From: Sulfurimonadaceae bacterium | GTDB lineage: Bacteria > Campylobacterota > Campylobacteria > Campylobacterales > Sulfurimonadaceae | DNA length: 38,438 nt | Assembly: GCA_016744905.1 (NCBI GenBank) | Contig: JADGDM010000004.1 | Location: forward strand, 4,223 to 42,660 | Direction of reading: 5' to 3' | Shown: piece after piece, positions 1-38,438 of the stretch | Layout: every line of letters starts with the position of its first letter | Position numbering within the stretch: the stretch's first letter is position 1 | Notes under the pieces: generated by a model | Database searches by the model: none | What the model saw: the letters and a program-made list of their open reading frames with translations, nothing else | Told to the model about the DNA's origin: nothing | Made by a program: the position numbers and the translations under genes

Positions 1-1
1 A

Positions 2-1735
2 TCCAATAAGCTGCTCTATATTGGCAAGGCGAAAGACCTATCAAATAGAGTACGTTCTTACTTTAGATTCACGCCAGAACTGGGTCCCAACAAGAATTTA
101 TCCCTACGTATAGAAAATATGATTTTGCAAGCTGTGTCCATTAATTATATCGTTGTTGATAGTGAACATGATGCACTAATTTTAGAAAATTCCTTAATAA
201 AACAACTCAAACCAAAATACAATATATTGCTGCGTGATGATAAAACCTACCCCTACATTTATATTGACTATACACAAGAGTACCCCCGTTTTGACATTAC
301 TAGAAAAATTATAAAAGGAAAAGAGATTAAATACTTTGGTCCATATTCAACGGGAGCAAGAGATATATTAGACTCTATTTATCAGACACACAAACTGGTC
401 CAAAAGAAAAGCTGTCTCAAAGGTAAAAAAGCATGTCTTTACTATCAAATTGAGCAATGTCTTGCACCTTGTGAGTTTGATGTAGCGCGCGCAGACTACT
501 TAGAAATCGTCAAAAGTGCCATTGACAAGATCAATAATAAAAAAAGCCTCGTTAAGGACTTAGAGAAAACCATGCATCTCTACGCTGAGAGCATGCGTTT
601 TGAAGAAGCGGGTGAGATAAGAGATAGAATAGAACGTATTCAAAAAAGTCAAAACTTTTCTTATATTGATATCTTATCTAATGAAAATTTTGATATTTTT
701 GCCATTTCAAAAAATGATCAGCGCGCTGTTATCTTACGCCTTTTTATGCGTAATGGGAAAATCATATCAAGTTCTTACGATTTTATAAATTTAAATAATG
801 GCATAGACATAGAGGAGAGTTATGAACGCGCCATCATAGAGTTTTATAAAAATGAAAAGCCCCCTATCATTTCAGAAATATTAATAGCCCATGACTTTAG
901 TGCAAAAAAACTTGTTGTTTCTCATCTTAGTGAGCTATTTGAAAAAAAAGCAAAAATCAGCTTTCCATTAAGGGGCAATAAAAAGAAGCTTATAGATTTG
1001 GCCCTCCTTAATACACAGGAGTTACTCAAAAATAGAAAAGAGAGCAGTGAAGAACATATCCTGCGTGAACTTCAAGATCTATGCCAATTAAGTGTTACTC
1101 CTTACCGAATTGAGACTTTTGACAACTCCCACATGGCCGCAAGTGCCACTGTCGGAGCAATGGTTGTTTATGAAAAAGAGCAGTTTGTCAAATCATCAAG
1201 AAGGGTTTATCACCTTGAAGCAAAAGATGAATATGGACAGATGAGAGAAGTCTTGGTGCGCAGAATCGAAAGTTTTGATAAAAACCCACCACCAGATTTA
1301 TGGGTGCTAGATGGAGGGACAACTCTTCTCAAACTGGCCCTAGATATACTTGAAAGTTTTGGAATAAATTTAGATGTGGTTGCTATATCAAAAGAGAAAA
1401 TTGATGCAAAATCTAAGCGCGCTAAAGGCAGTGCTAAAGATATCTTACATACTTCCTTTGAAAGCTTTAAATTAGACACCAAAGATAAACGATTACAACT
1501 CATGCAAAGAGTACGTGATGAAGCCCATAAAAATGCCATCAACTTTCATAAAAAAACAAAATTAAAAAATGATCAAGAGTCAAATCTGCTGAGGATAAAG
1601 GGTATTTCGAGTGCTAAAATTGCAAAACTATTAAAATATTTTGGAACTTTTGAAAATATTAAGAACGCCTCTTTACGTGAAGTATCTACAATATTAAATG
1701 AGAGAGATGCCAAGATTATTAAGAATGAGTACTAA
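2..1735 (+). CDS. uvrC: UvrABC system protein C (5' end outside window)
   Basis: This is the dual-incision nuclease subunit of nucleotide excision repair, acting with UvrA and UvrB in the cytoplasm. The reading frame is open from base 2, so the true start lies upstream; the first in-frame ATG at 119 is internal. The opening residues [18 protein letters not shown] are the GIY-YIG nuclease domain (3' incision). A UVR motif that binds UvrB lies near 560-640 ([17 protein letters not shown]). The C-terminal RNase H-like nuclease (5' incision) is marked by FDNSH and VLDGG with their acidic residues, and a helix-hairpin-helix ([20 protein letters not shown]) ends the protein. The next gene starts 74 bases downstream and appears to have its own promoter. 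Identification is secure; only the start is missing. Confidence 0.97.
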
Positions 1736-1762
1736 GTAAGGCGATATTAGTAATTATTATGC

Positions 1763-1768
1763 TATATT
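1763..1768 (+). promoter_or_regulatory. Possible -10 element for the PAS/phosphorelay operon
   Basis: TATATT lies 41 bases before the ATG at 1810, in an AT-rich gap after uvrC with no clear terminator hairpin. Campylobacterota housekeeping promoters usually have a good -10 and no conserved -35, so this is plausible but weak. A clear ribosome binding site, AAGGTG, sits 6 bases before the ATG. Confidence 0.35.
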
Positions 1769-1809
1769 TACCGAGATTAAAAAAGTATGATTTTTATAAG
1801 GTGTGATTT

Positions 1810-2223
1810 ATGAGTAAAATAGAACCTATAGATGAAGAGTACCTTTTTCAAGGACGCGCGATTGTAAGCGAGACCGATGAAAAGGGAATAATCACCTATG
1901 CTAACAGAAAATTTTGTGAAATATCTGGATATATGTCCAGTGAACTAATTGGACAACCTCACAATATCATCAGACATCCTGATATGCCTAAAGAAGCATT
2001 TGTAAAGATGTGGGACACCATTAAAAGTGGACAAATTTGGACAGGACTTGTTAAAAACCTTCGTAAAGACGGTCTTTATTATTGGGTAGAAACGGAAGTT
2101 GTTCCTTCTTTAGACGAAAATGGAAATGTCACTGGATATGTAGCAGCGAGACGTCCTGCAAGTAAGAAGAATATCGAAGAAATTGCAAAAGTTTATGCTG
2201 CAATGTTACGAACTGAAAAATAA
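1810..2223 (+). CDS. Single PAS-domain protein, Aer/CetB-like
   Basis: A 137-residue soluble protein that is almost entirely one PAS domain. Its pattern is that of Aer-type energy-taxis sensors: a YANRKFCEISGY start, then NIIRHPDMPKEAF, then a W-x-G-x-V-K-N-x-R-K-D-G segment and a YYWVETEVVP strand. Aer and Campylobacter CetB PAS domains bind FAD, so a flavin or other redox cofactor is a reasonable inference, but no cofactor residue can be proven here. It has no output domain, membrane segment or methyl-accepting domain, so it must signal through a partner. It is the first gene of a co-directional run: the next gene starts 9 bases after its stop, followed by a hybrid kinase and a CheY-like regulator. 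The likely role is sensory input to that phosphorelay; alternatively it feeds a chemoreceptor encoded elsewhere. Confidence 0.8.
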   Translation: MSKIEPIDEEYLFQGRAIVSETDEKGIITYANRKFCEISGYMSSELIGQPHNIIRHPDMPKEAFVKMWDTIKSGQIWTGLVKNLRKDGLYYWVETEVVPSLDENGNVTGYVAARRPASKKNIEEIAKVYAAMLRTEK

Positions 2224-2232
2224 GGAAAGCCA

Positions 2233-4347
2233 GTGCTAATATACAACCATACTAAAGAATTTGTTGGAATCAATGAAGAGGGACTACGTGTTTTAGGTTG
2301 TGCAAATCTTAACGAACTATTAAATGAATGTTATGACTTTGCTGACCTTTTTGTAAAAAGACCTGGATTTATCCACAACTTTAAAAACTTCAATTGGATT
2401 GATTTTATCATGCACGCAGAGGCTGATGAAGCAAAAGCCATTGTACATATCAAGGGTAAAAGCTTTTCATGTCAAATAGAAGTAAAAGACTTTTCCCTCG
2501 TTGCTGACCCATCTAATAGTGCTTATGAAGTCATACTAACACATATCAAAGCAGTTAGTTCTGATGAAAGTGCAAAAATAGCACAAGAAGTATCAAGTAC
2601 TCCTCGTCCTGAACAACGAGAAAATGTATCCGTACCAGCCCCAATGATGGAACCTGATACATTTACTGAAGATGTTTTCAAAACAGAAGAAGTAGTTGAA
2701 GACAGCCTTATCCCTCCATTTGATGATACTGAAGAGGAAGAAGAAGAGGTCTCATTTCCACCAATTGAAGACAGTATTGAAGATTCTAATGCAGAATATG
2801 ATCCATATGATGTACCATCGAGCACTGATGAAACTGATGATAATATTGAATTTGATCCAACATCACTCGTTCCTGATTTTGACAAACCTCTAGAAATCGA
2901 AGATGATGTCTTTTTAGACAATGATGATGAAAATCCACTTGAATCATTAAATGAGGATGGCAAATTAGATATCAATTTTGATGATGAAGATGATTTTGTA
3001 TCTGAAGATACTGAAGAAGCACCAATGCTTGGTGATTATATTTCACACAAAGATGCTGAATATATTGACAATCTAAAAACAGACAAAAACTATCAATATG
3101 ATCCACATGTTGCTGCTGATGAATTGGGACTCCCTGTTGATTTAATTGAAGAATTTATCGAAGACTTTATACAACAAGCCCATGAATTTAATGATGAACT
3201 TTATGAGTCAACTGCAAAAGAAGACTACGATAATGTTAAAGTTTTATCTCATAAACTTAAAGGTGTAGCCGCAAATTTAAGAATTGAAGATGCATTTGAA
3301 GTATTAAGTATTGTAAATACTTCTGATGACAGAGAAGAGATAGAAGCCAATTTAAAACAGCTAAATAGAATTATTGCCAAATTAGAAGGAAAAGACCCCG
3401 ACGAAGTTATGGGTACGGCATCTACTTCACAAAAAGAACTTCTTGAACCAACGCCTGAAGAGATAAAAGAACCTTCAATTGAAGCACCTTTAGCCAGTCT
3501 TGAAGAGGATTTAGAAGACGATGATATAGACTTGCCTCCTATGCCCGAATTAGAAGATGACTCTGAAGATGATTTATATGCATTTAATGTTAAAGAAGAG
3601 GAAACTCCAACGCCTTCTATAGATTCTACTGAGGATGAAGATTTATATGACTTTGCGCCTATTGATTCTATCGAAGAAAATCTAAAAGAAGATGAAGCTG
3701 ATAATTCTGATGAAGATGATCTTTATGCTATGGATCCTATGGAGAAAGAAGATACCGATGATTTACTTCCTCCAATGCCAGAGACACCTTTAGAAGATGA
3801 TGACCTTTATGCACTAGAACCACTTGAGAACAAAGAAGATGAAAAAGAGGAAGAAGACGATTTACTTTCTCCAATGCCAGAGACATCAATGGATGATGAA
3901 GATCTTTATGCGCTTGACCCTCTTGAAGATGAAGGCGATTTACTTCCTCCAATGCCAGAGACTTCCACTGAGGATGATCTTTATTCAATGGATACTATTG
4001 AGCAAGAGAAGCAAGAAGAGGATACACCTGTAGTTAAAGAGATTATCAGCATAAACTTTGATTCATCTAAGGCTGCTAATGAGCTTGGGATAGATTCAAC
4101 TTTAGTACATGAACTGGTCGAGGATTTTATTATCCAAGCTAAAGATTTGAAACATGACTTAGAAATGCAAATTGAGGATCAAAACTTTACTTCTATTGCA
4201 CGTAATGCAATTATACTTAAGGGCGTAAGTGATAACCTACGAATAAGTGAAGTATCAGAACAGTTAACACTACTTTCAAATACACAAGATACGTCAGTTG
4301 CAAAAGATGCAATCACTAAACTATATCTTTATATAGATCAACTTTAA
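2233..4347 (+). CDS. Acidic phosphotransfer protein with one intact and one degenerate Hpt domain
   Basis: A 704-residue soluble protein starting at a GTG, with GGAAAG just upstream. The N-terminal ~105 residues look like a divergent PAS domain (LIYNHTKEFVGINEEGL). Residues about 285-390 form an Hpt domain with phosphoacceptor His340 in LSHKLKGVAANLRI. A long acidic linker (about 400-610) repeats the motifs LLPPMPET and DDLYAxxPxE. The last ~95 residues copy the Hpt fold (NAIILKGVSDNLRI), but Ile660 replaces the histidine, so this domain cannot be phosphorylated in the usual way. It sits between a PAS protein and a hybrid histidine kinase whose gene starts 9 bases later. The likely role is the intermediate His carrier of the relay, with the degenerate Hpt used for docking. 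The acidic repeats may be linear binding motifs or simple spacer; their function is unknown. Confidence 0.75.
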   Translation: MLIYNHTKEFVGINEEGLRVLGCANLNELLNECYDFADLFVKRPGFIHNFKNFNWIDFIMHAEADEAKAIVHIKGKSFSCQIEVKDFSLVADPSNSAYEVILTHIKAVSSDESAKIAQEVSSTPRPEQRENVSVPAPMMEPDTFTEDVFKTEEVVEDSLIPPFDDTEEEEEEVSFPPIEDSIEDSNAEYDPYDVPSSTDETDDNIEFDPTSLVPDFDKPLEIEDDVFLDNDDENPLESLNEDGKLDINFDDEDDFVSEDTEEAPMLGDYISHKDAEYIDNLKTDKNYQYDPHVAADELGLPVDLIEEFIEDFIQQAHEFNDELYESTAKEDYDNVKVLSHKLKGVAANLRIEDAFEVLSIVNTSDDREEIEANLKQLNRIIAKLEGKDPDEVMGTASTSQKELLEPTPEEIKEPSIEAPLASLEEDLEDDDIDLPPMPELEDDSEDDLYAFNVKEEETPTPSIDSTEDEDLYDFAPIDSIEENLKEDEADNSDEDDLYAMDPMEKEDTDDLLPPMPETPLEDDDLYALEPLENKEDEKEEEDDLLSPMPETSMDDEDLYALDPLEDEGDLLPPMPETSTEDDLYSMDTIEQEKQEEDTPVVKEIISINFDSSKAANELGIDSTLVHELVEDFIIQAKDLKHDLEMQIEDQNFTSIARNAIILKGVSDNLRISEVSEQLTLLSNTQDTSVAKDAITKLYLYIDQL
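3760..3965 (+). repeat. Intragenic repeat encoding LLPPMPET / DDLYA units
   Basis: Three near-identical units begin at 3760, 3859 and 3937 with gatttactt-y-ctccaatgcc, each followed by an acidic stretch and a DLY[AS] motif. Spacings are 99 and 78 bases, both multiples of three. A more diverged unit (DLPPMPELEDDSEDDLYAF) lies upstream near 3530-3590. The high DNA identity suggests recent in-frame expansion. Confidence 0.8.
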
Positions 4348-4356
4348 AGGAACACA

Positions 4357-7300
4357 ATGCAAATAGGGCTCAAGAACCGTCTAAGACTGATTAGTCTTTT
4401 TCCAATTTTAATACTCTTCACCATTGCGAGTTATTATGTATATAACTCTTACAACTCTTATATTGCTGCGCAATATTTACAAGCTAAGCTTACTGAGAAT
4501 AGAGAATTAAATAACATAATTGGAAATTTATCACGCGAACGTGGTATGACCGTTATGTATTTAGGAAATTCATCTCCAACAACACATAATTCTTTGATAG
4601 CGCAAAGAACAAAAACGGATGAGACTCTCGATTCATATGTTAACAACAATAAATTAAACCTAAATATACATGATCATGCACAGGGAGTCTCATCTTGTCA
4701 AGCATGTATCAATGAGAAAAGTATTGTAGGAACAATGCAAAGTATTATTGAAGCACGGCCACTTGTTGATTCTCAAAAACTAGAGTTTGAAGATATTTTT
4801 ACTGATATCTATGGTATTTCTCAAGCAGAAATTCTTAAAAAAATTGAACAAATTTCTGATATCCAAATTGATGAAGAGATCACTTCACTTGCATCAAACT
4901 ACTTAAATTTAGCGAGAGCAAAAGAATTTACAGCCGCAGAGCGTGACTTTATCTCTTTTGCGCTCGCTCGTTCAACTAAATTTGATCCAGAAGAGCTAAA
5001 TGCATGGTTATCCCTTATTGGAAAAGCCGATGCAATCAACTTTAAATCACTTCTTAATGATGCTGTTAAAGCAGGTATTCAAGAGATATTTGAAGATGAA
5101 GATAATGCAGAGTTATTTGAAGACATAACAATAGAGCGTTCAGAAATTATGCGTGCTGTTAATGATGGACTGTATGAAACTGATTCAGGAATATGGTTTA
5201 CTATGCTTTCAGAAAAAATCAATCTTATTGATGATTCTGAAGATATTATTCTTGAAGCTATGGATGCACGTGCATTAACTGTACAAGACAATGCGATTCA
5301 AATTCTTCTTGGTTCAATTGCTGTATGGGCACTTTCTATTTTCATTGGTGTCTTTGGTATGTTATTGGCTAATGATATTGCCAAAAATATCAAAAATCTT
5401 GAAAAAGTACTTAAACGTGTTGCAGAAGATACTCACGAAGGTGAAGGTGCTTCTGAAGCAATTAGTTCTAATATTAATCTTGATACTGCAGCGGGAACAA
5501 CGCAAGCATATCAACTGCTAGAAAGTGTTATTGAACAAACTCGACTAGATAAACAGTATGCGATGGAAGCTTCTGAAGCAAAATCAATGTTCCTAGCAAA
5601 TATGTCACATGAAATTCGTACACCACTAAATGGTATTGTTGGATTTACAGAACTACTTAAAGATACTGACTTACACGAAGAGCAGAGAGAATTTATTGAT
5701 ATTATTGAAAAAAGTTCTGAAAATCTTCTAGAAATTATCAATAATATTCTTGACCTTTCTAAAATTGAGAGTAACAAACTTGAAATTGAAGATATTGTCT
5801 TTAATCCTGTTGAAGAGTTTGAAAGTGCTGTTGAAGTTTATGCAGTTCGTGCTTCTGAAAAACATATTGATCTTGGCTGTTTCATTGATCCAAATCTTGA
5901 GAGTCCTATCAAAGGGGATCCAACTAAGATTAAAGAAGTTGTTATTAACCTCCTTTCTAATGCTGTTAAATTTACAAACAGTGGTGGAGCTATTAACGTT
6001 GATATCAGAAAAGTACCTTCAGACAAACCAAACTATATTAAGGTTAAATTTGAAGTCGAAGATAGTGGTATTGGTGTAACCAGTGAACAAAAAGCACGTA
6101 TTTTCGATGCTTTCTCACAAGCGGACAGTTCTATTACACGTAAGTTTGGTGGTACTGGACTTGGTCTAACTATTTCTAGTCGTTTCATTGAACTTATGGG
6201 TGGAGAACTTGATCTAGAGTCACAAGCGGGCAAAGGTACAACATTCTTCTTTACACTAGAATTTGAAGAGATTGAGACACTTAATGAATCAAATCGCGGA
6301 ACATTCTCTAATGTTAATGCAGTAGTTCTAGAAAGTGAAAGTAAAAAGAAGCGTCAAGACAAATACTTACGTGAATATTTAGACTTTTATGGTGTAAGTT
6401 ATACATCGTTTAAAGACATCAATGAGCTTAGAACACTTGAAAATCAAGTCAACTATGACTTATTATTCTTAGACTATGACTATACAAATGAAAGTGCATT
6501 AAGTGAATATGACAAGTCTCCAGAAGAAGTTGTACTCGTCACTAAATCATACTATATGAAGAAAATTGACTCACTTGGTCTTAATCTTTTTAAAGTTATG
6601 TATGAGCCAATGCAGGGCAGTAAAATCAAGACTGTTTTAGAGAACCATGATGTAGAATCATTTAGTAATAAAAAAGCTAAAAAACAGCGTCGTAAAAAAT
6701 TCGATGAGAAACACTCAAAATTTGATGCAAAAGTATTGGTTGCTGAAGACAATATCATTAACCAAAAATTGATTCGTCGTACACTTGAAGACTTAGGGCT
6801 TACAATTACTGTTGCGAACAATGGTCTAGAAGCATTTGAAAAACGTAAAAATGGTGAATTTGACTTAGTATTTATGGACATACAAATGCCTGTTCTTGAT
6901 GGAGTTGAAGCGACTCAAGAAATTCTAGAGTGGGAAGAAGATTTTAAAATTGCCCATGTCCCTATCTTGGCACTAACTGCAAATGCACTTAAAGGAGATA
7001 GAGAAAGATTTTTAGAAGCGGGTATGGATGAATATACAACTAAGCCGCTTGTACGTTCAGAAATCGTCTCTTTACTTAATCAATTTTTAGGTCACAAAAT
7101 TGTTGACCTTGCAAATACTTCTGCTGAAGCACCTTTAGAAGAAGAAGTCATTGCAGAAGAAGATACCATCATTGAAGAGATACCTGTAGAGGCTGTTCCT
7201 GATATTGATGAAGACACTGATTCAACAGTTGAAGATACTTTTGATTCACCGATGGAAGAAATCGAAATTGAAGAAACAATGGATGATGATATATTCACTC

Positions 7301-7710
7301 CATTAGAAGAAATTTCTGAATCTGAAGAAGTAACTGAGGAGGAAGTCATTATTCCAAAAGAGAAATATGACATTCTGCTTGCTAAAAAAAGCGCCATGGA
7401 AAGTAAACTATTTTCTCATATTCTTAGTGACCTGGGATATAACTATAAAGAAGCAAATGGCATAGAAAACATGCTCAATGAAATCAAAGAAAATGATTTT
7501 AAACTTATTTTAGTTGATAAAGAACTTACTGATTTAGATCTTAAAGAGTTAAGTAGTGCTATCAAAGAAGTTGATAGTGATTCAAGTATAGTATTAATGA
7601 TTGATCCAGCAAATTCTCAATCAGATGATGATGAGATGTACGTACATGAGATAATAAAAAACATTGTAAACAAAGACCTACTTAGACTTGTCTTTGAAAA
7701 ATTTATTTAG
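4357..7710 (+). CDS. Membrane hybrid histidine kinase, NIT sensor, HisKA-HATPase-REC with two pseudo-REC domains
   Basis: A 1117-residue sensor kinase. Transmembrane segment 1 is near residues 10-28 and segment 2 near 315-337, enclosing a periplasmic NIT-type domain ([13 protein letters not shown] near residue 60; NIT domains are named for nitrate/nitrite sensing). A CxxC pair, Cys114 and Cys117, lies in the periplasmic part. The HisKA domain has phosphoacceptor His418 in [11 protein letters not shown]. The HATPase has the N box ([10 protein letters not shown]), DSGIG and GGTGLGL. Residues ~651-765 form a receiver-like fold that has lost the acid pair and the Lys. The true receiver (~791-915) has acid pair Glu797-Asp798, Asp841 and Lys896. 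After an acidic linker, residues ~1001-1117 form a second degenerate receiver. Upstream spacing is 9 bases with an AGGA site. It probably passes phosphate to the Hpt protein just upstream. The ligand is unknown; nitrate/nitrite is only a family-based suggestion. Confidence 0.9.
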
Positions 7711-7728
7711 TAGCATAAGGGAGATATA

Positions 7729-8109
7729 ATGGCAGATAAAAAATTAAGAGTTTTAGCAGTTGATGATGATATGATCAACCTAAAACTACTAAAGTCTATG
7801 TTAATGAAAGTACCAGATGTTGCTGAAGTTGTAGAAGCCAGAAATGGTGCAGATGCAATAGCTGTACTCAAAACAGACTCAGCGATCGATATTGTTCTTC
7901 TGGATATTATCATGCCTGTTATGGGTGGTATTGAAATGCTTAGAGTAGTACGTTCTGATGAAAGTTTGAAGCAGGTTCCTATTATTGTTTTAACAACAGA
8001 TGAGACAAAAAAAGGAGAAGCATTAGAGTGTGGTGCCAATGGATTTTTAATGAAACCAGTACGTGCATCAGACCTTGTAACAAAGATCACTACACTGGTT
8101 ACTTACTAG
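7729..8109 (+). CDS. Single-domain CheY-like response regulator
   Basis: A 126-residue receiver with no output domain. The acid cluster is in VLAVDDDMIN, the phosphoacceptor is Asp59 in IVLLDIIMP, the switch Thr is in IVLTTDE, and the conserved Lys is in LMKPVR. The ribosome binding site is strong (AAGGGAG, 6 bases before ATG), only 18 bases after the kinase gene. It is the natural last acceptor of the chain kinase His418 to receiver Asp841 to Hpt His340 to this Asp59. Without a DNA-binding or enzymatic domain it must act by protein contact, for instance on the flagellar motor or another enzyme; which target cannot be told from sequence. Transcription probably ends at the hairpin immediately downstream. 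Confidence 0.92.
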   Translation: MADKKLRVLAVDDDMINLKLLKSMLMKVPDVAEVVEARNGADAIAVLKTDSAIDIVLLDIIMPVMGGIEMLRVVRSDESLKQVPIIVLTTDETKKGEALECGANGFLMKPVRASDLVTKITTLVTY

Positions 8110-8114
8110 AATTC

Positions 8115-8145
8115 AATACTAAATGAGTTCAACTCATTTAGTGTT
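8115..8145. terminator. Bidirectional terminator between the relay operon and lon
   Basis: ACTAAATGAGTT (8118-8129) and AACTCATTTAGT (8131-8142) are perfect inverted copies around one base, so a stem of about 10 pairs with a short loop can form. It lies exactly between two converging genes, six bases past the CheY-like stop and three before the lon stop. T-rich sequence on either side is limited. Confidence 0.7.
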
Positions 8146-8147
8146 AC

Positions 8148-10571
8148 TTACTTTTCAATTAACATAATTTTTAAAACTTCTTCTATTCTACTCACACCAA
8201 TTATTTCTACATTATCTTTTACTTCATCTGGAATATCTTCGATATCACGTTCATAGTTTTTTGATGGGATAAGTACCTTTTTCATACCAGCCTTATGTGC
8301 TGCAATTAACTTCTCTTTCAATCCACCAATAGGCATAACATTACCAGTCAATGAGACTTCTCCTGTCATCGCAATATTAGAATGTACTTTTTTATCACTT
8401 AGTATAGAAGAGATAGTAGTCACCATCGCTATACCAGCACTTGGTCCATCTTTAGGCGTTGCCCCATCAGGAACATGAATATGTAAATCATAACGTTTGT
8501 AGACTTCACTTGCATCAACTACAATATTTTCATCTTTTTCTTTAAAAGTTTTTGGAATAATTTCATGATCAATTTTCAAGACCTTCGTATCAATCAATGT
8601 TTTTACAACACTCAGCGCGATATGTGCAGACTCCTTCATAACCTCACCAAGGCTACCGGTTAATTTTAAAGCACCTTTTCCTTTAATACGAATTGATTCA
8701 ATTTTTAATACATCCCCTCCAACCGCTGTCCATGCCAAACCATTAACAACGCCAATAACAGCCTTATTATCAGTTTTCTCAATTTCAAAAATCGTTTTAT
8801 CAAGAAAGTCTTTCAAATTTTTCAATGAAATATTTACTTTATTAATAGAACCATCTTCAAGTATCTGTTTTGCTGTTTTACGAATGATATCGGCAAGACG
8901 TCTACGTAGGTTTCGCACACCAGCTTCTCTTGTATATGAATGAATCAACTCTTTTAAAGCAGGTTTTGAAATACTCAGTTCAGAAGATTTTAAACCATGT
9001 TTTTTCAATTCTTGAGGAAATAAATATCTTGTAGCAATTTCGAGCTTCTCTTGTGGTGTATATGAACTTACCGAAATAAACTCCATACGATCACGAAGTG
9101 GCGCAGGAATACGTCCTACATCATTCGCAGTTGCGATAAAAATTGCCTTACTAAGGTCTAAATTAAAATTAAGATAATAATCCCTAAACTCGCTATTTTG
9201 TTCAGGATCAAGAATCTCTAAAAGTACCGAGGTTGGATCTCCACGACCTGAGCGCGCTACCTTGTCAATCTCATCTAAGACGATAACAGGATTCATCTTT
9301 TCCGCATCTATAAGCCCCTGTGCAACACGTCCAGGCATTGCACCAACATAAGTTCGTCTATGACCACGTAATTCATTAACATCTTCCAACCCACCCAAAG
9401 CAATACGGACAAGTGGACGTTTTAGTGCACTGGCAATAGAATTCGCTAATGAAGTCTTTCCTACACCTGGAGGACCTGAAAAACATAGTATTGCCCCACG
9501 CCCTTCTTTATCAGCAACTCCACGTAATTCTAATAACTCTTTTACAGAAAAGTATTCTACTATTCTATCTTTTGCTTTTTCCAAAGAGTAGTGGTCTTTG
9601 TTTAATTGATTTTCTACGTCATTTACATGTAGTGCTTTTTTAGATATCTCGCCAAAAGGGATATCCAATACCCATTCCAAATACGTCTGGATCATTCCTG
9701 CATCCGAAGAGTCAGGATGCATACGCGCAAAACGTTCTAACTGCTTATCAATCTCTTTATAAGCATCTGCCCCCATTTTAGACTTCATTGCATCTAGTTT
9801 TTTACGATACTCTTCAATCTCTTCTTCACGTTGGTTATCACTACCCAGTTCTTTTTGAATTTGCTTAAGCTGTTCTTTTAAAAAATACTCTTTATTCACT
9901 TTTTCAATACGAGAATTCACTTTGGTCTTAATCTCTTTTTGAAGTTTATTCGCCTCAATCTCTTCTATCAATAAATCTATTAACATTAAAAAGCGATCTT
10001 CGCTATTTTCCTCAATAAAGACACTATAGGCTTGCTCTTTTTTTAATTTAATCGTACTACAGATCAAGTCAATTATTCGACTGTAATCACTGTTCTCATC
10101 AATAGTACGTAGCAAATCAGGTGGAAAGTAATTACTCACAGCAGAAAGTGCACGAACTTTTTCACGAACAACTTCCAATAATGCCTCTTGTTTAACTTCA
10201 GAACCTTCATTGGATTTTAATAGATCTACATGAGCAGTAAGTGTAGCACCTTCAACTTGATGAAGTATTTTCCCTCTAGCCAATCCTTGGAAAAGAACTT
10301 TTATTCTTCCATCAGGAAGAGAAACTTTACGCATAATCGAGCCAACAACCCCATATTTATAGATAGCATCATAGTCACGTTCACCTTCATGTCCTACCAT
10401 AGTGGGACAGACAATAACTAAAGAATTATCATCTATAGCCTTAGAAGCCGCATTTTTATTCATATCATCACTTAAAAATAGAGGTGATATCATAAAAGGA
10501 TACAGAAAAAGTTCATCCTCAACAATAATTGGTAGATCATCTGGAAATTCATTATAATTTGTAAGTTGCAT
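8148..10571 (-). CDS. lon: ATP-dependent protease La (Lon)
   Basis: An 807-residue cytoplasmic AAA+ serine protease that degrades misfolded and short-lived regulatory proteins. The N-terminal substrate-binding LON domain covers about 1-200, followed by a coiled-coil region. The ATPase has Walker A GPPGVGKT at 366-373 and Walker B VIVLDEIDK near 429-437. The protease domain has catalytic Ser711 in KDGPSAGIAMV and Lys754 in GGLKEKLIAAHKAG, the expected dyad 43 residues apart. Length is normal for the family (E. coli 784). The start is the ATG at 10571 with AGGA 7 bases upstream. It follows bamD by 21 bases and is probably co-transcribed with it. The pair next to fliW matches the order I recall from Campylobacter jejuni. 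Confidence 0.98.
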   Translation of the reverse strand: MQLTNYNEFPDDLPIIVEDELFLYPFMISPLFLSDDMNKNAASKAIDDNSLVIVCPTMVGHEGERDYDAIYKYGVVGSIMRKVSLPDGRIKVLFQGLARGKILHQVEGATLTAHVDLLKSNEGSEVKQEALLEVVREKVRALSAVSNYFPPDLLRTIDENSDYSRIIDLICSTIKLKKEQAYSVFIEENSEDRFLMLIDLLIEEIEANKLQKEIKTKVNSRIEKVNKEYFLKEQLKQIQKELGSDNQREEEIEEYRKKLDAMKSKMGADAYKEIDKQLERFARMHPDSSDAGMIQTYLEWVLDIPFGEISKKALHVNDVENQLNKDHYSLEKAKDRIVEYFSVKELLELRGVADKEGRGAILCFSGPPGVGKTSLANSIASALKRPLVRIALGGLEDVNELRGHRRTYVGAMPGRVAQGLIDAEKMNPVIVLDEIDKVARSGRGDPTSVLLEILDPEQNSEFRDYYLNFNLDLSKAIFIATANDVGRIPAPLRDRMEFISVSSYTPQEKLEIATRYLFPQELKKHGLKSSELSISKPALKELIHSYTREAGVRNLRRRLADIIRKTAKQILEDGSINKVNISLKNLKDFLDKTIFEIEKTDNKAVIGVVNGLAWTAVGGDVLKIESIRIKGKGALKLTGSLGEVMKESAHIALSVVKTLIDTKVLKIDHEIIPKTFKEKDENIVVDASEVYKRYDLHIHVPDGATPKDGPSAGIAMVTTISSILSDKKVHSNIAMTGEVSLTGNVMPIGGLKEKLIAAHKAGMKKVLIPSKNYERDIEDIPDEVKDNVEIIGVSRIEEVLKIMLIEK

Positions 10572-10592
10572 ATTTATCCTAGTTAAATTGTT

Positions 10593-11387
10593 TTATAGTG
10601 GTCTAGCAGGTTCTTTAAATGGCGCTGCATCTTGTTCTTGTGATTTTATACCTCGGGGTTCTTGAAGTCCATTATCTGTTTTTGAAGTACGTGAAATTAC
10701 ACTTTGGGTATCAGGGATAATAAATCCATACCAAGACCCTGTTCCATCACCTTCAAACATTGAACGATATAGTGGTGCCTTTGCTTTTTCAACTTCATCC
10801 CAATTAATCCATGGTTCAGGTTGAATATTTCTATAAAATTCAGCCCCTTTTGGTTTATCCACTCTATCATACAACAGAGCAATCGAATCATTTAAAGAAG
10901 CTTGCGCCATATAGAGTCTTGTTACCATTGTATCTACGACCGGATAGTACGATGATGAAGGGTAGTTTAGTTTATAACTCTCTCCCGCTTCTATCGCAGA
11001 GGCTATCAGACCTTGATCACGACGAGGGTTAGGTAGCGCCATATACTTTGCTTTTATCTTAAGGTACTCTGCGTACTCTTTTTCTACAGGTGTAGCGTAA
11101 CGCCTGATATATTCATTTAGAAAATGCTCACTTAAGAGATATTCATCAAAATACATATGTGCTGTCGCCAATATCATAGTCGCTTGTGGAAGTAGTGGTG
11201 AACCAATATGCTCACTTTGTAAAGAGCTATAGTAGTTATCTGCTTTTTCTAAATCACCGCTACCGACAGACTTAAGCAGTTTATCATACCAATACGCCGC
11301 TGGTTTGTTAAACTCTTCTGGAGTTTTAGAACAAGCCCCAAAGATAAGCAGAGTTAAAAACAGTATTATTATCGTTTTTTTGTGCAT
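10593..11387 (-). CDS. bamD: Outer-membrane assembly lipoprotein BamD
   Basis: A 264-residue TPR-type lipoprotein of the BAM complex, which inserts beta-barrel proteins into the outer membrane. A lipoprotein signal peptide is clear: hydrophobic core IIILFLTLLIF and lipobox FGAC with Cys19 as the lipidated residue. The following sequence (PAAYWYDKLLKSVGSGDLEKADNY, quoted in part) fits BamD's opening helical repeats, with further repeats around LPQATMILATAHMYFDEYLLSEHFLN. Length is close to the E. coli protein (245). The C-terminal ~60 residues are proline- and charge-rich and less conserved. It starts with an ATG after GGAA and precedes lon in the same transcript. Divergent fliW lies 106 bases away. 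Confidence 0.9.
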   Translation of the reverse strand: MHKKTIIILFLTLLIFGACSKTPEEFNKPAAYWYDKLLKSVGSGDLEKADNYYSSLQSEHIGSPLLPQATMILATAHMYFDEYLLSEHFLNEYIRRYATPVEKEYAEYLKIKAKYMALPNPRRDQGLIASAIEAGESYKLNYPSSSYYPVVDTMVTRLYMAQASLNDSIALLYDRVDKPKGAEFYRNIQPEPWINWDEVEKAKAPLYRSMFEGDGTGSWYGFIIPDTQSVISRTSKTDNGLQEPRGIKSQEQDAAPFKEPARPL

Positions 11388-11416
11388 AAAAAATTCCCAA
11401 AATTAAAATAGTTCTT

Positions 11417-11422
11417 ATTCTA
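11417..11422 (-). promoter_or_regulatory. Candidate -10 for bamD-lon
   Basis: On the minus strand the sequence reads TAGAAT, 30 bases before the bamD ATG, in the divergent gap with fliW. No recognisable -35 is present, as is usual for this phylum. Confidence 0.45.
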
Positions 11423-11460
11423 CCTTACTTTGTTTAAGGCACCTTATTAAAATCCTATGC

Positions 11461-11466
11461 TAGAAT
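11461..11466 (+). promoter_or_regulatory. Candidate -10 for fliW
   Basis: TAGAAT preceded by TATGC (an extended -10 type context) lies 27 bases before the chosen fliW ATG at 11494. Confidence 0.45.
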
Positions 11467-11493
11467 GAAGCTTAAGAAATTTATGAGGTGAAT

Positions 11494-11874
11494 ATGCAAT
11501 TTGAACTTAAACTGCCCCTACTGGGCTTTGAATCAATTAAAACGATGAAACTTGAGAAGATAGATGATATTTTTATGCGTCTTACATCGACAGAAGAAGA
11601 TACTCCCGCTTTTACATTAATTAATCCCTTTGTTTTAACTGCCTATGACTTTGTAGTCCCCACTGCAATCCAAACCTTATTAGAAATAGACGATGATGCC
11701 AATATATTGATATTTAATGTCGTCATTGTCCAAAATCCTATCGAAAATTCAACCATAAATTTTGCAGCACCTCTTGTATTTAACACAGACACTCTATCAA
11801 TGGCTCAAGTCATCCTAGAAAATAATGCTGCCTATTCTATCGCTGAGCCTATATCAAACTATTTAGGAAACTAG
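11494..11874 (+). CDS. fliW: Flagellar assembly factor FliW
   Basis: A small cytoplasmic protein (126 residues from the chosen start) that binds flagellin and antagonises the translational regulator CsrA, coupling flagellin synthesis to export. The sequence shows the FliW pattern: LPLLGFESIKTMKLEKIDDIF at the start (quoted in part), an INPF strand, and the central ILIFNVVIVQNP strand. The longer frame begins at a GTG at 11488, but GAGG at 11485-11488 is well placed for the ATG at 11494, so that start is preferred. It is divergent from bamD-lon, as in Campylobacter. No CsrA or flagellin gene is present in this window. Confidence 0.9.
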   Translation: MQFELKLPLLGFESIKTMKLEKIDDIFMRLTSTEEDTPAFTLINPFVLTAYDFVVPTAIQTLLEIDDDANILIFNVVIVQNPIENSTINFAAPLVFNTDTLSMAQVILENNAAYSIAEPISNYLGN

Positions 11875-11887
11875 CTTTCCCAGACCC

Positions 11888-11932
11888 AGCTTTATCACAA
11901 ACTAATCACACTGATTAAAGATAAGTAAAGCT
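11888..11932 (+). terminator. Nested inverted repeat after fliW
   Basis: AGCTTT (11888-11893) can pair with AAAGCT (11927-11932), enclosing a perfect hairpin TAATCA-CAC-TGATTA (11903-11917). It starts 14 bases after the fliW stop and ends just before a candidate promoter for the next gene. It may be a weak terminator for fliW; there is no T tract, so a regulatory structure is also possible. Confidence 0.4.
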
Positions 11933-11942
11933 AATATATGTT

Positions 11943-11948
11943 TATAAT
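11943..11948 (+). promoter_or_regulatory. Candidate -10 for the pilus/adhesin operon
   Basis: A consensus TATAAT lies 78 bases before the ATG at 12026. It would give a leader of about 70 bases containing a hairpin at the ribosome binding site. Confidence 0.5.
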
Positions 11949-12006
11949 TACAGATAACGCATATTACACCTGCCGTCCGAGCCCTGATGTTGTGTGCCCA
12001 AAAACT

Positions 12007-12023
12007 TTTCCTTTAGGAGGAAA
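12007..12023 (+). promoter_or_regulatory. Ribosome binding site inside a small hairpin
   Basis: TTTCCT (12007-12012) pairs perfectly with AGGAAA (12018-12023) across the loop TTAGG. The strong Shine-Dalgarno AGGAGG at 12015-12020 spans the loop and 3' arm, so it could be partly hidden when folded. The ATG follows at 12026. A translational control role is inferred only. Confidence 0.4.
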
Positions 12024-12025
12024 TT

Positions 12026-15000
12026 ATGAAATATTTACTATTAATCTGTGTTCTTACTCTATCCTTATTCGCAGAAAGAGCATTTACAGATCCAAGGAAA
12101 TTCACAAATCTTCAAGGAGACGTTAAATTTATTGGAAATACAGTTTTATGTTCTAAATTGGCATCAGAAAATGATAGTAAATGTTTTGATGATTATGCAA
12201 AACGTAATGATGAAACTGTACTAGAGGCAACAAGTGTATCTTCTGCAGTCTTAAATACAGGAGGGAAAAAGATACTTTGGGCAAGACTATATTGGCAAGG
12301 ACGTAGTCGCTCAGTCTATTGTAAAAGTCCAACACTTAATTCAAATAACGATGGTTCTTGCTCAGATGTTCCAGGTCCAAATTTTGAATATGAAGCCTTT
12401 AATAGCGCTTTAGCCAAAAACATAACCCTTAATAATGATGGTATAAATGTACCTCTTGATTTAGCAAATATAGTTTATGATACGGCAAGTTCATCCGTGA
12501 ACTATAAAAGTCAAAATTATCCCATGACCTATTATTCTGCTTCAGCTCAAATTAAAAATCCAGAAGCTCTTGCAGATGGGGTAATGTCTATTACAAATCT
12601 ATATACTGGTCACGGATATGCTTATGATGGAACAGGATATTATGGTGCTTGGACATTGGTAGTAATATATGAAGACCTTACTTCAAACTATAAAAATATA
12701 TCAGTTTTTGATGGTTATGAAGTCATACACACTAACTCAACTGCAAAAATTCCTATCAAAGGATTCTATACTCCAAAAAGTGGTGATGTAAATTCAAAAC
12801 TATATCTTTTCACGGCAGAAGGGGATAGACATATTCTTGGAGACACATTGGAAGCAAGAGGTAATAAATACAATACCACTCCATGGGTACCAGTCGGAAA
12901 TAAAACTGGGACTAAAAATAATGCCTTTTGGTCCGAAATAACAAGTAGTTACACCAGAGTACCTGATCTCTCAAATAACAACGGTATTGACATACAGACT
13001 ATTGACTTAGGGGATAGCGCTGATAACCCTATTTCAGCTAATAAAATTGTTACTAAAAACGAAGATGGTGTTCATATCAAGTTGAGTTCAACAGGAGACC
13101 TTTATTTTGCAAGTTTAGTAGTTGTTGCAACTGACCTTTTCACACCAGACATCTGTTATACTGAAAGAATTGAAAACCTTGCTAATGGAACTTTCATTTC
13201 ATCTGGTTCAATTGTTAGTCCTGGTGATGAACTTGAATTTGAGGTCAATGTACTTAACAGAGGTAATGAAGGTGCAGATGATTCAAAAATTTTAAAAACC
13301 TTTGAAGGTGAACCTTTTATATACACTCCAGACAGTCTTGAACTTGCTTCTTTTGGGACAACAACATTTGAGCGCCAAGATGACAACACTACTAACGGTG
13401 ATTATGCCAACCAACATGACTATAATGCAACTTTTTACATGGGAACTATATATTCGGCAAGTGAAACTATGGAAGACAATGTATCTGAAACTGCTCTCTC
13501 TCCAGGAGGGACTCTTGGTCCAAACAAAGACCAAGACTTCAGATATAGAGCAACTTTAACGAATTCTTCCCCTGTATTTCAGAGTGCTTATCTTGGCTCA
13601 TTTCAAAATGTTGATTTAAACATTCCACTGGCGGGTAATCTTAATGTCAATGAATGTAATGATGAATCTATTGATATTATTATTATCGATAATGGTGGGA
13701 TTGTTAAAGAGTGTGGACTTTTTGAAGATACAGTTCAGACAAGGGCGTCAGGCTCAACTGTGGACTTTGAGACAAGCTCTGCACATACAGAACTAAATAC
13801 TAATAATAGAATCAACACCTTTAATAGTCTATCTTCTGGAGACTCATGTCAAGATATTGGCGGTGCCACTGCTAATGATCAACCGTGTATAGCTTTAGGC
13901 ATTGGAGGAGGTATTCAGTCAGATATAACCATGTTAACCCCAACAAACTATACACAAAGGACACCAGTTACTACCACAACTAATAATAGAATCAATAAGA
14001 GTACTGTTACAGATACTGAATTAAATACATTAAAAACTAATAAACCTACAACTTTAGAAGTTACTTCAAAATTCAAAGGGAACACACTTGAAGTGGTAGG
14101 TTCTAGTGGTGAAATTAAAATTGAAAGTGCTGATGGTAATCCATATGATATTAATATTTATGAGTATAAAGCAGACGGTAAAAAAGCGAGTATGGACACA
14201 AAGGCACGTAATATTCAAATTGGTAAAATGACCGCAGACTCTGGAAACGATACCAATTTTGTTACGGATAATTCTATTCGTTTTCAAGATGTCATTTTAA
14301 ATAATAACAATACGTTCTATTTAGAGAGTAAATACATTGCTATTAATAATTTAACCGTTAACTCAGATAGTGAAGTACACATCAAAGCAGATTTTATTGA
14401 TCTTGGTAGAGTCTCTTTAGATGAGGAAGTCACATTTATTATTGAACCTTTGACAGCAGATATTCCCCTTTTACTTAGAGCTAGAGAATTAAAAATTGGA
14501 GATAAGAACAGTCTTCAATTTTATGCAGGAGATTATTATATTGAAACACTTAAAACAGCAGAGAGCACTGATGGTTCAAAAATCGAAACAGAAGGTAGTG
14601 TAAACTTACTACTACAAAATGATTATGTTGCTAAATCAAACATATCATTTAATACAGATAAAACTGGATCTACTGACTTATGTACAGATAGCAATCTAGC
14701 ACAAGACCTATTTATCTATACTAACGGAGATTTTACATTAAATGATCAAAGTAGATTGGTTGGTACAATTTATAGTAAAAAAGACATTACACTCTCAGCA
14801 TCTTCATTCTTAAAAGGTGCCATCTCTGCAGAATCACTAATCACAATCGAAGATGGTTCTATTGTCTGTTATGATGACAATTTAACAGGTAATATCATCG
14901 CTAATTCGTGTGGTGGAGGAACCGATCCACAATCAACCAATGAAAATAATTTCGATGCGTTGGATAATCTAGCAATCTATCCACTAAGTTCATATCCAAA

Positions 15001-17095
15001 CAGTGCCGTCATCCAAACAAAAGTTGCAGGACAATCTGCTTATACTTTTAATATTGTTAATTTAGATAAAGCAACTCCAACATCTCCATCAATACCTTCA
15101 CCATTTGCTCAAAATGCACTAGATCCATTTTTAGTTATTCCCGTTGAAGTTCTTATCTCTGTTGAGTACAATTCAACAGGTGTCGTGAGACAACTCTTTA
15201 ATGATAATACAGGTAGTCGACTGGCAACACGATTTGCATCCGGTATTACCAATGTAATTACTCAACCAACCACTATTCCCCAAAATGCAAGTAAAAGTGC
15301 AAATATAGAGCTTAAATTTGTTGATATGAATAATGTTATTAACTCAGCTACTGCCGTATGTTCTAATACAAATATGAGTACAAATTTCAATGGCTTACCA
15401 ATATGTACAGAAATTCCAGCTGAATTTACTTCTCTTTTTGGAACAGTAGTCAACACAAACTGTATGACAGCGGGATCAAATGGACGTCCATGTTCATTTA
15501 CAAATGGTCAAGCATCAAGTGGTAAATATGCACACTCTCATGGATGTTATGAATGTGTCGCTGACTACATACAAAATGACCAAAATATATCATATGACAC
15601 CAACCTTTCTATTGATCCTTTTGCTATTAAGCCTATGGACTTTAATGTTAGCTCATCAGACCCTCACTGGCCAAATTTTCTAAGAGCAGGTTCAGAGTAT
15701 AATCTTACTCTACAAGCACGTGATATCAATAATAATCCAACCTTAGATTATAATATTTCAAATGTCCGACCAACCCCAAATATTCAGGCTATTAATATTA
15801 CCTCAACAAGTAGATACTTTCAAGACAATACTCTAGATAGTTCGAATCTTCTTGCAGGAGTAATTAGTACAGTCAGAAATGACTTTAATATGAGTGATGG
15901 GCTTTCTGAATTAAATGGTATTACTCAAGTCGTTGATATAAACTACAGCGATGTAGGGATGATCACACTTGATATTAATGATACAAATTGGAGTTATGTT
16001 GATATTGTCGACACTTATGACTTAACACCAACAGATTGTACTAATGAAGGTGCTTATATTTGTGGAGATACAAATGTCACATTTATTCCATTTGGTTTTT
16101 CACTCAACAATTCAACCATCACCAATTCAAATGGTAATCCAGGAACGTTTACCTATTATTCTACACTAGATCCATCAAACATTGCTACCTATCCAATGAG
16201 TGCAAGAGTTGACTTTAATATCAGTGCAGTGACTGAAGATGGAAGTATCACACAAAACTTTCAGCAAGGTGCAAGTCCTCTATACTGGGAAAATCCTGTT
16301 GGAGTCGTTGCACAGGCAAATGACCCATCACATGGAGATGGAAATGTCACTACAATTGCAAGTCATTTTTTAAACTTTGGTATGGGAACTGATCAAAATG
16401 GAACAAAAAGTATTCCATGGAATGAGACAGACAATGCAAACATGTTACGTTTCAATTTTTCTAAAGCACCAAATGAACGTTTTGAACCATTAACTGTAAC
16501 TAATTTTGACCTTAATATTACAGTAAGTTCAGTATATGGAATTCCTCCAAACACCTCCTTAGTTACTACTGACTTTAATGCTTCAAAAAATGGAAGTGTC
16601 ACCTTTGTTAGTGGCCGTGTACACGCGCCAAGGTATAGAGTTGATGGTAGTGATGGAAATGCAACTATTTACTATGAAGTTTACTGCTCAACATGTACAC
16701 CAAATTCAGGTAATTTTGGTGGTACCATAGGTGCATTAAGTGTTGATGACATTAATTGGTATCAAAATCCTGTCCATAATGTGGCTATTGATGGTAATAT
16801 AACAAACAGCATTCCACGTGGTTCATATGTAAGTCAAAGTGCAATAAATCAAACTCTTTCCACTACACAACTTGCATATAGTTATAATGAGAACAGAGGT
16901 TATCCTTATAAAACGACTGTTGATTTAACGTCTAATAATTGGCTAATATATAGCAGATTTGACCCTACAGCCACTGTTGTGCCATTTGAAATTGAATTTA
17001 ATAATGGCGGTGGAAAATGGGTAGGGAAAAGTAAAAATTCCAACTCCGTAGACTCCAATGCTTCAACAAATACAAATAGGAGACTATTGTGGTAA
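12026..17095 (+). CDS. Giant secreted protein, putative pilus-associated adhesin (MshQ-like position)
   Basis: A 1689-residue exported protein with a Sec signal peptide (KYLLLICVLTLSLFA, cleavage near residue 16) and no later membrane segment. The first ~370 residues contain ARLYWQGRS and YGAWTLVVIYEDL, a beta-sandwich pattern seen in large bacterial surface proteins. Next is a DUF11-like stretch (LEFEVNVLNRGNEGADDSKI). A middle region (~690-960) has regularly spaced short strands like a beta-solenoid (LVGTIYSKKDITLSASSFL). The C-terminal part contains FLRAGSEYNLTLQARDINNN and VHAPRYRVDG, reminiscent of the C-terminal region of MSHA protein MshQ; that resemblance is from memory. Its stop overlaps the first pilin-like gene by 7 bases, so the four genes are probably translationally coupled. 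The inferred role is tip adhesin or large accessory subunit of a type IV pilus-like filament. Confidence 0.6.
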   Translation: MKYLLLICVLTLSLFAERAFTDPRKFTNLQGDVKFIGNTVLCSKLASENDSKCFDDYAKRNDETVLEATSVSSAVLNTGGKKILWARLYWQGRSRSVYCKSPTLNSNNDGSCSDVPGPNFEYEAFNSALAKNITLNNDGINVPLDLANIVYDTASSSVNYKSQNYPMTYYSASAQIKNPEALADGVMSITNLYTGHGYAYDGTGYYGAWTLVVIYEDLTSNYKNISVFDGYEVIHTNSTAKIPIKGFYTPKSGDVNSKLYLFTAEGDRHILGDTLEARGNKYNTTPWVPVGNKTGTKNNAFWSEITSSYTRVPDLSNNNGIDIQTIDLGDSADNPISANKIVTKNEDGVHIKLSSTGDLYFASLVVVATDLFTPDICYTERIENLANGTFISSGSIVSPGDELEFEVNVLNRGNEGADDSKILKTFEGEPFIYTPDSLELASFGTTTFERQDDNTTNGDYANQHDYNATFYMGTIYSASETMEDNVSETALSPGGTLGPNKDQDFRYRATLTNSSPVFQSAYLGSFQNVDLNIPLAGNLNVNECNDESIDIIIIDNGGIVKECGLFEDTVQTRASGSTVDFETSSAHTELNTNNRINTFNSLSSGDSCQDIGGATANDQPCIALGIGGGIQSDITMLTPTNYTQRTPVTTTTNNRINKSTVTDTELNTLKTNKPTTLEVTSKFKGNTLEVVGSSGEIKIESADGNPYDINIYEYKADGKKASMDTKARNIQIGKMTADSGNDTNFVTDNSIRFQDVILNNNNTFYLESKYIAINNLTVNSDSEVHIKADFIDLGRVSLDEEVTFIIEPLTADIPLLLRARELKIGDKNSLQFYAGDYYIETLKTAESTDGSKIETEGSVNLLLQNDYVAKSNISFNTDKTGSTDLCTDSNLAQDLFIYTNGDFTLNDQSRLVGTIYSKKDITLSASSFLKGAISAESLITIEDGSIVCYDDNLTGNIIANSCGGGTDPQSTNENNFDALDNLAIYPLSSYPNSAVIQTKVAGQSAYTFNIVNLDKATPTSPSIPSPFAQNALDPFLVIPVEVLISVEYNSTGVVRQLFNDNTGSRLATRFASGITNVITQPTTIPQNASKSANIELKFVDMNNVINSATAVCSNTNMSTNFNGLPICTEIPAEFTSLFGTVVNTNCMTAGSNGRPCSFTNGQASSGKYAHSHGCYECVADYIQNDQNISYDTNLSIDPFAIKPMDFNVSSSDPHWPNFLRAGSEYNLTLQARDINNNPTLDYNISNVRPTPNIQAINITSTSRYFQDNTLDSSNLLAGVISTVRNDFNMSDGLSELNGITQVVDINYSDVGMITLDINDTNWSYVDIVDTYDLTPTDCTNEGAYICGDTNVTFIPFGFSLNNSTITNSNGNPGTFTYYSTLDPSNIATYPMSARVDFNISAVTEDGSITQNFQQGASPLYWENPVGVVAQANDPSHGDGNVTTIASHFLNFGMGTDQNGTKSIPWNETDNANMLRFNFSKAPNERFEPLTVTNFDLNITVSSVYGIPPNTSLVTTDFNASKNGSVTFVSGRVHAPRYRVDGSDGNATIYYEVYCSTCTPNSGNFGGTIGALSVDDINWYQNPVHNVAIDGNITNSIPRGSYVSQSAINQTLSTTQLAYSYNENRGYPYKTTVDLTSNNWLIYSRFDPTATVVPFEIEFNNGGGKWVGKSKNSNSVDSNASTNTNRRLLW

Positions 17096-17805
17096 AACAC
17101 GCTTTCACCATGATAGAGTTAATATTCTCTCTCGTGGTTATGGGGTTTATATTAATTTCTATACCCACTGTTATGGCTACAGCAGAAGAGGCAAAATCAG
17201 AGAATATTATTCAAGAAGCTATTTTTGCCAGTGCTACAAAAATCAATCAAATGTTATCTTATAGTTGGGATGCGAACTCTATAAATCCAACTACTACATT
17301 TACATATGCACGTGTTTTAGATGCTGGCGGAAATGTAAACTTTAATCGTAATGGGGCAACTAACTTTAGAATTGGTCATCTTGTCCAATCAGGTCACAGG
17401 CGACTCTTTAGTGCAGTTACTGCACCCACGGGTATCTTAGGTCAAGAGGGAACTGGTATTGATGATATTGATGACTTCAATGCAGTTGTAAACCAAAACT
17501 TATTTATTGAAGACACTACTCAATCTACTGGTTATAAAAAGAATTATCTAATTAGTGTCGATGTAGATTATGTCTCTGATAGTAATAATAGTTTAGGTAA
17601 TCTAATTAATTACAACAATGTTGACCCAATAGAGACACCCTTTATATTCAATGGAACAAGTGTCGCGGTAGGCACATCAAATCTTAAAAGAATCACCATT
17701 CAAGTTGATGAAAACTTATCAACAGGTGTAATCGAGCCAATTAGTACTCTTCAAGTATATAGTGCTAATATTGGTGAAATAGATTTTCATAGTAGGACTT
17801 ATTAA
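17089..17805 (+). CDS. Type IV pilin / pseudopilin-like protein 1
   Basis: A 238-residue protein with a class III (prepilin peptidase) signal: a short basic leader MVKHA followed by FTMIELIFSLVVMGFILIS, carrying the conserved Glu at +5 and a long hydrophobic helix. Alanine stands in the -1 position where Gly is usual; Ala is common in Campylobacterota prepilins. The GTG start at 17089 is chosen because AGGAG lies about 8 bases upstream and the next Met falls inside the processing motif. The start overlaps the end of the giant secreted protein. The C-terminal part is a beta-rich globular domain with no recognised function. It is probably a minor pilin or pseudopilin (PilV/MshO-like), not a major pilin, given its length and neighbours. 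Confidence 0.75.
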   Translation: MVKHAFTMIELIFSLVVMGFILISIPTVMATAEEAKSENIIQEAIFASATKINQMLSYSWDANSINPTTTFTYARVLDAGGNVNFNRNGATNFRIGHLVQSGHRRLFSAVTAPTGILGQEGTGIDDIDDFNAVVNQNLFIEDTTQSTGYKKNYLISVDVDYVSDSNNSLGNLINYNNVDPIETPFIFNGTSVAVGTSNLKRITIQVDENLSTGVIEPISTLQVYSANIGEIDFHSRTY

Positions 17806-18704
17806 TGAGAAAAGCATTTACACTATTAGAACTGGTCTTTGTCATTGTAATTGTAGGAATTGTAGGTAATATAGGAGCAGATATATTTAAAAGTACCTAT
17901 ACATCACTAATTACCAGTGAAATTGATAATAAAATACAAACACACACCAATCTTGTTAGTAAACAAATCGCCTCACTTCTAGAACATAGAATTAAAGAGA
18001 CCGTCATTGTAAGTACCAGTGCTACCGATGTAAACTTCAAAGCACTTAATGACGCTACTGCAGATATTAATGCATCCGTTTTAGAGTGGATCTCAATTGA
18101 TCATGATGGATGGAGAGGTAGATGGAATGGTACCTATAACCAACCAATATGGAGTGGCCTTATAGATGTAGATGATCCTGCAGGCTGGAATGTCACTCCC
18201 CGTAATATATTGGTATCTCCAGAGACCAATACAACCTTACTAAATCAACATATACAATCATTATCTGTAGGTGGTAGTACCATCAATAATGCTGCTATAT
18301 TTTTTATAGGTGCGAATAGTAATATAAATTCTTTTGGTTGGCATAATGGGGGTGATATATCTGGTCTAATAGCGATTAATAGCAATGGGGTTGAAAATCA
18401 ATTTCAAGCTGCCGTAGGAAATTTTATTGGAAGAGATATCTACGAATACTATAGACTCTCATGGACTGCGCATGCTTTAGTAAGAAGTTCAAATGGCGAC
18501 TTAACGCTTTTTAGTGACTATCAACCGTGGGAAGGGGAAAATTACAATTCAGCTGGAAGTCAGAGTAGTTTAATGGTTGAAAATGTAGAAACACTGAAGT
18601 TTCAAAGTGTAGGTGATATCATCAAATTTCAAATCTGTATCAGTGATGATAATCTCTTCTTTGATGGTGGATACTCATATTGTAAAGAAAAGGCGGTGTT
18701 CTAA
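17805..18704 (+). CDS. Type IV pilin / pseudopilin-like protein 2
   Basis: A 299-residue protein with leader MRKA and the motif FTLLELVFVIVIVGIVGNI, including Glu at +5. The ATG overlaps the preceding stop codon by one base (TAATG), so translation is coupled; AGGA lies upstream. The size and the later WTAHALVRSSNGDLTLFSDY region fit a PilW/GspJ/MshO-like minor subunit, but the family cannot be fixed by eye. Two cysteines near the C terminus (FQICISDDN and YSYCKE) could form a disulfide in the periplasm. It is likely assembled near the tip of the filament with its neighbours. Confidence 0.75.
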   Translation: MRKAFTLLELVFVIVIVGIVGNIGADIFKSTYTSLITSEIDNKIQTHTNLVSKQIASLLEHRIKETVIVSTSATDVNFKALNDATADINASVLEWISIDHDGWRGRWNGTYNQPIWSGLIDVDDPAGWNVTPRNILVSPETNTTLLNQHIQSLSVGGSTINNAAIFFIGANSNINSFGWHNGGDISGLIAINSNGVENQFQAAVGNFIGRDIYEYYRLSWTAHALVRSSNGDLTLFSDYQPWEGENYNSAGSQSSLMVENVETLKFQSVGDIIKFQICISDDNLFFDGGYSYCKEKAVF

Positions 18705-19165
18705 TGCGTAGAGGTGTTACATTAATAATGACAATATTTCTCTTAGTATTTTTATCAATTGCGACGGTTTTAATGCTATCCTTGTCTGCATTGACAACAA
18801 AACTAACATCTGATAGTTATCTATACGAACAAGCTCAGTTACTTGCGAAAAGTTCTGCTGAATATACTATGCTAGCGATTTCAGGACATGATAGAAATAC
18901 AACAGCCCTAGCAAATATGGATTGTATTAATTCTATCAATGCCCAATACCCAGATAATGTAAACCCACTGTTTGATATCAATATTTCCATAAGATATGTT
19001 GGTTTTGGATCAAGTGCTGCTAATAATTGTAATAGCTATATTGATACAATATTTACTCCAGAGACAAATGGAACAATACTCCTAGATGTAATGGTACGCT
19101 CAAATGACAATCTACAACTAAATGAACCCATCGTCTATCACAAAAGAACACTACAAAAACCTTAA
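18704..19165 (+). CDS. PilX/GspK-like minor pilin protein
   Basis: A 153-residue protein that starts in a TAATG overlap with the preceding gene. The leader MRRG is followed by VTLIMTIFLLVFLSIATVLML, a prepilin-type helix with Gly at -1 and without the Glu at +5. Loss of that Glu is typical of the tip subunit GspK and of PilX-like proteins, which supports a tip or initiating role in the filament. A following helix (LYEQAQLLAKSSAEYTMLAI) fits the PilX pattern. The operon appears to end here; hpf has its own promoter 80 bases downstream. Confidence 0.65.
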   Translation: MRRGVTLIMTIFLLVFLSIATVLMLSLSALTTKLTSDSYLYEQAQLLAKSSAEYTMLAISGHDRNTTALANMDCINSINAQYPDNVNPLFDINISIRYVGFGSSAANNCNSYIDTIFTPETNGTILLDVMVRSNDNLQLNEPIVYHKRTLQKP

Positions 19166-19209
19166 TGAAGTAAACACTGCTTTTTAATTTTTCTCAAAGC
19201 TAAGCCTGT

Positions 19210-19233
19210 GTTATAATGACTCTACATTATAAC
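19210..19233 (+). promoter_or_regulatory. hpf promoter with a perfect 9-bp palindrome over the -10
   Basis: GTTATAATG (19210-19218) and CATTATAAC (19225-19233) are exact inverted copies separated by ACTCTA. The left arm contains the -10 TATAAT (19212-19217), so the palindrome spans the -10 to the probable start site. That is the layout of an operator where a dimeric regulator could block RNA polymerase. A good ribosome binding site, AAGG, follows 7 bases before the ATG at 19246. Confidence 0.6.
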
Positions 19234-19245
19234 AAAGGTTAAATT

Positions 19246-19788
19246 ATGAATATTTCATTGGTAGGTCGCCATGTAGAACTTACAGAGGCGATCAAAGAAC
19301 ATTTAAATGCTTCAATTGACTCTCTAAACAAATATCACCTTGACATTATTTCAGTAAGTGCAGTTGCTTCTACACAAGAACGCAAAGGCAAACGTGGTAT
19401 GACAATTGAATATACCATTCATCTTGCAGCAAAAAATTCTATTATTATTAAACAACGTGATGATGATCTATATGCAGCTATTGACGTAGCCACTTCTCGT
19501 GCTCAAAAAGCACTTCGTCGTCTTAATGATCGTAACTCTGATCATTATAAAGAAGGTGTAAATGAAGCGAAAGTCGAAGCCAATCAACAAGTAAGTATGT
19601 CAGATAAAAGTGAAGAACTTGAAGATGAAATCGTTCCTGTAGAGTTAGATCTTTATAAACCTCAAGAAGTTGCTGATGTACTTGAAGAATTAAAATCAGG
19701 TAATGCTCAATTTAAAATTTTTAATGATATTGATGGTAAAACTCGTGTACTTTATAAACGTTCAGATGCGCGTTTTGGATTATACTAG
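19246..19788 (+). CDS. hpf: Ribosome hibernation promoting factor, long form
   Basis: A 180-residue protein that binds the 30S subunit at the mRNA/tRNA channel and, in its long form, dimerises ribosomes into inactive 100S particles under starvation. The N-terminal ~105 residues are the RaiA/S30AE domain (MNISLVGRHVELTEAIKEHL; DDLYAAIDVATSRAQKALRR). After an acidic linker, the C-terminal domain that mediates dimerisation is recognised by KPQEVADVLEELKSGNAQF and VLYKRSDARFGLY. It stands alone with its own promoter and palindromic candidate operator, and converges on recG. Confidence 0.95.
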   Translation: MNISLVGRHVELTEAIKEHLNASIDSLNKYHLDIISVSAVASTQERKGKRGMTIEYTIHLAAKNSIIIKQRDDDLYAAIDVATSRAQKALRRLNDRNSDHYKEGVNEAKVEANQQVSMSDKSEELEDEIVPVELDLYKPQEVADVLEELKSGNAQFKIFNDIDGKTRVLYKRSDARFGLY

Positions 19789-19810
19789 ACACAATCCATT
19801 ACAACCTTTC

Positions 19811-19838
19811 TTTAGGTACGACTTATCTCGTACCTAAA
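19811..19838. terminator. Perfect hairpin between converging hpf and recG
   Basis: TTTAGGTACGA (19811-19821) and TCGTACCTAAA (19828-19838) form an 11-bp perfect stem with a 6-base loop. It begins 23 bases past the hpf stop and overlaps the recG stop codon at 19834-19836. Position and symmetry suit a shared terminator, although T tracts outside the stem are poor. Confidence 0.65.
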
Positions 19839-21618
19839 ATCCAATTTCCTCTTTAACTTCTTTTACAACCACTTCATCAGATCCCAAATCAATCCACTTA
19901 AAACTACGACCACTTTGCTCACGTCCGACTAACAAGTCACCACTTTGACGGTACTTCAAATCTAAGTTTGCGATATCAAAGCCACTCACTGTCTGCGTAA
20001 AATCATCCAATCTACTACTTTTTTTATTATGGGTGAAAAGATAACAGTAACCTTTTAAACCCGTACGACTAACACGACCACGTAGTTGGTGCAAAGTAGA
20101 AAGACCTAATCGTTCTGCACCTACTATTACAACGGTAGTAAGTCTAGGAAGTGAAATCCCCACTTCCACCACTGTCGTTGCAATTAAGACCTTCCCTTTC
20201 TCTTTAAAGTCCATAAGAACCTGCTCTTTATCTTTATCTTTACCATGTGTCACATAAACATCATCAAAGTTCTTCTCCCAATATTCACGAGACTCAGCAA
20301 TACTTTGATAATTTATAATCTCAGACTCTTCAACCAAAGGATAAACAATAAGCACCTGTTTATTATCTGCTACCTCACTTTTTATATGTTCTAACAACTC
20401 AGGAAAATCATCTTTATGAATAACCGCAGTATCAATATCTTTAGTAAAAGGCGTTGTTGTAATTAATGAAACATCTATCACTGCAGAGTCTATCATCGCT
20501 TGGGTTCGAGGTATCGGGGTAGCAGTGAATTGAATATAATGTGGACGTTTCTTATCATCAACAAACAGTTTTTCCAGCATATTACGTTGAGCAGTACCAA
20601 ATCTGTGTTGTTCATCCACCATTACAAGCGCACTAGTCGGTAGATCTCTATATAGTAGGGCGTGAGTACCAATAATAACATCAAACTCTTCTAGGTTTAT
20701 CTTCTTTGTTTTATTGGTCACCAAAGCTATTTTAAGGTTTGGTAGAAATTTTTGTGCTTCTTCAAATAGTTGATTGGCAAGAATAGTTGTAGGTGCCATC
20801 AATATAGAACGATATGGTGCAGCCATAACAACGCTGGCTAAAATAACCATCGTCTTACCCGAACCAACATCACCAACGACCATTCTTCTGGCACTGTTTT
20901 CAGACGAGATATCTTTTCTGATATCTTCAATAGCAGCAACTTGTTCTGGAGTTAATTCAAAAGGTAAACTTTTTGCCCATATTTTATAGTCACTCTTTAA
21001 AGCATGAAGTGTAGGGAAAGTTCTTTTTTTAGTTCGTAACACCTGCATATAATCATACATTTCAGTGTACTTCATTGTATAAAGTTTTTTATCTTCATCC
21101 ACAGCAACATGATTAAAATGTATGTCACATAAGGAGATTGCGATATCTTCTCGAAGTCCCTCTTGAACTAAGTTTTCAACAGTTACATACTTTTTGACCA
21201 ATCTCTGCATCGAGTCATTGCGTAAATCGCATTTATACTTTGCAAATATCTCGCCCATATTTGTCACTTTCTTAGGATGCGTCATCTGCATATGCCCTGC
21301 ACTGCTCTCTATTTTTCCAAAAAAGAAATCACGTTGACCTGTTGCAAAGGCACGTAACATAAAAGGTCTTGGTTTAAAAAGCACACCATCAACTTTATAT
21401 CCCAGATTGTGGGCATAAAAAGTGACTTTTAAAGTATTTGGTGTTCTAAAAACATGTTCAACACTGGCGTCAATAAGTTGCGATTGATTGATGATACAGT
21501 CATGAAGACGATAATCTTCGTAGCCGTGTGGAATGATAAGGGCTAAAGACAAGAAAGAAGTGACATTGAGCCTTTTAAACTTCTCTAAATCTTTTTTATC
21601 TTTGATTTCATTAAACAT
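19834..21618 (-). CDS. recG: ATP-dependent DNA helicase RecG
   Basis: A superfamily 2 helicase that regresses stalled replication forks and migrates Holliday junctions. It shows Walker A GDVGSGKT at 249-256, motif II DEQH in MVDEQHRFGTAQR, motif III TATPIPRT, and the RecG C-terminal signature around QLRGRVSRTGLKGYCYLF. The N-terminal ~240 residues correspond to the OB-fold wedge domain. At 594 residues it is about 100 shorter than E. coli RecG (693), with the reduction in the N-terminal part. The ATG start has no strong Shine-Dalgarno. A long hairpin separates it from the upstream M16 gene, so it may have its own promoter or depend on read-through. Confidence 0.95.
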   Translation of the reverse strand: MFNEIKDKKDLEKFKRLNVTSFLSLALIIPHGYEDYRLHDCIINQSQLIDASVEHVFRTPNTLKVTFYAHNLGYKVDGVLFKPRPFMLRAFATGQRDFFFGKIESSAGHMQMTHPKKVTNMGEIFAKYKCDLRNDSMQRLVKKYVTVENLVQEGLREDIAISLCDIHFNHVAVDEDKKLYTMKYTEMYDYMQVLRTKKRTFPTLHALKSDYKIWAKSLPFELTPEQVAAIEDIRKDISSENSARRMVVGDVGSGKTMVILASVVMAAPYRSILMAPTTILANQLFEEAQKFLPNLKIALVTNKTKKINLEEFDVIIGTHALLYRDLPTSALVMVDEQHRFGTAQRNMLEKLFVDDKKRPHYIQFTATPIPRTQAMIDSAVIDVSLITTTPFTKDIDTAVIHKDDFPELLEHIKSEVADNKQVLIVYPLVEESEIINYQSIAESREYWEKNFDDVYVTHGKDKDKEQVLMDFKEKGKVLIATTVVEVGISLPRLTTVVIVGAERLGLSTLHQLRGRVSRTGLKGYCYLFTHNKKSSRLDDFTQTVSGFDIANLDLKYRQSGDLLVGREQSGRSFKWIDLGSDEVVVKEVKEEIGF

Positions 21619-21649
21619 GTCAAAAGTTTAGCACTTTGACATTAAAAGT

Positions 21650-21680
21650 AAAATAATATTGCGCTATGCAATATTATTTT
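21650..21680 (-). terminator. Strong 13-bp hairpin at the end of the M16 gene
   Basis: AAAATAATATTGC (21650-21662) and GCAATATTATTTT (21668-21680) are perfect inverted copies with a 5-base loop. On the minus strand the stem is followed by a T-rich run (TACTTTTAA). The stop codon of the M16 gene (21674-21676) lies inside the stem. It is a convincing intrinsic terminator for the long kdsA-to-M16 run. Confidence 0.75.
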
Positions 21681-22954
21681 GTTACTATTGAGTAAGTAAG
21701 GTCTAAAATTTCTTTATGCTCTTTGATAAAAGCATTAACTTCAGCTAAGGTTAGTGACTCTATTTTTGCTAAATCTTCTTTAGAACTTCCCAACTCCTCG
21801 CCCTTATAATACTCCATAAAAGTACGTGACAATCTTTGAGAAAGCGTTTCAACACGTAGTGGTTCAGACCCTAAAAGAAATTTCTTTGCATGGTCTAACT
21901 CCTCTTGAGTCACCCCCTTTTCGACAAAAGTTTTCATGACTTCGTTGGTAGTCGTGCGTGCTTCGTCTAAAGATTCCAGTTTTGTTTGAAGGTATCCAAA
22001 GAAAAAACTGTGTGAGCGCGCCACATTCGGGCGAGCATAGGCAGAGTAAGCAAGTCCTCTTTTAACACGGATCTCTTCCATCAAACGTGAACCAAATCCA
22101 CCTGCGCCCAATATAAATGTCGCCACACGACCTTTGTACTCCTCAGTGTCCCCTACTTTAATATTGTAAGGTGCACCAAAATAGAGATAGGCTTGTTCGG
22201 TTTCACGTTTTAGTGTGATTTCCGTAGGTTTAGAACGTATTTCAAAAGTTGGTAATGTGCCCTCTTCGCCTTTAGGAAGTTGAGAAAGTGTGGTAGTTAA
22301 CTCTTTTTTTACCTTATCTAAGTCAATATCTCCCCCTAAAACAATAATCGCACGATTAAGCACTAAGTGCTCTTTTAAAAATGTCTTAACATCTTTAAGC
22401 TCTAGCGCGCTGATAGATTTTTCTGTTCCAACAGAAGGATTTGCCAAAGAAGTACCCTCATATAAAAGTGCTTTGAGCTGAACATTCGCCGTATAATCAA
22501 AATCATTTTCTTTTCTTTTAATACTTCCAAGCACCTGTGTTTTAACTTTTTTAAGACTCTCATCACTTAAATTTGGTTCCACCAATAGCTCATTTAAAAA
22601 GCCAAAACCTTCAGAAAAATGTTCACTAAGTGCGCCCACTTCCATCACTAAGGTTTCACTTCCAGTACTGACACTAAGATGAATAGCCTTCGCATCCAGC
22701 GCGCTGGCAAATCCAGTGCTTCCACGTTTTAGTGTTCCCTCATTCATCATCTTCGCACTAAGTTTTGCTAGGCCACTTTGATTGTTGTCCATAATTGAAC
22801 CTGAGTTTCTAAATACAATTTGTGCGGAAGCCAAAGGTAAACGGTTGTCTTTTTCATAAATAAGAGGAATTTTAACCCCATTAACGTCTAAATAATCTAG
22901 TGTAGTTGCCATTAATATATTTCCTAATAAAAGTAGTGTTAAAAGAGTTTTCAT
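21674..22954 (-). CDS. M16-family peptidase-like protein lacking the zinc motif
   Basis: A 426-residue exported protein with a short signal peptide (MKTLLTLLLLGNILMA), so it acts in the periplasm. The fold is that of M16 (pitrilysin/processing-peptidase) proteins: an N-terminal half starting LPLASAQIVFRNSGS and a C-terminal half with YLYFGAPY, a GGFGSRLMEEIRVKRGLAYSA stretch (quoted in part), and a final SRTFMEYYKG segment. The catalytic HxxEH of active members is replaced by K-L-S-A-K in GLAKLSAKMMNEGT, so it should not bind the catalytic zinc. M16 enzymes often work as an active plus an inactive subunit, so this may be the regulatory partner of a protease encoded elsewhere. Its ATG immediately follows mqnC (the two frames share base 22954), so translation is probably coupled. 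Confidence 0.88.
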   Translation of the reverse strand: MKTLLTLLLLGNILMATTLDYLDVNGVKIPLIYEKDNRLPLASAQIVFRNSGSIMDNNQSGLAKLSAKMMNEGTLKRGSTGFASALDAKAIHLSVSTGSETLVMEVGALSEHFSEGFGFLNELLVEPNLSDESLKKVKTQVLGSIKRKENDFDYTANVQLKALLYEGTSLANPSVGTEKSISALELKDVKTFLKEHLVLNRAIIVLGGDIDLDKVKKELTTTLSQLPKGEEGTLPTFEIRSKPTEITLKRETEQAYLYFGAPYNIKVGDTEEYKGRVATFILGAGGFGSRLMEEIRVKRGLAYSAYARPNVARSHSFFFGYLQTKLESLDEARTTTNEVMKTFVEKGVTQEELDHAKKFLLGSEPLRVETLSQRLSRTFMEYYKGEELGSSKEDLAKIESLTLAEVNAFIKEHKEILDLTYSIVTK

Positions 22955-24000
22955 TAAAAAGTCTTTAAAGTTTCATATGCGGTATTTCGAATTGCTGCCG
23001 TCTCACCCAGATCTTGAATAAGTTTCACCATCTCATCTTCTACCATTCTATATCCCGCACCCGCAGAGCGAACTACATTCTCTTCCATCATGGTTGAGCC
23101 TAAGTCATTGGCTCCATACTTGAGTGCCATTTGACCGATGTATGGCCCTTGTGTCACCCATGAACTTTGAATATTTTTTACATTATCTAAAAAAAGTCGA
23201 CTGACGGCTAAAAGGCGTAAGTAGCGATTTGATGACTGTTTTTCAATATCTGGATATTTTTCCATTAGTTTGGTATTTTGACCTTGAAATGACCACATAA
23301 TAAAAGCACGAAAGCCCCCTGTCTCATCTTGAAGTTTTCGTACCATATTCCAATGCTCGATAATCTCTTCATCCGTTTCAACTGTTCCAAACATCATAGT
23401 AGCCGTTGATTTGATACCCAATTCATGCGCTTGACGATGCACATCAATCCAAACATGTGAGTCATGTTTTTTAGGCGCAATAATATCACGTACTCGATCA
23501 CTTAAAATCTCTGCACCTGCACCAGGAATTGAAGACAAACCCTTATCTTTAAGTCTTTGTAGACACTCTTTAAGGGTGATTTTTGAGTAGCGCGCTATAT
23601 AATCAAGCTCGATAGCTGAAAAAGCATGAATGGTAATTTGTGGATATTTCTCATGAATATGTCCCACTAGGTCTTCATAAAAATCTATTTTCAACTTAGG
23701 ATGAACGCCCCCTTGAAAAAGTATTTGTGTCCCGCCAATAGCAACCAATTCATCAATTTTTTCATCAATCTGCTCAAAGGTTAAGATATACGCATCATCA
23801 TCTTTTGCATGTCGGTAAAATGCACAAAAGTCACAATCAACCCAACAAACATTGGTATAGTTGATATTTCTATCTATCACAAAAGTTGTCACACCCTTAG
23901 GATGTAACTCTTTTTTTCGCTCACTAGCGCGCTGACCTAATTCTAAAAGAGGTGCCTCTTTAATTAGTGTTAGTGCTTCTTCACTTGTTAATCTACTCAT
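22954..24000 (-). CDS. mqnC: Cyclic dehypoxanthine futalosine synthase, radical SAM
   Basis: A radical S-adenosylmethionine enzyme of the futalosine route to menaquinone, which cyclises dehypoxanthine futalosine. The [4Fe-4S] cluster motif CxxxCxxC is Cys52, Cys56 and Cys59 in NYTNVCWVDCDFCAFYR. The GGTQILFQGGVHPKL and GAGAEILSDRVRD segments match the MqnC/MqnE family. Of the two, the sequence fits MqnC better (348 residues, the FQGQNTKL region), but the paralogue MqnE cannot be excluded by eye. Campylobacterota use this pathway instead of the Men pathway. The ATG overlaps the stop of the upstream cytochrome gene (TAATG). Linkage to a multihaem cytochrome makes sense, since menaquinol would be the electron donor. 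Confidence 0.9.
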   Translation of the reverse strand: MSRLTSEEALTLIKEAPLLELGQRASERKKELHPKGVTTFVIDRNINYTNVCWVDCDFCAFYRHAKDDDAYILTFEQIDEKIDELVAIGGTQILFQGGVHPKLKIDFYEDLVGHIHEKYPQITIHAFSAIELDYIARYSKITLKECLQRLKDKGLSSIPGAGAEILSDRVRDIIAPKKHDSHVWIDVHRQAHELGIKSTATMMFGTVETDEEIIEHWNMVRKLQDETGGFRAFIMWSFQGQNTKLMEKYPDIEKQSSNRYLRLLAVSRLFLDNVKNIQSSWVTQGPYIGQMALKYGANDLGSTMMEENVVRSAGAGYRMVEDEMVKLIQDLGETAAIRNTAYETLKTF

Positions 24001-26387
24001 TAAAAGCGTCTCCTTTTTTTACGTCTTAAAAATAGAAACCATAGAACAAATAAGCTAATCACTAAGACTATACCTACCTGTGTCCAAGCTCCAATATGTA
24101 AGATTTTATTTAAAATATTATTGTGTTGTTTTTTATCTATATTTAATGATGTCATCTGCGCAATATGCGCCATAGTTGAAATCGCTAAATCTCCTTGCGG
24201 TATATCTTGATGACAAGATAGACAGACACCACGGCGATCAAGCTTAGCGCGCTGCGCTTTGTCTAAAGGCTGAGAGAGTTTCCAGTGATGTCCCACCGTC
24301 ATTAGCTGCGTCCCATTTTCATCAATAAAACTAGAATAATCAGTGGTAAGATTTTTAATTGCCGGTACTTGTTGATCTGTGCGTTTAGGCAATACTTGCA
24401 TATCTGCATCCATCAAATCAACAATAAAATCTTTTCTAGGATCGGAAAAATATTTACCAGAACCGATACCCAAGCCTAGGGCTTTTTCTGAGGTATGACA
24501 AGATTCACATTCACGGGCACGTTTTGTAATAGTATGCGGTTGAACAGGTGACATATCAATAGCATTTTGTCCCTCTTCTCCTGCGCCTTCTACATTAGGA
24601 ATTTTAAAGATATGATTTTGAATCAGTGCTTTTCCATCCGCCCCAATCACTGTCGCAGTTACCTGACATCCAGGTATAACAGGAGTCACACGTCCTTCAC
24701 CGTTTTGAGCCAAGGCAGGATCTTCCCATCGTAAATATGAACGGGTTTCAGTTACCTTACCAGGAACCAAATACTTCTTTAAATCACGCATGCCACCTGT
24801 CGCTCCATGTATGTCAGAGTCATGTGAAGCCGCTAAATAATCCACATTTTTTTGACCCTTAGAGTAATCAACCTTCACATGACAACCATAACACTGAGGT
24901 GCCCAAGTTGCGTGACAGGTATAGCACTCTAAGTCATCCGTATGCGCACTAATTTCATCCATGGCCACTAATGCTTTTTTAGAGAGTTTTTCTTGTTCTT
25001 TTAGTAATTTAAGTGGTTTAAGTTCGATATCTTTTCCAGAAGCAAGATGCATTAAGACCTTGTTTCCATCACGAGAAGCATGAATCAAAGGGTTCCCACG
25101 AGCGGTTAAAATATATCCATCTAGAGGATCATGTGTTGTACCCATTTTTAGATACTCTGCCATGATTTTTGTAGTACCACGACCTTTACCTGTTGCATGG
25201 GTTGTATTAAACTCATCACTATAACCCAAAGGCAATTCCCAAGGATACGACTTCGTTGTTCCATGACAATCTTGACACTCTACTTCAACTGCACCTAAAT
25301 TCGCACCACTTAAAAAACCATCTCCATGCATATCATTAGATGTGTGACAATCTTGACACAACATCCCTTTTTGATAGTGGATGTCTTCAGTTAAATGAAG
25401 ATAACGTTTTGTATGTAGTTTAGGTTGTCCATTACCCTCATCATCAAAGGTAGACTGATACTCGGTCTCCATCATTCCTTGATATGAAACCCCGATACGT
25501 TTTCCACGATTATGACACGTTGAACAGGTTTCAACGGGAACACCAGAGTACTCTTTATCATGTACCTTTACTTTGGTTTTACGAGAACTTTGAATCGCAT
25601 GCACCAACATATGTCCATGCTCTTTCTTATTGATACTTTTGTCATCGCCTTCGTAATAACCTTCATTCGAGTAAGGCACATGACACGAAGCACAACCAAT
25701 TCCTCTATAGTCTCCGCGTTTATTACGACCTTTTGAACCGGTATGACAACGTAAACACTCTTGACGAAGATAAGTATAAACTGCTAAAGAAGGGTTTTCA
25801 GTGACTTCTTCTATGGTTGGTGCTTGAGGAATTTCTGTTTGTTCAGTAGGGAAACCTTGAGGTTCCATCTTTGAGAGTTTTTCCATATAGTCACGGTAAG
25901 TATTTGTCCCTAAGCGACTGTGTGGATCAGCCGGATTTTTAGTATCATAGTTGGCACTTTTATGAGAATAACCCTCATTTTCACCAAAGGCCCACTGTGC
26001 GCCTTGTATTTTTCCACCCTCTGTCATCATCAAAGAGTTCATCTGTGCGCCCACTTGTTCAGCATGGCACATTCCACAGGTGTTTTGATTTATCCATGAG
26101 CTACCAGGCGCAGGATAGTACTCTTTAGGTCCCTTATGTGTTTTGAAGTACTCTACCGTTCCCGAGTGAGAACGTTTTTTATTTTTAGTGCTGGGATTTC
26201 CACCATGACAAACAATACAGTCATTGCCCGTATGTCCCGCTTTATCAGCAACTTTTAAGATGGCTTTCATCATTTCAGAGTCATGAGAACGAATATCTTC
26301 GATTCCCTCATGGCACTCAACACAAGTATTTTTTTGTGCAAAAAGAGAGAACGATAAAAATAGCACTAAAAATAAAATTTTATTCAA
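24000..26387 (-). CDS. Membrane-anchored dodecahaem c-type cytochrome
   Basis: A 795-residue periplasmic cytochrome with a signal peptide (MNKILFLVLFLSFSLFA) and 12 CxxCH haem c attachment motifs: CVECH, CIVCH, CGMCH, CLRCH, CASCH, CSTCH, CQDCH twice, CYTCH, CYGCH, CESCH and CLSCH. One further cysteine (PGCQV) is outside any motif. A C-terminal transmembrane helix (about 765-785) with a basic RRKKRRRF tail anchors it in the inner membrane with the haems outside. The frame starts at TTG at 26387, with no clear Shine-Dalgarno; no in-frame ATG precedes the signal peptide. It lies 30 bases after nusB and overlaps mqnC. It probably carries electrons between the menaquinone pool and an unidentified acceptor. 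The specific reaction is not recognisable; no CX15CH haem of the MccA type is present. Confidence 0.88.
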   Translation of the reverse strand: MNKILFLVLFLSFSLFAQKNTCVECHEGIEDIRSHDSEMMKAILKVADKAGHTGNDCIVCHGGNPSTKNKKRSHSGTVEYFKTHKGPKEYYPAPGSSWINQNTCGMCHAEQVGAQMNSLMMTEGGKIQGAQWAFGENEGYSHKSANYDTKNPADPHSRLGTNTYRDYMEKLSKMEPQGFPTEQTEIPQAPTIEEVTENPSLAVYTYLRQECLRCHTGSKGRNKRGDYRGIGCASCHVPYSNEGYYEGDDKSINKKEHGHMLVHAIQSSRKTKVKVHDKEYSGVPVETCSTCHNRGKRIGVSYQGMMETEYQSTFDDEGNGQPKLHTKRYLHLTEDIHYQKGMLCQDCHTSNDMHGDGFLSGANLGAVEVECQDCHGTTKSYPWELPLGYSDEFNTTHATGKGRGTTKIMAEYLKMGTTHDPLDGYILTARGNPLIHASRDGNKVLMHLASGKDIELKPLKLLKEQEKLSKKALVAMDEISAHTDDLECYTCHATWAPQCYGCHVKVDYSKGQKNVDYLAASHDSDIHGATGGMRDLKKYLVPGKVTETRSYLRWEDPALAQNGEGRVTPVIPGCQVTATVIGADGKALIQNHIFKIPNVEGAGEEGQNAIDMSPVQPHTITKRARECESCHTSEKALGLGIGSGKYFSDPRKDFIVDLMDADMQVLPKRTDQQVPAIKNLTTDYSSFIDENGTQLMTVGHHWKLSQPLDKAQRAKLDRRGVCLSCHQDIPQGDLAISTMAHIAQMTSLNIDKKQHNNILNKILHIGAWTQVGIVLVISLFVLWFLFLRRKKRRRF

Positions 26388-26417
26388 AATAAGACATTTA
26401 TGATTTAAACATAATAT

Positions 26418-26825
26418 TTATAAATTTTCTTTATCTTTTGAAATAGCGTCTAAAACACCATTAATAAACTTTGGTGATTGTTCAGCAGCAAATGCCTTAG
26501 TAATCTCAATCGCTTCATTAATAATAACCGCATCATCAAGTTCATTAAATAAGATCTCATAACAGCCAAGACGAAGCGTAGCGCGCTCAATAGCACCCAA
26601 ACGTTCAAAATCCCAATCTGTTAAATGTTTAATAACTCCAGCATCAACTTGCTCTAAATTATTCATAACACCTTCAAAAAGAGTCATGGCAAAATCTTTT
26701 TGTTTATTACGGATCTTCTTCTCTTCTAAAATCTCATCTGAGTGATCAGCAATGGCTCCATTACCTAAATCAAAAGCATACAAAAGACTAACAACGGCCA
26801 TTCTGGCTTGGTGACGAGTAGCCAT
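26418..26825 (-). CDS. nusB: Transcription antitermination factor NusB
   Basis: A 135-residue all-helical protein that, with NusE (ribosomal protein S10), binds boxA RNA and supports rRNA antitermination. The sequence follows the family: ATRHQARMAVVSLLYAFDLG at the start, then DWDFERLGAIERATLRLGCYEIL (quoted in part), and INEAIEITKAFAAEQSPKFINGVLD at the end (quoted in part). The ATG overlaps the ribH stop codon by one base (TAATG). The order kdsA-ribH-nusB is conserved in Helicobacter. Confidence 0.96.
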   Translation of the reverse strand: MATRHQARMAVVSLLYAFDLGNGAIADHSDEILEEKKIRNKQKDFAMTLFEGVMNNLEQVDAGVIKHLTDWDFERLGAIERATLRLGCYEILFNELDDAVIINEAIEITKAFAAEQSPKFINGVLDAISKDKENL

Positions 26826-27295
26826 TATGCGTCAATCTCTTTATAAAGATTTAACATCTCTATAACTGTTGTCATTGCTTCAAAACCTTTGTTACCCGCT
26901 TTAGTTCCAGCGCGCTCGATAGCTTGCTCGATGGTATCTGTTGTTAAAAGACCAAATGATACTGGAGCAGAGTGCTTTAAAGACATCGTTGCGATCCCTT
27001 TTGTTGCTTCAGCAGACACATAATCAAAATGAGGAGTTGCCCCACGGATAACTGCGCCAAGCGCACATATAGCGTCATATTTACCTGAAGCTAGAAGTTT
27101 ATCAACTACCATCGGTAACTCGAAAGCACCAGGTGCAATAACATGAGAGATATCTTCTGCATTTCCACCATGACGAGCAAATGCGTCTTGTGCGCCCTCA
27201 ACCAATCTATCTACAATAAAGTGATTCCAACGTGTGCTAACAATAGCGATTTTCTTTCCTGTTTGAACGTGTAAGTTACCTTCGATTAATGTCAT
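26825..27295 (-). CDS. ribH: 6,7-dimethyl-8-ribityllumazine synthase
   Basis: Catalyses the penultimate step of riboflavin synthesis, condensing the 5-amino-6-ribitylamino-uracil intermediate with dihydroxybutanone phosphate; it assembles into large capsids in the cytoplasm. Family marks are [18 protein letters not shown] near the start, the APGAFELP substrate loop, and [14 protein letters not shown] with the catalytic His. At 156 residues the length is normal. AAGGAT is 5 bases before the ATG. It lies 15 bases after kdsA and is coupled to nusB. Confidence 0.97.
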
Positions 27296-27310
27296 TAATT
27301 ATCCTTGAGT

Positions 27311-28105
27311 TTATTTAATATTTTGAATTTGTTGTATTTTTAAAACGGTTGATGTAAGATTGTCTAAGGTCAACATATTTGGACCATCGCTTAACGCGCA
27401 GGTTGGATCGATGTGTGTTTCAAAAAAGAAACCATCAACACCAACTGCTGCAGCGGCTTTTGCTAAATGCGGTACCATTGAACTGTCACCTGAAGTTGTT
27501 CCACCACCAGCACCTGGCATCTGAACAGAGTGTGTTGCATCAAAAATAACAGGAGCGAAATTTCTCATGATAACGAGAGAACGCATATCTACCACTAAGT
27601 TTCCATAACCAAAGCTCGAACCGCGCTCTGTTAAAAAGACATTGTGCTTTTTAGAATTTTCTGTACTCACTTCATCACAGCCACGTGTTTTAAGTACTTT
27701 TAAAACTGAGTATTTCATATCAAGAGGGTTCATAAATTGTCCCTTTTTAATATTAACAATTTTATCTGTCTTTGCACACGCCACAAGTAAGTCAGTTTGT
27801 CGACATAAAAATGCAGGAATCTGTAAAATGTCTGCTACCTTAGCAACAGCTTCAACCTGTGCACTTTCATGTACATCCGTGACGATTTTATAGCCAAAGG
27901 TGTCTTTTACTTTTTGAAGCAGTCTTAAACCCTCTTCAAGTCCTGGACCACGGTAACTCTCTAAAGAAGTCCGGTTAGCCTTATCAAAGCTCGCTTTGAA
28001 ATAAAAATCTATATTCTCATCTTCGTGGTAAGTTTTTAGTTGTTTTGCTATTGCAAAGAGGTTCTCTTCACTCTCAATAACACAAGGTCCAGCCATTAAA
28101 ATCAT
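27311..28105 (-). CDS. kdsA: 3-deoxy-D-manno-octulosonate 8-phosphate synthase
   Basis: Condenses phosphoenolpyruvate with arabinose 5-phosphate to make KDO 8-phosphate for the lipopolysaccharide inner core. Family marks are [10 protein letters not shown] at the start, [13 protein letters not shown], the [11 protein letters not shown] loop, the Cys in [12 protein letters not shown], and the late [10 protein letters not shown] motif. 264 residues is normal. It is the first gene of the long minus-strand run. AGGTGA before the ATG is the ribosome binding site and is also the downstream arm of an inverted repeat. Confidence 0.97.
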
Positions 28106-28111
28106 ATCATC

Positions 28112-28138
28112 TCACCTATTTTTAAGTAGGTGATTATA
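28112..28138 (-). promoter_or_regulatory. kdsA promoter with inverted repeat
   Basis: On the minus strand a consensus TATAAT (28138-28133) runs into TCACCTA (28133-28127), which is repeated inverted as TAGGTGA (28118-28112) after an 8-base spacer. The second arm is also the Shine-Dalgarno of kdsA. With a start site about 7 bases after the -10, only the second arm would be transcribed, so the repeat is better placed to be an operator than an RNA hairpin. Confidence 0.5.
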
Positions 28139-28197
28139 TCGAATTAAAATGAAAGTAGGTTTTTATAAAGTTTAGTAAAGGAATAGAGAGAGTTTAA

Positions 28198-28215
28198 AGT
28201 GCTATAAAAAGCACT
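28198..28215 (-). terminator. Possible terminator after the M14 carboxypeptidase gene
   Basis: AGTGCT and AGCACT form a perfect 6-bp stem with a 6-base loop, starting 5 bases past the stop of the carboxypeptidase gene. The sequence after it on the minus strand (TTAAACTC) has only a short T run, so termination may be weak. The rest of the 115-base gap to kdsA holds only the kdsA promoter. Confidence 0.5.
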
Positions 28216-28220
28216 CTAAT

Positions 28221-30809
28221 TTATTTTTTTAAGTATTGAACTACAGCAGGTTCTGAGTAGTTTGGAACATTATCATAAGCAAATACTGCGTAATATTTAG
28301 ATGTTCCCTTGTCTCCAAAATTGTCATAAGTATAACTGTCTTTACCACCAAAAAGCTTTTGTCCATCAAATGGAGAACATGGTATATGGAAAGGATTTTT
28401 CACCACCACAACACCAGCGAAGTCTTCATCTTTTGGATTATCCCATGTCAGTTTTATTAAACCTTCATCAAGTGTATATTTAAGGTTTTTAACGCTTTCA
28501 AGAGCATTACGGCGTTTTTTGATATAACTCATAACCAGCTTTGGACGATGAACTCTCTTTTTATCTACCCATTCAACACTCTGAGATTTATTAAAACTTT
28601 TTTCACTGGTCGCGTGGATAACCAGCAAAAGTTTTTCTCCAGCTTGAGTAATTTCGACCATTTCTTGAAGAGCGTGGCTATCAAAAATCAGTTTCTGATT
28701 TTTATCGTCTTTAATGACTTCGATACTCATATCATAACCAAGACGTTCTATAACATCACGACGTTTAATGGCATCATAAGACTTTTCACCCTTATTCACT
28801 TGAACCATCTCTACGTGATAACGTAAATTATTGGCTGAGTTAATATTTAAGGCTTCGAGTTCTAATGAACAACTCGCGATAATAGTCGTATCTAAATCAG
28901 GCATCTGCGAAAGATCAAATTCAACACAGCCATAAATAGTATCACCATTATTATCAAAACCACTTAATAATGTTCCCTCAGTAGTCTTATTTTTCGCGAT
29001 ACTTACTTCTCTAAATGACTGTACTTCAAGATGGGCTTCATTAAGTGTATATGAGATATCCAATTTTGGTCTAAAGCTCAGACCTCCACTGAATTTTCCA
29101 TATCCAATATCCCATTGCATCAACTGAGAAGCTCTGTCTTCAGGAAGTACTTTTGGTCCTTCCATTCTAAAAGTAATACTTCTACGTTTTAGTGCATTCA
29201 TCAACAGAGCACGCTCTTGTTCTGCAAATTGATACGTTCTCCAGATGCCTTGCGAGAGTTGCTGTGACTTGGTAGGCTTACCAACATATCCCAACATCTT
29301 GGCTTCTTTAACCTCTGTAAAACTAGAAAGGTTACTCACACTATCGCTATCCATCATTCCCACACGCCACTCACCAAAACGCTCAACTTGAACCGATACA
29401 CGGTTCATCGGGTAATAAGAGATAAATGCGGATGTAATAATCGCATTTTCAGGAATAGTGTCAAGAGAAAAAGTTGTTACACCATAACATTCACCCTTAC
29501 TATTGGAAACACCTACAAAAAGAGAGTTTTCTCCAAAGTGTTCACCATTTTTCTGCGTCTTTTCACCTACATAACCAACTTGTTCTTTGGTTGGATAGAG
29601 GATTTTAGCAAACATATTGAACTCAGGATTGGTGCGTACTGCAATCACTGGAGCAAATGGTGATTTGATATAACGTTTTTTACATACCGCACGAATAAAA
29701 TAAAAATACGTCGTCGCTGAATCAATGTGTTTGTCTACAAAGCTAAGAGATTTTGTAATTCCTACACGATTATCACTTTCACAAAAACCCTTCTCTTTTT
29801 TAGAGCGATAAATTTCAAAGTAAACTGTCTCATGGATAGGATATTCCCAAGTTAATTCAATCTCTTTTGCCTCAGCGCGAGAAGCGATAAAATTATCAAC
29901 ACGTGGGAGTTTATTCGTTTTATCATAATTCGGTGCTTCACTCAGTGCATGCATCAAAGCTGGAATATTTTCATTAATATTTTCAGACATATTTTCTTTA
30001 TAATCACTAATATTTCTACTACCAACTTCAACTACTAAAGAGAGTGCCCCTTGTGCGTAATAAAACTCACGTCCGCTACCTGAGATAAGGTGAACAGGTG
30101 GTTTACCCATATGTACGCCATACTCACGACCACTGTACTTTCTAATCTCTTCTGCCATATTTGCCGAGAGAACATTTAAATCGGTCGCTTCTAAATCATC
30201 TTCATGAATAAAGTTATGTGCAGGAAAAATTACATTTCCTTGGGAGTGATAATCAAGTGCTATCGTTATGTTTGAATGGTCTTCTGTAAAGTTTTTAAGT
30301 GCCAAAGTCTCTGGCTCAGAAAAAGCAGCAGGGCCACTATAAACATTTGAAGTTGTGTTTTTATTGGGGGTAAAACCTACCGAAAAGTTACGGTTTAAAT
30401 CTACACCAAAAGAGCCATCAGCATTTTGACGTCTATTTTTTCTCCAAAAAGCAAAGTGATTTCTTGAATACTCAAAACCATCAGGATTCGCACAAGGTAC
30501 TAAGTACATCGTAGCGCGTGAGAGAAAGCTTTTAAGTTGTGGATCATAATCAATATATTCTAAAACATACTTACCAAAAGCCAATCCTAACTCAATTCCA
30601 ATCCACTCTCTAGCGTGAATACTTCCTGTATAAAAAAGTGCTGGTTTTTCATCTGCGAATTCCATATCATTACTCAAAGTAATGGCTACAATATCTCTGT
30701 CTTCCCAAGTTTTACCAATTGATTCAACTTTAAAGATGTGGGGGTGAGTTTTTTGTGCGGCTGTAAAAAATGCCACACACTCGTCGTACGAACTGTACTG
30801 TTCTCTCAT
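28221..30809 (-). CDS. M14 zinc carboxypeptidase with FN3 and DNRLRE-like modules, no signal peptide
   Basis: An 862-residue protein. The N-terminal ~290 residues are an M14 (carboxypeptidase A/B-type) domain with all key residues: zinc ligands His65 and Glu68 (SIHAREW) and His188 (DYHSQG), substrate-binding region RKNRR (123-127) and DLNRNF, and catalytic Glu261 (LVVEVG). A fibronectin-III-like domain (~303-393) follows, then two beta modules like DNRLRE domains (~396-590 and ~592-770) and a second FN3-like domain (~775-862). Such appendages are usually extracellular, yet the start MREQYSSYDE has no signal peptide. The upstream gap of 26 bases, containing AGGAAT, leaves no room for one. It is the last gene of the M20/ATP-grasp operon, so it probably removes C-terminal residues that the ligases add, or processes a related peptide. 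Confidence 0.85.
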   Translation of the reverse strand: MREQYSSYDECVAFFTAAQKTHPHIFKVESIGKTWEDRDIVAITLSNDMEFADEKPALFYTGSIHAREWIGIELGLAFGKYVLEYIDYDPQLKSFLSRATMYLVPCANPDGFEYSRNHFAFWRKNRRQNADGSFGVDLNRNFSVGFTPNKNTTSNVYSGPAAFSEPETLALKNFTEDHSNITIALDYHSQGNVIFPAHNFIHEDDLEATDLNVLSANMAEEIRKYSGREYGVHMGKPPVHLISGSGREFYYAQGALSLVVEVGSRNISDYKENMSENINENIPALMHALSEAPNYDKTNKLPRVDNFIASRAEAKEIELTWEYPIHETVYFEIYRSKKEKGFCESDNRVGITKSLSFVDKHIDSATTYFYFIRAVCKKRYIKSPFAPVIAVRTNPEFNMFAKILYPTKEQVGYVGEKTQKNGEHFGENSLFVGVSNSKGECYGVTTFSLDTIPENAIITSAFISYYPMNRVSVQVERFGEWRVGMMDSDSVSNLSSFTEVKEAKMLGYVGKPTKSQQLSQGIWRTYQFAEQERALLMNALKRRSITFRMEGPKVLPEDRASQLMQWDIGYGKFSGGLSFRPKLDISYTLNEAHLEVQSFREVSIAKNKTTEGTLLSGFDNNGDTIYGCVEFDLSQMPDLDTTIIASCSLELEALNINSANNLRYHVEMVQVNKGEKSYDAIKRRDVIERLGYDMSIEVIKDDKNQKLIFDSHALQEMVEITQAGEKLLLVIHATSEKSFNKSQSVEWVDKKRVHRPKLVMSYIKKRRNALESVKNLKYTLDEGLIKLTWDNPKDEDFAGVVVVKNPFHIPCSPFDGQKLFGGKDSYTYDNFGDKGTSKYYAVFAYDNVPNYSEPAVVQYLKK

Positions 30810-30835
30810 ATACTTATTCCTAAATTATTCTAAAA

Positions 30836-32161
30836 TTATTTAAACGATTTTGCCCATTGGCTAGCCAATTGAGCATCGATAAAGTCTAGCGCACTGATAT
30901 CAGAAAAGCTTTTCACTTTTTTAGTATCAATTAACTCTTTAATTTGAACTGCTGATTCATCATCCATGCCATGAAGTGTCATCAGCTCTGTTAAAGTAAG
31001 TGTTTCGATATCAAAAGCACTCTCTCCAATAACTGAACCCTCAGCAGATTTATCAATCGAGTCTGTAACGATTTTAGGTAAATCTTTCTCTTGAACTGGA
31101 GGTTCAATTGAGTCAGGTACATCACTAGGAAAAGACTCTTTTGCCATTTCCATGTCGAAGTTTCCTTTGTCTGCTAACCAGTACTCTCCATCTGCTGATG
31201 GCTCATATTTTGAGAAATAGAGGTGACGTAGTGTTCTGAGAACAGCTGGATTCATTTTTCCCAACTCTTCCCAAGAGAATAGTGGAACATGAGGCATTCT
31301 AAAACGTCCATCACTTAAGTCCCACATAATGTACTGACCAATCCAATCTCTGATGTATGGAAAGGCTGCAAAGGCAGTCGCACACTCTAAGATGTATGGC
31401 TCAAGTGTATTTTCATCAATTGCAATATCACAAGCCCAATACTCAGCTTTTGCTGCTTTAGAGGCTTTAACCGCAAGTTCAAGTGCATTCATAGGAACAT
31501 TTTCGTAGCTCATAGAACCACCCTGAGAGGTGTTTGTAATCCACTCACCTGTGCCTGAGTAACGCCAGAAAGCACAAACAGGTTTATGACCAATCAACAT
31601 AACACGAAGATCTCCACTGTCTTTAAGAGGAATCGCATCTTGAGAGTACATAGGTACATATTTCTCTTTGTCAAAAAGTGCACGCGCCTCTTTATAGTTA
31701 TCTACTTTGTGAACAAAATAGCCACCATAGTTTGATGGTCCATAAGAACGTTTAACAATCTGAGGATATTTTGCTTCATTTTTAAAGTAATCATCCCCTT
31801 TTTTAAGGTCATAGTTGATAGCAGTTTTAGGTTGTTGAAGATCATATTTATCACAAAAAAGTGTTACATTCTCTTTTGATTTATTTGGGAACTGTGTCTC
31901 AACAGATGGCAAAAAACGAACATGTGGAAGAGCAGCAGAGATCTCTTTGAAAGTTTCATACGCTGTTGCTGGAATATTACCCACCAATACATCAATTTTT
32001 TTATTACGCACTTCATTAATAAAACGTGTCTTGTCATTTCCCCAGTGGTAAACAACTTGTTCAATTTTGTCAGGCCACCCCTTAAAGTTACTAAAGTGAA
32101 AGAACTGCATTACGTAGTCCATATATAAAAATCCGAGTTTAGGTAGTTTTTGCTTTGCCAT
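30836..32161 (-). CDS. ATP-grasp ligase with a C-terminal helix-hairpin-helix-like tail
   Basis: A 441-residue cytoplasmic protein of the ATP-grasp superfamily, whose members form amide or peptide bonds through an acyl-phosphate. Visible features are Lys137 in IVKRSYG, the flexible loop GPSNYGG, DLRVMLIG (Arg186), the NTSQGG element near 210-215, Asp245 in WACDIAID and Glu259 in YILECATAF. The usual ExN metal motif reads Glu-Cys-Ala here, so one expected Mg ligand is missing. Residues ~390-441 (LTELMTLHGMDDESAVQIKE, then a second similar hairpin) resemble a helix-hairpin-helix. AAAGGAT precedes the ATG, 13 bases after the smaller ATP-grasp gene. The substrate is unknown. The sequence family is not one I can name, and its partner enzyme is much shorter. 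Confidence 0.75.
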   Translation of the reverse strand: MAKQKLPKLGFLYMDYVMQFFHFSNFKGWPDKIEQVVYHWGNDKTRFINEVRNKKIDVLVGNIPATAYETFKEISAALPHVRFLPSVETQFPNKSKENVTLFCDKYDLQQPKTAINYDLKKGDDYFKNEAKYPQIVKRSYGPSNYGGYFVHKVDNYKEARALFDKEKYVPMYSQDAIPLKDSGDLRVMLIGHKPVCAFWRYSGTGEWITNTSQGGSMSYENVPMNALELAVKASKAAKAEYWACDIAIDENTLEPYILECATAFAAFPYIRDWIGQYIMWDLSDGRFRMPHVPLFSWEELGKMNPAVLRTLRHLYFSKYEPSADGEYWLADKGNFDMEMAKESFPSDVPDSIEPPVQEKDLPKIVTDSIDKSAEGSVIGESAFDIETLTLTELMTLHGMDDESAVQIKELIDTKKVKSFSDISALDFIDAQLASQWAKSFK

Positions 32162-32174
32162 TAGTGATATCCTT

Positions 32175-33074
32175 TTATTTATTTACTGTACGATCGATTA
32201 GATCAACTATTTTTTCTATTTTAAGGTCATTAAAATTAAGTCCAAACTCCTCTTGCTCAGGTGTTGCAAAAGCAGGAATTCCATTCACTTCAAGAACCAC
32301 ATACTCTTCACGCTCTTTATCATAAAGAATATCAACCCCTGCAATTTCTAATCCCGTTGCAGCCGTTGCTCTTTTAGCTACATCAATGATTTCATCATTT
32401 GCATCGCGTAAAATCACACTACCACCAGAGGTGATATTGGTTCTCCACTCTCTGTCATTGGCCTTACGTCCGTAACATGAGATAAAATGACCATCAACGA
32501 TATCTACACGAAAGTCACTGTAATCATTTTCGATAAAACGCTCAACATAAATATGACGGTTATCGCCTTGATTGATTGATGGCATCAGTGCATCTAAACC
32601 CTCTGGGTTTTCAATAAGAGCAAGTCCCGCTCCACCCCATCCATCAACGGGTTTATAAACCATCTTCCCCCACTCTTTAAGCTTTTCATAAAGACCTTCA
32701 GGGCGCTCACGATGACACATATAAAAATCAGAAGTACGAACATTTTCTTGATTTAAAGCCAAGGCTGAACGCATCTTGTCTTCTGCCAGAGCAAAAGAGT
32801 CATAATTGTTTATCATAGGGATGGTACGACCCAATGTTTGATATTGATACAACTGCGCAGTTGTCTGCTCACCTGCGTTGTATGAGAAGAACAAATCAAG
32901 AGAAAACATATTAACGTTATTTAAAATAATACCTTCATTACTTGACTCAGCAAAACGAAGATCCAGATTATTAATAACAAAAATATCACGCTCACGAAGC
33001 AAATTAATCATCTTCTTTTCGATCTTTGTTCCCCCACCATTTTGGTACATCCACATTCCGATTGTTTTTGACAT
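32175..33074 (-). CDS. RimK-like ATP-grasp ligase
   Basis: A 299-residue cytoplasmic enzyme with a complete ATP-grasp set: Lys141 in MVYKPVDG, a Gly-rich loop WGGAG (146-150), Glu178, Arg189 in DFRVDIV, Asn213 in the TNITSGG element, metal ligands Asp248 (AGVDILYD) and Glu262/Asn264 (LEVNG). This is the RimK/D-Ala-D-Ala ligase-type core that joins a carboxylate to an amino group with ATP hydrolysis. RimK itself adds glutamates to ribosomal protein S6; whether this enzyme uses glutamate is unknown. The ATG comes 2 bases after the M20 stop, with AAAGGAT inside the M20 gene's end, so the two are translated together. Confidence 0.85.
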   Translation of the reverse strand: MSKTIGMWMYQNGGGTKIEKKMINLLRERDIFVINNLDLRFAESSNEGIILNNVNMFSLDLFFSYNAGEQTTAQLYQYQTLGRTIPMINNYDSFALAEDKMRSALALNQENVRTSDFYMCHRERPEGLYEKLKEWGKMVYKPVDGWGGAGLALIENPEGLDALMPSINQGDNRHIYVERFIENDYSDFRVDIVDGHFISCYGRKANDREWRTNITSGGSVILRDANDEIIDVAKRATAATGLEIAGVDILYDKEREEYVVLEVNGIPAFATPEQEEFGLNFNDLKIEKIVDLIDRTVNK

Positions 33075-33076
33075 TT

Positions 33077-34183
33077 TTATCCTTTAAAATCTAAATTTTT
33101 TGTAAAGTGTTTAAGTAAAATTGTTGTCAGATCAATGCGCTCATCAAAGCTTTTTTTATTGGCGCGCTCATGAATGGTATGATCACCATCACCAAAGGGA
33201 CCAAAACCATCAAGCGTAATCACGCCAGAAGCACTTAAAATATTGGCATCACTGACACCACCACGCGCTTCAGTTGAAAGTTTTATCTTGGCTATACGCT
33301 CAATATCTTCGATAAAACCTTTTGTACTTTCACTATACTGCATCACATCGCGCTGGATTCCGCCACCAAGTCGAGCAGTGGTTCCTTCAACATATGAAGT
33401 ATTTGTAATCTTACTTACGGATTCTAACACACGATTCTTCTCTTCTACTTGAGTATATCTGATTTCAAAAAGAATGTGTGCTTCGGGAGAGATAGTATTG
33501 GCACCAATACCACCATGAATTTTTCCAACATTAACGGTGGTTCCTTTTTCAAGATCTGTCAATGCTACCAGTTTTTGTAGTTTATAAGAAGCTTCTAAGT
33601 TTGCATCGTGCCCATCAGCGTAATGATTTCCAGCGTGTGCAGCTTTTCCCGTAATATCAATAGTAAAAGTACCTACACCTTTTCTAGCGCGTACCACTTC
33701 CATATCCACACCAGCTGCTTCAAAAACCAAACAGTAGTCATAATCCTCAGCCAATTTTGCACTTAAATGTTTTGAGTCATCACTACCCGTCTCTTCATCA
33801 CTAACAAACAGCAGATCAATATTATTGATAGCAATACCAGCGCGCTGGAGATTACGCAGTGCTTCGAGGGCAACAACATTGCCCCCTTTCATATCACAAA
33901 CACCTGGACCATAAATCCACTCAGCATCTTCACTAAAATTTTCAAATGTATTTGGAGGGAAAACGGTATCAAGATGTCCAAGTAGGAGAAGTTTTTTTCC
34001 ATCTTGATGTGTTGAAGTGTAATGACGATGTTCACCGATCAGTTCACGTTGATGCACTTCAACTTTATAACCCAGCGCGCTGAGCCATTCATCAAAAACA
34101 AGACCTACCTTATCGACGCCTGCTTTATTATTTGTATATGAGTTTATATTTATAATACGTTTTAAATCATCTAAATAATGCAT
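33077..34183 (-). CDS. M20-family metallopeptidase, glutamate-carboxypeptidase-like
   Basis: A 368-residue cytoplasmic two-zinc exopeptidase or deacylase of family M20 (carboxypeptidase G2 type). Zinc and catalytic residues are in place: His70 and Asp72 in LLGHLDTVFPP, Asp97 in GVCDMKGG, Glu130-Glu131 in SDEETGS, Glu155 in LVFEAAG, and His338 in DHTIHERAN. The RARKGVGTF and AAHAG (His183) elements belong to the dimerisation and substrate-binding domain. There is no signal peptide. It is the first gene of the four-gene operon and has a candidate promoter 35 bases upstream. In this setting it may release C-terminal amino acids (possibly glutamate) from the product of the two ATP-grasp enzymes, or supply an amino-acid substrate. 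Substrate specificity cannot be read from the sequence. Confidence 0.88.
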   Translation of the reverse strand: MHYLDDLKRIININSYTNNKAGVDKVGLVFDEWLSALGYKVEVHQRELIGEHRHYTSTHQDGKKLLLLGHLDTVFPPNTFENFSEDAEWIYGPGVCDMKGGNVVALEALRNLQRAGIAINNIDLLFVSDEETGSDDSKHLSAKLAEDYDYCLVFEAAGVDMEVVRARKGVGTFTIDITGKAAHAGNHYADGHDANLEASYKLQKLVALTDLEKGTTVNVGKIHGGIGANTISPEAHILFEIRYTQVEEKNRVLESVSKITNTSYVEGTTARLGGGIQRDVMQYSESTKGFIEDIERIAKIKLSTEARGGVSDANILSASGVITLDGFGPFGDGDHTIHERANKKSFDERIDLTTILLKHFTKNLDFKG

Positions 34184-34217
34184 ACAAAACCTTGTAGTGA
34201 GATTGTAATAATGAAGA

Positions 34218-34223
34218 ATTATA
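34218..34223 (-). promoter_or_regulatory. Candidate -10 for the M20/ATP-grasp/M14 operon
   Basis: TATAAT on the minus strand, 35 bases before the M20 ATG, preceded by an AT-rich run. AAGG serves as ribosome binding site. This gap (34184-34365) holds no credible small gene. Confidence 0.5.
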
Positions 34224-34365
34224 CAATTTTATTACTAAAGGTATAGCTAGAAAATGATTAAATTTTGTGCTTTTTATACGAAGTATCTGTTACTAATTAG
34301 AACGCCCATAACATTTCTTATAAAGACAGCACGTAAAGAGATCTCTCTCTTCTTCAGTTTAATTT

Positions 34366-34845
34366 TTACTCCATATCTCTCACACATCGATAATGTCCAT
34401 CTTCACTTTTATCAAGAATTTTGATACTGAGCATATCATGATTTTCGTCGAACTCATATCGAACATTAATAAAATAATATGCTTTATTTACCGGGTCGAC
34501 AGGACTACTTGTCGATGTCCACCCTCTTACATAATCATAACACCCCTCAGAGTCCTCCATCTCACTAGAGTTATAGTAATTTGAGGCTATTTGAATATAA
34601 GAAAGTTGCTCATGAATGTTGGGCAGACGCCAAGGTTTTTCCCCAGGAGAGACTACTATATTACGGCAAAAGTCAACCGCATCCGCCCATGTGCCACTAT
34701 AACCCCAATCATCTCCATTCGCACTATGGCTATTTTCTAAATTGCCCCGTGAATCAATATAAACATCATTCACAGCATGCATAGATATACAGTTACTCAT
34801 AGCAACACCGCTTAACACTACAAAAATAAATACAAAAGCTTTCAT
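34366..34845 (-). CDS. Small secreted protein with a DUF1566-like domain
   Basis: About 159 residues from the chosen start. AAGGAG (34852-34857) lies 6 bases before the ATG at 34845 and 3 before the adjacent ATG at 34848, so the start is placed there and not at the longer-frame ATG at 34869. The signal peptide is KAFVFIFVVLSGVAMS; a Cys follows but the preceding SN does not make a good lipobox. The mature part has the DUF1566 (Lcl C-terminal) pattern: WADAVDFCRN, WRLPNIHEQLSYI, and a final HYRCVRD. This module is found at the ends of bacterial surface proteins and its function is unknown. The Shine-Dalgarno overlaps the stop codon of the giant cadherin gene upstream, so the two are translationally coupled and probably work together. 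Confidence 0.75.
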   Translation of the reverse strand: MKAFVFIFVVLSGVAMSNCISMHAVNDVYIDSRGNLENSHSANGDDWGYSGTWADAVDFCRNIVVSPGEKPWRLPNIHEQLSYIQIASNYYNSSEMEDSEGCYDYVRGWTSTSSPVDPVNKAYYFINVRYEFDENHDMLSIKILDKSEDGHYRCVRDME

Positions 34846-34855
34846 CATTATCTCC

Positions 34856-37800
34856 TTAATTCCGTACACATCTAAGTACGCCTGAACTGTTCGTTTTAAT
34901 CAACTCTCCAGTTCTAAAGTCAACCATCATCGTATGTGTTGGATACTCATACGTATTTTCACCATAAAGTGCAGTGGATACAGTAACAACCTCTCTTGTA
35001 CAGAAAATATCTTGTTGCTTTTCTTGAAATTCACTGTAATGAAAAGTACTGCTACCGTAATTGACAATACTTAGCACCTCGCGTGGTGATGGCATTCGCC
35101 AATCACTGTACCCCCCATGATTAAGTTCACTACATGCATTGTCCCTACCATTTAATTTTGCCTTATAATCACGTTCAAGATTTGAGTCTTGCCAGATCAG
35201 TTTTGTTCGGTTATCTTGCAACATTTTTTCACTCGGCGCCCCACTGCTTGTCACATTAGTAAACGCTGCTACAAGACCATTTTCTTCTTCACCATCATCT
35301 TTACTGCGTTGTGAAACCGTCTGTCCCGTCGCTAAAAGATCATAACTTTTATACAGTTGCCTACTGTACTTGTTGTATCCTACACCTGCTTCTGGTATCA
35401 GACCAAACATATCTTCAATGCTCACCTGATCTGAAAAAGAGACGTAAGTCTCTCGAGCTTTTAGCCGCGTTGTATTATCTGTTCCATAAAGATTAATAGT
35501 ATGTCGATTGTAGCGTGGCGTATAGTCTATCGTCATACTTTCATTAAAACTAGCAAGACCTTCTAGATTAAAATGCTTGGTAAAATCAGACCCAACCGTG
35601 CTCTCATTAATATCTTTAGAATAGTAGATGAAAAGACGATCATCATTTAAATCAGCTGTACCTGCGTCATCATAACTCACTGCGTTTTTAATATAAAAAT
35701 TCTGATTATACACAGGCTGAATCCTCAAACTTAGCACTTTTTCAATGCTGTTCACCCCGTCATCAATCGTGACTCCATATCTATAGATTTTACCCGCAGG
35801 AGCATCATCATGAAGCAATCCATAAACACTAAATTGCTTATCACCTTCTCTTCTTGTGGAAAGATTTAAATCTACATCTTGGCTTGTAATGCTAAAGTTG
35901 ACGATAGCCGTATCACTATCTTCTATATCAATAAGTAGATTGACACTGTCGTTCACATCAACATTAAAATCCAAACCTCCAGCAATATATGGTGCATTAT
36001 CAACAGGTGTAATATTGATGATCATATCCACAGTATTAGAGAACTCGCCCAGAGCGTCCTTAGCATAAAAAGGTATCCTAAACTCACCAGCCGTATCGGC
36101 TAGAATTTTTAAATCAATATCAGAACATTTATGACTGTCCAGATCACTCTGTTCAAAAACGAATCCTTCTGGTATACCATAAACGGTACATTTGATACTA
36201 AATTTATGCGTGTTATCATCTACCGGGAAAAAGCTTACTCTGACATCTCTATCGGAAGATGATTCGATATAATTCAGTTCGATATACTCTAAAACTGGTC
36301 CATCGTTCACAGGTATAATATCTATCTTAACTCTCTTTTCCTCGCTCCATAACGCTCCGTCAGAGACACGATAAGTAAACTCATCATAACCATTTTCATT
36401 GTTGATGGTGTTGTATCTAAAACTTCCATCTGTTGCAAAACTACTAATTCTTCCCTTGCTCGGATATGCTACTATCTCAAATACTAGGGAATCTGATTCA
36501 GGGTCCTCTCCAAGTAGAACTGAGGTAAAGTGATCATCTTCATCAACGCTATAGGTATCTGTCGTAGCAGTTGGGGCATCATTTTCATCAATTAAAACGA
36601 TAACTATGTCTGCATAGTTACTGCTTCCCGCACTGTTGATGGCATGTACGCTTAAGAATATAACTGGGAATGTCTCATAATCCAACTCTGCTTGATCTGA
36701 AACACTTATATCGCCATCAATAGATATCTCAAAGTAATCACTACCTGATCCATTCAATTCCATTGAAATAATGCTGCTGTCTCCACTTTCAAGGACAGTA
36801 ACAGAAGCAAACAAATCTCCCGTAGCCGCATGCTCAAAAAGTGTTGCATTTAAGTCAGCAAGTGTTGCTGTAGCATCGGCTATATTGTTCACATTGATAC
36901 TCAATTCAGCACTCAGACTCTCTCCCGCTTCATTACTTGCATAAACATCAAGAGCGTAACTGACTGCTGTCTCATAATCCAGTGTGCTGCCTATCGAAAC
37001 ACGCACTTCGGCATCAGCATTCACACTGAAGTTTTCACTGCCCTCTCCACTTAAACGATAGCTAGCGATTGCGCTGTCTCCAGCATCACTAATAACTACC
37101 ATACCAAGCAAGGTATCAGTAGATGCATCTTCATCAACACTTAATGTCGGTGTTATTCCTAATGTTGGAACAGACTCCGCAATATTGTTAATGTTAATCA
37201 CTACTGCTTGCTCTACCTCATGTAGACCGTCTGTAGCAATAACACTAAAACTATAACTCTGCTTATTTTCATAGTCTGCTGGTGTATCAAATTTCACCAC
37301 ATTTTCAAGAATATTCATCAAATCAGCGTCTGCACCTACTTTTAAAGAGAAGGTCACATTATCTGAGCTGTCATCATCAAAGGCATTAAGAGTAATGGCA
37401 TTTTCTAAATTTTCATCCACACTCACTGTGTAAGACCCAATAAAAAGAGGTGCAAACTCATTGACATCTTCAATATTAATGCTTATCGATTGCTCCATCT
37501 GATGTCCAACCCCATCATCTACCCTAACGATTAGACTGTATTGGGTTTTGTCTTCAAAGTTTGGTAAACTCAAAAAGCTTACTAATCCACTACCGGCATC
37601 TATCTCAAAAGCCAACTGATCAGCACCGCCTATAAGGCTGTATGTTAATGTAGCCGCATTGCTGTCTTCTGCATCAATATCAATGGCTATGCTCTGATTT
37701 TCTAGAACCGTTACAGTAGCACTTGAGGTGAACGAGAGGTTTTCACTCGTATCGTTAATATTAAGTACCGTGATAGTTACTGCCTGTTCTACTGGCGTTC

Positions 37801-38438
37801 CTCCATCACTCACTCTTGCCATAAAGGTATAGCTTCTCTGCTCTTCGATCTCATAATCAGGCGCAACTATAAAAGTAATCACACCACTCTCAGTGTTAAT
37901 ATTAAAATCAGCACTATCACCACCAGAGATAGAGTAATTGAGTGTATCTCCTACATCCGCATCGCTGGCACTTAGTGTCAGCGCGCTGGTCTGGTTTTCA
38001 TACACTGAGACAGAAGCTGAACTATTAAACAGAGGTGCATTATCATTTATATCGCTTAAATTAACAGTGATGTTCTGAATACGTGTATTGTTTGAGCTGT
38101 CTTTTGCTGTGACGTTTATTGAGTAACTCTCTTTTGTCTCAAAGTCAGGCGCATTTTTAAAGCTCAGCGCGCTACCAGCAAGCGTAAACAGACCAGCGTC
38201 AGTTCCACCTAGAGTCAGTGTTGCACTGGCATCATCCGTTGTAACATTTCCTACAACTGTCTGCTCTTCATTTACAGTAAATGTTGCAGAGCTTGTAAAG
38301 CTTGGTGCCACTTCATCCATGTCTATTAAATTAACAGTAATGTTCTGAATACGTGTATTGTTTGAGCTGTCTTTTGCTGTGACGTTTATTGAGTAACTCT
38401 CTTTTGTCTCAAAGTCAGGCGCATTTTTAAAGCTCAGC
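34856..38438 (-). CDS. Giant cadherin-repeat surface protein with a C-terminal DUF1566 domain (5' end outside window)
   Basis: The frame is open to the window edge; the first Met in the window (38320) is internal, so at least 1190 residues are seen without the N terminus. Six cadherin-type repeats of ~90-100 residues can be followed, with calcium-binding-like motifs such as DINDNAPLF, DVNEFAPLF and DENDAPT, and recurring A-x-DYE/PDFE segments. Next come a cadherin-like/tandem-95 unit (SVDEDDHFTSVLLGEDPESD) and two less regular beta domains. The last ~140 residues are a DUF1566-like module (DNRTKLIWQDSNLE, DWRMPSPREVLSIV, GVLRCVRN). Calcium-stiffened repeats suggest a long surface adhesin. Export route and signal are beyond the window. 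The next gene encodes a separate small DUF1566 protein. Confidence 0.85.
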   Translation of the reverse strand, partial: LSFKNAPDFETKESYSINVTAKDSSNNTRIQNITVNLIDMDEVAPSFTSSATFTVNEEQTVVGNVTTDDASATLTLGGTDAGLFTLAGSALSFKNAPDFETKESYSINVTAKDSSNNTRIQNITVNLSDINDNAPLFNSSASVSVYENQTSALTLSASDADVGDTLNYSISGGDSADFNINTESGVITFIVAPDYEIEEQRSYTFMARVSDGGTPVEQAVTITVLNINDTSENLSFTSSATVTVLENQSIAIDIDAEDSNAATLTYSLIGGADQLAFEIDAGSGLVSFLSLPNFEDKTQYSLIVRVDDGVGHQMEQSISINIEDVNEFAPLFIGSYTVSVDENLENAITLNAFDDDSSDNVTFSLKVGADADLMNILENVVKFDTPADYENKQSYSFSVIATDGLHEVEQAVVININNIAESVPTLGITPTLSVDEDASTDTLLGMVVISDAGDSAIASYRLSGEGSENFSVNADAEVRVSIGSTLDYETAVSYALDVYASNEAGESLSAELSINVNNIADATATLADLNATLFEHAATGDLFASVTVLESGDSSIISMELNGSGSDYFEISIDGDISVSDQAELDYETFPVIFLSVHAINSAGSSNYADIVIVLIDENDAPTATTDTYSVDEDDHFTSVLLGEDPESDSLVFEIVAYPSKGRISSFATDGSFRYNTINNENGYDEFTYRVSDGALWSEEKRVKIDIIPVNDGPVLEYIELNYIESSSDRDVRVSFFPVDDNTHKFSIKCTVYGIPEGFVFEQSDLDSHKCSDIDLKILADTAGEFRIPFYAKDALGEFSNTVDMIINITPVDNAPYIAGGLDFNVDVNDSVNLLIDIEDSDTAIVNFSITSQDVDLNLSTRREGDKQFSVYGLLHDDAPAGKIYRYGVTIDDGVNSIEKVLSLRIQPVYNQNFYIKNAVSYDDAGTADLNDDRLFIYYSKDINESTVGSDFTKHFNLEGLASFNESMTIDYTPRYNRHTINLYGTDNTTRLKARETYVSFSDQVSIEDMFGLIPEAGVGYNKYSRQLYKSYDLLATGQTVSQRSKDDGEEENGLVAAFTNVTSSGAPSEKMLQDNRTKLIWQDSNLERDYKAKLNGRDNACSELNHGGYSDWRMPSPREVLSIVNYGSSTFHYSEFQEKQQDIFCTREVVTVSTALYGENTYEYPTHTMMVDFRTGELIKTNSSGVLRCVRN
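38061..38438 (-). repeat. Near-identical 270-bp tandem repeat in the cadherin gene
   Basis: Bases 38061-38168 and 38331-38438 are identical except for one position (38069 g, 38339 a). The period is 270 bp, exactly 90 codons. The second copy runs off the window, so the array probably continues. Other cadherin units in the gene are much more diverged at DNA level, so this is a recent expansion. Confidence 0.9.

Follow-up and report, generated by a model that had tools for sequence, protein, structure and literature searches.

The window, a 38,438-nucleotide stretch of a Sulfurimonadaceae contig (JADGDM010000004.1), contains four closely spaced genes on the minus strand. In order, these encode an M20 metallopeptidase that resembles carboxypeptidase G2 (CPG2; 368 amino acids; 33077..34183), a RimK/MptN-like ATP-grasp ligase that we call GRA (299 amino acids; 32175..33074), a second ATP-grasp ligase that we call GRB (441 amino acids; 30836..32161), and an M14 zinc carboxypeptidase (862 amino acids; 28221..30809). 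Pfam agreed with the domains that the initial annotation had assigned to all four, and the ORF coordinates give gaps of 2, 13, and 26 nt. These gaps leave no space for a graspetide-type precursor. The initial annotation had reported no precursor nearby, and we found none among the conserved neighbours, which were clustered from ORFs of at least 60 amino acids.

A possible -10 box (TATAAT; 34218..34223, minus strand) lies 35 nt upstream of the ATG of M20, and a 6-bp hairpin that might be a weak terminator (28198..28215, minus strand) directly follows the stop codon of M14. The initial annotation had noted one candidate promoter ahead of the four genes and a hairpin after them. Both elements are present, but the TATAAT lacks a -35 box and was not flagged by a consensus scan; the hairpin is real but weak, and the scan flagged it on the plus strand. 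A single promoter and a single terminator are therefore only plausible. The four proteins do lack signal peptides, as claimed: across 54 loci, none of the four families showed a hydrophobic N-terminus (the maximum Kyte-Doolittle mean over 12 residues was 1.94).

Every catalytic residue that we checked in homologue alignments is conserved, and by this measure all four enzymes look catalytically intact. The M20 protein matches Peptidase_M20 (2.1e-21) and M20_dimer in Pfam. Its best relative of solved structure is CPG2 (1cg2; 2.3e-25), with R278 aligned to R324 of CPG2, and H70, D72, D97, E130, E131, E155, H183, N229, R242, R278, and H335 are invariant across 35 homologues. It scores below the cut-off for the curated glutamate carboxypeptidase PRK06133 (197 versus 349); CPG2 is still the nearest solved relative. 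GRA matches RimK in Pfam (2.7e-18), and K141, R203, D248, E262, and N264 are invariant in 38 homologues, which includes the intact ExN metal motif (E262 and N264). Its top matches in NCBIfam are MptN (5e-34) and the rimK family, and it falls below the cut-offs for MptN and CofF.

GRB also matches RimK in Pfam (1.8e-11), and its fold is closest to ArgX (3vpb; VIA-align Z = 21.0), RimK (7qyr; 20.8), and LysX (3vpd; 20.3). Across 66 aligned homologues, the ExN motif of GRB reads E-C-A, with alanine instead of asparagine, in every case (in the window, E259-C260-A261-T262 are encoded by 31376..31387, minus strand). This was overlooked in the initial annotation. Because the asparagine is missing, it is not certain that GRB is active as a ligase. 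Conceivably, GRB binds ATP without ligating and has a regulatory or targeting role, which would leave GRA as the sole writer. We consider this very unlikely: K137, R200, N210, D245, and E259 are invariant, and 11 diverse members share a highly conserved core (74% mean column identity). Also, PurK and PurT likewise lack the asparagine of the ExN motif, yet they are active.

The C-terminus of GRB usually consists of helix-hairpin-helix (HhH) repeats of two types, which the initial annotation did not mention: HHH_5 is found in 32 of the 66 homologues and HHH_3 in 25. The GRB from the source genome retains one degenerate HhH-type repeat (30839..31009, minus strand), in which GxG reads GMD. Searching Pfam with the C-terminal domain of this protein gave no match, but the equivalent domain from another locus clears the HHH_3 cut-off (28.2 versus 27 bits), and the structure model of the source domain has four helices (block pLDDT mostly 76–91). 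Some GRB proteins lack HhH, including one with 381 amino acids. Another feature that had been overlooked is a paralogue of GRB that is encoded in the same genome.

The M14 protein has its catalytic domain at the very N-terminus, with no prodomain. It matches Peptidase_M14 (1.6e-53), and its fold is close to those of CPA4 and CPB (Z about 34) and carboxypeptidase O (5mrv; 32.5). The zinc ligands and the catalytic glutamate (H65, E68, H188, and E261), as well as R123, N139, and R140, are invariant in 43 homologues. At the specificity position, Arg247 (codon 30069..30071, minus strand) aligns with Ile255 of bovine carboxypeptidase A in the phmmer alignment; this position is arginine in 42 of the 43 homologues and lysine in the other one. 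Since Arg255 confers acidic specificity in M14 carboxypeptidases (PMC9925722), the basic residue predicts that M14 removes acidic C-terminal residues. Carboxypeptidase O shares the fold and the arginine, but it is an enzyme of the secretory pathway, whereas this M14 protein has no signal peptide and has about 560 additional residues. These form an all-beta C-terminal region (28224..29909, minus strand) that is partly DNRLRE-like (NCBIfam, 2.4e-5, which is below the cut-off); the mean pLDDT of the M14 model is 86.9. FN3 and DNRLRE-type domains are more frequent on secreted proteins, which counts against a cytoplasmic module. The matches listed in the fold searches were filled by catalytic domains, and neither GRB nor M14 had its C-terminal part among them.

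The initial annotation had named confinement of the gene set to close relatives as evidence against its proposal. We looked for this and did not find it: all four genes are present at 59 of the 79 named GRB loci. Among 80 Campylobacterota genomes, M14 was found in all 49 genomes with GRB and in none of the 31 genomes without it, while GRA and M20 were each found in 47/49 and 1/31 (these counts take no account of phylogeny). The all-or-none pattern spans five mixed families, and it persists if the genes are unlinked: two genomes have them in separate places, and in two others GRB has moved next to efp. Within its order, we sampled 200 genomes, and 60 of them carry GRB. There are two clear exceptions: G143 has only GRB and M14, and G009 has only M20 and GRA. 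Also, the correlation of distances is highest for GRB and M14 (0.83) among the pairs.

Because the ordered set recurs in many unrelated chromosomal contexts, the association of the four genes is more than chance. The conserved gene order and the all-or-none inheritance bear out the proposal that the operon is a unit. Given this inheritance in numerous relatives of Campylobacter, most of them marine, we think that M20, GRA, GRB, and M14 are probably one unstudied enzyme system. (We found no paper on the four-gene set in the open-licence literature; it might have been mentioned elsewhere.) Each of these families is common by itself, so four housekeeping genes from unrelated pathways might lie together by accident in one clade. 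This is strongly disfavoured by the co-occurrence in mixed families, with unlinked genes included, and by the presence of the entire cassette in other phyla.

Specifically, the cassette is also found in Photobacterium, Thiomicrorhabdus, and two Desulfuromonadales-type MAGs. We rejected a wide spread outside of the Campylobacterota, as there were few positives in the three groups that we sampled: 1/321 in the Gammaproteobacteria, 2/63 in the order of Thiomicrorhabdus (one with a split GRB frame), and 1/198 in the phylum of Desulfuromusa (counting strong hits). The weaker ATP-grasps from Desulfobacterota that we examined (31–33%) do not have relatives of M14 or M20 alongside. A plasmid-borne element was also rejected (the single match is a 2.1-Mb replicon of Photobacterium), as was an anti-phage defence system (PADLOC assigned none of the four proteins to a family). 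Matches to viruses or phages were short and weak similarities to ATP-grasps (25–31% identity, covering roughly one third of the protein).

As the initial annotation had suggested, we looked for additional conserved neighbours, and no fifth gene is shared among the loci. We rejected a fifth partner because the genes that cluster around the loci have housekeeping roles and are specific to a clade: Sulfurimonas has rpsP-rimM-trmD-rplS, Arcobacter has argG and others, and efp-dnaE surrounds the relocated GRB. For the same reason, we take the proximity to ribosomal genes as no more than a weak hint.

Our preferred explanation, with a probability of roughly 0.45, is that these genes encode a self-contained cytoplasmic module in which two writer-eraser pairs add and trim acidic amino acids on a cellular target. 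The ligases are nearest to RimK, ArgX, LysX, and MptN, which are glutamate or aminoadipate ligases; M20 is nearest to the glutamate carboxypeptidase CPG2; and the specificity position of M14 is basic in 43/43 homologues. These similarities point to tagging with an acidic residue, which the families suggest is most likely glutamate, and the tagging would be reversible. GRB, with its HhH tail, would ligate one or more acidic residues onto a carboxylate of the target, and M14 would trim them from the C-terminal end via its Arg247 pocket. GRA would add a further residue, which might be initiating or branching, and the CPG2-like M20 would remove it. We infer these pairings from the two exceptional genomes, one each way, and from the distance correlation of GRB and M14. 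The HhH domains suggest that the target is nucleic-acid-associated in most members; that it is a nucleic-acid-bound protein is speculative. The degenerate HhH of the source protein, the GRB members without HhH, and the missing asparagine of GRB count against a two-pair module.

It is possible, but doubtful, that the product is a small molecule instead: the ATP-grasps might extend a cofactor, an osmolyte, or a thiol with a side chain of oligopeptide or polyglutamate, which the peptidases might recycle or trim. This would fit with the similarity of GRA to MptN, its top curated match (though under the cut-off), and to the rimK family. Many positive records belong, by their titles, to genera from marine, vent, or saline habitats, which would suit an osmolyte. 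Also, GRA and GRB could be compared to MyfA and MyfB, two ATP-grasps that act in series on one acceptor during methylofuran synthesis (PMC8141765). However, MyfA/MyfB and MptN/CofF, the latter from archaeal coenzyme synthesis, are not known to have dedicated peptidases, and the four genes have no cofactor genes nearby. Neither a gene for scaffold biosynthesis nor a transporter is present among the conserved neighbours, the HhH tails of GRB are hard to account for, and an 862-amino-acid M14 of the carboxypeptidase A type fits peptides or proteins.

Another idea, which seems quite unlikely, is that short acidic peptides are made and salvaged without a specific target, as a storage or osmotic pool, with the carboxypeptidases returning the amino acids. 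RimK and MyfB do produce free polyglutamate in vitro (PMC8141765; PMC11957791), and M20 and M14 are both exopeptidase types. But two distinct and strongly conserved ligases plus an HhH domain are more than a pool requires, and genes that are so strictly inherited together or not at all point to a specific product.

Returning to the two-pair module, there is a precedent for a writer and an eraser: the ATP-grasp ligase RimK adds glutamates to ribosomal protein S6, and the dedicated protease RimB removes them (PMC11957791). GRB shares the RimK-type fold, and the sequence of GRA matches that of RimK, but RimB is an aspartic retropepsin instead of two zinc peptidases, and that system has one ligase instead of two. 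Both GRA (54.7 bits) and GRB (17.8 bits) are far below the cut-off for the RimK equivalog PRK10446 (331 bits). The initial annotation had drawn a loose analogy to eukaryotic TTLL ligases and CCP peptidases, which also combine ATP-grasp-type writers with M14 erasers of acidic C-terminal specificity (predicted here). The basic residue in the pocket of M14, as in the acidic-specific M14 enzymes, strengthens the analogy. However, the CCP-specific N-domain is lacking, M14 is nearest to carboxypeptidases A, B, and O and carries a region rich in beta structure at its C-terminus, both ligases are of the RimK/LysX kind, M20 is extra, and bacteria have no tubulin target. A bacterial counterpart of the tubulin code seems unlikely; in such a code, both ligases would put acidic tails on a protein bound to nucleic acid, both zinc carboxypeptidases would take them off again, and HhH repeats, acquired in two types, would bring GRB to its target. 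The LysW carrier system shares a ligase with the LysX/ArgX fold and an M20 hydrolase (LysK), which releases the product there. However, the kinase, reductase, and aminotransferase are absent here, M20 is CPG2-like, and M14 has no counterpart. The best score for LysX was 86.4 (cut-off 275.6), the score for [LysW]-lysine hydrolase was 40.4 (cut-off 363), and no LysW gene was among the conserved neighbours (ORFs of at least 60 amino acids). Our best reading is that the overall design works like RimK/RimB or TTLL/CCP, as judged by analogy, but is built from different enzymes. Reversible tagging with amino acids has been well worked out in few bacterial cases, such as RimK/RimB, and this module supplies named genes and residues for finding a new modification or metabolite.

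The C-termini of S6 did not differ between genomes with and without GRB, which counts against the two-pair module. Tail composition gave no sign that S6 is the substrate: the tail from G165, which lacks GRB, is nearly the same as the tail from G132, which has it. A RimB-type retropepsin (PF05618) is absent from the four genes and their conserved neighbours. Elsewhere in the same genome, PF05618 adjoins a canonical RimK, so there is a separate RimB-RimK pair, which the initial annotation had overlooked.

All four genes are on the window's minus strand, where ORFs and Pfam place an M20 peptidase (33077-34183), a RimK-like ATP-grasp protein that we call GRA (32175-33074), a second, distinct ATP-grasp protein, GRB (30836-32161), and an M14 carboxypeptidase (28221-30809). 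This confirms the initial annotation's single strand and gaps of 2, 13, and 26 nt, and Pfam concurs with its domain names. It had also found no signal peptides; indeed, a hydrophobic N-terminus is absent from the four proteins across 54 loci. Its promoter and terminator both have plausible, though weak, candidates: there is a TATAAT 35 nt upstream but no -35 box, and a 6-bp hairpin follows the M14 stop codon.

We found GRB homologs (E <= 1e-70) in 60 of 200 genomes from the same order. The whole set was present in 14 of 20 loci fetched from that order, as well as in the window and in a Photobacterium replicon. A named scan found 355 relatives, and the 80 that we kept were mostly from Sulfurimonas, the Arcobacter group, Sulfurospirillum, Nitratifractor, and Hydrogenimonas. 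Of these 80, 79 had a GRB call, and 59 of the 79 had all four genes (several others were cut by contig ends). The complete cassette was also found in the isolate Thiomicrorhabdus heinhorstiae and in two Desulfuromonadales-type MAGs. M20 is at times divergent, head to head with GRA. Among the neighbors of the compared loci, no additional gene was common to all flanks, which vary by clade; the ribosomal neighbors rpsP-rimM-trmD-rplS and efp are clade-specific and give only a weak hint. Extra paralogs of GRA within or beside the operon (L065:8459-10360, L094:14655-15569, and L097:7214-8161) suggest ligases that differ in specificity.

The set is also co-inherited. Among 80 genomes picked from the order sample, 49 with intact GRB and 31 without, M14 was found in 49/49 versus 0/31, and GRA and M20 were each found in 47/49 versus 1/31 (Fisher p for co-occurrence of 7e-23 and 1.7e-18, not corrected for phylogeny). 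GRB's presence is mixed within families: 4 with and 12 without in f1, and 4 with and 6 without in f9. In G076, GRB is present only as a broken piece. In G131, GRB extends to the end of its contig, which explains the missing GRA, and G175, which lacks M20, is 87% complete. In G053, G066, G079, and G011, GRA and GRB are separate, with M14 and M20 matches on other contigs. G016 and G126 have an M20-GRA-M14 operon that GRB has left; it adjoins efp instead. A lone GRB lies directly downstream of efp (elongation factor P) at L111, L114, L124, L126, L129, L131, L040, and L045, often with dnaE next.

The two clear exceptions to co-inheritance show a pattern: of the four genes, G143 has only GRB and M14, and G009 has M20 and GRA, with a different gene after them. 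The correlation of pairwise distances is highest for GRB-M14 (0.83; 0.53 for M20-GRA). These patterns, though from few cases, suggest two writer-eraser pairs, each an amino-acid ligase with a carboxypeptidase.

The catalytic residues that we checked are all invariant (35-66 homologs per protein). Arg247 of M14 aligns with Ile255 of bovine carboxypeptidase A and is Arg in 42/43 homologs and Lys in 1/43. In carboxypeptidase O, Arg at 255 confers specificity for acidic C-termini, and a frog paralog that carries Arg255 cut a Glu-Glu substrate and left Phe-Ala and Phe-Phe uncut (PMC9925722). By fold, M14 most resembles carboxypeptidases A4 and B, with Z about 34 and 287 residues aligned at an rmsd of 2.5; carboxypeptidase O reaches Z 32.5. 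In the model, the C-terminal 560 residues of M14 form beta structure throughout, with good confidence, and part of this region is weakly DNRLRE-like. The M20 protein lies closest to carboxypeptidase G2, whose R324 aligns with R278 of M20 (numbering counted by hand); because such an Arg is common among exopeptidases of the M20 family, this is not proof of specificity for glutamate.

The E-x-N metal motif is intact in GRA, and in GRB it reads E-C-A in 66/66 homologs. The Asn is likewise missing from PurK and PurT, which are active, so by analogy GRB is probably an active ligase despite this motif. In VIA-align, GRB comes closest to the folds of ArgX, RimK, and LysX, at Z 20.3-21.0 with 261-266 residues aligned at an rmsd of 3.4-3.8. 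GRA and GRB both score far below every equivalog cut-off, and the four proteins match no defense model. An apparent RimBK locus lies elsewhere in the same genome (L142:320-2723, contig C40), where a canonical RimK of 309 aa adjoins a RimB-type PF05618 protein (8.3e-23) and an AstE/aspartoacylase-like protein. Comparing S6 tails yielded no evidence that S6 is the target.

GRB often has a helix-hairpin-helix (HhH) tail: HHH_5 is found in 32/66 proteins and HHH_3 in 25/66. These sets overlap, each family predominates in different members, and matches reach 4e-27 in single proteins. HhH repeats commonly bind nucleic acid and can bind protein too. The window's GRB retains only the first repeat, in degenerate form and without a Pfam match, but the equivalent domain at L038 exceeds the HHH_3 cut-off. 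The AlphaFold model gives the tail of the window's GRB four helices (block pLDDT mostly 76-91). The window's genome also encodes a GRB paralog of 486 aa (L032:9027-10487, contig C35), with 81-82% core identity, a linker rich in lysine, and a canonical HHH_3; GRA, M14, and M20 are not beside it at that locus.

The MptN/MyfA-like ligases (PMC8141765) speak for a pathway that builds the side chain of a small molecule, a possible but less likely explanation. We favor, at a probability of roughly 45%, a system in which the two writer-eraser pairs would add acidic residues reversibly, a reading based on the M14 pocket, GRB's HhH tails, and the precedent of RimK/RimB (PMC11957791). The kinds of enzyme are familiar, and there are precedents for pairing writers with erasers. 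What appears to be undescribed among the open-license papers that could be searched is the composition, along with the HhH-tailed ligase and the strictness of the co-inheritance.

Elsewhere in the window, 34856-38437 encodes a large repeat protein, open at the window edge, with cadherin-like repeats and an Lcl_C/DUF1566-like terminal segment (both by eye); a small adjacent ORF (34366-34869) has a weak Lcl_C match. By eye, 24000-26387 encodes a multiheme cytochrome c rich in CxxCH motifs; it adjoins genes for a CofH/MqnC-type radical SAM protein and an M16 peptidase.
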